A stretch of DNA of 64,000 bases from an uncultured Acidobacteriia bacterium (GTDB taxonomy: Bacteria; Acidobacteriota; Terriglobia; Bryobacterales; Bryobacteraceae). The position numbers and the translations under genes are program-made. The notes under the pieces are model-generated. The model ran no database searches. It was not told where the DNA came from and saw only the letters and a program-made list of their open reading frames with translations. The stretch lies in the NCBI GenBank assembly GCA_903892565.1, contig CAITIX010000121.1, positions 1 through 64,000 of the forward strand, in the 5' to 3' direction. Positions 1 to 64,000 of the stretch are shown in pieces. How positions within the stretch are numbered: position 1 is the first letter of the stretch; each line of letters starts with the position of its first letter.

Positions 1-761
1 TCAATGCGCGCGACGTCTTCCAAACGGCGCTGCACGGAACGCAACTGCGCGGCGACGCTTTCGGGGTCCTCATACAAAGCCGCATACGCAGCGGCGGCCG
101 ATTCCTGCAGCCGCACGACGTTGCGCAACACGCGACGCTCGTTCTCCAACTGCGCGTCCTCTCCGGAAACCGGCGCGATGGTCTGGATTTCGTTCAGCTG
201 GAATTTCCACAAATCGGCCTGGCGAAGCTTTTCCTGCGACGTGCGCTCCAGTTCGGCCAACTCCTCCGACGCGACGCGCCAGCGCTGAAACGCCGCGCGT
301 GTTTCGCTCGCAAGATCAAAGGATCCCGCAAACGCGTCGAGCATGTCCCGCTGCACCGCCGGTGAAAACAACAACTGCTGATCGTGCTGCCCGTGGATGT
401 CGCCCACGCGCTCGGCAATTTCGCGCAGCAGCGACGCCGTCACAGGACGCCCTCCCGCAAACGCGCGCGACTTGCCGTTCGCCAGGATCTCGCGCTCCAG
501 AATGAGCTCGCCCTCTTCCGCTTCCACGCCTTCGGGAAGCTGCGCCGGGTCCACTTCAAAGATTCCGGAGATGCGCGCGCGCTCCGAACCCGTGCGAACC
601 ATCTCGGCGGCGGCGCGTGCTCCGAACAGCAGCGCCAACGCATCCACCACGATGGATTTACCGCTGCCCGTTTCGCCCGTGAGCAGATTCAGGCCGCGAT
701 GAAAACGCACGCGGACCTTTTCTACTACGGCGTAATTCTCAACCGTCAATTCGACGAGCAT
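1..761 (-). CDS. recN: DNA repair protein RecN, N-terminal part (gene runs off the left edge)
   Basis: Reverse-strand reading from ATG at 761 gives MLVELTVENYAVVEKVRVRFHRGLNLLTGETGSGKSIVVDALALLFGARA...; Walker A GETGSGKS and the RecN N-terminus. Missing from the ORF track because it is truncated at the edge. Confidence 0.93.
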   Translation of the reverse strand, partial: MLVELTVENYAVVEKVRVRFHRGLNLLTGETGSGKSIVVDALALLFGARAAAEMVRTGSERARISGIFEVDPAQLPEGVEAEEGELILEREILANGKSRAFAGGRPVTASLLREIAERVGDIHGQHDQQLLFSPAVQRDMLDAFAGSFDLASETRAAFQRWRVASEELAELERTSQEKLRQADLWKFQLNEIQTIAPVSGEDAQLENERRVLRNVVRLQESAAAAYAALYEDPESVAAQLRSVQRRLEDVARI

Positions 762-862
762 TGACTGAATTATAGCGTCCACAAAAATCGCCGTGATGAA
801 CGAGGGGAGCAATTGAGTTTTGAACCGGCGCTGCCCACCAATGCCGCTGGTATAATGCCCGA

Positions 863-1654
863 GTGCAACTGCGTAGCCTCGCCGCGATCCTCCTGCTGTC
901 CGCGTCCGCTTCTGCGCAGTGGCTGGTCTATCCAACTGCTGGGCTGCCGCGGAACCCCGATGGCAAGGTGAATCTATCGGCTCCCGCGCCGCGAACCGCA
1001 GACGGCAAAATCGATCTTTCGGGATTGTGGCAGGCGGCGAATCCCCTGCCCTGCGATGGATTCAATCGCGTGTGCACGGATCTCCCCGTAAATCCTGTGT
1101 TTTTCAACTTCGGCACGGGCCTCAAGGAAGGCATACCGTACTTGCCTTCCGCCAAAGAAAAAATGGCGCGGAAAACTCCTGCCGACGATTCGTACTTGAA
1201 CTGCATCTCGCCTGGCGGCCCACGCATGCATATGCTGCCGACGATGAAGAAATTCGTGCAGACGCCGACGCTTCTCATCATCCTCAACGAATTCGACGCC
1301 AACTTCAGGCAGATTTTTCTGGACGGACGTCCCTTACCCGTAGACCCCACGCCCAACTGGAATGGCTATTCCACCGGCAAGTGGGACGGCGATTCCCTCG
1401 TCGTGCAATCGAACGGATATCGCGACGATCAGTGGCTCGATCAGTCCGCGAGTCCTCTGACGAGCAACGCCAAGGTGACCGAGCGATTCCGTCGCCCGAC
1501 GCTTGGGAAACTGGAAATCGACGTCACCATCGACGATCCGAAGTCTTACTCTCGTCCCTTCACCGTGACACTCCATCAGGATCTGCAAGTGGATACGGAA
1601 CTGCTCGACGCCGTCTGCGCGGAAAACGAAAAAGACGTCCCGCACATAAAATAA
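863..1654 (+). CDS. Secreted hypothetical protein; paralogue of 47129..48271
   Basis: Signal peptide, then QWLVYPTAGLPRNPDGKVNLSAPAPRTADGKIDLSGLW, matching QWLNYPTKGIPRTPDGKPNLAAPAPRTADGHPDFSGLW in 47129..48271. Confidence 0.8.
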   Translation: MQLRSLAAILLLSASASAQWLVYPTAGLPRNPDGKVNLSAPAPRTADGKIDLSGLWQAANPLPCDGFNRVCTDLPVNPVFFNFGTGLKEGIPYLPSAKEKMARKTPADDSYLNCISPGGPRMHMLPTMKKFVQTPTLLIILNEFDANFRQIFLDGRPLPVDPTPNWNGYSTGKWDGDSLVVQSNGYRDDQWLDQSASPLTSNAKVTERFRRPTLGKLEIDVTIDDPKSYSRPFTVTLHQDLQVDTELLDAVCAENEKDVPHIK

Positions 1655-1988
1655 CCCCGTCGCCCGCGGCCTTCACATGCGTGCAATGAAATGAGTATAA
1701 ACTCTATGTACTCGTACTCGCCGATCTGACCAGCAACGTCCAAGGTCATGCCGGACGAAGCAGCAAATAGACAGCGTTCGGGTGTTCAATCAGATCGCAG
1801 GGTGATCGTTTCAAGATTGCAAACGCTCTATCCAGTAACACGCAGTTAGCGACACGCACTTAGCTAGAAGCAACTTGCTACACGACATCCCTCGGCGACA
1901 GGCGATATCGATTGCCTCCGTCGCGCGCCTGGGAAATGCTCACCGCAGCGAACTGTATATGCGTGTCTTCTCACGCTACTGGCCAACT

Positions 1989-3566
1989 ATGAAAATTCTG
2001 CTATACAACCCGGACAACGGGATCACGGGCAATTTCATGCCGCACTTATGGATGTTTCTGCTGCAGGCGCGTACGCCCGCCGAGCACGAGGTCGTCCTCC
2101 TGGATGGCAACGCCAAGCCGATGAATGACGAGGAACTCGTCGCGTTCGTCAAAAGCAACAAAATCGATCTCGTCGGCATTGGCGCCATGACGCGCATGAT
2201 CGCGCGCGCGTATCGTGCAGCCGACGCCTTGCGAGCAGCGGGAGTTCCCGTCGTCATGGGCGGCCCCCACGTGAGCGAGCTTCCCGATGAAGCGCTTGGG
2301 CGCAATGGCGGCATTCGTCACGCCGACGCCGTGGCGCTCGGAGAAGCCGACGACACTTGGCCGCGCATCCTGAAAGATGCCACCGCCGGCTGCTTGAAGG
2401 ACGAGTACGCACCCATCGACGCCTTCGGCCAGGAACACAAACCGGATCTCGGAGAATATCCGAAAATCGCCTGGGAATCCATCGACCTCGACCAGTTCAA
2501 TCAGATCCCGAAGTTCCTGCGGCCTGTCTTTAAACAATGCGGAATTGAGTTCGAGCAATTCCATCTCATCCCCATTGAATCCGGCCGCGGTTGCCCCTAC
2601 GGATGCGAGTTCTGCACGGTCACGGGATTCTTCGGCGACTCCATCCGCTTCCGCACCAACGAGAGCGTGGTCGACGAACTCTTGCGCATCAAGGCGCGCT
2701 CAAAGAGGGAACGCGGTAAAGTCGCAATCTTCTTCGTCGATGATAATTTCGCCATCAATGTAAAGCGTACGAAATCGCTTCTGCGCGCCATCATCGCCGC
2801 GAAAGCACAATTGGCCTGGGTGGGACAGATTAGCGCGAATCTTCTGCGCGACGAAGAACTGGTGGACCTCATCGCGGAATCCGGCGGCAAGTGGGTCTTC
2901 ATTGGCATGGAATCGTTGGATCCCGCCAATCTGAAGGACGTCAACAAAAGCTTCAACAAGCCCGGCGAGTATGCCGACGTGCTGGCGCGCTTGGCCAAGC
3001 GCAATGTCTACGCCATCACGTCATTCATCTTCGGATTAGATAACGATACGCCGGGAGTGGCAAGCCGCACCCTCGCCGAAATCAGCAAATGGCCTCCAGG
3101 ATTGCCCGTTTTTGGCCAGATCACGCCGTTCCCTTCGACGCCTTTGTATACGAGGCTTGCGAAAGAGGGGCGCCTCACACGACCGACCCACTGGCTGGAT
3201 TTCGCCCCGTTCAAAATGGCGCATACACCTCTGAAGATGTCCATCACCGAAGTCCACAAAGAAGTGACGCAGGCCTGGACTGATACCTATGCGCCCGAGA
3301 ACACAAAGCGTGCGATGCGCAAGATCGCCGATGCGCCGGTGCCTTACAAAATCAGTCACCTCATCGCTCGCCTGTGCTTCCGCGGTATCTATTTCCCGCA
3401 GAAGGGATCTCTCGCGTGGCTGAAGGTGATGCTCGAAAACCGCAGCGTGATCCTGCGCATCGTGCTGGACTCGTTCACGAAATGGCGCGGCGCCGCCGGC
3501 GCAGGAGTGCAACTCGGATTCGATACCGGCGTGAGGCCGGTCGAGGCGAAGGCTCCGACGCAATAG
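1989..3566 (+). CDS. B12-binding domain radical SAM protein
   Basis: N-terminal MKILLYNPDNG (track ORF starts at 1875, ATG at 1989 more likely); GRGCPYGCEFCTVTGFFG contains CxxxCxxC; HxxN-type oxidation fold not checked. Confidence 0.88.
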   Translation: MKILLYNPDNGITGNFMPHLWMFLLQARTPAEHEVVLLDGNAKPMNDEELVAFVKSNKIDLVGIGAMTRMIARAYRAADALRAAGVPVVMGGPHVSELPDEALGRNGGIRHADAVALGEADDTWPRILKDATAGCLKDEYAPIDAFGQEHKPDLGEYPKIAWESIDLDQFNQIPKFLRPVFKQCGIEFEQFHLIPIESGRGCPYGCEFCTVTGFFGDSIRFRTNESVVDELLRIKARSKRERGKVAIFFVDDNFAINVKRTKSLLRAIIAAKAQLAWVGQISANLLRDEELVDLIAESGGKWVFIGMESLDPANLKDVNKSFNKPGEYADVLARLAKRNVYAITSFIFGLDNDTPGVASRTLAEISKWPPGLPVFGQITPFPSTPLYTRLAKEGRLTRPTHWLDFAPFKMAHTPLKMSITEVHKEVTQAWTDTYAPENTKRAMRKIADAPVPYKISHLIARLCFRGIYFPQKGSLAWLKVMLENRSVILRIVLDSFTKWRGAAGAGVQLGFDTGVRPVEAKAPTQ

Positions 3567-3596
3567 TCGGCGCAAGGCCCGGCAAAAGCATTAAGC

Positions 3597-4223
3597 TCAG
3601 CCTGTTACCGCAATCCATTCCGCGACACGGGACGCGAGCTTCCCTTCTTCCGGAAAAAGATCGCCGATCACAGCAATGGAATCGGCTCCCGCTTCGAGCA
3701 CCGCGCGCGCGTTGGCCCGCGTGATGCCGCCGATGGCGACCAATGGCCGCGCAGTCAGTGGCCGCAGCCGCTTCAGTTCCTCTAATCCCACCACCGGATC
3801 GGGATTCTCTTTCGTCGTGGTCCCGAAAATGGGCCCCAGTGCAAGATAGTCGACAGGTTCAGCCGCGGCCGCCCGCAGCTGCTGTTCGTTGTGCGTGGAG
3901 AAGCCGATCGCCAAATCCGCGCCAGTAACCTTTCGAGCAGCCGACGGAGGAAGATCCTCTTGCCCCACATGCAACGCCGCTCCCAGCACGCGTGCAAGGT
4001 CCGCGCGATCATTCACGACGAACAGCGCACCGGCGTCCCCGCAGAGCTTCGAGATCCGCTCCATATCTTCCAGCGTTTCGCGCGACACGAGCCCTTTGTG
4101 CCGAACCTGTAGAATGCGCGAGCCCGCACCCAGCATCTGCCGCGCGGCTTCCAGCAGCGCAATGTCGTGTTTTGCCGCGACCGTCGTATCGAGAATCGGA
4201 TAAAAGCGAGGCAGAGCGATCAT
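3597..4223 (-). CDS. thiE: Thiamine phosphate synthase
   Basis: [75 protein letters not shown]. Confidence 0.92.
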
Positions 4224-4663
4224 GCGGCAGCGGCGAGCACTTCGTCCGAATTCGGCTTTCCTCTGCGGGCATACCGAATCAATCCATCGGGACCGATCAA
4301 ATAGACCGTTCGCTTCACAATCAATCCCTTTGTGCGATACTGCGCACCGACCTTCTGCCCACTATCAATCAAGAGCGGAAAGGGAAGCTGGCTGGTTTTA
4401 CGAAATTTGCTGTGACTGGAAGCGTTCTGCGGATTCACGCCGAACACGAGCGTGTTCTTAGCCGCCGCCTGCGGCCATCGATCCCGAAACTCGCACAGCT
4501 GGCTGCGGCAAACGGTAGTGTCGTCGCCAGGATAAAAGACGAGGACAACATTTTTGCCACGCAGATCGTGGAGCGACACAATCTTCCCGTCCTGATCGGG
4601 AAGCGAAAAGTCGGGTGCGGCATCACCCACCGCGAGAGGTTCGGAAAAAAGCCAATCCAGCAC
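4220..4663 (-). CDS. Peroxiredoxin (Bcp/AhpC-TSA family)
   Basis: [49 protein letters not shown]; overlaps thiE by 4 nt. Confidence 0.9.
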
Positions 4664-4732
4664 GTGTTCCTATTGTAGAGGCTCCAGGTGTGTATAAGCT
4701 TAGTTGTCGGCGCAGGCCGCTGGCTGAGAGGT

Positions 4733-5437
4733 CTACGCGCGGACTTGCTCCGCGGGAGCGGGCTCCATCGTGAAACTGTATCCGAAACCGCGGACGCTGC
4801 GAATGAACGACGACCCATCTTCTGTTTCGATCTTCTGCCGTAGACGCAGGATGTACACGTCCACCGTGCGATCCGTCACCGCGCGATCATGTCCCCACAC
4901 GGCATCCAGAAGCTGCTCGCGGCTGAAGACAACACCCGGGCGGCTCATCAGGAATTCCAGGAGCCGGAACTCCGTCGCAGTCAGTGTTACTTCTTGCCCA
5001 CCCAGCATGACATTGCAGCGGGCGCGATCCAGTTCCAAGTCTCCTGCGCGCATGACCTTCGTTGCGGGGGCTTGGCCGCGGAAATGAATCTTGATGCGTG
5101 CGATCAGTTCGCGGATGAAGAACGGCTTGACGATGTAATCGTTCGCCCCGAGCTCCAGCCCCACAATGCGGTCCGTTTCGGACGCCCGCGCCGTGAGGAA
5201 AATCACGGGAATGTGGGCCAATTCCTGGCTGGCGCGGATGGCCTTGCAAATTTCCAGCCCGTCGGAGTCCGGCAACATGACATCCAGCAGGATCAGATCC
5301 GGACGTTCGCGCTTGCAGAGGTCCACCGCACCTCGGCCCGTTTGCAACCCGACGAACTGAAATCCTTCTTTTTCGAGGTTGTATTGAACCAGACGGAACA
5401 GGTCGGCGTCGTCTTCAACCAGAACAATCTTCTTCAT
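4733..5437 (-). CDS. OmpR/PhoB-type response regulator
   Basis: MKKIVLVEDDADLFRLVQYNLEKEGF receiver; DLILLDVMLPDSDGLE; C-terminal winged helix TATEFRLLEFLMSRPGVVFSREQLLDAVWG. Confidence 0.93.
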   Translation of the reverse strand: MKKIVLVEDDADLFRLVQYNLEKEGFQFVGLQTGRGAVDLCKRERPDLILLDVMLPDSDGLEICKAIRASQELAHIPVIFLTARASETDRIVGLELGANDYIVKPFFIRELIARIKIHFRGQAPATKVMRAGDLELDRARCNVMLGGQEVTLTATEFRLLEFLMSRPGVVFSREQLLDAVWGHDRAVTDRTVDVYILRLRQKIETEDGSSFIRSVRGFGYSFTMEPAPAEQVRA

Positions 5438-5583
5438 GGCGTCACCCAGCTCCAGTGTAACCTGCGAAGTGTTACAGCAAGATTAACGGACGCAGGGAAA
5501 AAGCCCCTATAGGGGGAATTACAAGCATATCTGCGGGAATAGATCCCTCCAAACAGCCGGATACGGCGCGGGAAAGCAGGGAA

Positions 5584-5661
5584 TGGGGCGGCTGATGGGA
5601 TTTGAACCCATGACATCCAGAATCACAATCTGGCGCTACTACCAGCTGAGCTACAGCCGCC
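5584..5661 (-). tRNA. tRNA-His (GTG anticodon), CCA encoded
   Basis: Minus strand GGCGGCTGTAGCTCAGCTGGTAGTAGCGCCAGATTGTGATTCTGGATGTCATGGGTTCAAATCCCATCAGCCGCCCCA; cloverleaf fits with G-1:C73 (His identity) and GTG anticodon. Confidence 0.96.
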
Positions 5662-5731
5662 GCAAGGGGTCGAACACTTCTAGTTTAACACCGCTCGGGC
5701 CGAGCGCGAACCGTCGGCCCGTCGAGCGGTT

Positions 5732-7183
5732 TTATTTAAGTCCGGCCTTCTTCCACATCGCGTCCACGCGTGAGCGCACATCCGCCGGCATCTTGATCAC
5801 CTCGGGCCACGGACGCGTGAACCCTTCGCCGGGCCATTTCTTCGTCGCATCGACTCCCATCTTCGATCCGTAATTTTCCAGACGGCTCGCATGATCGAGA
5901 GAATCCACCGGCCCCATCACAAACTGGATGTCACGTTCGGGATCAATGTTATTGAGGGCCCTCCAAGCGACTTCATTGAAGTTCTGCACGTCGACATCTT
6001 CATCCACCACCACGATGACTTTCGAGAACATCGCCTGCCCTAATCCCCAAATCGCGTGCATCACTTTACGGGCGTGCCCCGGATAAGACTTGCGAATCGA
6101 AACCAGGATCAAGTTGTGGAAGACACCCTCGGCGGGCATCGCAATGTCGCGCACTTCGGGCAACTGCATGCGCATCAGCGGTAGAAAAATCCGCTCGATG
6201 GCCTTACCCATGTAGAAATCCTCCATCGGAGGCGGCCCAACAATGGTCGTCGCATACACAGGATTCTTGCGATGCGTGATGCACTCGATGTGGAACACGG
6301 GATATTCGCCTTCGAGCGAATAGAAGCCCGTGTGATCGCCAAACGGACCTTCCGTCCGCAGCTCGCCCAGTTCCACATAGCCTTCCAATACGATTTCGGA
6401 ATTCGCGGGAACTTCCAGATCGACGGTTTCGCACTTCACCATCTCCACCGGCTTCGAGCGCAGGAATCCCGCGATCATCATTTCATCCATATCCGGCGGC
6501 ATCGGCAGAATCGCCGAATACATCGTCGCGGGATCCGCCCCTATCGCCACGGCAACCGGCATGCGCGTATTCTTGCCCGCGGCTTTCAAGCGACGATAGT
6601 GCTCGGCGCCCTGCTTGTGCGTCTGCCAGTGCATGCCCGTAGTGCGGTGATCGAACACCTGCATGCGATAGCAACCGCAGTTGCGCTTCCCCGTATCCGG
6701 ATTGCGCGAGAACACCATCGGCAGCGTGATATAGCGACCGCCATCATCCGGCCAACAATGCAGGATCGGAAAATCGTCGAGCGAAAAGTCGTTGCGCCGG
6801 ATCACTTCCTTACACGGACCGCTATCGACGATCTTTGGGAAAAACGCCCCGACCTCGGCCAGCATCGGCAGCATTTTCAATTTGCCCATAATGCCTTCGG
6901 GCATCTTCATCTGAAGATATTCCGCAATGCGCGCCGCAATCTCTTCGGTAGAATCCACGCCGAGCGCAATCTGCATGCGCTTGTCGCTCGCAAAAGCATT
7001 GATCAGCAGCGGGACGTTCGATCCCTTGGGCTTTTCGAACAGCAGCGCAGGGCCGCCCGTCTTGACACTGCGATCGGAAAACTCGGTAATCTCTAAATGT
7101 GGATCCACCTCGAACGGGATGCGTTTGAGTTCGCCATTTTTTTCTAGCGCGCGGATGAAGTCTCGGAGGTCGGCATAAGCCAT
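5732..7183 (-). CDS. UbiD family decarboxylase
   Basis: MAYADLRDFIRALEKNGELKRIPFEVDPHLEITEFSDR...; GPFGDHTGFYS, ITHRKNPVYATTIVGPPPMEDFYMGKA. Track ORF starts at 7309; ATG at 7183 fits the family start. Confidence 0.92.
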   Translation of the reverse strand: MAYADLRDFIRALEKNGELKRIPFEVDPHLEITEFSDRSVKTGGPALLFEKPKGSNVPLLINAFASDKRMQIALGVDSTEEIAARIAEYLQMKMPEGIMGKLKMLPMLAEVGAFFPKIVDSGPCKEVIRRNDFSLDDFPILHCWPDDGGRYITLPMVFSRNPDTGKRNCGCYRMQVFDHRTTGMHWQTHKQGAEHYRRLKAAGKNTRMPVAVAIGADPATMYSAILPMPPDMDEMMIAGFLRSKPVEMVKCETVDLEVPANSEIVLEGYVELGELRTEGPFGDHTGFYSLEGEYPVFHIECITHRKNPVYATTIVGPPPMEDFYMGKAIERIFLPLMRMQLPEVRDIAMPAEGVFHNLILVSIRKSYPGHARKVMHAIWGLGQAMFSKVIVVVDEDVDVQNFNEVAWRALNNIDPERDIQFVMGPVDSLDHASRLENYGSKMGVDATKKWPGEGFTRPWPEVIKMPADVRSRVDAMWKKAGLK

Positions 7184-7193
7184 AATCTTAACT

Positions 7194-7904
7194 ATGACAA
7201 ACAGAACGGCTCTTGTTACAGGTGCCAGTCGGGGCATCGGCTTGGCGTGCGCCAAAGCGCTGGCTGCGGGAGGCGCTCGTGTGATCCTGGCGTCGCGCGA
7301 TTTAACCAAGTTGGAAGAGGCAGCCTCCCATATTCCCGGCTCTTCGTGGATTCAACTGGACCTCTCTTCCCCCGAATCCATTAAGGACGCCTTCGCCAAG
7401 GCCGGCCATGTCGATATCCTCGTCAACAATGCGGCGCTCACGAAAGACGGCCTGGCGCTACGCATGAAGAAAGACGATTGGGACTCGGTCCTCAACGTCA
7501 ACCTGACCGGCGCGTTCCTTGCGATTCAGCAAGTGCTGCAGCCAATGATGAAGCAGCGCTGGGGACGGATCATCAACATTGCGTCGATCGTGGGCCAGAC
7601 CGGAAATCCGGGACAGTCAAACTACGTGGCATCGAAGGCCGGATTGATCGGACTCACGAAATCGCTCGCCCAAGAAATTGCCAGCCGCAACATCACGGTG
7701 AACGCCATCGCTCCCGGCTTCATCGAAACCGACATGACCTCCGTGTTGTCCGACGAACTCAAGAACAACATGCTGGCGCACATTCCGCTAAAACGCTTTG
7801 GCCAGCCGAGCGAGATCGCCGCCGCGGTGAAATTCCTGGCCAGCGAAAACGCCGGCTACATCACGGGCACGGTGCTCAACGTCAACGGTGGAATGTATAT
7901 GTAG
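7194..7904 (+). CDS. fabG: 3-oxoacyl-ACP reductase-like SDR
   Basis: TGASRGIGLA, NNAALTKDGLALRM, SIVGQTGNPGQSNYVASKAGLIGLTKSLAQEIASRNITVNAIAPGFIETDM. Confidence 0.92.
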   Translation: MTNRTALVTGASRGIGLACAKALAAGGARVILASRDLTKLEEAASHIPGSSWIQLDLSSPESIKDAFAKAGHVDILVNNAALTKDGLALRMKKDDWDSVLNVNLTGAFLAIQQVLQPMMKQRWGRIINIASIVGQTGNPGQSNYVASKAGLIGLTKSLAQEIASRNITVNAIAPGFIETDMTSVLSDELKNNMLAHIPLKRFGQPSEIAAAVKFLASENAGYITGTVLNVNGGMYM

Positions 7905-7939
7905 AGTGAGCCTGGCCAGGACTTAGGCTTGGCCAGGAA

Positions 7940-9142
7940 TTAGAAGTGAGGAGCCAGAAGCGCAAGCTGACGCCTCACTTGTTCAAGGACGTCCGGCGCG
8001 TTCCCGTCGAGCACCGTTCCATTCGGCCTCCAACGCGCGGCCATCCGTTCGCTGACGAATCCTTTTGCGATGCTGATCAACGACACGCCGCACGCCGAAG
8101 CCACGTGCCCTCCGGCGGAATCGTAGCCGACATAAAGCTTGGATCGCTCGATCTGCGCGGCAAAAGGAGCAAAATCCCCTTGATGCGTGCGTGCTCCCGG
8201 CGGCAATGCCCGCTCCACGCGCTCGGCTTCGGCAGCACCGCCGCCCTTGTCGACGAGCAACGACGCTCCTGTTTCTGCCAGCATCGCGAGCAAGGCGCGC
8301 TCAAAATCTCCAGCGATCCGCTTCGACTCGTTTTCGCCGACGCCCAGGCTGACGGTGATGTCCGCAGGTTCTTCTTCATCGCGCAATATTTCTAGTTCCG
8401 CGTCTTCGAGTTCCGCCGGCTCCGGCGCAATGTACGGTCGCGCATAATCGACGCCGAACGTTTCGCGGGCCCAATGCGCCGCAAGATCGGACAATCGGCC
8501 ATTACCCTCGCCCCCGTACGAGCGACTGGGGAAGAAAAAATAATCCTGCTCGTCACAAACGGAGATGAGCCCCAATTGCGAGAGGCGGGAATCCGTATCA
8601 ATCACGATGCCGTCTTTGAGCCACAGCGCCGCGGACGCATGCAAACGATCTGCCAGCGTCCCACCCCTGGCATATGGACCCGGAAAAGGATAGATGCACC
8701 CATCATCGGCGAACAACTCGTAACATTTTTGCGGACCCACCAGCACAATCTCCGCGCGCGGAAAGCGGCGCTTCGCGGCATCCAGCAAAACGCTCGTCAC
8801 CGCGACATCCGCGCCCAGCGTGATCCGCGACAACACATACACACGATTTACTACATCCGGGATTTTGGGACATTCCGCGGGGGGCTTTCGCAAGCGCGAC
8901 TGCAATTCCGGCGCGACGCGCAGGATCACATCGGACATCAGGCGATCGTAAACCGCGCACAGCCGAGGCTCGAATAGATCGCCCAGCCGTTCGACAACAA
9001 CCGAAAACAGGGCGCGTCCGGAATTTTCGGCAATCGCGCGATCAAGGAGCTCGCCCGACCATTGCCCATCGTTTAAGCAAAGAGCCAGCAGCTCTTGGCA
9101 AGCGCGATGAGAAGCATTATCCGGATTAGAGATATTTCCCAA
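7940..9142 (-). CDS. Glycosyltransferase family 9-like / heptosyltransferase-fold protein
   Basis: [71 protein letters not shown]. Confidence 0.6.
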
Positions 9143-9983
9143 CCAGGAGCTCCAACTTCGCGCGTGTCGCCGGAGGAATCGTCTTGCGATCCGTGATCAG
9201 CGCGTGCGCCAACGCGCTTCCGCATTTGCAGGTACGTTCTGCCGGCATCGCGGCGACAGCAGCAGCGACCAGCTTGCTCGCATTCTCGGCGTTCTTGTGC
9301 AACACGGCGATGATCTGATCCACGGTGACGGCGTCGTGATCGGGATGCCAGCAATCGTAGTCCGTCACCATGGCGATCGTGACGTAACAGAGCTCCGCTT
9401 CGCGCGCGAGCTTGGCCTCCTGCAAATTCGTCATGCCGATGACGTCGGCGCCCCAGCTGCGATACAAGTTCGATTCCGCGAGCGTCGAAAACGCCGGCCC
9501 TTCCATGCACACGTACGTTCCACCGGTCTTCGCATTCACTCCGGCGGTCTGTGCCGCAGCCTGTGCCACCTTCGCTAGTTGCCCGCACACAGGATGCGCG
9601 AAACTGACATGCGCTACCAGCCCTTCGCCGAAGAATGTCGACACGCGGCCGCGCGTACGATCAATAAATTGATCGGGCAGCACGAAGTCCATCGGCTTGT
9701 GTTCTTCTTTCAGCGACCCCACCGCGCTCAACGAAAGAATTCGCTCCACGCCCAGCGCCTTGAAGCCATAAATGTTCGCGCGGAAATTCAGCTCCGACGG
9801 CGAGATGCGATGTCCCTTGCCGTGACGCGCCAAAAACGCGACCTCTTTGCCCGCGAGCTTCCCGACGACATAGGGGTCCGATGGCTCGCCCCACGGCGTT
9901 TCCACCGTGCGCTCTTCTTCCGCTTCAAATCCCGGCATGGAATAGAGTCCGCTGCCGCCAATAATGCCGATCTTAGGATTCAT
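9126..9983 (-). CDS. mtnP: S-methyl-5'-thioadenosine phosphorylase
   Basis: [76 protein letters not shown]. Confidence 0.93.
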
Positions 9984-9989
9984 GTGAAT

Positions 9990-10436
9990 TTAGGCCTGTA
10001 TCAATTCCAACAAAACGCCGCCCGTGGAGGAAGGATGCACAAAAACATAGAGGTGCCCACCCGCTCCCGCTCGCGGCTCATTCAAAATACGCGCACCCGA
10101 GGATCGCAGACGTTCGACCGTTGTCGCCAGATCCGGAACGCGCAGCGCGACGTGATGCAAACCCTCGCCGCGCTTTTCGATAAATCTACCAATCACCGAA
10201 TCCGGCGCCGCGGCCTCAATCAACTCGATGCGAGGATCTCCGCCTGACGAACCGAGCGGCAGCATCGCGACATTCACGTTTTCAACCGCCACGTTTTCCC
10301 GCAACGCAACACGCAATCCCAATTGATCTTGGTAGAACTGTAGAGCCTGATCGAGCGAGCGCACGGCGATTCCCAGGTGATCGACGCGCGTCGCCCCGTC
10401 GACTGAGGCGTCGCTTGAAGCAGGCCGTTCAGACAT
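9990..10436 (-). CDS. mce: Methylmalonyl-CoA epimerase
   Basis: [54 protein letters not shown]. Confidence 0.9.
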
Positions 10437-11586
10437 GCGAAGGATCGCTCTTCAGCAATTGACGTGCGATGACCAGCTTCTGAATTTCGCTCGTGCCTTC
10501 GCCAATCGTGCACAATTTCACGTCGCGGTAGAACTTCTCCACCGGATAATCTTTCATGAATCCATAGCCGCCGTGGATTTGCACGGCCTCATTGCACACG
10601 CGCACCGCAATCTCCGACGCAAACAACTTCGCCATAGCGGATTCTTTATTCACGCTCTGTCCGCTATCCTTCATCCACGCGGCACGCAACGTCAGCAGCC
10701 GCGCGGCATCAATCTCCGTCGCCATATCCGCCAGCTTGTGTTGAATGGCTTGAAATTCCGAGATAAACCGACCGAACTGCTTCCGCTGCTTCGAATACTG
10801 TAGCGCCGCTTCATACGCGCCCTGTGCGATGCCAAGCGACAGGGCGGCGATGGAGATTCGTCCGCCATCTAAAATGCGCAGCGCATCGACGAAGCCTTCT
10901 CCGGCGCGACCGCACAACTGCGAGGCGGGCACGCGGCAATCGGACAAAATCATTTCATTCGTAGGAGAACAGCGCATGCCGAGCTTGTTCTCTTTCTTGC
11001 CGGAGCGGAAACCCGGAGTTCCCTTCTCCACCAGAAACGCCGAGATGCCATGCTGCGCCGCCGAGCGATCCGTCATCGCCATCACGACACAAACGTCCGC
11101 GAGTTCGCCATTCGTCGTGAACGTCTTGCTCCCGTTGATGATCCACTGATCGCCTTCGAGAACCGCGCGCGTGTGCGTGCCCCCGGCGTCGGACCCGGAC
11201 TCGGGCTCAGTCAACGCCCAGGACCCGATCCATTCCCCCGACGCAAGTTTCGGAACATAGCGACGACGCTGCTCATCGTTGCCCGCCACATATATATGAT
11301 TCGTGCACAGTGAAATGTGCGCCGCGACGCTCAACGCGACCGAAGGATCCACGCGCGCAAGCTCTTCTACAACGATGGAATACTCGACGTAGTTGTATCC
11401 CGACCCGCCCAGCTCCTCCGGGAAGATGGCGCCCAACACGCCCATCTTGCCGAGTTTGCGAAACACGTCGACCGGAAACGTCTGCGCCTCGTCCCACTCC
11501 ATGACGTGCGGCTTCATCTCCGCTTCGGCAAACTCCCGAATGGTGCGGCGCAGCTGCTTGTGTTCGTCGGTGTAGCCGAATTCCAT
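10429..11586 (-). CDS. Acyl-CoA dehydrogenase
   Basis: [78 protein letters not shown]. Confidence 0.94.
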
Positions 11587-11594
11587 AATGAACG

Positions 11595-12875
11595 CTAAAC
11601 GATTTCTTCGGCGACCGGATCCCAGCGGACGATGCGTTGCTCGCGGTAGCTTTGCACGGCCATGCTAGACGCCACAGCCACACGGAATCCCACATCGAAG
11701 GGGCAATTCACTTCGCGGTTGAGCCGAATCGCGTCGAAGAAATTCTGCATATGCGCATGCGGAACATTGGTCGCGCGCCCCAACATTTCGCCATGCGGAG
11801 AAGCGGCCGTCTTTTGCGGCACATAGCGAATCTCACTCCCGCGCACGATCGTTCCCGCCGAGCCTAACAGGTCCTCGCCAATACCCTGATGATTATTGCC
11901 AAAGCCGGACGACCACGCCACCAACATGCGTTCCGATTGCTCGAACGATACTTGCATCGTGTCGGGAACCTCGCGGCCGTCGTTCCACAGGTAAACGCCA
12001 CCAGTCATCGACGCGGACGCAGGGATCTGCAAATCCAGCGCACGAATCCAGAACGCCAACTGCTGGCTCATGTTCTCGGAAACGCCGCCGCCGGAGGTCT
12101 CCCAAAAATAGCGCCAGTGAATCAGCCTTTGCGGATCAAAGGCATGTTCTCCGCTGTTGCCTAAAAATGCTTTCCAATCGACGTTGCGCGCATTCACATC
12201 GGACGTCAATAGCGTCGGACGCGCCCACTGCGGCTTGCTCGGCGGCGTATTGCGGAAATGCCGCATCGCGAGCGCCGTCACTTGCCCCAAACGCGAAGGC
12301 TCCCGCAGGAACTGCTTCACGTCGGACATCTGCCCATGCGAACAGGCCTGATGTCCAATCTGCACCGCGTGTCGACCGTCGTCCGCGCGCCATGCCGTCC
12401 GCATGCGCTTTGCATCGTCAACCGTGAGAGCCAGCGTCTTTTCCAAATAAACATGCTTGGACGATGCCAGTGCCGCTGAGAATTGCTCCGCGTGCAGATG
12501 CGGTGGCGTCGCGAGCACTACAGCATCAATCGACGGATCTTCGAAAAGCGACTGCGGATTCGCATACGTCTTTGCCGCCGGCACCGCTCCCACGGCCTTC
12601 TCCAGGCGCTTCGTGTAGATGTCGGCAAACCCCGCAACTTCCACGTTCGGGCACAGACGAATCTGGTTGACCAGTTCCATCCCGCGGTCGCCCGCGCCGA
12701 CGATGCCCACACGAATCCGATCGTTCGCGCCCAGGACATTACGCGGCACCGCCGCGAGCGTCCCGGCCAACCCGGATGCCATCTTGCCTAGAAAATGCCT
12801 ACGAGAATCCACGCAATTTGAGTGTAGCAAGGACCTTGCAGGCGGTCGACGATGCCAGCAGGAAAAGCTGGCCAC
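11595..12875 (-). CDS. Gfo/Idh/MocA family oxidoreductase, probably Tat-exported
   Basis: [58 protein letters not shown]. Confidence 0.88.
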
Positions 12876-12904
12876 TATTCGCCTGTCGTGACGAAATCGT
12901 TACG

Positions 12905-12995
12905 ATTCCCCTTCCTTTACAGTCGGGGTTCGGTGCAGTCTTGCGGAAACACCAGTGTTCAGCGCCGAACCGCGACCGTCAGGGAGCGGACAGAG
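12905..12995. repeat. REP/BIME-like inverted pair
   Basis: cctttacagtcggggttcggtgcag ... cagcgccgaaccgcgaccgtcagggagcggacag. Confidence 0.85.
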
Positions 12996-13022
12996 CGATA
13001 CCGTTTTCGTTGCGACTGGCCG

Positions 13023-14180
13023 CTAGTCCAGCTGTTTGCGGAACCGTCGCGCGCTCAGGCTGAGGATTACGACGCCAAAAACCCCGAGTGCCACCAATTG
13101 CGGCCACAACGTTGCCGCTCCTGCCCCTTGCAGGAAAACGCCGCGCACGATTTCCATGAAGTAGCGCACCGGGTTTAGGTACGTGAGCCACTGCACCACA
13201 ATCGGCATGTTGCGGATCGGGAACGAAAATCCGCTCAACATGAAGAACGGCTGGAAGATTAAAGACGTGGCCATCATCGCCTGCTGTTGCGTGCGCGAGA
13301 TGGTCGAAAGGAACAATCCCGCGCCCAGCGTCGAGAGCAGGAACAATCCCGCAGCGAACAGCAGCAACCCGAAGCTCCCATTGAAAGGAACATGGAAGAT
13401 GAGCAACGAAGCGCCCACCACGAGCAACATATCCCAATAACCCACTACAACGAACGGCAACGTCTTGCCCAAGATCAATTCCAGCGGCCGGATAGGCGTC
13501 ACCATCAGTTGCTCCATGGTGCCGATTTCTTTTTCTCGCACGATCGCCATGGCCGTGAGCGATAACGTCACCAGCGTGATAATATTAGCGACCACTCCAG
13601 GGATGAAGTAATTTCGACTTCTAAGATCCGGATTAAACCACACGCGTGTTTTCGCCGTGAGCCGCGGAATAGGCAGCGAGAGCGGCCCCCCACTGGACGT
13701 CGTTCCAGCCACCAGCCGAATACGCTGCTGATCGCTCAAGACGGATTGCGAATAGCGCGCCACCGTCTGGCCCGCAAAACCCTGAACAATAGAAGCAGTG
13801 TTGGAGTTCGTTCCGTCGAGCAGCACCTGCACGCTGGTGTAGCGGCCGCGCGTCACGTCGCGTCCAAATCCAGGCAGGATGCGAACCACGCCGTCGACTT
13901 TGCCGCGATCCAGAACGTCCTGGATCTCTTGTTCGTTCGAAAGCGACGCGACAATTTCGAAATGTCCGGAGCCCGCGAAATCTTCGTATAAGTCATGGCT
14001 CTGCGGCGAATGATCCTGGTCCACCCAGGCAATGCGGGCATTATCGACATCCAAGTTCACGGCGTAGCCGAAAATCAGCAACTGCAGCAGTGGCGGGACA
14101 ATCAACATGCCGCGCATCCGAGGATCGCGCAGCGCTTGTATAAATTCCTTGCGAATAATAGCCCGAAGCCGTTGGCGCAT
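13023..14180 (-). CDS. ABC-2 type permease (YbhR-like)
   Basis: IIRKEFIQALRDPRMRGMLIVPPLLQLLIFGYAVNLDVDNARIAWVDQD; VREKEIGTMEQLMVTPIRPLELILGK. Confidence 0.88.
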   Translation of the reverse strand: MRQRLRAIIRKEFIQALRDPRMRGMLIVPPLLQLLIFGYAVNLDVDNARIAWVDQDHSPQSHDLYEDFAGSGHFEIVASLSNEQEIQDVLDRGKVDGVVRILPGFGRDVTRGRYTSVQVLLDGTNSNTASIVQGFAGQTVARYSQSVLSDQQRIRLVAGTTSSGGPLSLPIPRLTAKTRVWFNPDLRSRNYFIPGVVANIITLVTLSLTAMAIVREKEIGTMEQLMVTPIRPLELILGKTLPFVVVGYWDMLLVVGASLLIFHVPFNGSFGLLLFAAGLFLLSTLGAGLFLSTISRTQQQAMMATSLIFQPFFMLSGFSFPIRNMPIVVQWLTYLNPVRYFMEIVRGVFLQGAGAATLWPQLVALGVFGVVILSLSARRFRKQLD

Positions 14181-14183
14181 AAA

Positions 14184-15317
14184 TCAAGCCACCTTCTGCC
14201 GTAATTTGCGCGTGGCAAGGAAGAACATCACAGCGCCGTAAATACAGAGCAGCAGGAAATCCAGCCACAGCAGTTTCAACCCGGTTCCCTTCAGGAACAC
14301 GCCTTTGATGATATTGATGAAATACCGGGCGGGCACGAAATACGTGATCACTTGGATGACGCTTGGCATGCTCGTGATCGAATAAATGAATCCGGAAAGC
14401 AGAAACCCAGGCAAGAATGTGGTCAACGTACCGAGCTGATAGGCGACCAACTGCGAGCGGGCCGTGGCCGAAATCAAAATACCGGAGGCGAGCGCGCCGA
14501 ACAGAAATACGCAGCTCGATACGATCAATAACAACAGGCTGCCCTTAAACGGAACATCGAAAACATAAACGCCCATCACCAGGCAAATGACCATGTCGAT
14601 GAGACCGACCAGGAAATACGCGGCCAATTTCCCCAATGCCAACTCCGCCGGACGCACCGGAGTGGAAAGCAATTGCTCCATCGTTCCGGATTCCCATTCG
14701 CGCGCGATGCACAGCGAACTCAGGTTGCCGGTGATGATCATCATGATCACGGCGATTAATCCTGGCACGATGAAATTGCGCGACAACATGTCGGGGTTGT
14801 ACCAAACACGCGTCTCCACGCCCACGCCAAGCTGCGGCACCTTGCCGGCCTTCATGGTTTGCGCCGTGGTGCGGATGTGTCCGCCGAAGCTTTGCACCAC
14901 GCCCTCCGCATAGCCCCGCGCGATGGAGGCCGTATTGGAATCGCTCCCATCAAGTAGCAGTTGCACGGAAGCTTCTTCGCCCGATTCCAAATGCCGCGCG
15001 TAATTCGGATCGATCACGATCGCGAGCAGAATGTGCCGCGCATTCATCTCCTGCTCAATGAGGCGATAGTTTTGCGCTTCTTGCGTGATATCGAAATATC
15101 GGGACCCACGGAATTCGCGCACCAACTCGCGGCTCTGCGGCGTTTGGTCCAGATCCAGAAGCGCCGTAGGGATGCGATCCACGTCCAGGCTCAGCGCGTA
15201 ACCGAAAATCAACAACATGATCAGCGGCGTGGCGATCGCGGAGGCCAGGCTGCGCGAATCGCGAAAGATGTGTAGGATTTCTTTGCGCGCAATGGCGCCG
15301 AGTCTTCGCAGGTTCAT
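14184..15317 (-). CDS. ABC-2 type permease (YbhS-like)
   Basis: IARKEILHIFRDSRSLASAIATPLIMLLIFGYALSLDVD; AREWESGTMEQLLSTPVRPAELALGK. Confidence 0.88.
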   Translation of the reverse strand: MNLRRLGAIARKEILHIFRDSRSLASAIATPLIMLLIFGYALSLDVDRIPTALLDLDQTPQSRELVREFRGSRYFDITQEAQNYRLIEQEMNARHILLAIVIDPNYARHLESGEEASVQLLLDGSDSNTASIARGYAEGVVQSFGGHIRTTAQTMKAGKVPQLGVGVETRVWYNPDMLSRNFIVPGLIAVIMMIITGNLSSLCIAREWESGTMEQLLSTPVRPAELALGKLAAYFLVGLIDMVICLVMGVYVFDVPFKGSLLLLIVSSCVFLFGALASGILISATARSQLVAYQLGTLTTFLPGFLLSGFIYSITSMPSVIQVITYFVPARYFINIIKGVFLKGTGLKLLWLDFLLLCIYGAVMFFLATRKLRQKVA

Positions 15318-16285
15318 GCCGGAGCCTTTTCTTGCTTTTCTTGCTGCTCGATCAAGCTGACAAAAACATCTTCCATCGACGGCGTGATCTTTTCCAGCGT
15401 TTGGATCTCAAGAACGCCATCCAGCAGCTTGTGAATCGTCGCCATGCCTTCGTACGGATCGCTGACCTTCACATGCAAACCGCCGCCAAACACCGCGACG
15501 TCGAGGATTCCTTCATGCCCCACAAGCCGCGAAAGACTTTCGAGCAGGTCCGATGTTTCGAGATTCAGCAGGTGTTCGCCACCCAGGGACGCCTTGAGTT
15601 CCGCGGGCGAGCCCAGCGCAATCGTGCGTCCTCCGTACATAAGTGCGATGCGATGGCAATATTCCGCCTCATCCATATAATGGGTGGTGACGAAAATCGT
15701 GTGTCCCGCTTCCGACAGTTGATAGATCAAATCCCAGAAACTGCGCCGAGCGATGGGATCAACGCCGCTGGTGGGCTCATCCAGAAACAAGATCGGCGGC
15801 TCATGTAAAATCGCGCAACCCAACGCCAGACGCTGCTTCCATCCACCCGACAGCAAGGCCGTCTTCATGTCGCGCTTGTCTTCCAGCGTGGCCATCTTCA
15901 GCACGAAATCGCGGCGCGCGGCAAATTTCTCCGGCGGGACGTTGTACACACCGGCAAAGAATTCGATGTTCTCGCCCACCGTCAAATCGTCGTAGAGCGA
16001 GAACTTTTGCGACATGTAGCCGATACGCTTTTTTATTTCCTCGGACTGCGTGGCAACGTCAAAACCCTCCACCGTTGCACTGCCGGAAGTGGGCGCCATC
16101 AAGCCGCATAAAATGCGAATCGTAGTGGATTTACCCGCACCGTTGGGGCCCAGGAAGCCGAAGATTTCGCCGCGCGCAACGTCCAACGTTACGTTGTCCA
16201 CTGCAACGAAGTCGCCGAATCGCTTCACCAGCTTCGTCAGCCGGACGGCGGGACCGTTCGCTTGCGATGTCACTTCAAGCGGCAC
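15314..16285 (-). CDS. ABC transporter ATPase (half of a YbhF-like ATPase)
   Basis: GPNGAGKSTT Walker A, LSGGWKQRLALGCAI, PILFLDEPTSGVDP. Track ORF starts at 16399; GTG near 16285 is a better start. Confidence 0.88.
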   Translation of the reverse strand: MPLEVTSQANGPAVRLTKLVKRFGDFVAVDNVTLDVARGEIFGFLGPNGAGKSTTIRILCGLMAPTSGSATVEGFDVATQSEEIKKRIGYMSQKFSLYDDLTVGENIEFFAGVYNVPPEKFAARRDFVLKMATLEDKRDMKTALLSGGWKQRLALGCAILHEPPILFLDEPTSGVDPIARRSFWDLIYQLSEAGHTIFVTTHYMDEAEYCHRIALMYGGRTIALGSPAELKASLGGEHLLNLETSDLLESLSRLVGHEGILDVAVFGGGLHVKVSDPYEGMATIHKLLDGVLEIQTLEKITPSMEDVFVSLIEQQEKQEKAPA

Positions 16286-17210
16286 GATTGGCCTCCCGGT
16301 TTTTTGCTTCTTCGTGATACATGAGCGCGATGAAGACGTCTTCGAGTGACGGCAAAATCCGATAGAAATCGAATTCGGCAAGTCCGCGCAGCTTTTCAAT
16401 CGATGCCAGCTCAGGCTCCAGAAACAAGTGCAGATCCGTTCCCGTGGGCTGCGCGGCCAGCACGCCGGGCTGCCGCACCAGAATCTCGCGCGTCTTGCGA
16501 TTGTCGGCCGACGTCACGCGATAACATTCTTCCTTCAGATTGTGCTTCAGCTGACGTGGCGAGTCGCACTGGATCATGCGGCCCTGATACATAAACCCTA
16601 CGCGGTTCGCGCGTTCGGCTTCATCCAAGTACGCCGTCGTGACGAACACCGTCAGGCCGTCTTGCACCAGCGTGTAGAGAATCGCCCAGAAATCGCGGCG
16701 CGATACCGGATCCACCCCGTTCGTTGGTTCGTCCAGGAAGAGAATGCGCGGCTTGTGCAGCAGCGTGCACATCAGCGCCAGCTTCTGTTTCATGCCTCCG
16801 GAAAGCTTGCCCGCCGGACGCGCCATGAACGGAGCCATGCGCGTCATCCGCAAAAGTTTCGCAGAAAGCTCCTCGCGCTCCTTGCCAAGGATGCCGAACA
16901 AATCGGCGTAGAACGCCATGTTTTCCGCAACCGTGAGATCGGCGTACAAACCAAAGCGCTGCGCCATGTAGCCGATCTGGTCCTTCACGCGGTCCACATT
17001 CTTGGCGACATCCTCGCCCGCCACAATCGCTCGGCCTTCCGTCGGATCCATCAGTCCGCACAGCAGCCGCATCGTCGTCGTCTTGCCCGCGCCATCGGGA
17101 CCCACAAGACAGAAGATCTCCCCGGGAGCGACTTCGAGATTCAGATGATCGACAGCCGTGAGCTTCCCGAATACACGGGTCAGGTTCTCGGCATGGATGA
17201 TCGGAGTCAC
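16275..17210 (-). CDS. ABC transporter ATPase (other half of a YbhF-like ATPase)
   Basis: GPDGAGKTTTMRLLCGLM, LSGGMKQKLALMCTLLHKPRILFLDEPTNGVDP. Confidence 0.9.
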   Translation of the reverse strand: MTPIIHAENLTRVFGKLTAVDHLNLEVAPGEIFCLVGPDGAGKTTTMRLLCGLMDPTEGRAIVAGEDVAKNVDRVKDQIGYMAQRFGLYADLTVAENMAFYADLFGILGKEREELSAKLLRMTRMAPFMARPAGKLSGGMKQKLALMCTLLHKPRILFLDEPTNGVDPVSRRDFWAILYTLVQDGLTVFVTTAYLDEAERANRVGFMYQGRMIQCDSPRQLKHNLKEECYRVTSADNRKTREILVRQPGVLAAQPTGTDLHLFLEPELASIEKLRGLAEFDFYRILPSLEDVFIALMYHEEAKNREANRAA

Positions 17211-18376
17211 AATTCGATCTCACCATCGACGGGCATGTTGTTCTTCAGCTCGCGCGCCGTGTTGTCGACATCCACCTTGATGCGATACACCAGCTTCACG
17301 CGCTCTTCCTTGGTTTGAATCTGCTTGGGCGTAAACTCGGCCTCGGACGCGATATACGAGATCGTTCCGGTATAGCTCTTGTTGGCGTACGAATCGGTCG
17401 TGAGCTTTACTTTTTGTCCGAGCTTGACGCGCCCCAGATCCGTCTCGCCGACGTAGGCCCTGAGCCAAGGATGATCGAGATCGCCAATCGTGACGATCGT
17501 TGTTCCCGCGGCCAAGACTTCTCCGGCTTCCGCGGCTTTAACGAGGACAACACCATCGATGGGAGCGTAGATTACGGTGTCGCTCAGCTGAGCGTCGGAG
17601 ATGCCCGACTGTCCCTGCGCTTGCTCGATCTGCGCTTTGCGCGCCACCAACTCCTGCTTGCGACGCGCCAGGTCGATTCGATTCGCTTCGGCCGTGGCCA
17701 CCGCAGCATTCGCACGAGCAACAGCCGCGCGCGCCCCGGCGATATCTTCTTTGCGTGGACCTTCTTTTACGAGCGCGGCTTTCTGCTCGGCAACCTGCAA
17801 CAGCGCCGTCGCGCTATTGAAGCGCTGATGCGATTGGTCGTACTGCTGCGTGGAAACATCCTCATTCTTGTAGAGCGTCTGGTAGCGATCCCAGTCGGAC
17901 TTCGCCCAGTCGAGTTGCGCCTTTGCATCGGCCACCGCGGCCTGCGCCTGTTGGATCTCTTGCGGACGGCTGCCTGCCAGCAATGCATCGAGTTTCGCCT
18001 GCGCCTCGTCCCGTTCTGCGTGGCGCGCGGCGATTTCACTCTCGAGCGTGGCTTCCTGGTATTGGATCGTCGTCACCAACTGCGCATAGCCTGATTGCGC
18101 GTTCGCAACAGCCGCGGCGTCTCGCGAGCGCTGTTGCTGCAGTTGCGTCGGATCCAGCCGGGCAATCACTTGCCCTTTTTTGACGAAGTCGCCTTCCTTA
18201 ACCGTGAGCTCCGTCATCCGGCCCGCGATCTTGAACGACAAGTCCACCAGCGTCAGCTCAAGGTTGCCCGAAACAACGATGCGATTGTCGGGCTTGCGGA
18301 ACATCCCCGATTGCCACACGTACACGCCCACCGCCGCAGCGGCCAAAAGAATCAGAATGGGCAGTCGTTTTTTCAT
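17207..18376 (-). CDS. HlyD/YbhG-like membrane fusion protein
   Basis: N-terminal TM; VVSGNLELTLVDLSFKIAGRMTELTVKEGDFVKKGQVIARLD; long coiled coil; IYAPIDGVVLVKAAEAGEVLAAGTTIVTI. Confidence 0.9.
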   Translation of the reverse strand: MKKRLPILILLAAAAVGVYVWQSGMFRKPDNRIVVSGNLELTLVDLSFKIAGRMTELTVKEGDFVKKGQVIARLDPTQLQQQRSRDAAAVANAQSGYAQLVTTIQYQEATLESEIAARHAERDEAQAKLDALLAGSRPQEIQQAQAAVADAKAQLDWAKSDWDRYQTLYKNEDVSTQQYDQSHQRFNSATALLQVAEQKAALVKEGPRKEDIAGARAAVARANAAVATAEANRIDLARRKQELVARKAQIEQAQGQSGISDAQLSDTVIYAPIDGVVLVKAAEAGEVLAAGTTIVTIGDLDHPWLRAYVGETDLGRVKLGQKVKLTTDSYANKSYTGTISYIASEAEFTPKQIQTKEERVKLVYRIKVDVDNTARELKNNMPVDGEIEL

Positions 18377-19728
18377 TGGTTCACATACTCCGCGATAGTT
18401 CCGGTTGCAGTGGCCAAATCAAGCCGGGCCACGTTGTGGTCATAAAGAGCTTTTACAAGGTTGTCGCGCGCCCTCTGCAGACGTGTCTGCGCGTCGGTGA
18501 CTTCGATGGACGTTGAAACGCCGGCTTCGTAGCGCCTGCGCGCTTGCGCCAGTTCATTCTCGGAAAGCGCCTGGCCTTCGTTCGCCGCTTGAACCTCGGC
18601 CGTCGCCGAATGTAGCGCTTCCAGGGCCGTCCGCACCTGCAGTTCTACTTGCCGATCAAGGTCGCGCAGGCGAATTTCCTCCTGGTGATATTGCGAAAGA
18701 CTTTGACTGATGCGCGCCTCGCGGCGGCCTCCGTCGAAAATCGGGACGCGCAGCGAAATGCCCATCGTATATGTGGGATGTGCGCTACCGACGTCGGAAC
18801 CAATCGTCCCGTAGTCCGCTTGCGCGCCGACCGACGGCAGGCGCTCGTCTTTCACCGAAGTGATCGTAAGCCGCGCTGCGTCCTGACGTTGTCGTTCCGT
18901 CTTGAGTTCCGGCCGCGCCTTGCGTGCTTGTTCGACCAGAACATCACTCGAAACGTCGTCCGTCTTCTTTAAATCCAACTTGGTGGTGAGCTCCACCGGA
19001 GCGTCCATCTTCAAACCAATCGTCTTTAGTAATTGCAAGATTGCGCGACTGCGATCGTTGTCCGCCCGAATCAAAGACTGCCGGTCGTTGGCGAGTTGCA
19101 CCTGAGCTCTGGTAACTTCAATCCCCGTCCCCGTGCCCGCATCTTTTTGCTGGCCGGCAAGCTTCAGCAGGACTCCGGAAAGTTCCACATTCGCCTGCGC
19201 TGTCGCACGATTGGCATCCGCCAACAAGCAGGTAAGATAATTGCGTGCCACTTCGTCGCTGACGGAATTCCGCGTAGCATCCGCATCCGTGCGAACGGCG
19301 GTCGCACTAATTTTCGCGGCCTGATACTTGTGATAGTCGCTGAAGTTGAATATCGATTGCTGCGCCGTGACGCGAGCATCAAACACGCTAAACGGCCCCA
19401 CGATAGAGGGGATGGAGAAGCCCGGAATCGGCAGCTTAAAATTAAAGCCGACCGCTTGTAAATTACTCACTTGGCGGCGCTCCGCCACACTGCCATCAAG
19501 GTTCGGCAGGAATACCGATTTCGCGATCGCTTGCTGCGTCCTTGCCTGTTCGATTAATTCCTGCGCCAACGCCACGCGTGCATTGCCGTCGTTCGTGAGC
19601 GCGAGCTCCACAGCCCGCTTCAGACTGAGCGGCAGGACTGCCTGAGATGTCTGGGCCGATCCCGTTACCCCTGCGAGCACGAATACAAAGGCCAGCAAAA
19701 CGCGTCCTTGTTTCTTACGCACCTGCAT
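18373..19728 (-). CDS. TolC family outer-membrane efflux protein
   Basis: Signal peptide; LSLKRAVELALTNDGNARVALAQE; RRYEAGVSTSIEVTDAQTRLQRARDNLVKALYDHNVARLDLATATG. Confidence 0.92.
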   Translation of the reverse strand: MQVRKKQGRVLLAFVFVLAGVTGSAQTSQAVLPLSLKRAVELALTNDGNARVALAQELIEQARTQQAIAKSVFLPNLDGSVAERRQVSNLQAVGFNFKLPIPGFSIPSIVGPFSVFDARVTAQQSIFNFSDYHKYQAAKISATAVRTDADATRNSVSDEVARNYLTCLLADANRATAQANVELSGVLLKLAGQQKDAGTGTGIEVTRAQVQLANDRQSLIRADNDRSRAILQLLKTIGLKMDAPVELTTKLDLKKTDDVSSDVLVEQARKARPELKTERQRQDAARLTITSVKDERLPSVGAQADYGTIGSDVGSAHPTYTMGISLRVPIFDGGRREARISQSLSQYHQEEIRLRDLDRQVELQVRTALEALHSATAEVQAANEGQALSENELAQARRRYEAGVSTSIEVTDAQTRLQRARDNLVKALYDHNVARLDLATATGTIAEYVNQ

Positions 19729-19729
19729 A

Positions 19730-20374
19730 CTACGTCCTTTCCTTGTCCAACTCAGCGGGGGGCTTGGCCACGAGTGGCGCTCGCAAGCCGGCCGCCACGA
19801 ATTGCACCATCTGCCGCACCACCGCCCCGCGGTCCACCGGATGAATCGGCAACGAGGTCATCATCGGCAACACGTCCCACATGGCGAGCATGTGGGTCAT
19901 CGCTCCCGCCATAAAATGAAGTCGCCAAAATCTTTCCTCCGGCGTCAGAGCCGGGACCGCCGCCGCAATCGCCTGATCGAAACGCCGCACCACGGGGGCA
20001 AGCTCTTTTAGAAAAACGCGAACGGCAAACTGAGCGGGATTCGAAAATACACGCCCCACCAGCGGCGCAACATTGGGGATATCTACTTCGATCAGCGGCG
20101 CCAGGAACGCCTCGGCGATCTGCTCCACGCTCGGCGTTTCTCCGGCGGCATCCAACATTTCCATGCGCTTCCGATTGAGAGGCTCCAAACGCCGAAGAAT
20201 CACAGCGTCGATCAGGCTCTCTTTGGTCTGGAAATGATAGTTGACTGCCGCGAGGTTTACTTGCGCCTCCGCAGTAATGTCGCGCAGGGACGTCTCCTCG
20301 AAACCATTCTTTCCAAACAGCTTTTCAGCTGCGTCCAGGATTCGCGTCTTGGTTCCGAGCGGCGCGGCAGTCAT
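19730..20374 (-). CDS. TetR/AcrR family regulator (CecR-like position)
   Basis: GTKTRILDAAEKLFGKNGFEETSLRDITAEAQVNLAAVNYHFQTKESLIDAVI. Track ORF starts at 20515; ATG at 20374 fits the family. Confidence 0.92.
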   Translation of the reverse strand: MTAAPLGTKTRILDAAEKLFGKNGFEETSLRDITAEAQVNLAAVNYHFQTKESLIDAVILRRLEPLNRKRMEMLDAAGETPSVEQIAEAFLAPLIEVDIPNVAPLVGRVFSNPAQFAVRVFLKELAPVVRRFDQAIAAAVPALTPEERFWRLHFMAGAMTHMLAMWDVLPMMTSLPIHPVDRGAVVRQMVQFVAAGLRAPLVAKPPAELDKERT

Positions 20375-20585
20375 ACGTATGTTTGAATCATACGATTGAA
20401 CTATTAATCTGTCAAGCAAAAATCTTGCCCGAGTAGAGTCTGGAGACGCTGCCCTTCCGGCTGCTGTACCACGAGGCCTACGATTTCCGGACGCAGGGAC
20501 ACATATTCCAGACACAGAAGTATCTTCTTATAAAACAATACTTTGTGGCCGAAAGGTCGCTAGCAATCCGACTTCGCGACTCGCC

Positions 20586-22286
20586 TCACGCAGGCTTTTG
20601 CAGCAGGTCCACAACCGCCTGGAAAAGTTTCGCCTTCACGATATTGCGCTGCGGAGCGCGCGTGATATAGCGAACCATCAGTTCCAGCCCTCCGCCACCA
20701 GGACGCAGATTGACCGCCGGACCCGCCGAAAACTCGCGAGCTCCGTATTGTTGCGTGACGCGCTGCCAATCCTCGGCGGCTTCCGTCGCGTACGCCTTGG
20801 TTTCTCGTTCGACGATCTCGCGGACCTGTTCTGCCAACTGGTACGGATCCCCCTTCGAGGGCAAGGCGAACTTCAACTCATCCCACAGCCATTGATTCGA
20901 CGTCGAGAAGTTGAAGTAATGCCCCTCTGTCGCGAAACTGTTCGAGAACGACACCTGTCGCCCCGTGGGATGGCCCGTCTCGGTCCAATTGCCAAGCTCG
21001 AGCAGCACGGTCTTCAACAGCCCGATCTCAATCACTTCACCCGAAACGCCTTCGATCTCCACCCAATCGCCAATGCTGATGCCGTTCTTTCCCATCAGCG
21101 TGAACCATCCGAAGAAGGCGACGATGAAATCTTTCATCACCACTGTGAAACCGGCGGTGATTAAACCGATCAGCGTAGAGATCTGCGTCGGCGGACCGAA
21201 CACCACCAGCAGGATCAGGAACAGCGCCAGAATTTGCAGCGAGATGCGCGAGATCACATGCAACTGGTGCAGGCGGTGTCGATCCGTCCCGCGAAATACA
21301 AAAGGGATCGCGGCAGTCAACAACACCGCACCCAGCAGAATCCCCAAGATGGAGGCAAGCGACCGCAATATCAAATGCAGGACCGCGCGGCGCCGCGCTT
21401 CCACCAGCGTGCTCCAGTTTTGATAAACGCCAGCCAGTTGCTTCGTGTCCTGCAGCCGCTCATCAAAGCCCGTCAGCATCTTCTGCTGCACAGACAGTTG
21501 CCGCAGGCGATTCAGCGAAGCATCCGAGGCAGAACTCTTGGGCAACGTCCGCTCCAACTCGCCGTGTTGCTGCAGCAGTTCGTCTGCATGCGAGCGAGCC
21601 TGTTGCGCAGCCGTTGTCAGCTGCTCGTGATACTCACCCAACGCGAGCCAGCTACCGACCTGATCCTTCATGGTGTCGGTCCGGGCCGGAGCATTGAATT
21701 TCACAGCCTGGTCGGCAACCTTATCCGATTCTTCGTGCTCCTGCAATATGCGCTGCAGCCTGCCCCGCTTGTCGCCGCCTTCCCTCGCCAGGTCCTGCTT
21801 CGCGTCGTCCAGTTCGTCTTGATCCAGATCGAGCTGCGCCTGCGCCAGATCCAAGGTATCGCTGGAGGTTTTGCCCAACGCATCCACACGCTTCTTGTCC
21901 GCGTCTACACGATCGACGAGCGCCGTGACGCGATCGCTCAATTGCCGCAGAGGCCCCGTAACGGGAAGCGCCGCTGCCGCTTGGGCATCGCGCAAAGCGG
22001 CGGCATACGTAAGATCGAGCTCGTGATCGGCAAGCTGCCACGCCTCATGCGCCTGCGCCTGCTCGTCGGCGGTTGCCGCTTGCGGAGCCACTGCCAGTTC
22101 CGTCCGCAGCAGGCTCGTATCAACCAGACTCGTCTCAGCCAGGCTGGTCTCAGCCGGATTCTCTTCGCCCGCAGCCTTCTGCGTGACCGTGGACCGACCC
22201 GTGTCTCGCGTGGCGTAAAACGCAATGAGCGAAGCCGCCAGCAGGACCGCGAGTACCGCCGCCAGGAGATACTTGAAAGTTTTCAT
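20586..22286 (-). CDS. MscS-type mechanosensitive channel with long periplasmic coiled-coil domain
   Basis: Signal/TM, coiled coil, TM bundle, then GWFTLMGKNGISIGDWVEIEGVSGEVIEIGLLKTVLLE. Confidence 0.88.
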   Translation of the reverse strand: MKTFKYLLAAVLAVLLAASLIAFYATRDTGRSTVTQKAAGEENPAETSLAETSLVDTSLLRTELAVAPQAATADEQAQAHEAWQLADHELDLTYAAALRDAQAAAALPVTGPLRQLSDRVTALVDRVDADKKRVDALGKTSSDTLDLAQAQLDLDQDELDDAKQDLAREGGDKRGRLQRILQEHEESDKVADQAVKFNAPARTDTMKDQVGSWLALGEYHEQLTTAAQQARSHADELLQQHGELERTLPKSSASDASLNRLRQLSVQQKMLTGFDERLQDTKQLAGVYQNWSTLVEARRRAVLHLILRSLASILGILLGAVLLTAAIPFVFRGTDRHRLHQLHVISRISLQILALFLILLVVFGPPTQISTLIGLITAGFTVVMKDFIVAFFGWFTLMGKNGISIGDWVEIEGVSGEVIEIGLLKTVLLELGNWTETGHPTGRQVSFSNSFATEGHYFNFSTSNQWLWDELKFALPSKGDPYQLAEQVREIVERETKAYATEAAEDWQRVTQQYGAREFSAGPAVNLRPGGGGLELMVRYITRAPQRNIVKAKLFQAVVDLLQKPA

Positions 22287-22424
22287 CAGCGTGCGTCCGT
22301 TTCTAAGGGTACCCCGAGCAGGAGTCGCAAATGCGCCCTCGATAGACGGGTCTCTTGAAGGCTTCCGGCACCTTCCACGTAAACGCCGTGCAAGCGGCGC
22401 AGGAAAACCTTCGCGCGACCCAAC

Positions 22425-25400
22425 CTACCTCGTCAGAACGGGGATCGTTGTCAGTGTTCCGTCTGACGTCGCGCGTACGCCGATGGCACTGATCTTGCCG
22501 TCTGACGGGACTACGAACTCGATCATCCCGCGCTTGTGTGCGGTAACCGCATACGCATCCGGCAAAAGAAACGAGGTATGTCCGCGGCCCGGAAGGCTGA
22601 ACGAACCGCCTTGCAGCAACGCTCCGGCTTCATCGAAACTTCTGACGCCAACATTGGCTGCGCTGGGCGCGACGTTTGCCAAAGCGATGCCTGTCGTCAG
22701 ATTCCCCGTATTGTCAAAAATCAGAAGAACTCCGCTAGGCGTGCGCGTTTCGAACGGCACAGATGCCTCTTGCCCCAACGCGCTCCACCGGAAGATCTCC
22801 AGCCCGCTAATGTTGCCAGAGGTTATCAATTGCGCCGATCCCGAGATATTCGCCGCCGCATCGACAGCTTGCGTCTGCACCACCAACATTGCGCCCGGCG
22901 CAAGACTCTGTGTGAGCGATGACGTCGTGGACGCCGCACCCGTCTGCGGCAACAAAAGCGGCACCGCCAGAGGATTGCCCGCTTCGTCGAAAAAGTTCAG
23001 CGCAAAAGAAGCCGCCGTGAATCCCTTGTTGACGATCTGGAAGGCACTCGTAAACCCTCCGTTATAGGTCAGGTGCGCGATGGCGCCGCCTGCGACGTCG
23101 CTGTTGGCAAGTACCGGAAGCGTGGTGAGGGCCGAGCCGTTGGCGCGCACACCCAGCACGCTAATCGGCCCGCTCGGCGGCGTATCGAATTCGATCGTCC
23201 CGCGCTTGCCCGCGGTTTTCGGATACTGGGCATTCAGCATAAACGAATCGTGCCCTTGTGCCGCGAGCGTAATGCTGGCGCTATCGATCTGCACTCCCGT
23301 GTCATCGCGAATCACCACCGGCATGCTCGCCGGAGCGGTTGCGACGTTCGCCACGGCGATGCCCGTCGCCAGGGCGCCAGTGTTATCGAAGGGCAAAATG
23401 TACGACGCCGCGGAGCGCGTTTCCAGCGGCACGGCTGCATTCCACCGCAACGCCGCATTGCTGAAGATCCCGAACCCGCTGACATTACCCGTGCTCAGCA
23501 GCTGCGCCCACCCGGACGCGGCAGGCGTGGTGTCCGGCCCCGTGCTATTCATCACCAGTTGCGCATTCGGATTCAACGTCCGGTCAATGCTTGCTCCCAC
23601 AATGGTCGCACCCACAATGGTTGCACCAACAATGTTCGCGCCCCCAAGCGAGCCACTCAAAGGAGAACCCGCGGGAAACGTCATCGGCACCGTCAGCGGA
23701 TCTCCTTGACCGCCCCGGATATCCACTCGCGCCGTAACCGGAGCCGCTCCCAAAGTCGCCGTCGCCAACGTAAACGCCCAGCCGCCCTGCGAAACAAGAT
23801 GCGCCAAAGAACCTGCCAGGTTTAGTCCCGGTACCGTCGCCGCCTCTTGTTCCACGTTGTAGGGAATACCGGCGACCGTGATCGTGGCGTTACGCGAGGC
23901 CCCGGTGTTGGCCGCCACTGCGAGTGTCACGGACCCGGAACCACTCGCTGGCGCGGCCCCCTGCAGCGTCACCCAACCGGGCAGTGCGGGGACCGACCAC
24001 GAGCAATCCAAACGGGTGGACACAGCCAATACAGCTACGCCACCGGCGGAAGCAAGCGCCGCTCCTCCCGCATTTAGCGAATAGGTGCACGGAGCGAGCG
24101 CCAAGCGAAACGTCAACGTGAAAAGCGCGCTCGTGGCGTTGTTCCAGAAGACGCGTACCGTCCAATCTCCGGGGAATGTAACAGCGGATGTGCCCGCGAT
24201 CAAAAGCTGTTGGCTCAGACACGCTTCGCCATTGGGACCCACCGACGCGATCGTCGTCGTAAACGGCGCGCCATACGTCGCGCCGTCGGGCCGGACGAAA
24301 ACCACCCGCACCGAATCCCCGGCGTGCGCACCCGTCACCGTTCCGTAAACAGAAACCAACGGCGCAAGGGTATTAAAATCCGACGCCTTTGGGAGAGCCA
24401 CACAACTCGCCTGCGAAACCGCCTGACCGGACGTCCACGCATCCACGCCCTTGAGGACATTGGCCGTCCGCGTATAACCAATCACGTCCAGCATCACGAT
24501 TTCCGCTTTCGGCGAAATGTCCACGTTCGCGATTCCCTGACAGGCGGCCGCGTTTTGCACCAGAAGCCCCGGGCACGAAGGAATCCAATCGCCTGCGTCT
24601 TCTCCATTATTCAGGTTGTTAAATTGCTGCAACATTTGGACGCCATCCAGCGAAAAGCAGGCGTTTCCCGTGGCGGGCAACGAACAGGTGATATTGTTTC
24701 CGGCGGCAACGCTGCGGTCGCCATTGCTTTGGTAACGGAAAAGATCCGCCGGAAAGATGCGATTGTTGCAGGAAAAAAGGCAGGAGGGCACGCCCAGCAC
24801 TTCGTTGGTCTCATGCTCGGCCACCGAATAGAAATCGTACTGCGTCCGGCCAATGATCCCGTCGCGATAGTAGAGGCGACCGAGATCCTGGAACGACTGG
24901 CTGATCGTGATGATGCCGTTGTAGCAATCCGGATTCCCCGCTACGGGGCAACTCGTGCTATCCGCCCGAACGCCCGGAATGACTGTGGTGGCCGAGCCCA
25001 GGCCGAGCGCCCTATAAAGCGGGCCAGTCAGCCGGACAGAAGCTCCGCTGATCACGGGATTGTCATCCAACACGTTCGTTGCCACCGCAACGGCATCGTC
25101 CGGACCGGCCGCCGCTTTGCGCAGAGCGTCGCGCAACGTGGGCCACGCGACACTGTTCACCAAAAATTGACTCTGGCCGAGCGACGTCACGCCATATTCG
25201 ACATAAATAGACGCCGCGACATTCGTAAAAGTCGCCGCATAAATCGCCGCAATCGTCGTATTCAGGGTGTTGCAAACAGACACATCGATCACCGGATCGC
25301 ACGTATAAACAATGCCCGATGCGCCGCCCACCGCGCCACCCACCACCGCATCGCGTCGCGTCGACGCTGCCACGCGTGGCAGAATAACGGGCGTGACCGT

Positions 25401-25541
25401 GGTCTCGCTCGTCCCGTCTTCGAGCAATACGCTACGGACAGCCTCGAACTTGCCCATGCCTGCTTGCGCGCACACCAGCGAGGCGGATGCCAGCCACAGG
25501 GCGCCAATCGCGATCCCGCTTCGCACCATTTGCTCGATCAT
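22425..25541 (-). CDS. Large secreted protein, putative HExxE-type metallopeptidase N-terminus with BACON-like and repeated C-terminal domains
   Basis: DFYSVAEHETNEVLGVP; CTYSLNAGGAALASAGGVAVLAVSTRLDCSWSVPALPGWVTLQGAAPASGSGSVTLAVAANTGASRNATITVAGIPYNVEQ (BACON-like); repeated IFDNTGxLxTGIALANV modules. Confidence 0.75.
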   Translation of the reverse strand: MIEQMVRSGIAIGALWLASASLVCAQAGMGKFEAVRSVLLEDGTSETTVTPVILPRVAASTRRDAVVGGAVGGASGIVYTCDPVIDVSVCNTLNTTIAAIYAATFTNVAASIYVEYGVTSLGQSQFLVNSVAWPTLRDALRKAAAGPDDAVAVATNVLDDNPVISGASVRLTGPLYRALGLGSATTVIPGVRADSTSCPVAGNPDCYNGIITISQSFQDLGRLYYRDGIIGRTQYDFYSVAEHETNEVLGVPSCLFSCNNRIFPADLFRYQSNGDRSVAAGNNITCSLPATGNACFSLDGVQMLQQFNNLNNGEDAGDWIPSCPGLLVQNAAACQGIANVDISPKAEIVMLDVIGYTRTANVLKGVDAWTSGQAVSQASCVALPKASDFNTLAPLVSVYGTVTGAHAGDSVRVVFVRPDGATYGAPFTTTIASVGPNGEACLSQQLLIAGTSAVTFPGDWTVRVFWNNATSALFTLTFRLALAPCTYSLNAGGAALASAGGVAVLAVSTRLDCSWSVPALPGWVTLQGAAPASGSGSVTLAVAANTGASRNATITVAGIPYNVEQEAATVPGLNLAGSLAHLVSQGGWAFTLATATLGAAPVTARVDIRGGQGDPLTVPMTFPAGSPLSGSLGGANIVGATIVGATIVGASIDRTLNPNAQLVMNSTGPDTTPAASGWAQLLSTGNVSGFGIFSNAALRWNAAVPLETRSAASYILPFDNTGALATGIAVANVATAPASMPVVIRDDTGVQIDSASITLAAQGHDSFMLNAQYPKTAGKRGTIEFDTPPSGPISVLGVRANGSALTTLPVLANSDVAGGAIAHLTYNGGFTSAFQIVNKGFTAASFALNFFDEAGNPLAVPLLLPQTGAASTTSSLTQSLAPGAMLVVQTQAVDAAANISGSAQLITSGNISGLEIFRWSALGQEASVPFETRTPSGVLLIFDNTGNLTTGIALANVAPSAANVGVRSFDEAGALLQGGSFSLPGRGHTSFLLPDAYAVTAHKRGMIEFVVPSDGKISAIGVRATSDGTLTTIPVLTR

Positions 25542-26081
25542 CCCAAGTATTCTGAACTACGCGCCTCAAGAAATCAAAAGATGTTTTTGCGATTCTCCGA
25601 GAAATAGGAAAACATTGCGTTCCTCATCGATGCGTCCGACTGGCTCTTCTGCGTGACGGCTGGATGCTGCGGCGCAAGCCTAACAAACAACCCCAACACC
25701 TCGGGCAAGGATGGATCCCAGGTCGTTCTGGATTCGTATCCGCTGCCCCTATTGCGGCGGCGCACGCGCCTAGGGCGCCTGTGTTTCACAGTCAAACGAA
25801 GCCCGGCGGATCAGACTCGAATTGACGTTTCTTCAGCAGATTCCGAAACGGAAATAACGAGACTCGCCGAGGGACTCACCGAAAGGGTGCAGTTGCCTGC
25901 CCTGAACGCAGAACTGCGGATCCAGCACGAAAGAGCCGATTCACGCGATTGAGACCCCTCTGCCTTTCGATTGCAATACCCCACTGGTACCGCACATTGT
26001 GCAACTTCCACTTCGAGAGGCGGGTCTTCGTATGCCGCAATCGTCGAGGGGTAAAGTGCACCCACGGAGAACAGAGCTATA

Positions 26082-27923
26082 ATGCGATCTTTTCAATTCT
26101 TTGCCACAGTTTTAATGAGCGCGGCACTTGTGCCCGCGTTCGGACAAGTTTTCACACCCGGAAATCTGGTGGTTTCCCGGAGCGTATATCAGGGCACGGC
26201 GTCCACCGTGACGGTCGGCCAGGCGCTTCCGCCGAGTTGCCCCTCCGGCAATACGAATTGCACCACAGCAGTAGCGGACGGAACGTACCCCGGTGTCTGG
26301 CAAAACGCAAAGGGTCAGACCACGCCGACAACAGTAAAAGGCGACGGCAGCTTTGGCGTGACCTCGCCTATTCTCTTGGACCACACAACCACGGGCGGTG
26401 TAGTACTAAACACAGTTACAATCGACCCCACGCTGATGGTCACCAGCTTTCCGTCCAAATCTGAACTCGGGCTGAATGTCTCCACCGATGGCAGCGTGCT
26501 GACTTTCATGGGGTATTCGCTTGGCACATCGAATACGACGTCTTTGGTGAACAATCTGGACGCGTCGAACTCCAACACCCCCGGCATTTTCGATTCGACG
26601 AATCCGGTAGGCACCAGTTTCTATCGTGCGGTCGGCGTAATCAACGCGAATGGCAATCTGACCGTCAACGTCACCAACGCCTACAACGGAAATAACGGCC
26701 GCGCAGCGATCTACGCGAATCGCCAGGCCGACCCCGGCTTGTTTTACACCGTAGGAAATTCCAATAACGGATCCGGAACAACGACCCCCATCGTGACCTC
26801 CACCGGGCTTGAAGTCGTCACGCCGGGCGCGACGGCCAGCTCGGGTCCTAACTGCACCGTGGCGACAACCGTTGGTCCATGCACCACGATGATCGCGCCG
26901 AATCTCGTGACTGTGGTCGGTGACAAGGCTGGGAAGGATAGCAATTTCCGCGGCCTAACCATTTCGCCCGGTGCGACCGGCATGGCTTACATCACCAAAG
27001 GAAGCGGCAGCAACGGCATCGATACCGTGTACATCGTGACGCCGCCGAGCGGCTCTCTACCCACGGCGGCGAATGCGGCAACAACGACCATTGCTGTGGC
27101 ACCCGGATTTCCGACGGCCGGCGCAAAAACGGCCGGGATCAACAACATCTATCCCTTCGGGCTGTGGTTTGCCAATGCAAACACGTTGTACGTCGCCGAT
27201 GAAGGCGATGGCGTTACCGCGGATGCACCGAACAGCACCTTTGCCGGCCTCCAGAAGTGGACCTTCAATGGCACGCAGTGGAATCTCCAATATGTGTTGC
27301 AGAGCGGCTTGAACTTGGGCCAACCGTTCGCCGTGCCGGGTTACCCGTCGAATCTCAATCCGGCGAACGCAGGCCTGCGCAATATCACGGGACGCCTCAA
27401 CGCAAACGGCACCGCGACGATCTGGGCCATTACGGCGACCGTCAGCGCGAATGCGGACACCGGCGCCGATCCGAATCAATTGGTAATGATCAGCGATGTG
27501 CTCGATGCGCAAGGTCCCACGGCGCCCGCCGGGGAAACATTCTCGCTGCTGCGCACGGCGGGCTTTGGTGAAGTGCTACGCGGAGTGGCCTTCGCGCCCA
27601 GCACGCCAGCGCTGACGGCGCCCGCCCTGGACGTGACTTCCAGCTCCCTGCTTTACAACCGGCGTACCGCACGCTACACCGGCACGATATCCATTCTCAA
27701 CAACAGCACCAGCGCTGTCACGGGCCCTTACTCGGTGGAACTCACCGGCCTTTCCGCCGGTGTGACGCTGACCAACGGTACGACGATCAATAGTTTCCCG
27801 GCCGTCAACGTGGTGCCGAATGGGACGGTTCTGCAACCCGGACAGTCGCTGTCAGCCTCGGTTTCGTTTAGCGATCCGACCAACACCGCCATCACGTACA
27901 CGCCCGTCGTGGTGGCCCAGTAG
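26082..27923 (+). CDS. Secreted hypothetical protein (613 aa)
   Basis: Signal peptide MRSFQFFATVLMSAALVPAFGQ; low-complexity Asn/Thr-rich beta-type sequence. Confidence 0.75.
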   Translation: MRSFQFFATVLMSAALVPAFGQVFTPGNLVVSRSVYQGTASTVTVGQALPPSCPSGNTNCTTAVADGTYPGVWQNAKGQTTPTTVKGDGSFGVTSPILLDHTTTGGVVLNTVTIDPTLMVTSFPSKSELGLNVSTDGSVLTFMGYSLGTSNTTSLVNNLDASNSNTPGIFDSTNPVGTSFYRAVGVINANGNLTVNVTNAYNGNNGRAAIYANRQADPGLFYTVGNSNNGSGTTTPIVTSTGLEVVTPGATASSGPNCTVATTVGPCTTMIAPNLVTVVGDKAGKDSNFRGLTISPGATGMAYITKGSGSNGIDTVYIVTPPSGSLPTAANAATTTIAVAPGFPTAGAKTAGINNIYPFGLWFANANTLYVADEGDGVTADAPNSTFAGLQKWTFNGTQWNLQYVLQSGLNLGQPFAVPGYPSNLNPANAGLRNITGRLNANGTATIWAITATVSANADTGADPNQLVMISDVLDAQGPTAPAGETFSLLRTAGFGEVLRGVAFAPSTPALTAPALDVTSSSLLYNRRTARYTGTISILNNSTSAVTGPYSVELTGLSAGVTLTNGTTINSFPAVNVVPNGTVLQPGQSLSASVSFSDPTNTAITYTPVVVAQ

Positions 27924-27951
27924 CCCGCGTTTCCTAACGGAGTCAACAATT

Positions 27952-28578
27952 ATGCGCAAAACTTATCTACTTCCCCTCTTTTTCGCGTTCTGTGCGGCGG
28001 CGTTTGCCGGTCCGTTCACGGTCACCGTTTCGGTGAATACCAGTAGCCTTTCCGGTACTACCGGTTCGGTGGATTGGCAACTGAACCCCGGCGCCGGATC
28101 GACACAGACGGCGAACGTAACAATTTCCAACATTAACGGCGCCACTTGGGTTGCGGGCGGTCCCGGCACCGCGTTTGACCTGGGCAACGTGACCGGTTCG
28201 CATATCGCAGGGCCGCTAACCATCAGTACGGCGGGCGGCGCTGCGACGAACGACGACTTCGAAAACATCACGTTCAGCAACAATCTTTCATTCCTGCTGA
28301 ACTTCAACGGACCCGCCGTCGTTTCTCCCAATGGTACGGCCACTTCGCCGATCACGTATTACTTTTCGCTGTTCACCGATACCAACGGCATCAACCCGGC
28401 GTTTTCGAGTGACGGATTGATCGCCAGTATCAACATCAATCCGGATGGTTCTGCGGTGAAGAGCGTCTTCAGCACGGCGGCCACGGTGACCTTCACGCCG
28501 GAACCCGCGACAATGGGGATGGTCGGCACTGCGCTAGGCCTTCTGGGTCTGGCAGGCTGGCGTCGTCGCAAGGCGTAA
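27952..28578 (+). CDS. PEP-CTERM sorting domain protein
   Basis: Signal peptide MRKTYLLPLFFAFCAAAFAGPF; C-terminus PEPATMGMVGTALGLLGLAGWRRRKA. ATG at 27952 preferred over the track start 27820. Confidence 0.88.
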   Translation: MRKTYLLPLFFAFCAAAFAGPFTVTVSVNTSSLSGTTGSVDWQLNPGAGSTQTANVTISNINGATWVAGGPGTAFDLGNVTGSHIAGPLTISTAGGAATNDDFENITFSNNLSFLLNFNGPAVVSPNGTATSPITYYFSLFTDTNGINPAFSSDGLIASININPDGSAVKSVFSTAATVTFTPEPATMGMVGTALGLLGLAGWRRRKA

Positions 28579-28623
28579 TCCACATTGGCCTCGAGCCGAG
28601 CGATGCTCCGCGCTAAAAGATCG

Positions 28624-28656
28624 ACTCCCGGATCGTCGCACATCCGGGAGTTTTTT
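28624..28656 (+). terminator. Rho-independent terminator after the PEP-CTERM gene
   Basis: actcccggat-cgtcgcac-atccgggagt followed by TTTTTT. Confidence 0.88.
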
Positions 28657-28773
28657 GTTGCGGCCCATATCGTCAACTGGCCGGGCGAAGTCCGCCGGGA
28701 GATCGACATGCCCCCAAAAAGCCATGTAAACTTGTTCGGGATAGAGTCAGCGTCACCCAATCAGGAGAAAAAA

Positions 28774-29922
28774 ATGAACTATCGCAACACTTGCGCCCGC
28801 TTGGCGCTCGGGGCCCTCGCATTCGCCGGCCTCTCGTTCGCGCAGAATGTGCCCGCGCAATTCGTCGTCACCGGCCCCGCCGCCGAAAAGATTCAGGACT
28901 TCACCACGATCAACATGGCCACGGCCGAAAAGATCGTGAACACCTGCATCGCCGCCGCCACTGCACAAGGCGTGCAGATCAGCATCATTGTGCTCGATAA
29001 CGACGGCAACCAGGTCTTCATGGATCGCATGGATGGCCAAGGCTATCTCAACATCATCACGGCGGATATGAAGGCCCGCACGGCGCTGACCCTGCGCGCG
29101 CCTAGCAAAACCATCATGAACGCGTCTCTGCAAGATCCGTCCCGCGAACTGCAATTCATTCAGATCGGCGAATTCCCCAACGGCGGCGGACTTCCCATCG
29201 TCGTCAATCATCAGATGATCGGCGCCGTGGGCGTTGGCGGTTCCGCTCCCAAGCCTCCCGTGTGGAGCGACGAAATTTGCGGACACCGCGCGCTGAAGGA
29301 AGTCATCGGCGCAGCGAACGTGCCGGATCTGCTCCCGGATGTCGCGCCGCAGCCGAACCCGAATGCCAACAGCATGCCGGTTCCGCGCTTCGCCACGGCC
29401 AATCCTCCCAAGACCGTTTTGTCGGCGGATTACGTCGTCGGCGGCAAAGGCGCAGCCAATGTATTCGATGGCAACCAGATCTCGCTCGCCACCGCGAAGA
29501 AGATTGCCAAAGCTTGCCGCGATTGGGCCACCGCACAAGGCCCGGGGCAGAGCCGCTCGATCTACATCCTGGACAACGCCGGCGAATTCGTCCACATGGA
29601 ACGCATGGATGGCCAGGTATCGAACAACATCCGCACGGCGCTGCTCAAGGCGCAGACGTCTCTGAAGACGCGTCAGCCTACTTCGGTGATCACCGCGCAG
29701 TTGAAAAATAATCCGAACGGCACGCCGCGCTCCACCACCTACTTCAATCTGTTCTCGAACGCCGGCGGACTGCCGATCGTTGTCGATGGCCAGATGATCG
29801 GCTCCATCGGCGTCGGCGGCGGCGCGGGCCCGGGCGCGGACGAAAATTGCGCGATCGAAGGCTTGAAAGCCGCCTTCGGCGATCACGTCACATTGCCTGT
29901 GTATCCGGCTGCAGCCAAGTAG
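28774..29922 (+). CDS. Secreted tandem GlcG/HbpS-like (DUF336) protein
   Basis: Signal peptide; two copies of the pattern A..IVNTCIAAATAQG..ISIIVLDNDGNQVFMDRMDGQ ... GGLPIVVNHQMIGAVGVGG. Confidence 0.87.
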   Translation: MNYRNTCARLALGALAFAGLSFAQNVPAQFVVTGPAAEKIQDFTTINMATAEKIVNTCIAAATAQGVQISIIVLDNDGNQVFMDRMDGQGYLNIITADMKARTALTLRAPSKTIMNASLQDPSRELQFIQIGEFPNGGGLPIVVNHQMIGAVGVGGSAPKPPVWSDEICGHRALKEVIGAANVPDLLPDVAPQPNPNANSMPVPRFATANPPKTVLSADYVVGGKGAANVFDGNQISLATAKKIAKACRDWATAQGPGQSRSIYILDNAGEFVHMERMDGQVSNNIRTALLKAQTSLKTRQPTSVITAQLKNNPNGTPRSTTYFNLFSNAGGLPIVVDGQMIGSIGVGGGAGPGADENCAIEGLKAAFGDHVTLPVYPAAAK

Positions 29923-29970
29923 TGTCAGCCAAGTAGTCGGTTCCTAAAACACAATTCCACGCAGTTCCCG

Positions 29971-30007
29971 ACGGCGGCATCATGAAAGGTGCCGCCGTTT
30001 TGTTTTT
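29971..30007 (+). terminator. Rho-independent terminator after the GlcG-like gene
   Basis: acggcggca-tcatgaaagg-tgccgccgt followed by TTTGTTTTT. Confidence 0.85.
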
Positions 30008-30121
30008 GCATCATCCACCTGACAACCCCAGCCGGCCTCTCCTTGCCGGCCTTTCCTTGCCGTCTCTCCTTGCCCCCTCTCCTTGCCACCGGCGGAGCCA
30101 GGGTGTACGCTTCAACCGATG

Positions 30122-30430
30122 TCCCTTCGACCTATCCGCAAGATGACCGGGATCGGCAATGTATTCCGCGCCGCCGAACTTGTGGACATCGCCGAGTATG
30201 AGCTCGAGATCTACGAAGAGAATCCGGAAGATCACGAGCATCACGGCGCGAACTGGACTCCCGGCGAGAAGAAGATCGTCGGCACGATCGTCGGCTCGCT
30301 GCCCATCCGCGAAAATCTCAGGCTCATTACCGAAGAAGATTACTCTCTCGATTTTTATTTACGCGATAGCTTCGGGTCGGTCGTGACGTTGCATCCCATG
30401 GTCGACAGCAGCGGCAAGCCCGTCACGTGA
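30122..30430 (+). CDS. Small hypothetical protein
   Basis: MSLRPIRKMTGIGNVFRAAELVDIAEYELEIYEENPEDHEHHGANWTPGEKKIVGTIVGSLPIRENLRLITEEDYSLDFYLRDS...; plausible in-frame ATG within track ORF 30083..30430; between two intergenic regions. Confidence 0.5.
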   Translation, partial: SLRPIRKMTGIGNVFRAAELVDIAEYELEIYEENPEDHEHHGANWTPGEKKIVGTIVGSLPIRENLRLITEEDYSLDFYLRDSFGSVVTLHPMVDSSGKPVT

Positions 30431-30744
30431 ATCCTCGCGCCCCGCACGCCGGGGCTAGTTCCCCGTCGACTGGGCGAGAGCCCAACAACGCGTGACTATA
30501 TATGGTCACTCCTGGCGGCATTTGGTTACGGCTTTCACGAGTCCGCAAAAACGGCAAAATCCACATCCACCGCATCACCAGCGTCCGAATCACCGCCCTG
30601 GAATACGAGTGGCCCTACTCCTGCTCTGAAAATGTCAATCGCGCAAAGCCCCGAAGGGTTCTGGTAGCTCTGTGTAGAGGTTAGAGACTTGTCTGGGCAA
30701 AACCACGATCCTGCCATTTTCGCGAGCGCTCCCTGGTTTGGCTC

Positions 30745-30936
30745 GTGCCGTCCAGGCTATCAAGACCCTTCGCGAGGGCCCGCGACATGGAAGAGGGCGT
30801 CCACGCTGGATTTTTTCGCTATCTCGCCAAACCGATCCAGGTCCATGAGTTCCTGGATACATGGGAATGCTGCTCCGAGCTTCGCCACACAGACACAAGT
30901 AGTGGAGTCGCACGCAATAAGGGAGTCCGGAAGATC
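30745..30936 (+). pseudogene. Remnant of a hybrid histidine kinase C-terminal receiver domain, in frame with the downstream gene
   Basis: MPSRLSRPFARARDMEEGVHAGFFRYLAKPIQVHEFLDTWE resembles the receiver C-terminus RDIEKGLEAGFFRYLTKPIKVNEFMEALD; no upstream D-containing part of the domain and no kinase. Confidence 0.6.
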
Positions 30937-32121
30937 ATGATCGACGCAGCGGATATTCTGAACGCCCCCATTCTGGTGGTGGACGACAAGGAGGCCAATG
31001 TAGAGCTGCTCCAGGGCATGCTGCGCGTCGCCGGCTATACGTCCGTCCACTCCACCACCGATCCGAAGGCGGTCTGCGCACTGCACCGCAAGAACCGCTA
31101 CAGCCTCATCCTGCTCGATCTTCAGATGCCGGAAATGAACGGCTTCCAGGTGATGGAAGGGCTGAAGGAGATCGAAACAGACGGTTACTTGCCGGTGCTG
31201 GTTCTCACCGCGCATCCCGATCACAAGCTGCGCGCGCTCGAAGCCGGAGCCAAAGATTTCCTCAGTAAACCGTTCGATCTCGCCGAACTCCGCGCCCGCC
31301 TGCACAACCTTCTGGAAGTCCGCCTCCTGCACCTGGAATCGAAGGCGAATAGCAAAGCGCTGGATAAGATGATGAAGGAACTCGAAGCCAGCCGCCAGCG
31401 CGAGTTAGCCTTGGCGCAGGAAACGCAAAAGGCTTTACTCCCCCGCTTCATACCCCAGCTTGGGAATTATAAAATTCACGCGTTCAACAATCCAACGCGT
31501 CCCTTGGGAGGGAGTTTCTACGACATTCTGCAACGAAGTTCGGGGGAATGTGTCGGGGTTTTGGCGGATCTCTCGAGTAAGGGGATGTCTGCGGCACTGT
31601 TCGGCGCCATGATGCAGGGCGCGCTCCGAACGAAATTCCGCACAGGGATGGAACTGCCTCAAATCCGGGACGGGCTGGACGCTCTTCTGCATGAAAAAGC
31701 GCCAGGTCTCGAGTTCACGACGCTCTTTCTCTTTACGGTGGGTCGGGATGGCACAGGGCAGTTCATCAGCGTGGGAAAGAATCCGGCCCATCTGTATCGC
31801 GCCGCGACGAAAACCATAGAACAACTGGTCCCCGACGTTCCTGTCCCTGAGGAGGATGGCAGTTTCACCTCCAGCCAACCCCACGCGCTCCATCTGGAGA
31901 AAGGAGACATTCTGGTGGTGTCTTCCGATGGATTTGCGGACGTGGAAAACCTGAGGAACCATAGGTTCGGAGAGGAAAGACTGCGGGAGATCATCCAGCG
32001 CGAGGCCCACTTGGGAAGTGACGCGCTGGAGAAGAGCTTCCTCAAAGCCATCCAGGATTTCACGATGGGCACTCCGCAAACCGGCGACATCACCTTTGTG
32101 ATCGTTGAAAAATCTCACTGA
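30937..32121 (+). CDS. Response regulator with SpoIIE/PP2C-type phosphatase output domain
   Basis: NAPILVVDDKEANVELLQGMLRVAGYTSVHSTTDPKAVCALHRKNRYSLILLDLQMPEMNGFQVMEGL; C-terminal LGGSFYDILQRSSGECVGVLADLSSKGMSAALFGAMMQGALR...GDILVVSSDGFADVEN. Confidence 0.9.
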   Translation: MIDAADILNAPILVVDDKEANVELLQGMLRVAGYTSVHSTTDPKAVCALHRKNRYSLILLDLQMPEMNGFQVMEGLKEIETDGYLPVLVLTAHPDHKLRALEAGAKDFLSKPFDLAELRARLHNLLEVRLLHLESKANSKALDKMMKELEASRQRELALAQETQKALLPRFIPQLGNYKIHAFNNPTRPLGGSFYDILQRSSGECVGVLADLSSKGMSAALFGAMMQGALRTKFRTGMELPQIRDGLDALLHEKAPGLEFTTLFLFTVGRDGTGQFISVGKNPAHLYRAATKTIEQLVPDVPVPEEDGSFTSSQPHALHLEKGDILVVSSDGFADVENLRNHRFGEERLREIIQREAHLGSDALEKSFLKAIQDFTMGTPQTGDITFVIVEKSH

Positions 32122-32221
32122 GAATAAGGCAGCCGCATCCGTTACGCCCCGCCGCGTTCAGCAGCCGTCGCCGTGGTGGAAATGCTATGATGCCTCCGTT
32201 CTGTACTCACCGGAGGTACTC

Positions 32222-33193
32222 ATGAATATCACTTGGATTCCACGCTGCGGACTTCTCGCTGCACTCTGGGCAACGACCCTCTTTGCGCAATCGCGCGATA
32301 CGGCGGCCGCTCATGTCGCGCGCGCGAAAGCCGCCGCGGGACAAGAGCACGTGCAGTTGTTCCAGACCATCTGCGACCCCGCGCCTGTTCAACCGGCGGA
32401 TGCCACACCGCCTCGTTCAGAATGGCACGCCGAGCCGGTCAAGGTATTTGACAACTTGTATTTCGTTGGCCAGTCCGCCTACTCCGCCTGGGCCGTCACC
32501 ACATCGCAAGGGATCATCATCGTCGATGCCTTGTGGGATTACTCGGTGAAGGATGAAATCGCCGACGGCTTGAAAAAGCTCGGGCTTGATCCCGCGAACA
32601 TCAAGTACGTCCTGCTCAGTCATGGCCACATCGACCATGCGGGCGGCGCGTTTTACTTGCAAGAAAACTTTGGCGCTCACGTTATCGCCACGGCAACCGA
32701 TTGGGACATGATGGCACGCGACACCGGCTCCTGGCCCAAGCCCAAGCGCGACATGATCGCAACGGATGGGCAAAAACTCACGCTCGGCGACACCACGCTC
32801 ACGCTCTACATCACTCCCGGCCACACGCTCGGAACCATTTCGACGTTGATCCCGGTGAAGGACAACGGCACGCCGCACATGGTGGCCGAATGGGGCGGCA
32901 CGGCGTTCAACTGGCTGCGTTCTCCCGCGCGCTACATCACGCCGGAGCGTCCGAACAAGTTCTGGTTCGAGAGCTACGCGAACTCCGCGCAGCGTTTTCA
33001 GGAGATCGCCGCCAAAGCCGGTGCCGACGTTCTGATTTCGAATCACACCGCCTACGACGGATCCGTTACGAAGTTGCCGGCGCTCGCCAAGCGCAAGCCG
33101 GGAGATCCGAATCCGTACGTCATCGGGACCGATAGCGTGAAGCGCTATTTGACCGTCGCTCACGAATGCGCGGAAGCCGGACTACTGCGATAG
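32222..33193 (+). CDS. Secreted MBL-fold hydrolase, subclass B3 beta-lactamase-like
   Basis: Signal peptide; LYFVGQSAYSAWAVTTSQGIIIVDALWDYS; VLLSHGHIDHAGGAFYLQENF (HxHxDH). Track ORF starts at 32105; ATG 32222 has a signal peptide. Confidence 0.82.
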   Translation: MNITWIPRCGLLAALWATTLFAQSRDTAAAHVARAKAAAGQEHVQLFQTICDPAPVQPADATPPRSEWHAEPVKVFDNLYFVGQSAYSAWAVTTSQGIIIVDALWDYSVKDEIADGLKKLGLDPANIKYVLLSHGHIDHAGGAFYLQENFGAHVIATATDWDMMARDTGSWPKPKRDMIATDGQKLTLGDTTLTLYITPGHTLGTISTLIPVKDNGTPHMVAEWGGTAFNWLRSPARYITPERPNKFWFESYANSAQRFQEIAAKAGADVLISNHTAYDGSVTKLPALAKRKPGDPNPYVIGTDSVKRYLTVAHECAEAGLLR

Positions 33194-33241
33194 CCGTTGC
33201 AGGATTCCGATTTGCATCGTTCGCATGTAGAATAGTCAGTC

Positions 33242-34084
33242 ATGCAAGGCTACGCGAATAACGCACCGCATCGCACAAGAGACCTAGCGCTCGTGTGCGC
33301 TACCTTAGCGATCTTCTGCGCTCTACCCGTCACGGCGCAAACATCCGCAGCGCAAACATCCGCAGCGCAAACATCCGCAGCGCAAACATCCGCAGCGCAA
33401 ACATCCGCAGCGAAGGCTCCATCGAACAGCGTCGATCTCTCCGGCACATACAAGATCCAGTTTCAGAACGCCCCCGGATCGCGCAATCTGCCTGCAGGAC
33501 AAGGCGGTGCGACGGCCAGAACAAGAGCCTATAAAGTCGACGGTCACGCGCCTCCGCTCTTGCCGTGGGCGCAGCAGCTTTACGAGGAACGCATTGCGGC
33601 CACCGAAAAGGGCGAGCCCTTTCGCCATTTGATGACGAAGTGCCTGCCGCAGGGCATGCCTCTCGCGTCGATGTTCGCGTTTTACCCGGTGCAGCTTCTG
33701 CAAACCGCCGAACAGGTGACCATCCTCTTTGAGGAGCAGAATCACTTCCGGATCATTCGCATGAATCAGCAGCACCCCGAGGATCCGGACCCTTCGTTTT
33801 TCGGCGACGCAGTGGGCAAATGGGAAAACGGCACGCTGGTGATCGATACCATCGCGATCCGCGACGACACCACGCTGGATTTCCTTGGGCTGCCGCACTC
33901 GCCTGAGTTGCACGTCATCGAGCGCATGCGCAAAGTCGATGAGAACACGCTCGAGAGCCACATCACGCTCGAAGACCCCAAAGCATTTAAAGAAAAATGG
34001 GACGCCGTGGCGATCTGGAAACGCCAGCCTGCGTCCGACGGAATCCGGGAGTACATTTGTGAAAACACGCGCTATTTTGAATAG
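33242..34084 (+). CDS. Secreted hypothetical protein with N-terminal AQTSA repeat
   Basis: Signal peptide followed by (AQTSA)x5, then VDLSGTYKIQFQNAPGSRNL; ends in DAVAIWKRQPASDGIREYICENTRYFE. Confidence 0.78.
   Translation: MQGYANNAPHRTRDLALVCATLAIFCALPVTAQTSAAQTSAAQTSAAQTSAAQTSAAKAPSNSVDLSGTYKIQFQNAPGSRNLPAGQGGATARTRAYKVDGHAPPLLPWAQQLYEERIAATEKGEPFRHLMTKCLPQGMPLASMFAFYPVQLLQTAEQVTILFEEQNHFRIIRMNQQHPEDPDPSFFGDAVGKWENGTLVIDTIAIRDDTTLDFLGLPHSPELHVIERMRKVDENTLESHITLEDPKAFKEKWDAVAIWKRQPASDGIREYICENTRYFE
33335..33409. repeat. Five exact tandem copies of gcgcaaacatccgca (15 bp)
   Basis: Direct reading; in frame, encodes AQTSA after the signal peptide. Confidence 0.97.
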
Positions 34085-34463
34085 TCCGGCGATCTTTCTT
34101 TTTCTGGCCTCATTGCTATTGCCGGTTCTGGCGTTGGCCCACCACAGTTTCGAGATGTTCGACGTGGAGAAGACCGTGGTGCTCACCGGCACCGTAAAGC
34201 AGTGGCAGTGGACCAATCCGCATGTGTGGATTCAGCTGAACGCGCAGCAAGACGGCGCGGTCACGGAATGGAGCTTGGAAGGCGTCAGCGTCAATCAACT
34301 GGAGCGGCAAGGCTGGAAGCGCAACATGTTGAGCGTGGGCGATGCGGTATCCATCACCATTCATCCTTTGCGCAACGGAAAACCCGGCGGACAGTGGCTC
34401 AAAGTGACCGGCGCCGACGGCAAGCAGATCGGCTTGGTGGCTCCCGCTGTGCCAGGGAAGTAA
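34059..34463 (+). CDS. Small secreted protein, DUF6152-like
   Basis: GTG start overlapping the previous gene; VKTRAILNSPAIFLFLASLLLPVLALAHHSFEMFDVEKTVVLTGTVKQWQWTNPHVWIQL. Confidence 0.78.
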   Translation: MKTRAILNSPAIFLFLASLLLPVLALAHHSFEMFDVEKTVVLTGTVKQWQWTNPHVWIQLNAQQDGAVTEWSLEGVSVNQLERQGWKRNMLSVGDAVSITIHPLRNGKPGGQWLKVTGADGKQIGLVAPAVPGK

Positions 34464-34470
34464 TCGCGCT

Positions 34471-35760
34471 TCAGCTCGCCACCAGCGTGGCGTCTTTTTC
34501 TTTTTCCTTCGCTACCGGGACAGGACGCTTCCGGCGTTTGCGCCAATTACTGAAGCGCCTGAGTGAAAGCGCAATGCCCGTGTACACCAACATGCCTCCG
34601 CCTGCAGTCACGACCAGCGCAAGAGTTTCACCGGGAGTCCCCAGAATCTCTCCCGTGTGCATGTAGCGAAGCGTATCTTCAATCCTGCGGCCCAAGGTTT
34701 CCGCTTCAACCGGCGTCCATCTGAGGACTTGGCCGCTGTCGCGAGCCACCATCAGCGTTCCGGCCTCCTGCGGCTCTCCCCCGTTTGATTTGTCGATCGT
34801 GAACGAAAACGCGGCGTTTTGATTCTCCGGAATCCTCGCGCGTACCAGATTCCAGCCAGGAACTTGCTGCTCAGCCACAGCCAGCGCGGCATTCAAGCCT
34901 GCCACGTTCAACGGCCTTGCTTCCTCGCGCGGACGCTCGCCACCGTTTCCAGGACCCGCGGCATCCTCGCGAGGCCCACCGCCCTTCTTCGCAAACTGAT
35001 CGCCGCCCTTGCCCTTCTTCCCTCCGCCCTTTTTCTTCTTCTTGCCTTTTTTATCGTCGCCCTGCTGTGAACTATCGGTGGCGCTATAGATCGCGCTTCT
35101 GACTCCTTCGTAGGACATCTCGATCGCCGAACCCACAATCAACACCAGCGGTAGCCACGCCCACACGCCGATCACATTGTGCCAGTTGAAGTCGCGCGCC
35201 TTGCCCGTCGCCTTTTTGCGAAACAGCAGCACGGGCTTGAAATGCTGCCACGTCATCTTGCGCGGGATCCACAAATAAATGCCGCTCAGCAGAATGAAGA
35301 AAAAGATCACATTGGCCGCGTTGAAAATCTGCTCGGCCGCATTACGCTGCTTGCCTTCCAGGCCCATCCAGCGATGCAAATGATTCACGGAGCGGAAAAA
35401 CTGCCGGCTCCCTGTGGTATTGAATCCCAAAAACTTGCCCGTGTACGGATCGAAGTAATGGCTGCCCTCGTTTTCTGTCATATCGTCCGTGGAAAATCCG
35501 ACGGGTTCGGTGGGGCTCGAATAAAACGTTACTTCCTGCGGCGTGATGTCGGCTTCTTTGTGAACTTGAGCGATCAGATCTTCGGCCGGGAGCTTCGGAG
35601 TACCCGCAGCCGCCGGTGTGTAGGGCACCGTCTGGTGACGCTCCCAGTTATTGATCTGCTTTTCGTACGTAAGAATGATCCCGGTGACGCACTTTTCCAG
35701 GATGATCAGTCCCGCACAAAGTCCCAGGCATAAGTGGAACCAAAAGAAGAATTTCCGCAT
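34471..35760 (-). CDS. PepSY-associated TM helix protein
   Basis: KFFFWFHLCLGLCAGLIILEKCVTGIILTYEKQI; VNHLHRWMGLEGKQRNAAEQIFNAANVIFFFILLSGIYLWIPRKMTWQHFKPVLLFRKKATGKARDFNWHNVIGVWAWLPLVLIVGSA; Lys/Gly-rich loop. Confidence 0.87.
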   Translation of the reverse strand: MRKFFFWFHLCLGLCAGLIILEKCVTGIILTYEKQINNWERHQTVPYTPAAAGTPKLPAEDLIAQVHKEADITPQEVTFYSSPTEPVGFSTDDMTENEGSHYFDPYTGKFLGFNTTGSRQFFRSVNHLHRWMGLEGKQRNAAEQIFNAANVIFFFILLSGIYLWIPRKMTWQHFKPVLLFRKKATGKARDFNWHNVIGVWAWLPLVLIVGSAIEMSYEGVRSAIYSATDSSQQGDDKKGKKKKKGGGKKGKGGDQFAKKGGGPREDAAGPGNGGERPREEARPLNVAGLNAALAVAEQQVPGWNLVRARIPENQNAAFSFTIDKSNGGEPQEAGTLMVARDSGQVLRWTPVEAETLGRRIEDTLRYMHTGEILGTPGETLALVVTAGGGMLVYTGIALSLRRFSNWRKRRKRPVPVAKEKEKDATLVAS

Positions 35761-35933
35761 TTACCTTTTCCCCGAAGCGCTCGCGTTTTGCCCCTGCCGC
35801 CCATGAGCGGCATCATAGACTCCGAGTATAGGGAGGGAACTTGAGGATTCCGTTAGAAAATCGGGCCAGAGTGTTAGCAGACCGTAAAGAATCGGCGCGG
35901 GAAATTGCGATACCCGTCTACGTGACGACGCGG

Positions 35934-36932
35934 TTACGATTTTGCCGGCGGCATCGCGGGAGCGTTCGCCAGCAGCGCATCCTCGAAGGTGTAATCCTGC
36001 TTCCCGAACGGAGAATGGCGCAAATACCACTTGTAGGTTTCTTTGAGTCCGCTTTCAAAATCCGTGGATTTGAACTTTAGGATACGTTGCGCTTTCGCCG
36101 TGATCTGCGTGATCGGCGGCATGTCCAGATAAATCCCGAAATACATCTTCGGACCCATGGGATGTCCTCCGGCGCGCGTGATCTGCCCGCGCGGGATGCG
36201 GACAAACTCCACCGGCTTGCGGCAAACCTTCCCCAGCAATTCCACGAACTCCATCTGCGAAACGGGCTTCGGATTCGCGATGTTGAAGGCGTGCCCGATC
36301 GCCGCAGGCGTGTTCATCGCCGCGAGACTCGCCCGCACCAGATCCTGGACATACACGAACTGCATCAGACGGCGCCCATCGCCCGGCATGATGATGGAGC
36401 GTCCCGCCCGCAGGCGATCCCAGAAGTACGCTTCGCGATACAAAGGATTATTGGCACCGTACACGAACGGCGGACGCAGCGTGACGACAGGCAATCCACT
36501 GCGCGCATGCATACGGAACAGTGCGCGCTCGCTCATCGCCTTATTGCGGACGTACAACTCGAGCGCATCGTCGGGCGCTAGCGCATCGGCTTCGTGATGA
36601 TTCAGGCCATCGCCGTAAGCCGCGACGCTCGACACAAAAATGTAGCGATGCAGATTGCCGCTGAGTGCGCGAACGGTTCCTTCGACGTGCGCAGACGTGG
36701 TGCCGCGTTCCCAGTCGTAGACGTGATCGAAAACCACGTCGAAGTTTTTCCCGGCGAGCGCCGCTTTCATCGCCTTGGGATCGTTTCGATCCGCGACAAT
36801 GTTTCCGACGCGGCGTCCCAGGGCGTGCTTCGGCTTGCGATGGAGGACGGAGACTTTGTGGCCGGCCTTTAAAAGCTCAGCGACGAGCGCCCGTCCGATG
36901 AACTGCGTTCCCCCGATAACGAGGCAATTCAT
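35934..36932 (-). CDS. NAD-dependent epimerase/dehydratase
   Basis: MNCLVIGGTQFIGRALVAELLKAGHKVSVLHR; VSSVAAYGDG; LRPPFVYGANNPLYREAYFWDRLRAGRSIIMPGDGRRLMQFVYVQDLVRA. Confidence 0.87.
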   Translation of the reverse strand: MNCLVIGGTQFIGRALVAELLKAGHKVSVLHRKPKHALGRRVGNIVADRNDPKAMKAALAGKNFDVVFDHVYDWERGTTSAHVEGTVRALSGNLHRYIFVSSVAAYGDGLNHHEADALAPDDALELYVRNKAMSERALFRMHARSGLPVVTLRPPFVYGANNPLYREAYFWDRLRAGRSIIMPGDGRRLMQFVYVQDLVRASLAAMNTPAAIGHAFNIANPKPVSQMEFVELLGKVCRKPVEFVRIPRGQITRAGGHPMGPKMYFGIYLDMPPITQITAKAQRILKFKSTDFESGLKETYKWYLRHSPFGKQDYTFEDALLANAPAMPPAKS

Positions 36933-36995
36933 GATTGTAATGCTTATGCCAATCCAGCGGGCGGCGCGAAAAACGTCGGGGTTTCGCGCGGCCTC

Positions 36996-38315
<1,320 letters not shown>

Positions 38316-38458
38316 TGCGATGTGCTCCTTGATCCGTTGTATTGGTGGCGCGCAGCTGTTTCAAAAATCGCTTGGCGCGCGGCAGGATGTTGTGTAAGGC
38401 TGCCGGTCCTGCAATCACAGGACCCGAATTACTAGCATCCGATATACTAGCATCTTAT

Positions 38459-38550
38459 GGGAAAACGCGCGACTAGCGTCGCCGCTTCAGCGGGAAAACG
38501 CGCGACTGGCGTCGCCGCTCCAGCCGAAAATCGCGCGACCGGCAGCGGAG
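38459..38550. repeat. 33-bp tandem repeat, about 2.7 copies
   Basis: gggaaaacgcgcgactagcgtcgccgcttcagc / gggaaaacgcgcgactggcgtcgccgctccagc / cgaaaatcgcgcgaccggcagcgg, directly upstream of the LytTR regulator. Confidence 0.88.
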
Positions 38551-38557
38551 CTTTGGC

Positions 38558-39349
38558 GTGACAAACCGGGCCGCGAACAGCCCTGTCGCCGCCACCATTT
38601 CCGCCATCCTGGTGGATGATGAAAAGCTCGCCCGCGAGGAACTTGCCTATCAACTCACTGAGTTCCCGGACGTCGAAGTCATTGCCACGGCCTCGAACGG
38701 CCTCGAAGCCGTCAAATTGATCGAAGACCTGGAGCCCGATCTCGTTTTCATGGACGTCCAGATGCCCGGCCTCGACGGCATGAGCGTCATACGCAAACTG
38801 CGCGAGAAGAACATCCCCCTGCCGCATTTCGTCATGGCCACCGCCTACGATCAATACGCCGTGGAGGCGTTCAAGTACGAAGCGCTGGATTATCTCCTCA
38901 AGCCGGTGGAGAAAGATCGCCTGGCGATCGCCGTCGATCGCGCCCGCAAAGCCATCGCCGAAAAGAACAAGATCGCGCCCGCGGAGGCGCCCGCCCCGAA
39001 GCCTTCACTGCAGCGTACGAAGCTCCTCATTAAGAGCGGCCAACGCAATTTGATCGTCGACGCGCAAGATGTGGTTTACGCCACCATCGAAGACGGCCTG
39101 ATCACCGTGTTCGCCACCAACGTCGAAGGCCAGTCCAACTATCGAACCATTGAAGAACTGCAGTCGAACCTGGATCCGGATGCCTTCTGGCGCGTGCACC
39201 GTTCGTATTTAGTAAACATCCATCGCATCAAGGAAGTGATCCCGTGGTTCAAATCCAGCTTCCAACTGAAGATGGACGACAAGAAGCAAACCGAAATCCC
39301 CGTCAGTCGCGTACAAACCAAACGGCTGCGTGCGCTCTTGAAGCTATGA
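38558..39349 (+). CDS. LytTR family response regulator
   Basis: ISAILVDDEKLAREELAYQLTEFPDVEVIATASNG; DLVFMDVQMPGLDGMSVI; C-terminal LLIKSGQRNLIVDAQDVVYATIEDGLITVF...FWRVHRSYLVNIHRIKEVIPWFKSSFQLKMDDKKQTEIPVSR. Confidence 0.93.
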   Translation: MTNRAANSPVAATISAILVDDEKLAREELAYQLTEFPDVEVIATASNGLEAVKLIEDLEPDLVFMDVQMPGLDGMSVIRKLREKNIPLPHFVMATAYDQYAVEAFKYEALDYLLKPVEKDRLAIAVDRARKAIAEKNKIAPAEAPAPKPSLQRTKLLIKSGQRNLIVDAQDVVYATIEDGLITVFATNVEGQSNYRTIEELQSNLDPDAFWRVHRSYLVNIHRIKEVIPWFKSSFQLKMDDKKQTEIPVSRVQTKRLRALLKL

Positions 39350-39900
39350 AGCGTTCCCTATTAGTACTCACGGCCGCAGTCGCGCTCACCGCTCAGACGG
39401 GCGGCCCGATTCAGTACACCGCCGACGCCGCGCTCAAGTTGCCTGCGAATTATCGTGAATGGGTGTTCTTGAGCGCGGGGATCAATATGACCTACGGGCC
39501 GAACGCCGGATCGTCGGATAATCCTCGCTTCGAGAACGTCTTCGTGAACCCCGAGGCGTATCGCGCGTTCCTAAAAGATGGCGATTGGCCGGACAAAACA
39601 ACGCTGATCCTTGAGATTCGTCGCTCCGCCAGCAAGGTGTCGATCAATAAAGACGGTCGCGTCCAGACCGAGGTCGCCGCCATCGAAGCGCACGTCAAGG
39701 ACAATTCGCGCGGCGGTTGGATGTTCTATGGCTTTCAGGGCGGCGCGCAGGAAGGCAAGCCATTTGCCAAAACGGCGGACTGCTATACCTGCCATGAGCA
39801 GAGCGGCGCGGTGAATTCCACGTTTGTGCAGTTCTACCCCACGCTGATCGATGTCGCGAAATCGCGCGGGACTTATAAAGATAAAGCCGCTGGCGAGTAG
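39346..39900 (+). CDS. Cytochrome P460-like secreted haem protein
   Basis: Signal peptide MKRSLLVLTAAVALTAQ; LPANYREWVFLSAGINMTYGP; CYTCH haem c motif; ATGA overlap with the LytTR gene. Confidence 0.82.
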   Translation: MKRSLLVLTAAVALTAQTGGPIQYTADAALKLPANYREWVFLSAGINMTYGPNAGSSDNPRFENVFVNPEAYRAFLKDGDWPDKTTLILEIRRSASKVSINKDGRVQTEVAAIEAHVKDNSRGGWMFYGFQGGAQEGKPFAKTADCYTCHEQSGAVNSTFVQFYPTLIDVAKSRGTYKDKAAGE

Positions 39901-39920
39901 ACCCAAGGCGCAGGATCCTC

Positions 39921-41441
39921 GTGCAAACTATCCGACGCTTCGCCATCTTCTGCCATCGCTGGATGGGCGTGGCCTTCTGCCTGCTCTTCACCTGGTGGTT
40001 CGTCAGCGGCTTCTTCATGCTCTATTTCGGATTCCCCGTCGTGTGGGATGCCGATCGCCTGCATCGCGCCCCGCCCTTGGATCTGTCTCGCGTTCGCCTT
40101 TCGCCCGAGCAGGCCTACAAAGCCATCGGCCTCGATATCCCTCCGGATCAAGTCCGCCTCGCGATGTTCGATGGACGCCCTGCATACGAGTTCGGCGCCG
40201 TCCCGGACCAGACCATTGTTTATGCCGATGACGGAACCATCCAGGATGGCTATCCTGCCGCGCTGAACGTGCGCACCGCAGCCGCGTGGGCGGGGCAATC
40301 TCCGGATAAAGCGCGTCTCGAAGAACTGCCCGAACCCGATCAATGGACCATCGGCGGAGAGTTCGCCGAAGAGCGTCCCATCCTCAAATATTCTTTCCCC
40401 GATGGCCAGGACGTTTACGTTTCGCGCAACAGTGGGCAGGTCTTGCAATACACCACCACGGCCTCGCGCATCGAAGGCTATCTCGGCCCGGTCGCGCACT
40501 GGCTGTATTTCCGGCCTCTGCGCAAGAACGTCAAGCTGTGGTCGCGCATCGTGATCTGGACTTCGGGAATCGGCACCATCATGGCGCTCTCCGGATTACT
40601 CGTCGGCATTCTCGTGTATTCGCCCTCGAAACGCTATCGCCTAAACGGCCAGCCGACCGGCATTCCCTATTCCGGCACCAAACGCTTGCACACGATTTTC
40701 GGACTATTCTTCGGCATCGTCACCTGTACGTGGGCCTTCAGCGGCATGCTCACGATGGAACCCTTCCCCGCTTATTCCTTCGCGCGTTCGCAAGATCCTG
40801 CCGAAGGCCGCATCACGCGCGCTTTACGTGGTCCTGAGATTGAGCTCCCGGCATTTTCTCCGAAAAGCCCACAGGAAGCGCTCGCGTCAATCCCACCGAA
40901 TCTCACCGTCAAGCAACTGGAGTTCGTCTCCTTCGCCGGAGAACCCACGTTTATCGCACATGGCTTCGTCGCAGGAAACGCCGCGCCCGCATCCTGGATC
41001 GTCCCCGTCCACGGCATTCCACAGGAGATGTTCGCGCCCGCGCGCTTGATCGATGCCGTCCATAAAGGTCTCGCAAAATCCGGCGCAGCGAGCATCGCGG
41101 AGGTTCGCACGGTCACCGCGTACGAGGCCTACTACAGCGATCACAACGGCAATCTCCACGGCCAGCGCCCTCTGCCCGTTCTCTTCGTGCGCCTGGCAAA
41201 GCACGGCGAAGCCGGATTCTATATCGACCCGCGCACCGCGCGCATCGTCGGCCATCGTTCCGCGCAAGGATGGTTCAACCGCTGGCTCAATCAAGGGCTG
41301 CACTCGCTCAATTTCCCGGGGCTTTACGACCAGCGCCCCCTGTGGGACATCGTCATCCTACTGCTGCTCGCCGGAGGCACGACGCTCTGCGTCACGTCGG
41401 CCATCATCGGCTGGAGAATGCTGCAGCGAAAGCTAATGTAA
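39921..41441 (+). CDS. PepSY-domain TM protein
   Basis: IRRFAIFCHRWMGVAFCLLFTWWFVSGFFMLYFGFP; RLHTIFGLFFGIVTCTWAFSGMLTMEPF; C-terminal LHSLNFPGLYDQRPLWDIVILLLLAGGTTLCVTSAIIGWRML. Confidence 0.85.
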   Translation: MQTIRRFAIFCHRWMGVAFCLLFTWWFVSGFFMLYFGFPVVWDADRLHRAPPLDLSRVRLSPEQAYKAIGLDIPPDQVRLAMFDGRPAYEFGAVPDQTIVYADDGTIQDGYPAALNVRTAAAWAGQSPDKARLEELPEPDQWTIGGEFAEERPILKYSFPDGQDVYVSRNSGQVLQYTTTASRIEGYLGPVAHWLYFRPLRKNVKLWSRIVIWTSGIGTIMALSGLLVGILVYSPSKRYRLNGQPTGIPYSGTKRLHTIFGLFFGIVTCTWAFSGMLTMEPFPAYSFARSQDPAEGRITRALRGPEIELPAFSPKSPQEALASIPPNLTVKQLEFVSFAGEPTFIAHGFVAGNAAPASWIVPVHGIPQEMFAPARLIDAVHKGLAKSGAASIAEVRTVTAYEAYYSDHNGNLHGQRPLPVLFVRLAKHGEAGFYIDPRTARIVGHRSAQGWFNRWLNQGLHSLNFPGLYDQRPLWDIVILLLLAGGTTLCVTSAIIGWRMLQRKLM

Positions 41442-41481
41442 TATCCGACGCATATAACGCCACGCGTGCTATGCTATCCGT

Positions 41482-41760
41482 GTGATCCGGTCGTTTCGCG
41501 ATAAGGACACCCAGGAACTCTTCCGGCAGCACCGAGTGCCGCGACTGCAGAGCATCGAACGCGTTGCGCTCCGGAGGCTGGTCCAGATCGACAGCGCCTC
41601 CGAACTTCGCGATCTCGCGTCGCCACCAGCAAACCGTCTCGAGACATTGAAAGGAGATCGATTGGGACAATACAGCGTCCGCATCAACGATCAATACCGG
41701 GTGTGTTTTCGCTGGAAAGACGGCGACGCGCTCGACGTCGAGATCACGGACTACCATTAG
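41482..41760 (+). CDS. higB: HigB-type toxin (RelE superfamily)
   Basis: MIRSFRDKDTQELFRQHRVPRLQSIERVALRRLVQIDSASELRDLASPPANRLETLKGDRLGQYSVRINDQYRVCFRWKDGDALDVEITDYH. Confidence 0.93.
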   Translation: MIRSFRDKDTQELFRQHRVPRLQSIERVALRRLVQIDSASELRDLASPPANRLETLKGDRLGQYSVRINDQYRVCFRWKDGDALDVEITDYH

Positions 41761-41772
41761 GGGAGGCTCACA

Positions 41773-42081
41773 ATGAAACGTAAATCAGGCCAAATTCGCT
41801 TTCCACATCCCGGTGAAACCATCCTGGAGGACTACCTCAAGCCTCTCGGGTTGAGCATCAACCGCTTGGCCATCGAACTACGCGTTCCCGCGACGCGTAT
41901 GGGAGAGATCGCTCATGGCCGTCGATCGATTACCGCAGATACGGCTCTGCGCCTGGCGCGCTACTTCAACACAACGCCCAAGTTCTGGATGAATCTGCAG
42001 GCATCCTACGATCTGGCCGTCGCGGAAAGCACCAAGGCGAAGGAAATCAAACGAACGGTTCAGCCTCGCAAAGCCGCCTAG
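41773..42081 (+). CDS. higA: HigA-type antitoxin (XRE family)
   Basis: FPHPGETILEDYLKPLGLSINRLAIELRVPATRMGEIAHGRRSITADTALRLARYFNTTPKFWMNLQASYDL. Confidence 0.94.
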   Translation: MKRKSGQIRFPHPGETILEDYLKPLGLSINRLAIELRVPATRMGEIAHGRRSITADTALRLARYFNTTPKFWMNLQASYDLAVAESTKAKEIKRTVQPRKAA

Positions 42082-42122
42082 CGCGTCTGCGTTGCGATTA
42101 AAATAACTAGGCACTCCGAGCC

Positions 42123-43826
42123 ATGCCCATCCGCCTCAAACCTGTCGACATCGTCGTAATCGGCCTGGGCGCGGCAGGCGGCGTCGCCGTGTTGCCGTTG
42201 GCCCGCGCAGGACTCAAAATCGCGGCGCTCGAAGCCGGAACCTGGATGCCTCCGCGTGTGTTCCGCGCCGACGAGATGCACAACAACATCCGCAATCTCG
42301 TCACCACCGGCAGCAAAGTCCAGCGCGAGATGCCGACCTTCCGCACCAGCGAATCCGAACCGGCCATGCGGCCTGCCGTGCATCCGATGATGAACGCCAT
42401 CGGCGGCACGTCCATCCACTATTGGGCGCAAAGCTGGCGCTATCATCCGTGGGATTTCAAAGTGCGCTCTGAGGCGCTTCGGCGTTATGGGGCTTCGGCG
42501 CTTCCTGTAGGAAGCGCTATACGCGACTGGCCTCTCACCTACGACGAACTCGAACCCTATTACGATTTGATCGAGCACGAGATCGGCGTCTCCGGCAAGG
42601 CGGGCAACCTAAAAGGAACGCTCGACCCTCGCGGAAATATTTTCGAAGGCCCGCGCCAGCGCGAATATCCCATGCCGCCGTTGCGCGACACCGAGTTCAC
42701 CGACGTCATGATGTCCGCCGGAAAAAAACTCGGCTGGCATCCCTTTCGCGGACCCGCGGCCATCAACTCCGTGCCCTATCGCGGACGCCCCGGCTGCGCT
42801 CTGCACGGCTATTGCGATCGCGGAGGCTGCCACGTCAGCGCCAAGAACGCGACCTCCGTCACCACGATTCCTGAAGCGCTCAAGACCAAGCACCTGACGA
42901 TTTTCGACAACGCGCACGTCACGCGCATTCTCACCGATCGAAATAGCAAGGCGACTGGCGTCCAATACTTGCGCGATGGCAAGGAGTATTTTCAGCCCGC
43001 GAAAGTCGTCATGCTCGGCGCGTACACCTACGAGAACTCCCGCCTGCTACTACTCTCGAAATCCGCCGCGTTCCCCAAGGGACTCTCGAACAACCACGGC
43101 CAAGTGGGCAAGCACTATTTCGGACACTGGGCGTTCGTCAATGTATCCGCGCTGTTCCCCTTCGATCTGAACGCCTGGTATGGCGCGATGGCGCAAAGCG
43201 TGGAGGTCGACGATTTCGGCGACGATCATCAGGACCACGCCGCGCTCGGATTCCTCGGCGGCACCGGATTGCACGTCAGCACCGAAAAGCATCCCATCGC
43301 CTCCGCCGCGATGAACACCTATGGACGCGCGCCATCATTCGGCTCACACTGGAAATCTTTCGTGCGCGAGAACGCCGGACGCTGGGTGTCGGCGTATCTG
43401 CAAAACACGAGCTTCCCTTACGAGAACACCTATCTCGATCTCGATCCCGAGGTGCGCGATCCACTGGGTGATCCTGTTTGCAGAGTGACCAGCGGCCCCA
43501 AGCCCAACGAAGCACGTTCGATGGCCTACGGCCAGGACAAGATGGAAGAGTGGTTTCGCGCGGCAGGCGCGATTGAAGTCCTGAAAACTCCATCAACGGG
43601 CCCCATCCTCAGCACGCACGCTTTCGGAGGCACGCGCATGGGTGACGATCCCGAAACCAACGTGGTGGATCGTTGGGGCATGTCGCACGTAGCGCCGAAT
43701 CTCGCCATCGTCGGCGGCTCCGTCATCGGGACGAGCAGTGCGCGCAATCCCACGCAAACCATTCAGGCGCTCGCCTGGCGCACCGCCGACCACATCATCA
43801 AGAATTGGAGATCACTCGCAAGCTGA
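42123..43826 (+). CDS. GMC family oxidoreductase
   Basis: VDIVVIGLGAAGGVAVLPLARAGLKIAALEAG; GGTSIHYWAQSWRYHPWDF; STHAFGGTRMGDDPETNVVDRWGMSHVAPNLAIVGGSVIGTSSARNPTQTIQALAWRTADHI. Confidence 0.9.
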   Translation: MPIRLKPVDIVVIGLGAAGGVAVLPLARAGLKIAALEAGTWMPPRVFRADEMHNNIRNLVTTGSKVQREMPTFRTSESEPAMRPAVHPMMNAIGGTSIHYWAQSWRYHPWDFKVRSEALRRYGASALPVGSAIRDWPLTYDELEPYYDLIEHEIGVSGKAGNLKGTLDPRGNIFEGPRQREYPMPPLRDTEFTDVMMSAGKKLGWHPFRGPAAINSVPYRGRPGCALHGYCDRGGCHVSAKNATSVTTIPEALKTKHLTIFDNAHVTRILTDRNSKATGVQYLRDGKEYFQPAKVVMLGAYTYENSRLLLLSKSAAFPKGLSNNHGQVGKHYFGHWAFVNVSALFPFDLNAWYGAMAQSVEVDDFGDDHQDHAALGFLGGTGLHVSTEKHPIASAAMNTYGRAPSFGSHWKSFVRENAGRWVSAYLQNTSFPYENTYLDLDPEVRDPLGDPVCRVTSGPKPNEARSMAYGQDKMEEWFRAAGAIEVLKTPSTGPILSTHAFGGTRMGDDPETNVVDRWGMSHVAPNLAIVGGSVIGTSSARNPTQTIQALAWRTADHIIKNWRSLAS

Positions 43827-43835
43827 CCCGGTAGA

Positions 43836-43860
43836 ACCCCGTCCCGTCAGGGCGGGGATG
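43836..43860. repeat. GC-rich hairpin element aaccccgtcccgtcagggcggggat, copy 1
   Basis: Identical 25-mer at 44695..44719. Confidence 0.88.
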
Positions 43861-43882
43861 CAGCCGCCACGCACACTACGAT

Positions 43883-44530
43883 CTAGTTCTTCAGCGGCTT
43901 CAGTTCTGGCTTCTCGCCATCCGGCAGCGGATAGCGATCGATATCGAGCATCATCGACACGAAACAGTAGTAGCCCATCACGCCCGTCAGATCCACCGCA
44001 CCCTTTTCGCCAAACATCTTCACCACCGCTGCGAACGATGCGTCGCTCACTTCCTTCTTCTGCAGCAGTTCGTTTGCGAAGTTGTAGATGGCCGTCTCAT
44101 CGGCTTGCATCCCCGTGGGACGCTTACCCACGGCAATGGCGTCGATGATTGCCGGATTCAATCCCGCCGCCAGCGCGGCCTTCTTATGTGCCGACCATTC
44201 GTACTGCGCGTTCCAAAAGCGGCCCGTCATAATGATCGCCATCTCATTCAGCTTCTTGGGAAGCGAGGAATGAAAGCGCACCAGCGCGCCCAGCTTCTGC
44301 GCCGCGTCGCCCACCTCGGGGCTGCGCAAGGTGACGTTGAACGGACCATTCATGCCGCCGCGCTCGCCTGCCAGCAAGTGATCCGCCATGGCTTTCTGCT
44401 CGGGGGTCAGCTTGTCATACGTGAGCGGTTTGAAACGATCTCCGCGCAGGTGCAGGTCGGGATTCGATTTCGTCTGCGCCAGCGCAAGACCGACGGCGAA
44501 AACGCTAAGAACAGTGATGGGGAGACGCAT
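43883..44530 (-). CDS. Secreted carboxymuconolactone decarboxylase-like (AhpD-like) protein
   Basis: Signal peptide MRLPITVLSVFAVGLALAQ; MNGPFNVTLRSPEVGDAAQKLGALVRFHSSLPKKLNEMAIIMTGRFWNAQYEWSAHKKAALAAGL. Confidence 0.85.
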   Translation of the reverse strand: MRLPITVLSVFAVGLALAQTKSNPDLHLRGDRFKPLTYDKLTPEQKAMADHLLAGERGGMNGPFNVTLRSPEVGDAAQKLGALVRFHSSLPKKLNEMAIIMTGRFWNAQYEWSAHKKAALAAGLNPAIIDAIAVGKRPTGMQADETAIYNFANELLQKKEVSDASFAAVVKMFGEKGAVDLTGVMGYYCFVSMMLDIDRYPLPDGEKPELKPLKN

Positions 44531-44694
44531 GATGATTCCTCTTTCCGGTGACGCGCAAGAGCGCAACATTCAGCCCGCTTCGCCCACGGCAAAGCGCTCG
44601 GATCATCATACTACCTTACGTCCCGAAAAGCGGAGGCGGCCCAAAACCAGCAGCCTGTCGTAATACGATCCTCGGGCTTACGCCACGGGGTTAT

Positions 44695-44719
44695 AACCCC
44701 GTCCCGTCAGGGCGGGGAT
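44695..44719. repeat. GC-rich hairpin element, copy 2
   Basis: Same 25-mer as 43836..43860. Confidence 0.88.
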
Positions 44720-44751
44720 TCGGCGCTACTTTTGCGAGCAGCGCTAGGGCT

Positions 44752-44810
44752 TAGCACCGAACCGCGACCGTCAGGGAGCGGACAAAATGAAAACGTTCTC
44801 TTTGCGGAAG
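44752..44810 (+). repeat. REP-like element, single copy
   Basis: agcaccgaaccgcgaccgtcagggagcggacaaaatgaaaacgttctctttgcgg. Confidence 0.85.
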
Positions 44811-44848
44811 GTCACGAGCGGCCTTCAGCGCACCGGTCTGCGGCAAAC

Positions 44849-45724
44849 TCAGCCCGCGCGCCTTGCGTGCACAATCCTGCGCGAGAACCAATGTCCCGCC
44901 GGACGCAGCATGCCGTCGTTGTTGCCCACGGCTTCCACGCTTGCAAAGCCCAGCTTCTTCAGCACCTGTTTGAAGCACGCTTCGTTGGGCAACCACCAGC
45001 AAATATCGTCTTCGCCGAGCTTTTCGCCGCCGCGATAAATCATCGCCGGGGCATCGTCCGGATTTCCCGGCATCTCTTGCGCGACGATTAACGTCCCGCG
45101 GCACATCTTCGCCGCCGCGACTAAAGCATCAAAAGGACGCAACGTGTGCACCAGAATATCGCCCAGGAAAACGAGGTCAAAACTCGGGCGACCCAAATTC
45201 TCCGGTGAGATATCGTAAATCGAACTGTAGCGCCGGACGACTCTGGAGCCCAACAGGCGGGCACACAGCCGGAACGGCGCATCCAATAAATAATGATGCA
45301 GCTCCGCCGCCGAGTACTCGCGGACCAAACCTTCGAGCTGATCCGCCGAATGCGGCACGATCATATGCTGGATCGTCTTGAGCAGAGTGCTCGTCTCCTG
45401 GCCCGGGAAGCGATCCAGCATTTCGAGCGACGGCAAATCGACCGACGTCACCTGCGCGCCCCGACGCTCAAACTCGAACGTCCAGAAGCCGCTGGCGGAG
45501 CCGATGTCGAGCACCGTCATGCCATCCATGCGCTCCGGTAATTGAAACGCATCGAGCTTGTCGCGGTAATCGTACATGCCGGGCGTCGTGAGGCCTTCGG
45601 CAAGATCCACCGTGTGATACCAGTAATAGCGGTCGATGTCCGCGACGCCCATCTGCTGCAAGCGGGCATTGAATTTCGCGACGTCCGCCGCGTATTGTTC
45701 GACAACGGAAACAGTAGTGGACAT
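44849..45724 (-). CDS. SAM-dependent methyltransferase, CmoB/DUF1698-like
   Basis: YYWYHTVDLAEGLTTPGMYDYRDKLDAFQLPERMDGMTVLDIGSASGFWTFEFERRGAQVTSVDLPS; DLVFLGDILVHTLRPFDALVAAAKMC. Confidence 0.82.
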   Translation of the reverse strand: MSTTVSVVEQYAADVAKFNARLQQMGVADIDRYYWYHTVDLAEGLTTPGMYDYRDKLDAFQLPERMDGMTVLDIGSASGFWTFEFERRGAQVTSVDLPSLEMLDRFPGQETSTLLKTIQHMIVPHSADQLEGLVREYSAAELHHYLLDAPFRLCARLLGSRVVRRYSSIYDISPENLGRPSFDLVFLGDILVHTLRPFDALVAAAKMCRGTLIVAQEMPGNPDDAPAMIYRGGEKLGEDDICWWLPNEACFKQVLKKLGFASVEAVGNNDGMLRPAGHWFSRRIVHARRAG

Positions 45725-47007
45725 CAGGCTTTCACCGCAAAGTAGACCATCCCGGCCGTCAGCACCAGCATGACAATAGCCGTAGACCAGGCGATCAGAT
45801 TCTGCCAAATGTTATTCGTATATTCCTGCATGATTCGTTTGCGATTCACGAGCATCAACATATAGAAAAGCACGAATGGCAGCAGGACGCCATTGGCCAC
45901 CTGCGAAAACAGCATTACTTTTAAGAGCGGCATGTGCGGAAGCAGCACAAACCCGGCCCCGGAGACGATCAACAGCGTATACAGCCAGTAGAAAATTGGA
46001 GCCTCGGAAAAGCGCTTCTCCACGCCCGACTCAAAGCCCAAGCCTTCGCAAATATTGTAGGCCGTGGCCAACGGCAGAATCGCCGCCGCCAGCACCGACG
46101 CGTTCACCAACCCGATCGCAAACAGCGCGCCGGCAAAGCGTCCCGCGAAGGGCACCAGCGCCTTGGCCGCGTCCGCCGCGTCCGTGATTTCCCCGCCCCC
46201 GGATTTGTAAATCGTCGCCGCGCACGCCACCACAATGAAGAACGCAATCACGTCCGTTACGATGCAGCCGACGATCACGTCCCACCGGCTCAGCGAATAA
46301 TGGCGGCGGTCCACGCCCTTTTCGACAATCGACGCCTGCAGATAGAACTGCATCCACGGCGTAATCGTCGTGCCGATCAAGCCGACGATCATGATGATGT
46401 ACTGTTGATCGCCATGAAACTGCGGCACGAGCGTGTCATGCAGCGCGAGTTTCCAGTCGGGCTTCGCCAGATACGCCGAAATCGGATACGTGAAATAGAT
46501 CAGCGAAAACAGGATCAGCATGCGCTCCACAGGCTTGTAGCGCCCACGCACAATCACCAGCCACACCACGGCAGCACCCACAGGAACGGATAAATATCGA
46601 TTGACGCCGAACACGCCCATGCCGGAGGCGATGCCCGCAAACTCGGCCGCAATGTTGCCGAAATCCGCGATGCTCAAGATCGCCATCGTGATAAACGTCG
46701 CACGCAGGCCAAACTCTTCGCGGATTAAATCCGAAAGTCCTTTGCCGGTAACGGCCCCCATACGCGCGGCCATCTCTTGCACCACAATCAGCGCGATGGT
46801 CGTCGGGATCAGCGTCCACAGCAGCGAATAGCCGAACTTGGCTCCCGCCTGCGAATAGGTGAGGATGCCGCCGGGGTCATTATCGACGTTGGCCGTGATA
46901 AATCCGGGCCCCATGACCGACAAAAAGGCGATAATCCGGTACCGGAACATCGACAGATTGGCTGTCCGGCGCACTAACGGCTTCGGGATGGAGTGTTCGC
47001 CTCTCAC
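45724..47007 (-). CDS. Nramp-family divalent metal transporter, divergent
   Basis: MGPGFITANVDNDPGGILTYSQAGAKFGYSLLWTLI; GLIGTTITPWMQFYLQASIVEKG; 11 or so TM segments. Confidence 0.88.
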   Translation of the reverse strand: MRGEHSIPKPLVRRTANLSMFRYRIIAFLSVMGPGFITANVDNDPGGILTYSQAGAKFGYSLLWTLIPTTIALIVVQEMAARMGAVTGKGLSDLIREEFGLRATFITMAILSIADFGNIAAEFAGIASGMGVFGVNRYLSVPVGAAVVWLVIVRGRYKPVERMLILFSLIYFTYPISAYLAKPDWKLALHDTLVPQFHGDQQYIIMIVGLIGTTITPWMQFYLQASIVEKGVDRRHYSLSRWDVIVGCIVTDVIAFFIVVACAATIYKSGGGEITDAADAAKALVPFAGRFAGALFAIGLVNASVLAAAILPLATAYNICEGLGFESGVEKRFSEAPIFYWLYTLLIVSGAGFVLLPHMPLLKVMLFSQVANGVLLPFVLFYMLMLVNRKRIMQEYTNNIWQNLIAWSTAIVMLVLTAGMVYFAVKA

Positions 47008-47128
47008 GTCTCATTTGAGGCTACAGGTTACGAGCAACCGGAGGCAAGTTTTGCGCGTTACAAAGTGATTTCAAACCCTCACTTGGGCGGCCACGAGCCA
47101 GTAATATCAGATAAAATCAAAATCACCC

Positions 47129-48271
47129 ATGCGCAGGAACTTGGAATCAACAATTGTTTCATCCATCTTGACGTCGGCAAAGACGTCTCCAATAAAGACG
47201 TCGAGGATCTTGGTTCTCGTCGGCGCCGTCTTCGCGTTCGCGTGCCTGCCCGCCGGCGCCCAATGGCTGAACTATCCCACGAAAGGGATCCCTCGCACGC
47301 CGGACGGCAAGCCGAATCTCGCCGCGCCCGCGCCGCGCACCGCCGACGGACATCCCGATTTCTCCGGCCTGTGGAACAAGCTCTCGCCGAAATATTCGCG
47401 CAACGTCACCGCCGATTTGAAACCCTCGGAGATCCAGCCCGCGGCCCGCGCTCTGGTGGAACAGCGCGCCGAAAACCTGCAGAAGGATTACATGAACTCG
47501 TTGTGCCTGCCTCTCGGCCCCGGCTATCCGACATCTGCCGATAGCCAAGGCGGCGAGATGGAAAAGATCATCCAGACGCCCGACCTCATCGCCATTTTGA
47601 ATACCGATCTCACCTTCCGCCAGATCTTCCTCGACGGTCGCCCTCTCGAAAAAGACCCCAACCCCAGTTGGATGGGCTACTCCGTAGGCCGTTGGGATGG
47701 CGACACGCTGGTGGTCGAAAGCTTCGGCTTCAACGACGCCACCTGGCTCGATCATGACGGACATCCTCACACCGAGGCCTTGCGCATGACAGAACGCTAT
47801 CGCCGCCGCAACTTCGGGAGCCTCGACGTCGAGATCACTTATTCCGATCCCGCGATTTACTCCCGCTCCTGGACTGTTGCGGTTCGGCGCGAACTGGCCC
47901 CAGACACCGAGATGCTCGAATGGGTCTGCAACACGAACAACAAAGAACACTGGGTGGGCACCGCGTCCGACGATTACAAGAACGAATTCAAGATCGCGCC
48001 CGCTGTTCTGGCGTCCTACGTGGGAACGTACAAAGAGCAGCCGCCCATCTGGCGCAGCGAACCGCGCGTCCTCGAATTGAGCATCACCGATGGCCACTTG
48101 TATGGAAACGCCGATGGACGCGGCAACGTGCGCCTGGCCGCAGTCTCCGAAACCGAGTTCTCGGGATTATACGGACTCAACGTGGAAGTCACCAAACCGG
48201 CGTCGGGGTCCGCGCAACAGTTGTTCGTGAAACACGTCTCGGGGAATTATCGGTTTATCCGGCAGAAGTAG
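47129..48271 (+). CDS. Secreted hypothetical protein; paralogue of 863..1654
   Basis: QWLNYPTKGIPRTPDGKPNLAAPAPRTADGHPDFSGLWNKL; shared RQIFLDGRPLxxDPxPxWxGYSxGxWDGDxLVVxSxGxxDxxWLD. Confidence 0.8.
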   Translation: MRRNLESTIVSSILTSAKTSPIKTSRILVLVGAVFAFACLPAGAQWLNYPTKGIPRTPDGKPNLAAPAPRTADGHPDFSGLWNKLSPKYSRNVTADLKPSEIQPAARALVEQRAENLQKDYMNSLCLPLGPGYPTSADSQGGEMEKIIQTPDLIAILNTDLTFRQIFLDGRPLEKDPNPSWMGYSVGRWDGDTLVVESFGFNDATWLDHDGHPHTEALRMTERYRRRNFGSLDVEITYSDPAIYSRSWTVAVRRELAPDTEMLEWVCNTNNKEHWVGTASDDYKNEFKIAPAVLASYVGTYKEQPPIWRSEPRVLELSITDGHLYGNADGRGNVRLAAVSETEFSGLYGLNVEVTKPASGSAQQLFVKHVSGNYRFIRQK

Positions 48272-48405
48272 GCCCCCGTCGCCACAAGCGGCGTTGAATG
48301 AGCACGATACGCGCGAATTCAAAGCGCCCGCTGGCATCGGATCTGGAATCCGCACATTTCCCTTCGTGCAGCGGCTGCGCTATGCCGCTAGAATGAAGAT
48401 GCACT

Positions 48406-49215
48406 TTGATGCTGGCTCAACACGACCTTTCCAAACTGAGTGTTCGTCAATTCGCCGAGCGATTCCGCGGCGAGATGATCCCCCTCAGCAATACGTTCTC
48501 CTACTTCTGCGCCTCCACGCCTCTTTCGGAAGAAGACCTGAAAGAATACCTGGAGGAGCCTGTGGCCGCGCTGCCTCCCTCCGTTGCGGCGGCCTTGCCG
48601 AAGATCTCCATCTTCCTGGTCCCGTATCTGGAACGCGCCGGAGCTCCGGAAAAGAAGAAAGCTCCCGCGGCGCCAACGCTCGTGCCTTCGGCCGATTACG
48701 TGTCTATCGAGCGGCCTCCTGACGAATTGCTCTCGACGTCCACGCAATTGAAGCTGGGCGATGAAACTGTGCTGGCCTTCGCGCTGAAGGATCAGGAAGT
48801 GGCGGAGTATCACTATCGCCTGTATCATTTGCTCGCGACGTTGATGGCCGATCGCACCGCCACTACCGCGGATGGCCACAAGGTCGACAATCGCTACTCG
48901 CACTTGTTGCGTGAAGAGCTCAGCGCCGACGTTCACGGCGAAGTCGACGAACCCAGCTGGCGCTTGAAGCAGACACTACGCCGCCCAGGTGGATCTCGCA
49001 TGGGACAACGCGGCAAGGCCTTTAGCGAATACGAGCGGCAATCGTTCATCGATACGCTGACGCTTTACTTGCACGGCATCTGCTGCGACATCGACGTCGA
49101 CACCGGCCCGCGCCAGTTGCCCAGCCGCAATTTGCGCAAGCGCCTGATGTTGCTGGAACAGTTGTTCCCGCCGCCCAAGGGCTACGTCATTTTCCCCGAG
49201 CAGTTGGAAGCCTAA
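48406..49215 (+). CDS. Hypothetical protein (about 269 aa)
   Basis: Long ORF, typical codon pattern, close to the downstream asparagine synthase-like gene. Confidence 0.7.
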   Translation: MMLAQHDLSKLSVRQFAERFRGEMIPLSNTFSYFCASTPLSEEDLKEYLEEPVAALPPSVAAALPKISIFLVPYLERAGAPEKKKAPAAPTLVPSADYVSIERPPDELLSTSTQLKLGDETVLAFALKDQEVAEYHYRLYHLLATLMADRTATTADGHKVDNRYSHLLREELSADVHGEVDEPSWRLKQTLRRPGGSRMGQRGKAFSEYERQSFIDTLTLYLHGICCDIDVDTGPRQLPSRNLRKRLMLLEQLFPPPKGYVIFPEQLEA

Positions 49216-49230
49216 CGGAGCGCGTCCGAC

Positions 49231-51183
49231 GTGTGCGGCATCGCCGGATTCACTCATCTACGCCGCCCCGCCGACGCCTCGCGCATTTGGACCGTTACGC
49301 GGGCGATCACGCATCGCGGACCAGATAAACAGGACATCTGGGAATCCGAGCGCGTCTCTCTAGGCGCCGTTCGCCTGCGCATCATCGACCTCACGCATGG
49401 CGATCAGCCGATGTTCTCTCCCGACGGTGGGACGGTTCTCGTTTTTAACGGAGAGGTCTACAACCACGTCGAACTTCGTCGCGAGCTTGAAGCACTAGGC
49501 CATCGCTTCGAAACGCATTGCGATACGGAAGTCGTCCTGCATGCATTTCTGCAATGGGACGTCGAAGCATTCCCGCGCCTGCGCGGCATGTTCGGCGCGG
49601 CGTTTTGGAACGAAGCGCAACGGCGGCTCGTGCTGGTGCGCGATCGCCTCGGCATCAAGCCTCTCTATTACACGTTGCGCCAGGGCGATCTCTACTTCGG
49701 CTCGGAGATGAAGACGATCCTGCTGCATCCGGAAATCCCGCGTCGCGTGAATCCGTCGGCGCTCGATCGCTATCTCTCACTCAACTACATTCCCGGCACC
49801 GAGACGATGGTCGAAGGCATCGAAAAGCTTTCGCCCGGATGCTGGATGGAATGGCGCGGCACGGGCTCCGCGGGCACAGGAGCAGTTGCCATCCATCGCT
49901 ACTGGGAGTTAAATTTTCAACCCGAAGCACGCTGGGATCTGCCCTCCGCCAAGCAGGAGCTCGATCGTCTGCTGCGCGAGTCGATCAAAGAACATCTCAT
50001 CTCGGACGCGCCTCTCGGCGTGTGGTCGAGCGGCGGGCTCGATTCGTCGACCATCCTGCACTATGCCGCCGAGCAGTCGTCTTCGAAATTAAAAACGTTC
50101 TCCGTATCGTTTCGAGGACGCAGCTTCGACGAGACTCCGTACTTCCGCGAAATCGCGAAGCACTACGACACGGATCATCACGAGTTCGACCTGAATCCCG
50201 AGGTCGACCTGCAATCCGCCATTGAAGATTTCGCAACCTATTCCGACGAACCGAGCGCCGACGCGGGCGCGCTGCCCGTGTGGTTCCTTTCGAAGATGTG
50301 CCGCCAGGATGTGACCGTAGCGCTTTCCGGCGACGGCGCTGACGAGCTTTTTGGCGGATACAAAACGTACATCGCAGATCGCTACGCTAAACACCTGCGC
50401 CGGTTGCCGCGTGGCATTCGCGCTCTTGCAGCCCGCGCCGCGCACTTGCTGCCCGTATCCGATGAAAAGATCGGCCTGGATTACAAAATCGTGCGCATGC
50501 TGGAAGGCTCGCTGCTCGATCCCGTCGACGCGCATTTGTATTGGAACGGAACGTTCGGGGAAGAGCAACGCCGTGCGCTGCTCGCAAATCCCACGTGGCA
50601 GGCCGCAAGACTTCGTTTGCCCGGCAGCGTCTTTGCAGGCAAAAACGTCGGCGAGTTGAACCAGTTCTTGTGGCTCGATCAGATGTGCTATTTGCCCGAC
50701 GACATCCTCAACAAGTGCGACCGCATGAGCATGGCGCATTCGCTCGAAGTGCGTCCGCCCTTCCTCGATCACCGCATCGCCGAATTCGCCGCGCAGTTGC
50801 CCGAAGACCTGAAGATTCGCGGCTCACAACTGAAATTTATCTTGCGCGACTTGATGCGCGACAAGCTGCCTCCGGCGATCATGAATCGCGGCAAAGAGGG
50901 TTTCGATATCCCCGCGCATCATTGGCTCCGAACCACGCTGCGGCCTTTGCTGACGGAAACCTTGAGCGAGAAGAACGTCCGCGCGTCGGGATTATTTCAT
51001 TGGGAAGCCGTCGAACGCGTGCTGCGCGCGCATCTCGAACGCCGCGCCAATCTCGGCTATCACTTATGGGGATTGTTAGTGCTCTTCCTGTGGCTGAAGC
51101 GCTGGCAGATCGAGCCGCCCGGCGAATGGACTGCGCCCCGGAATGTCAGCGCAGGGCAAGGTTCGCTCTGCGACATCCTCTAG
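49231..51183 (+). CDS. asnB: Asparagine synthase (glutamine-hydrolysing)
   Basis: MCGIAGF catalytic Cys2; ITHRGPDKQD; VFNGEVYNHVELRRELEALGHRFETHCDTEVVLHAF; GVWSSGGLDSSTI; ALSGDGADELFGGY. Confidence 0.93.
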   Translation: MCGIAGFTHLRRPADASRIWTVTRAITHRGPDKQDIWESERVSLGAVRLRIIDLTHGDQPMFSPDGGTVLVFNGEVYNHVELRRELEALGHRFETHCDTEVVLHAFLQWDVEAFPRLRGMFGAAFWNEAQRRLVLVRDRLGIKPLYYTLRQGDLYFGSEMKTILLHPEIPRRVNPSALDRYLSLNYIPGTETMVEGIEKLSPGCWMEWRGTGSAGTGAVAIHRYWELNFQPEARWDLPSAKQELDRLLRESIKEHLISDAPLGVWSSGGLDSSTILHYAAEQSSSKLKTFSVSFRGRSFDETPYFREIAKHYDTDHHEFDLNPEVDLQSAIEDFATYSDEPSADAGALPVWFLSKMCRQDVTVALSGDGADELFGGYKTYIADRYAKHLRRLPRGIRALAARAAHLLPVSDEKIGLDYKIVRMLEGSLLDPVDAHLYWNGTFGEEQRRALLANPTWQAARLRLPGSVFAGKNVGELNQFLWLDQMCYLPDDILNKCDRMSMAHSLEVRPPFLDHRIAEFAAQLPEDLKIRGSQLKFILRDLMRDKLPPAIMNRGKEGFDIPAHHWLRTTLRPLLTETLSEKNVRASGLFHWEAVERVLRAHLERRANLGYHLWGLLVLFLWLKRWQIEPPGEWTAPRNVSAGQGSLCDIL

Positions 51184-51209
51184 AAGCCTGTCGCGAGGAG
51201 ATCGTTACA

Positions 51210-51302
51210 ACGGCCCCTCCTTTACAGTCGCGGTTCGGTGCTGTCGTGACGAAAAGACAGTGTCCAGCACTGAACCGCGACCGTAAGGGAGCGGACAGAA
51301 TG
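51210..51302. repeat. REP/BIME-like inverted pair
   Basis: cctttacagtcgcggttcggtgctg ... cagcactgaaccgcgaccgtaagggagcggacag. Confidence 0.85.
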
Positions 51303-51342
51303 ATAACGTGTTCTCTGCGGGACAGGTCGCCCGCAAACTCAC

Positions 51343-52110
51343 CTACTTCACGCTGAAATCCCAAATCCGCGGCATCATCTTTCCTTCGGTGTATTCAATC
51401 AGCGCGTATTCACCCGGCTCCAGTGGCTTCTCGGGCCAGATCTTGTAGAGCAGATCGCCCTCCTGCTTCTTGAACGTGGGGACGATGTCCACTTTCTCAT
51501 CCACCATGCGATCCTGCTTCACTTGCAGGACGCTGGCGTTCTCCACAACGCGGGCATCTTTCTTCAGCGTCAGCTTGGCGACCCCGAAACTCTGCTCTTC
51601 GGATAAACGAAAGAAAAACTCGGGCTCGCGCCCGTCCACCTTATTCGCGGACGTCAGCCCATCGAGCTCAATCGTCACCTTGCCCGCGATCGGAATCGGA
51701 GCCAGCATGCGCAGCACCGTGCGCTTGGTGTCGTTGTTGATCTTCGGCTCGGCGATCTTGATCGTCTCAAGCTTCTCGCCGCGCATATAGTAAACGCCAG
51801 GATCTGCCGGAATCGACTGGATCAGCTTGCGTTCCGCCTTAATGGCGGCATTTTCTTCCTCCACCACCTTGTTGGCTTCCTTGGCGATGGCCTGCTGCTC
51901 GGTGGCTTCTTTCTTCGTGCGCTCCAGATCCACAAGTTCCAGCGGGATCTCTTCCCAATCACTGCGCTCGGTGGAGTAGTAGCGCACGCGATCCGGCTGC
52001 ACTTGATACTCGCGCATGAGCTGATAGTCGCCGTCTTTCAAATACAGGCGATCCGCCGCAGCGGCGAAAACCGCAGTCAAGCACAGGATCGAAATGGCAC
52101 GACGCAACAT
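51343..52110 (-). CDS. Secreted hypothetical protein
   Basis: Signal peptide MLRRAISILCLTAVFAAAADRLYLKDGDYQLMREYQVQPDRVRYYSTERSDWEEIPLELVD. Confidence 0.75.
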   Translation of the reverse strand: MLRRAISILCLTAVFAAAADRLYLKDGDYQLMREYQVQPDRVRYYSTERSDWEEIPLELVDLERTKKEATEQQAIAKEANKVVEEENAAIKAERKLIQSIPADPGVYYMRGEKLETIKIAEPKINNDTKRTVLRMLAPIPIAGKVTIELDGLTSANKVDGREPEFFFRLSEEQSFGVAKLTLKKDARVVENASVLQVKQDRMVDEKVDIVPTFKKQEGDLLYKIWPEKPLEPGEYALIEYTEGKMMPRIWDFSVK

Positions 52111-52154
52111 TCTGCCTTTATTATGACCAGCCTTTATGATGGATAGTACGACCT

Positions 52155-54629
52155 ATGGCCGAATCCGTCTACGACCACGACCAGATTGAATTGAAATGGC
52201 AGCAGCGCTGGGCCGCGAATCCGGCGCTTTATAAGGCCGACGCCGCCTCCGACGCGTCCGCCGCGCCCAAGTATTACGTTGTCGAAATGTTCCCCTATCC
52301 CAGTGGACGCCTCCACATGGGCCACGTGCGGAACTACTCCATCGGTGATGCGCTCGCGCGTTATATGTGGATGCGCGGCTATAACGTATTGCATCCCATC
52401 GGTTGGGACGCCTTCGGATTACCGGCCGAAAACGCGGCGATCAAACGCAACATGCATCCCCAGGATTGGACGCGCTCCAACATCCAGGAGATGAAGAAGC
52501 AAATGCTGCGCATGGGCTTCGCCTACGATTGGGCCACGGAGATCGCCACGTGCGAGCCCGATTATTATCGCTGGAACCAGTGGCTCTTCCTGAAAATGTT
52601 CGAGCGCGGCTTGGCGTATCGCAAGAAAGCGATGGTCAACTGGTGCCCCGAATGCGCGACGGTGCTGGCCAATGAACAGGTGATCGACGGCTGCTGCTGG
52701 CGTCACGAAACCACGCCCGTGGAGCAACGCGCACTGGAGCAATGGTTCTTCCGCATCACCGAATACGCCGACGAGCTCTTGAAAGACACGTACGACAAGC
52801 TGGAAGGCGGCTGGCCCGAGCGCGTGCTCTCCATGCAGCGCAATTGGATTGGCCGCAGCGAAGGTTCTGAGATCGACTTCGCGATCGAAGGCTCGTCCGA
52901 GAAAATTCGTGTCTTCACTACGCGCGTCGACACCATCTACGGAGCCACCTGCGTGATCCTCGCGCCCGAGCATCCCATCGCGCAAGCGCTGCTCGACGAC
53001 GCAGGCAAGGCCAAGGCCAAGCATTTGATCGACGCCCGCAAGCAACAAGGCCCGGGCGAATTGATCAAAGACGGGGCTCCGACGGGCCACTACGCGATCA
53101 ACCCTTATAGCGGTGAGCGCGTTCCCATCTGGATCGGCAACTTCGTACTGATGGACTACGGCACCGGCGCGATCATGGCCGTCCCCGCGCACGACGAGCG
53201 CGATTTCGATTTCTGCACCACGTTCGGCATCCCAATTCGTTCGGTGATCCGACCCGTGGACGGCGCGTTGGACGAAAATCCGAAAGCGGCGTTCTGCGAC
53301 TACGGCATCACCGAAAAATCAGGCGAGTTCTCCGGCTTGCCCAGTGCCGACGCGCGCCGCAAGATGAACGAATTCGCCGAGGCCAAGGGTTTCGGCAAAG
53401 CGGCCATCACGTTCCGCATCAAGGATTGGGGCGTTTCGCGCCAGCGTTACTGGGGCACGCCGATCCCGATGATCCATTGCCCGAAGTGCGGTCTGGTTCC
53501 CGTGCCCGAAAAAGACCTGCCCGTCACGCTTCCTTATAACGTGAAGTTCACGGGGCGCGGGCGCTCGCCGTTGGCCGAGGTCCCTGAGTTCATGAACGTG
53601 AAGTGCCCCACGTGCGGGGCCGACTCGCAACGCGAAAGCGACACGATGGACACGTTCGTCGATTCGTCCTGGTATTTCTACCGCTACTGCGATCCTCGCA
53701 ACACGAGCGCGCCGTTCGATAGCGCCGCGGTCGCCAAATGGTTCCCGATTGATCAATACATCGGCGGCGTCACGCATGCGATTCTGCACCTGATCTACTC
53801 GCGCTTTTTCACGAAGGTCATGCGCGACCTCGGCCTGATCACGAATTCCGAACCCGCGCAGAATTTGTTCACGCAAGGCATGGTGCTGGGCTCAGACGGC
53901 TCGGCGATGTCGAAATCCAAGGGCAACGTGGTGGATCCCGAAGAAATGGTCGGCAAGTACGGCGCCGATACGTGCCGCTTATTCGTGCTGTTCGCGAATG
54001 CTCCGGAAAAGGACATGCCGTGGATTGAGAGCAGCGTCGGCGGACCGCGACGTTTCTTGGAACGCGTGTGGCGCTTCGTGACGCGAAATGCGGAGCGCAC
54101 TGCCGATGCCGAGTGGGTCGCGGCGGAAGGCAGCTCCGATGCCGACCGGCGCGCCTTGCGCAAGCTGCACCAGACGATCAGTAAAGTGACAGAAGACTTT
54201 GACAATCGCTGGCACTTCAACACGTCGATCGCGGCGTTGATGGAGTTGATGAATCGCCTGTACGAAGACGAAGCGTCCTTGTCGCGCGCGGCGCTCGATC
54301 AGATCCTGCCGAACGTGACGCTGTTGCTCGCGCCGTTCGCTCCGTTCATCGCCGACGAACTGTGGGAGCAACTCGGCCGCACGGGTCCCGCGTTCCGTCA
54401 ACCCTGGCCGCAGTGGGACGCCGAACTTGCCAAAGAAGACCTGCTGGAGATCCCGGTGCAGGTCAACGGCAAGCTGCGCGCAAAAATCATAGTGCCGATT
54501 GGAACTCCGCAAGCGGAGCTCGAGAAACTGGCGCAAGCCGACGCGAAGATCCAACCGCTGCTTGAAGGCAAGACGATCGCCAAGCTGATCGTGGTGCCGG
54601 ATAAATTGGTTAATATTGTGGTGCGGTAG
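52155..54629 (+). CDS. leuS: Leucyl-tRNA synthetase
   Basis: [74 protein letters not shown] (KMSKS). Confidence 0.97.
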
Positions 54630-54638
54630 GTCCGCCTT

Positions 54639-55796
54639 ATGCTGCTCAAAGAACTTCAGATCGAGGGCTTCCGGTCACTCAAGTCGGTGACGTGGAAGCC
54701 TGGACGCCTGAACGTTCTCATCGGACCTAACGGCGGCGGGAAATCGAACTTATTGCGGGCATTGGACCTGCTTCGGATAGCTGCTAAGGGTGGCCTTCGC
54801 GACACGATTATCGATATGGGCGGAATGGCGCCTCTGTTATGGGACGGCCGCGCACAGGGCCTCCGCTTCAACACGGGTCTTAGTTATTCAGACAAAATTT
54901 CCCTGAATTACGAACTTGAACTAAGTCGGCTCGGTGCGTTGGGTAGTTACGTTCGTAACCGTGAGCACCTAAGTCGTCTGGATCAAATTACGGGCGTGTC
55001 GTTAGGGCTCCTCGCCCTCAATCCGCTTTTCAACGACGATGCGAATGAAGCCGAGACAAACCTGTCTCAAGTTCTGAGAATCGCGCCGATAAATCCCCCG
55101 GACGATACCGCTCAGATCATCGTAGTTACCCAGGCATTCTTCAGCCAGTGGGCAATTCATTGCGACATGCGCGTTGACCAAGGGTCTGACATGCGCAGTC
55201 CCCCGGTCGCGCGTTCTGAGAACCGCGTACGCGGCGATGGGCAGAACCTTGTCGCCGTCCTCCACACGAACTATACGACCGACCCCGACTTTAGGGACCT
55301 CATTGACAAGGCCATGTCCGCCGCGTTTCCCGACGACTACGACAAATTAGAGTTTCCACCTGTTCCAGCGGCGCATAGCCGGATCGACATGCGGCTGTGG
55401 CGCAAGCACCGCAAACGGCCTGACAGCCCCGCGGATCTCTCCGACGGAACACTTCGATTCTTATTACTAGCGACGATTCTCGGCAGCACCCATCCCGCTC
55501 CGCTGATCGCGATCGACGAACCCGAAGCCGGTCTCCATCCGCGCATGATGTCGATCATCGCGGAAATCGCCGCCAGCGCGGCTATGAAGAGCCAAGTGAT
55601 CTTCTCTACGCATTCACCGCAGTTTCTCGACGCCTTCAGCGATGACCATGACGACTTGCCGGTTGTCACCGTTGTCACGTCTAACGGATCGGAGACGCAA
55701 TTGAAGAACATCGATGGCGAAGAACTGAAACGCTGGGTGGAGGGCTACTCGCTTGGGAAGTTTGCCTTCTCCGGAGAGGCTGAGATCGCCTCGTGA
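54639..55796 (+). CDS. AAA_21/RecF-like ABC-type ATPase
   Basis: LQIEGFRSLKSVTWKPGRLNVLIGPNGGGKSNLLRALDLL (Walker A); LSDGTLRFLLLATIL (signature); PLIAIDEPEAGLHPRMM (Walker B); VIFSTHSPQFLD (H-loop). Confidence 0.92.
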   Translation: MLLKELQIEGFRSLKSVTWKPGRLNVLIGPNGGGKSNLLRALDLLRIAAKGGLRDTIIDMGGMAPLLWDGRAQGLRFNTGLSYSDKISLNYELELSRLGALGSYVRNREHLSRLDQITGVSLGLLALNPLFNDDANEAETNLSQVLRIAPINPPDDTAQIIVVTQAFFSQWAIHCDMRVDQGSDMRSPPVARSENRVRGDGQNLVAVLHTNYTTDPDFRDLIDKAMSAAFPDDYDKLEFPPVPAAHSRIDMRLWRKHRKRPDSPADLSDGTLRFLLLATILGSTHPAPLIAIDEPEAGLHPRMMSIIAEIAASAAMKSQVIFSTHSPQFLDAFSDDHDDLPVVTVVTSNGSETQLKNIDGEELKRWVEGYSLGKFAFSGEAEIAS

Positions 55797-56395
55797 AACT
55801 GGCGATCTTCGTCGAGGGGCAAACTGAATATTGCCTCCGCGAGTTCCTGAGCCGTTGGCTCGAACAGCAGCAAATCCGTGGAATTGGAATTAACCTTCGC
55901 CCTTTCAAAGGCGCAGGCGATTACCTGGATGGGATCGAACGCAGTGCGAAACTGGCACTTCAAACGCCGGGCGTTCTAGCCGCCATCGGGATTGTCGATT
56001 TCTACGGCTCGACATTGAAGTATCCGGATGGTCCTGTTGCGACGCAGTATCAATGGGCAAAGCAGCAATTGGAGCGCAAGGTGAATCATCCCAACTTCCG
56101 CCAGCACTTTGCTGTTCACGAAACCGAAGCTTGGCTATTGAGTGACCCCACTGTTTTCCCGGTCGAGATTCGGGGCGATCTTCCTAAGGCACCGCCTGAA
56201 TCCGTCAATCATCAAAATCCGCCGGGGCGTCGACTGAAAAACTTGTACCAGAGAAGGCTCGGCAGAAAGTACAAGAAGCCAATCGAAGGCGCGTCGCTCT
56301 TCCGGAATCTGGATCCCGAGATCGCGTACCAGCGATGTCTGCAGCTACGGCTATTGCTGGACGACGTCTTGGCTCTCGCCACTTCCGCGCGATAG
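55793..56395 (+). CDS. DUF4276-like protein, TOPRIM-type putative nuclease
   Basis: VKLAIFVEGQTEYCLREFLSRWLEQQQI; IGIVDFYGS; HFAVHETEAWLLSDPTVFP; GTG start overlaps the ATPase stop (GTGA). Confidence 0.8.
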   Translation: MKLAIFVEGQTEYCLREFLSRWLEQQQIRGIGINLRPFKGAGDYLDGIERSAKLALQTPGVLAAIGIVDFYGSTLKYPDGPVATQYQWAKQQLERKVNHPNFRQHFAVHETEAWLLSDPTVFPVEIRGDLPKAPPESVNHQNPPGRRLKNLYQRRLGRKYKKPIEGASLFRNLDPEIAYQRCLQLRLLLDDVLALATSAR

Positions 56396-56550
56396 CCCAA
56401 TCGAGCTCCCCCTCGCCGAAGTCTTCGAATAGGACCAGCGGACTACCCCTTTTCGGACAAGAAACACCGCAACTAAGTAAATTAATCTTCCAGTTCAGAA
56501 CAAAAGTAACTTCCTGAGCCCCACCGCGTCCCGATAAGATAGAGGTAGGC

Positions 56551-57294
56551 ATGCTGGCCCCCGGACAATCCGCGACCGCTCTTCCTCCGCTGGCCATTCG
56601 GGCCGTGAACCTCGCGAAGAAATATCGCTCGGGTGACGCTGAACTTGTCGTCTTCCAAAACCTGAACTTAGAAGTAAACGTGGGCGAAAAACTCGCGCTG
56701 GTGGGCGAATCGGGAAGCGGCAAAACAACATTGATGCATCTTTTGGGAGGGTTGGACAGCCCAACAGAGGGTGCGATATACTTCGGGCAGAATGACATCT
56801 GTAAGCTATCGGGGGACCAGTTGTCCGAGTTCCGCAACCGGGAGCTGGGATATGTCTGGCAGATTCAGTCGCTACTTGCCGAATTTACGGCTCTCGAGAA
56901 CGTGATGATGCCCCTGCTGATACGCGGCCAGAGCCGGGACCAGGCAGAGCCTGTATCTCTTGCGCGGCTGGACGAAGTCGGCTTACGCAACCGGGCGTCG
57001 CATCGCGCGGGTGAACTTTCCGGAGGCGAACAACAGCGTGTGGTTCTGGCGCGCGCCCTCACGGGAGATCCCAAGGTTTTGCTGGCCGACGAACCCACCG
57101 GCAGCCTCGATTTTCGCACGGGAGAAATGATCATGAGCCTGCTCGACGACCTGCACCGGTCTCGCAAGCTCACCTCCATTCACGTGACGCACAATTTGAA
57201 TTTCGCGCGCCGGGCCGATCGTGCCGTCGCGTTGCAGCAGGGACAACTGGCACCAGCCAACTTGTCTTCCTCGGAAGGTAGCCATCATGTTTGA
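56551..57294 (+). CDS. ABC transporter ATPase, LolD/MacB-like
   Basis: [73 protein letters not shown]. Confidence 0.9.
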
Positions 57295-59773
57295 ACGTTA
57301 TACAGAGAAGGCCCGCCGCGTGATTTTTTTCGCGCGATATGAAGCTAGCCAGTTCGGCAGCCCGTGCATCGAAACCGAGCACCTGTTGCTGGGCTTGCTG
57401 CGCGAGGATAAAGCGCTCGCCAATCGCTTCCTGCGCTCCAGCGCCTCCGTCGATTCCATCCGCAAGCAGATCGAAGCGCACACGACGATGCGCGAGAAAG
57501 TTTCCACCTCCGTCGATCTGCCGCTCAGCCACGAATGCAAACGCGTGCTGGCATACGGCGCGGAAGAAGCCGAACGCCTGAATCACAAGCACATCGGAAC
57601 CGAGCACTTGCTGCTCGGCTTGCTGCGCGAAGAAAAATGTTTCGCCGCCGATATCCTGCATGAACGCGGCCTGCGCCTCTCGCAGGTCCGAGAAGAAATT
57701 GCCCGGACCACTTCCGAAAAGGCCTCTTCGAACCGCCCCAAGGAAAGCTCGCTGCTCAGCGAATTCAGCCGCGATCTCACGCAAGCTGCGATGGACGGAT
57801 CGCTCGATCCGCTGATCGGGCGCGACTATGAGCTCGAGCGCGTCGTGCAGATTCTGTGCCGCCGCACGAAGAACAATCCCGTGCTGATCGGCGAACCGGG
57901 CGTCGGTAAAACGGCCATCGTCGAAGGACTCGCACAGCGCGTGGCCGATGGCGATGTGCCTTCGTTCCTGGCCGATAAACGCATTTTGGCGCTGGATCTT
58001 TCGCTGATCGTCGCCGGAACCAAGTATCGCGGACAGTTCGAAGAGCGCCTGAAGACCATCATGAAAGAGCTGATGGAAAATCAGAACGCCATCATCTTTA
58101 TCGACGAGCTGCATACGCTAGTCGGCGCGGGTTCCGCCGAAGGTTCGCTAGACGCGGCCAATATTTTGAAGCCTGCGCTTTCGCGCGGCGAAATTCAGTG
58201 CATCGGCGCGACCACGCCGGCCGAATATCGCAAGTCCATTGAGAAGGACCGCTCGCTGGAACGCCGCTTCCAAGCCGTGAAGGTTCCGCCTCCGAATGAA
58301 GAGGACGCCACGCGGATTCTATTCGGCATTAAGGAACGCTACGAGAAGTTCCACGCCGTGGCGTATACGGACGAGGCGATTGAGAGCTCGGTGCACGCCT
58401 CCGTGCGCTTTATTCCGGATCGTTTCTTGCCGGATAAGGCCATCGATTTGATCGACGAAGCGGGCGCGCGCGTGAAGCTCCGCCAGACGACGTTGCCGGG
58501 CGACGTGGCCGACGTGCAGAAGCGCATCAAGTTCATCGTGCATCGCATGGAAAACGCCATCGCGAATCACGAGTTCGAAAAGGCTCGCTTCTATTCGGAC
58601 GAAGAACGCAAGGAACGCGAGAACCTGCGCGTGCTGCGTGAAAAATACAACCTGGACGATACATCCACGGGCGTCGTCACCAAAGATGACATTGAAGACG
58701 TCGTAGCGCGCTGGACCGGCGTTCCGATGACGGCGATTAAAGAAGAAGAAGTCGCCAAGCTCCTGCGGATTGAAGAAGAGCTGCACAAGCGCATCATCAG
58801 CCAGGAGAAAGCAATCTCCGCTCTGGCGCGCGCGATTCGCCGCTCGCGTGCGGGCTTGAAATCGCCGAAGCGTCCCGCTGGATCGTTCCTGTTCCTGGGA
58901 CCGACGGGCGTTGGTAAAACCGAAGTCGCCCGCGCACTGGCCGAGTTCCTGTTCGGCAGTGAAAAATCGCTGATCCGTTTCGATATGTCGGAGTTCATGG
59001 AAAAGCACTCCGTATCGAAGTTGATCGGTTCGCCTCCGGGCTACGTAGGTTATGAAGAAGGCGGCCAGCTCACCGAACGCGTGAAGCGCGCGCCGTATTC
59101 CATCATCCTGCTCGACGAAATCGAGAAGGCGCATCCGGATGTGTACAACATCCTGTTGCAGGTGTTTGAAGATGGCCAGTTGACCGACGGACTCGGCAAC
59201 CAGGTGGACTTCAAGAACACCATCATCATCATGACTTCGAATCTGGGAGCTCGTTTCCTGGACAAGAAGAGCCCGATTGGTTTCTCGGGCCACAATACGA
59301 TTCCCGCGAAGGTGGAAGATCAGGTGATGGCCGAAGTGAAGAAGGCCTTCAATCCGGAATTCCTGAATCGTCTGGACGAAGTGATTCTGTTCACGTCGTT
59401 GACCGATGACGATTTGCTCAAGATTGTCCGCCTGCTCACCGACCAGATGAACGTCAATCTGGCGACCAAGCAGATCAAGATTCGCTTGAAGGACGACGCT
59501 GCCAGGTACATTATGGAGAACACGCTGACGGATCGCAGCTACGGCGCGCGTCCTCTGCGGCGTGCCATCCAGAAGTACATTGAGGATCCTCTGAGCGAAG
59601 CTTTGATTCAGGGATCGCTCGCACGCCCCGCCGAATTCGAAGTCTATCTCGGCGAAGGTGGCATCTACTGCCGTCAGTTGGTGGAAGAACCAGTCGGCGC
59701 AGCGACGGGCGATGGCGCTCCCGCAGTGGCCGAGGCTCCGCCTCCGGGTATTCCGCTGTACATGTTCAACTAG
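57287..59773 (+). CDS. clpC: ATP-dependent Clp protease ATP-binding subunit ClpC
   Basis: [41 protein letters not shown] (Clp_N); two AAA+ modules [10 protein letters not shown] and [20 protein letters not shown]. Confidence 0.95.
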
Positions 59774-59820
59774 ACGCTCCTTGAGCCCCATGCGCCAGCG
59801 TGGGGCTTACAAAAAGCCAG

Positions 59821-59852
59821 CCCCAGGCGTAACAGCTTGGGGCTTTTTCTTT
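59821..59852 (+). terminator. Rho-independent terminator after clpC
   Basis: ccccaggcgtaacagcttgggg followed by CTTTTTCTTTT. Confidence 0.8.
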
Positions 59853-59861
59853 TACTTGCGC

Positions 59862-60038
59862 CCGTCCGCTCCGTCACGGTCGCGGTTCCGTGCTGGTTTT
59901 GCGATCAGGCCAGTATTCAGCACCGAACCGCGACCGTGAGGAAGCGGACAGCAAAATAAAGTTTTCTTTGCGACAGGCCACGAGCACCGAACCGCGACCG
60001 TGAAGGAGGGGACAATCTCACGTTCTCGCTGCGGCAAT
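59862..60038. repeat. REP/BIME-like cluster, three units
   Basis: gtccgctccgtcacggtcgcggttccgtgctg (inverted), then caccgaaccgcgaccgtgaggaagcggacag and caccgaaccgcgaccgtgaaggaggggaca. Confidence 0.87.
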
Positions 60039-60784
60039 CAACCGTGGCCGAGGTACAAGGCGCTCAGCGCGAGACTGAAGATCGGCGAAAAAATCGGGTT
60101 GAAGATCCACCAGGCAAGCAAAAGCCCCAGCATGCTGTAGGAGCGGATGCGCATCCCGAAATTCTGGAAGGCGCGCGCGCCGGATTCCGGGAGGAGCAAG
60201 CCGACAGCTCCGAAGCCGTCCATGGGAGGAAGCGGCAGCAGATTGAAAACGCCGAGCAGCAGATTGAGGGAAAAGCCAACGCTCAAGAGAGTGGCGACGG
60301 CTTCGAGCGCTCCCGGTTCCGCGGCGACAACCAAGTGCGTGAAGCCGATGGATTGCGGCGCTTGTAAGGCTCCCGTGAAGATGCCGATGCGAATGCCGAT
60401 GCCCGCAAGAATCACTAGAGTAAGATTGGCTGCGGGTCCGGCAAGCGACATCCAGGCGGCGCGGCGGGGATACTGCATCGCCCACTGCGGATTATAGGGC
60501 GCGCTGGCCCAGCCCATCATCCAGCCGCCCATGGCGAAGGACATGATCGGGAACACAACCATGCCGAAGGGTTCGCGGCGGATGTGCGGAATGGGATCGA
60601 GCGAGACTTGTCCGCCTTGCGCCGCCGTGAGATCGCCACCGAGTTTCGCGACGAGCGCGTGCGCGGCTTCATGGCACGTGGTGGAGAAAAGAAACACGAC
60701 GTACCAGACCAGGCCGAGCAAAAGCATATCGGCGTTCATGAAAGCGAAGTTCCTCCTGTGATTTGAATCTTGAGTGTAGTACAT
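60038..60784 (-). CDS. M50 (site-2 protease) family metallopeptidase; start perhaps near 60739
   Basis: VVFLFSTTCHEAAHALVAKLGGD (HExxH); SLAGPAANLTLVILAGIGI; FNLLPLPPMDGFGAV. Confidence 0.87.
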   Translation of the reverse strand: MYYTQDSNHRRNFAFMNADMLLLGLVWYVVFLFSTTCHEAAHALVAKLGGDLTAAQGGQVSLDPIPHIRREPFGMVVFPIMSFAMGGWMMGWASAPYNPQWAMQYPRRAAWMSLAGPAANLTLVILAGIGIRIGIFTGALQAPQSIGFTHLVVAAEPGALEAVATLLSVGFSLNLLLGVFNLLPLPPMDGFGAVGLLLPESGARAFQNFGMRIRSYSMLGLLLAWWIFNPIFSPIFSLALSALYLGHG

Positions 60785-61629
60785 GGGTGCGGGAGATGAC
60801 GAAAAGGAGGAGACAGGAGTCAGAAGTCAGGAGTCAGAATTGCGGACGCCAACCGCGATCGTGGCAACGAACCATATCGGACCCGAGCCGCGACCCCTTC
60901 GATCAAGCGATGGGGAGCGGTCTAGCGCCGACGAAACAGCAGATCCCTCGACTTCGCTCGGGATGACAAAGCGGAAACTCTGAAGACACTACGGCCGAAC
61001 GGAGGGGTGGAACGCTGCGGACGGCTAGGGCGCGTTTCACAACGGGCTCTAGCCGCCGATGATTTGAGCGGATCTGGCGGGGATTCCAGGCTCGTAGAAT
61101 AGAAACCTGCATCGCTCCGATTCAATCACTGCTCTCTGATGACCGAGGGGAGAGGCGATCGCGCTGCGTCGCTTTGTGTCCACTTTGAACCGCGCACAAC
61201 GCTTACGCTGTGCGCTCCTTGCGGAACCCCGTGCAACGTTCCCGCTGCACGTTGGGAACTCAGTGAATGCCTGGTGTCACCCAGACTCCCAAGGGCGTTT
61301 CGAAATCGATTTCGAGCTCTCTCGTCGCCAATGTCCGTATAGTCACCGCACGCAAGGCTTCAAGGGCCTCCGAGAGATCAGCATCACTAAAGTTTGGATC
61401 GCGCACAACGCATTCGCTGTGCGCTTTCCTGCAACGCTTGCTGGCCAGCAAGAAAACTTGTTACGAGGGCAGGATAGCGGGGATTGCGCAGAGTTGCGGG
61501 TGATTTGAAGCGGGAAAGGGTTGAGGGGACGGGGAAAAGGAGTCAGCAGACAGGAGTCAGGAGCCAGAATGACGGTGGTGCGGAAATTGTTTTAAGCCCC
61601 AAGCTGAGACTGTACGCGACAGGCCGATC

Positions 61630-62286
61630 TTACTGCCCGGGCTTCTCTCGATTCTCCGCTGGCTTCTTGGGCCGAACTACAGGATCGCTGATCGACTTGA
61701 TAACAAGTTCTGCGGGATAGATGCTTAAGTGGCCGTATCCACCACCCATCATCGGACCCGAAGGGCTGCGGCCGATGTCGTAACGATCCCTCATGCGAAG
61801 CATGCCCGTCACTGTAACGTAGACATCTACATCCGAATAGTATTTCGCCAGCTCTGTTCCTGCGACCTTAGGCAGTATCGCGCGTTGTCGGTCTATCTCG
61901 GCGAAGGCTCTGGTCATGGAGTCTTTATCGGTGACAAACAGCGCGGGGGCTTCTCCCCTGGGATTGTTACTCGAATCCGCGAGGTTAACCGCAGTCGGCC
62001 AGATATACTCCGAGAAGACCTCCGGGGTGCCCGGTAACGTGGGTAGAGTCTGATACTTCGTGATGAATTTGCTGTCGCAACTGCCCCCGATAGCGAAGAT
62101 CTCCATGCCCCGATACATTAGTCCCCTCACGGAAACAGTTTTTCCGGCGTAGGATCTAAGATTCTTGAATAGATCGCAGATCGAGAGCGTTTCTGGGCTT
62201 GCTTCTTGCGCGCGCAAGGAGCCTGCTCCTGCGATTCCGCAAAACAGAATCGTAAGGTAACAGTGGGCTCGTGAAATGCGCTGCAC
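61630..62286 (-). CDS. Secreted hypothetical protein
   Basis: Signal peptide; SICDLFKNLRSYAGKTVSVRGLMYRGMEIFAIGGSCDSKFITKYQTLP (OB-like wording). Confidence 0.72.
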   Translation of the reverse strand: MQRISRAHCYLTILFCGIAGAGSLRAQEASPETLSICDLFKNLRSYAGKTVSVRGLMYRGMEIFAIGGSCDSKFITKYQTLPTLPGTPEVFSEYIWPTAVNLADSSNNPRGEAPALFVTDKDSMTRAFAEIDRQRAILPKVAGTELAKYYSDVDVYVTVTGMLRMRDRYDIGRSPSGPMMGGGYGHLSIYPAELVIKSISDPVVRPKKPAENREKPGQ

Positions 62287-62297
62287 GTTGGCTCCTT

Positions 62298-63170
62298 CTA
62301 TCCTTTTCCCGCCGTGGCTGGCGGGAACGCGATGCCGGCGGTGGTGAAGGCTTGGTTCACGCGACGATTGAGCTCCCAGCCGACTTTATCCTGGCGCGAG
62401 GCTTGGGTGCGGATGCGGGCGCGGATGACGGGGCCTCGGTCCCCGAGGCGATCCACGCCCATTACTTCCATGGGCGCGAGGATCATGGGGCCGATGTTGC
62501 CGTCGTGGGAGAGCTCGAGACCCATGTCTTCGACTATTTTCAATGCCCGATCGACGTCGGCTCCGTAGGCGATGGTCACTTGGAACAAGTAGTAGGCGTA
62601 TTCGCGCGTGGTGTTCGAAAGCGTGTTGATCAGACCGTTGGAGATGATATGCACGGCTCCGCTTTCGCCGCGCAGAACGGTGGTGCGCAAGTTGATCTCT
62701 TCCACCGAGCCATGGATTCCGTTTATGACGACGAAATCGCCAATGCGGATTTGATCTTCGAGCAGAAGGAGCAGGCCGCCGAGCCAATCCTTGATGAGCG
62801 CCTGTGCGCCGAGGCCGACGGCTAATCCGGCGACGCCGAATCCGGCGAGGATCGGCTGTATATTGAACGACAGCTCGTGCAGGGCCATCACGACGGCGAT
62901 CAGCCAGATGAGGAGAGCCGCGAGTTTTGAGAGCGTGGCGATGGCCGTGGCGGCGCGCTTTTCGAGCTCGATGTGAGGCTCGTTGCGATGGTCCATTTCG
63001 CGGAGGGCGTAGGTGCGGAGGCGTCCTAACAGACGGCGCGCGAGCAGGGTGGCGAGCCAAGCTCCGGCAATGATGATGGCGACGCGGGCTCCTTTTTCGG
63101 CGACGGGCACCCAGCGCTCGAGGCGCGCCCATTCTAAGCCGGCTTCGTGTGAGATTTGCACTAGAAACAT
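62298..63170 (-). CDS. MscS-type mechanosensitive channel
   Basis: FNIQPILAGFGVAGLAVGLGAQALIKDWLGGLLLLLEDQIRIGDFVVINGIHGSVEEINLRTTVLRGESGAVHIISNGLI. Confidence 0.92.
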   Translation of the reverse strand: MFLVQISHEAGLEWARLERWVPVAEKGARVAIIIAGAWLATLLARRLLGRLRTYALREMDHRNEPHIELEKRAATAIATLSKLAALLIWLIAVVMALHELSFNIQPILAGFGVAGLAVGLGAQALIKDWLGGLLLLLEDQIRIGDFVVINGIHGSVEEINLRTTVLRGESGAVHIISNGLINTLSNTTREYAYYLFQVTIAYGADVDRALKIVEDMGLELSHDGNIGPMILAPMEVMGVDRLGDRGPVIRARIRTQASRQDKVGWELNRRVNQAFTTAGIAFPPATAGKG

Positions 63171-63228
63171 GATGCGACAAAACGGGGGGAGAGAGGAAGG
63201 AGACAGGAGTCAGGAGTTAGAAATCAAC

Positions 63229-63315
63229 GATGGTCCGCTCCCTGACGGTCGCGGTTCGGTGCTCGAGAGAGCGAAATCTGCTTTGTTACTTGCGGTCGCG
63301 GTTCGGTGCTGGTTG
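63229..63315 (-). repeat. REP-like elements, two same-direction units
   Basis: gtccgctccctgacggtcgcggttcggtgctcg and acttgcggtcgcggttcggtgctgg. Confidence 0.82.
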
Positions 63316-63401
63316 TTGGTCGCCCCAGGCTTTGTTGGCCCGACGCTGACGCAGGGGGCTCCTCGGGAAGTCGTGTGGGGGCGTGATGCTAAAATGAATC
63401 C

Positions 63402-63827
63402 GTGGCAGATAACGTTCAAACGGCGGCATCGGCGAGCAGTGCGGCTCCCAGCAGCCATTGGTTCCCCGCGGTTTTACTGGCGTGGCTGATTCCCGGCGGC
63501 GGGCATTTCCTGCTGAAGAAGCGGGAGCGCGGGTTGGCGCTCGGTGCGTCGGTCGCGATCATGTTCGTGTTCGGGATCATGATGCGCGGTGCGATGTTCC
63601 ATCCCGAGGGCGGCGACATGCTGACCACGATCATCTATTACGGCGGATTCCTGGGCGATTTACTGTCCGGGGTTCTGTATTTCCTGGCCTCGTGGCTCGG
63701 CTACAACCAGGTGGATATGGCGGGCCATGTGCATGATTACGGGACGAAGTTCCTGGTGGGCGCGGGACTGCTGAATCTGCTGGCGATGGTGGACGCATTC
63801 GAGATTGCGACAGGACAAAAGGATTAG
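63402..63827 (+). CDS. Small TM protein, DUF6677-like
   Basis: HWFPAVLLAWLIPGGGHFLLKKRERGLALGASVAIMFVFGIMMRG. Confidence 0.8.
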   Translation: MADNVQTAASASSAAPSSHWFPAVLLAWLIPGGGHFLLKKRERGLALGASVAIMFVFGIMMRGAMFHPEGGDMLTTIIYYGGFLGDLLSGVLYFLASWLGYNQVDMAGHVHDYGTKFLVGAGLLNLLAMVDAFEIATGQKD

Positions 63828-63845
63828 GCACACGAGACAAACCCC

Positions 63846-64000
63846 ATGCCCAAGATGAATCTTTCGCATTTCGAAGCCTCGATTTTATTCGCGTTGCTGA
63901 CGTCCGTAGTTCTGGGCGTGATCACCAAGCGCACGGATCGCGAACGTATCCGGCATGCGGCGCAAACGTTTGGCTATTTCGTGGTGGCGATTTTCGGTTT
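63846..64000 (+). CDS. Membrane protein, N-terminal part (runs off the right edge)
   Basis: ATG at 63846: MPKMNLSHFEASILFALLTSVVLGVITKRTDRERIRHAAQTFGYFVVAIFG. Missing from the ORF track because truncated. Confidence 0.75.
   Translation, partial: MPKMNLSHFEASILFALLTSVVLGVITKRTDRERIRHAAQTFGYFVVAIFG

Follow-up and report, generated by a model that had tools for sequence, protein, structure and literature searches.

The gene pair described here belongs to a soil acidobacterium of a Bryobacterales lineage, in which a two-gene cassette lies directly behind leuS in the window (the whole stretch of DNA that was analysed, 64,000 nucleotides in length). The features of the locus are listed in Table 1. 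Both open reading frames (ORFs) and the GTGA start/stop overlap between them, as described in the initial annotation, were confirmed at these coordinates, and the four ATPase motifs which had been reported as complete (Walker A, ABC signature, Walker B and H-loop) were all located and found to be conserved in homologues. The leuS stop codon forms the left boundary of the insertion. The cassette had been placed between leuS and clpC; this was correct on the leuS side, while on the clpC side a LolD-like ABC transporter ATPase gene intervenes, at a distance of 155 bp from the pair. The LolD-like gene overlaps clpC by 8 nt (57287-57294) and the two genes are found together even where leuS lies elsewhere (G089, G024 and G138), which suggests a conserved ABC gene-clpC operon. 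A GC content lower than that of the neighbouring genes had also been noted, and a modest drop was indeed observed, with values of 0.566 for the ATPase gene and 0.550 for the DUF4276 gene compared to a mean of 0.586 (sd 0.017) for the 48 long ORFs, among which the DUF4276 gene is the second lowest. Repeats were sought at the boundaries of the cassette and none was convincing.

Table 1. Coordinates of the gene pair, its motifs and its flanking genes in the window.
Feature	Position	Strand	Evidence or remark
leuS (leucyl-tRNA synthetase)	52155..54629	+	Upstream flank; orthologues in the same place in relatives
Spacer, 9 nt, leuS stop to ATPase start	54630..54638	+	Equivalent in G130 is 8 nt
HEC-01A-type AAA_21 / RecF-SMC-like ABC ATPase, 385 aa	54639..55796	+	Pfam, PADLOC, AF2, Foldseek
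Walker A GPNGGGKS	54723..54746	+	ATPase gene
ABC signature LSDGT	55437..55451	+	ATPase gene
Walker B LIAIDEP	55503..55523	+	ATPase gene
H-loop STHS	55605..55616	+	ATPase gene
GTGA start/stop overlap, 4 nt, ATPase/DUF4276 genes	55793..55796	+	Sequence
HEC-01B-type DUF4276 protein, 200 aa, predicted TOPRIM-like effector	55793..56395	+	Pfam, PADLOC, AF2, hhalign
VEGQTE motif of DUF4276 protein	55811..55828	+	E8 and E12 invariant in 57 homologues; counterpart of OLD TOPRIM VEGxxE
VDFYG of DUF4276 protein	55994..56008	+	D69 invariant; Tyr71 where DxD has its second Asp
HETEAW of DUF4276 protein	56117..56134	+	E112 and W114 invariant
LolD-like ABC transporter ATPase gene	56551..57294	+	Right flank of insertion; kept upstream of clpC in relatives
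clpC	57287..59773	+	Conserved right flank

The proposed identity of the two proteins held in HMM searches, in which the first matched Pfam AAA_21 (E=1.5e-33) and the second Pfam DUF4276 (E=2.2e-22). The pair had been regarded as an uncharacterised system; however, it is already listed by PADLOC as the candidate HEC-01, the ATPase matching HEC-01A (5.1e-55, residues 3-374) and the DUF4276 protein matching HEC-01B (5.3e-14, residues 2-186). HEC-01B (PDLC04188) is likewise matched by each of the 57 aligned members of the family of the DUF4276 protein. As the best HEC-01B model reaches only 5e-14, the window protein is considered a divergent HEC-01 member. The HEC set (HEC-01 standing for Hma-embedded candidate 1; PADLOC-DB 2.0) reportedly originates from a 2024 preprint by Payne et al. 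(doi 10.1101/2024.01.29.577857). A literature search found no mechanism or experiment for HEC-01 and no paper on DUF4276. HEC-01 is present among the defence-system calls in Desulfovibrio piger (PMC12724379), HEC-04, an ATPase-TOPRIM fusion, is active against T4 and T5 (PMC12111858), and antiviral activity has been reported for HEC-06 (PMC12988326). In one study HEC matches were dropped as being not experimentally verified or unpublished, some of them having been verified later (PMC12409356).

Across 35 homologues of the ATPase, no variation was seen in the Walker A lysine, the serine and glycine of the signature, the DEP of Walker B or the LHP next to it, and the H-loop histidine is nearly invariant. 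The AF2 model of the ATPase (pLDDT 91.5) matched SMC, Rad50 and OLD heads in Foldseek, with E values down to 3e-14, and the Thermus OLD nuclease (TsOLD, 6p74) was among the structural matches.

The DUF4276 protein was also modelled with high confidence (pLDDT 94.8), and in this model strand 1 terminates in E8 and strand 3 in D69. A glutamate ending strand 1 and an aspartate ending strand 3 is the arrangement of the TOPRIM fold. In a profile-profile comparison (hhalign) with OLD TOPRIM domains taken from the same bacterial family, values of 77-82% (E about 1e-5) were obtained, compared to 0.2% for an unrelated control; VEGQTE was aligned to the OLD motif VEGDAE and, in a wider alignment, VDFY to LTDYD. 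The Pfam family OLD-like_TOPRIM (PF20469) was matched at E<=1 by 37 of the 57 family members, with a best value of 9e-4 and a value of 0.17 for the window protein, and smaller numbers of relatives matched models of GajA (7/57), AbiLii (7/57) and RloB (8/57). A Foldseek search of the model against the PDB gave no match at E<=0.001 and no TOPRIM protein among the 50 matches listed, which lowers the probability of the fold without excluding it, as Foldseek can miss small, divergent domains. Lumazine-synthase-like proteins among these PDB matches were rejected as insignificant (best E 8e-3). Among the viral predictions of BFVD, an RloB-like protein ranked first (E 2.3e-3). A direct sister relationship to RloB was rejected after the profile had been compared to that of seven local RloB sequences (0.5%), although the HMM matches of some relatives favour it. 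The description of the second protein as TOPRIM-like is thus backed by the profile comparison, the topology and the residues E8, E12 and D69, and fell short with respect to a significant structural match and the second aspartate of the metal site.

This metal-site motif is DxD in sister DUF4276 proteins and DxY in the window-type clade, in which Tyr71 takes the place of the second aspartate, and catalysis could therefore be altered. A subfamily of DUF4276 proteins (L023, L027, L030 and L051) was observed to keep DxD with VEGxTE replaced by sequences such as VEELSME, LEERSAE and VEDDLSE, indicating that variation in one half of the metal site is independent of that in the other within DUF4276. 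Taken as a whole, the DUF4276 protein is very likely to be a divergent TOPRIM protein with an altered metal site, and the domain is probably catalytic. More speculatively, the window-type clade may represent a Tyr-for-Asp TOPRIM with a changed metal site, or one with a chemistry or substrate unlike that of AriB and OLD. If true, the DxY clade would constitute an effector class of its own, controlled by the same ATPase sensor.

Both window proteins match the two HEC-01 components in the same order and with like adjacency; the difference is that the window pair lies outside any Hma system. The resemblance to PARIS (AriA, an AAA_15 ATPase, with AriB, a DUF4435 TOPRIM protein) lies in the separate ATPase and TOPRIM genes and in the match of the AriA model to the window ATPase (9e-34), whereas the window effector is a DUF4276 protein with no DUF4435 match, and DUF4435 is absent from the genome of the window. 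AbiL/RloAB (the AbiLi ATPase with AbiLii, an RloB-type TOPRIM protein) likewise consists of an ATPase gene and an OLD-like TOPRIM gene, and the AbiLi model matched the window ATPase (5e-20); however, the window DUF4276 protein matches neither the AbiLii nor the RloB model, each of which is matched by only a minority of its relatives. OLD, GajA of Gabija and HEC-04 (IbfA) share the OLD-type ATPase head and the alignable VEGxxE and D motifs of the TOPRIM domain, but are fused polypeptides with a second aspartate, in contrast to the two genes and the tyrosine of the window. No helicase (GajB in Gabija) was found adjacent to the window pair, in which the ATPase and the DUF4276 protein are separate ORFs. 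The PARIS- or OLD-like logic attributed to the pair was upheld, as was a remote relation to TOPRIM proteins. A full-length, single-chain OLD-type ATPase-TOPRIM protein is encoded elsewhere in the same genome (G000:C388:2750-2941, L210).

A genome scan with a profile of the DUF4276 protein identified 69 related loci covering at least 17 phylum-level groups. In 67 of these the DUF4276 gene is immediately preceded by a gene for a homologous ATPase, the remaining two having no upstream ORF above the filter, and the 4-nt overlap between the genes is present in 53. The tree of the DUF4276 protein requires 29 changes of phylum, compared to a minimum of 16. The nearest relative, in G130 (L138), is the sole one of the same genus among the close relatives; the next, at 46-49% identity, include proteins of other Acidobacteriota, Armatimonadota, Abditibacteriota and Planctomycetota. 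This evidence of transfer is strong and not conclusive, as bins may include contigs of foreign origin and groups can be split by paralogues. Searches of viral contigs, plasmid sequences and phage records yielded no relatives. Within the bacterial family, 67 of the 121 genomes sampled contained DUF4276, with up to eight matches per genome, and several of these copies were observed to be truncated or frameshifted.

The background gene order in the genus is leuS-ABC transporter-clpC. A relative of the DUF4276 protein of any kind was found in four of 23 genus genomes, the genome of the window (G000) included, and the close pair in just one other, G130, where it occupies the same junction; in both genomes the pair starts 8-9 nt past the leuS stop. 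In G139 the gap between leuS and the ABC gene measures 19 bp; in G123 it spans about 600 bp and holds one gene, and elsewhere it contains unrelated genes. As this gap is variable and the close pair occurs in only one other of the 23 genomes, the pair is regarded as a labile, horizontally spread accessory cassette. The suggestion that it is an accessory insertion rather than part of a vertically inherited gene order was borne out by ten relatives which carry an intact leuS-ABC-clpC arrangement on a single contig and no pair. In the LeuS tree G000 and G130 fall in one six-member clade with pair-less members between them, and their shared junction would therefore reflect either one ancient insertion followed by losses or exchange at this position. 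Of ten loci of other genomes with a gap gene, nine (L118, L119, L120, L122-L126 and L128), G130 included, were observed to carry a Uma2-like gene, recognised from its sequence, either inside the leuS-ABC gap or immediately in front of it; this gene is missing in the window. In addition, the first part of the gap in G137 (L119) holds, at the place of the pair, a short ORF which by eye resembles a decayed DUF3800-type gene; this ORF suggests turnover of accessory genes behind leuS.

The neighbours of close relatives were surveyed across 122 flanking ORFs at 24 window-type loci. Those with Pfam matches were mostly ordinary metabolic or regulatory genes, pointing to housekeeping surroundings and not to defence islands, and the clear defence neighbours amounted to one BrxL and one PglZ. 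Guilt by association is consequently weak for the window-type clade.

The evidence as a whole identifies a real and well-formed HEC-01-type mobile ATPase-TOPRIM module; it is a divergent representative in a tidy location, not a new system. With respect to its working, we consider it reasonably likely, by analogy with characterised systems, that the ATPase restrains a toxic TOPRIM nuclease and frees it on phage infection. The cassette would have entered the Bryobacterales lineage as an accessory unit directly behind the leuS stop and, as a search of it revealed neither promoter-like nor terminator-like signals, would probably be transcribed by read-through from leuS. The ATPase may bind the DUF4276 protein, keep it inactive and sense a signal of infection, as its relatives suggest; on triggering, the DUF4276 protein would be freed or activated and would cut nucleic acid (tRNA or DNA), halting both cell and phage. 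This restrain-and-release model is drawn from AriB of PARIS, a TOPRIM nuclease which cleaves tRNA (PMC12409363), and from AAA proteins which neutralise TOPRIM_OLD toxins in tested pairs, a design shared by AbiL (PMC10440598); by the same analogy, complex formation, toxicity and nuclease activity of the DUF4276 protein, the trigger and the role in phage defence are all putative. tRNA-Leu as the target, or co-operation of the TOPRIM protein with leuS, was considered on the basis of location and rejected, as relatives elsewhere do not adjoin leuS.

Alternatively, the two genes may form a selfish toxin-antitoxin pair in which the ATPase neutralises a toxic DUF4276 protein and which persists by addiction, with no selected anti-phage role. 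This is rather unlikely, although AAA-TOPRIM_OLD pairs of like design have been validated as toxin-antitoxin systems (PMC10440598) and the lone insertion among housekeeping genes, the scarcity of defence neighbours and the patchy gain and loss are in keeping with it; the same gene set and distribution are equally expected of abortive defence, with which it overlaps mechanistically, and PADLOC places HEC-01 as a defence candidate. A RecF/RecR-like ATPase-TOPRIM pair serving DNA repair or housekeeping, outside conflict, is improbable. The RecF/SMC/Rad50-like head of the ATPase, the housekeeping neighbours and the existence of an OLD-family ATPase in archaea for which a role in the cell cycle is reported (PMC12796447) are compatible with such a function, but stability would be expected of housekeeping genes, whereas the pair is missing from most close relatives, has moved across phyla and shows about 50% identity in the DUF4276 protein compared to about 80% in the flanking LeuS and about 95% in ClpC. 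Vertical inheritance at leuS-clpC, with patchiness due to assembly gaps and losses, is very improbable and largely refuted by the ten contiguous pair-less sites, which include G137 and G123 of the same LeuS clade, and by the presence in other phyla of relatives with 46-49% identity, although the common junction and clade of G000 and G130 would allow one old insertion with later losses at the level of the genus.

HEC-01 is widespread, yet no description of its mechanism was found in the literature searched. The locus provides a clean example of HEC-01, in which the two genes form a compact unit at a well-defined position and pair-less leuS-clpC sites exist in relatives, and offers a set of invariant residues together with a naturally occurring change in the TOPRIM metal site.
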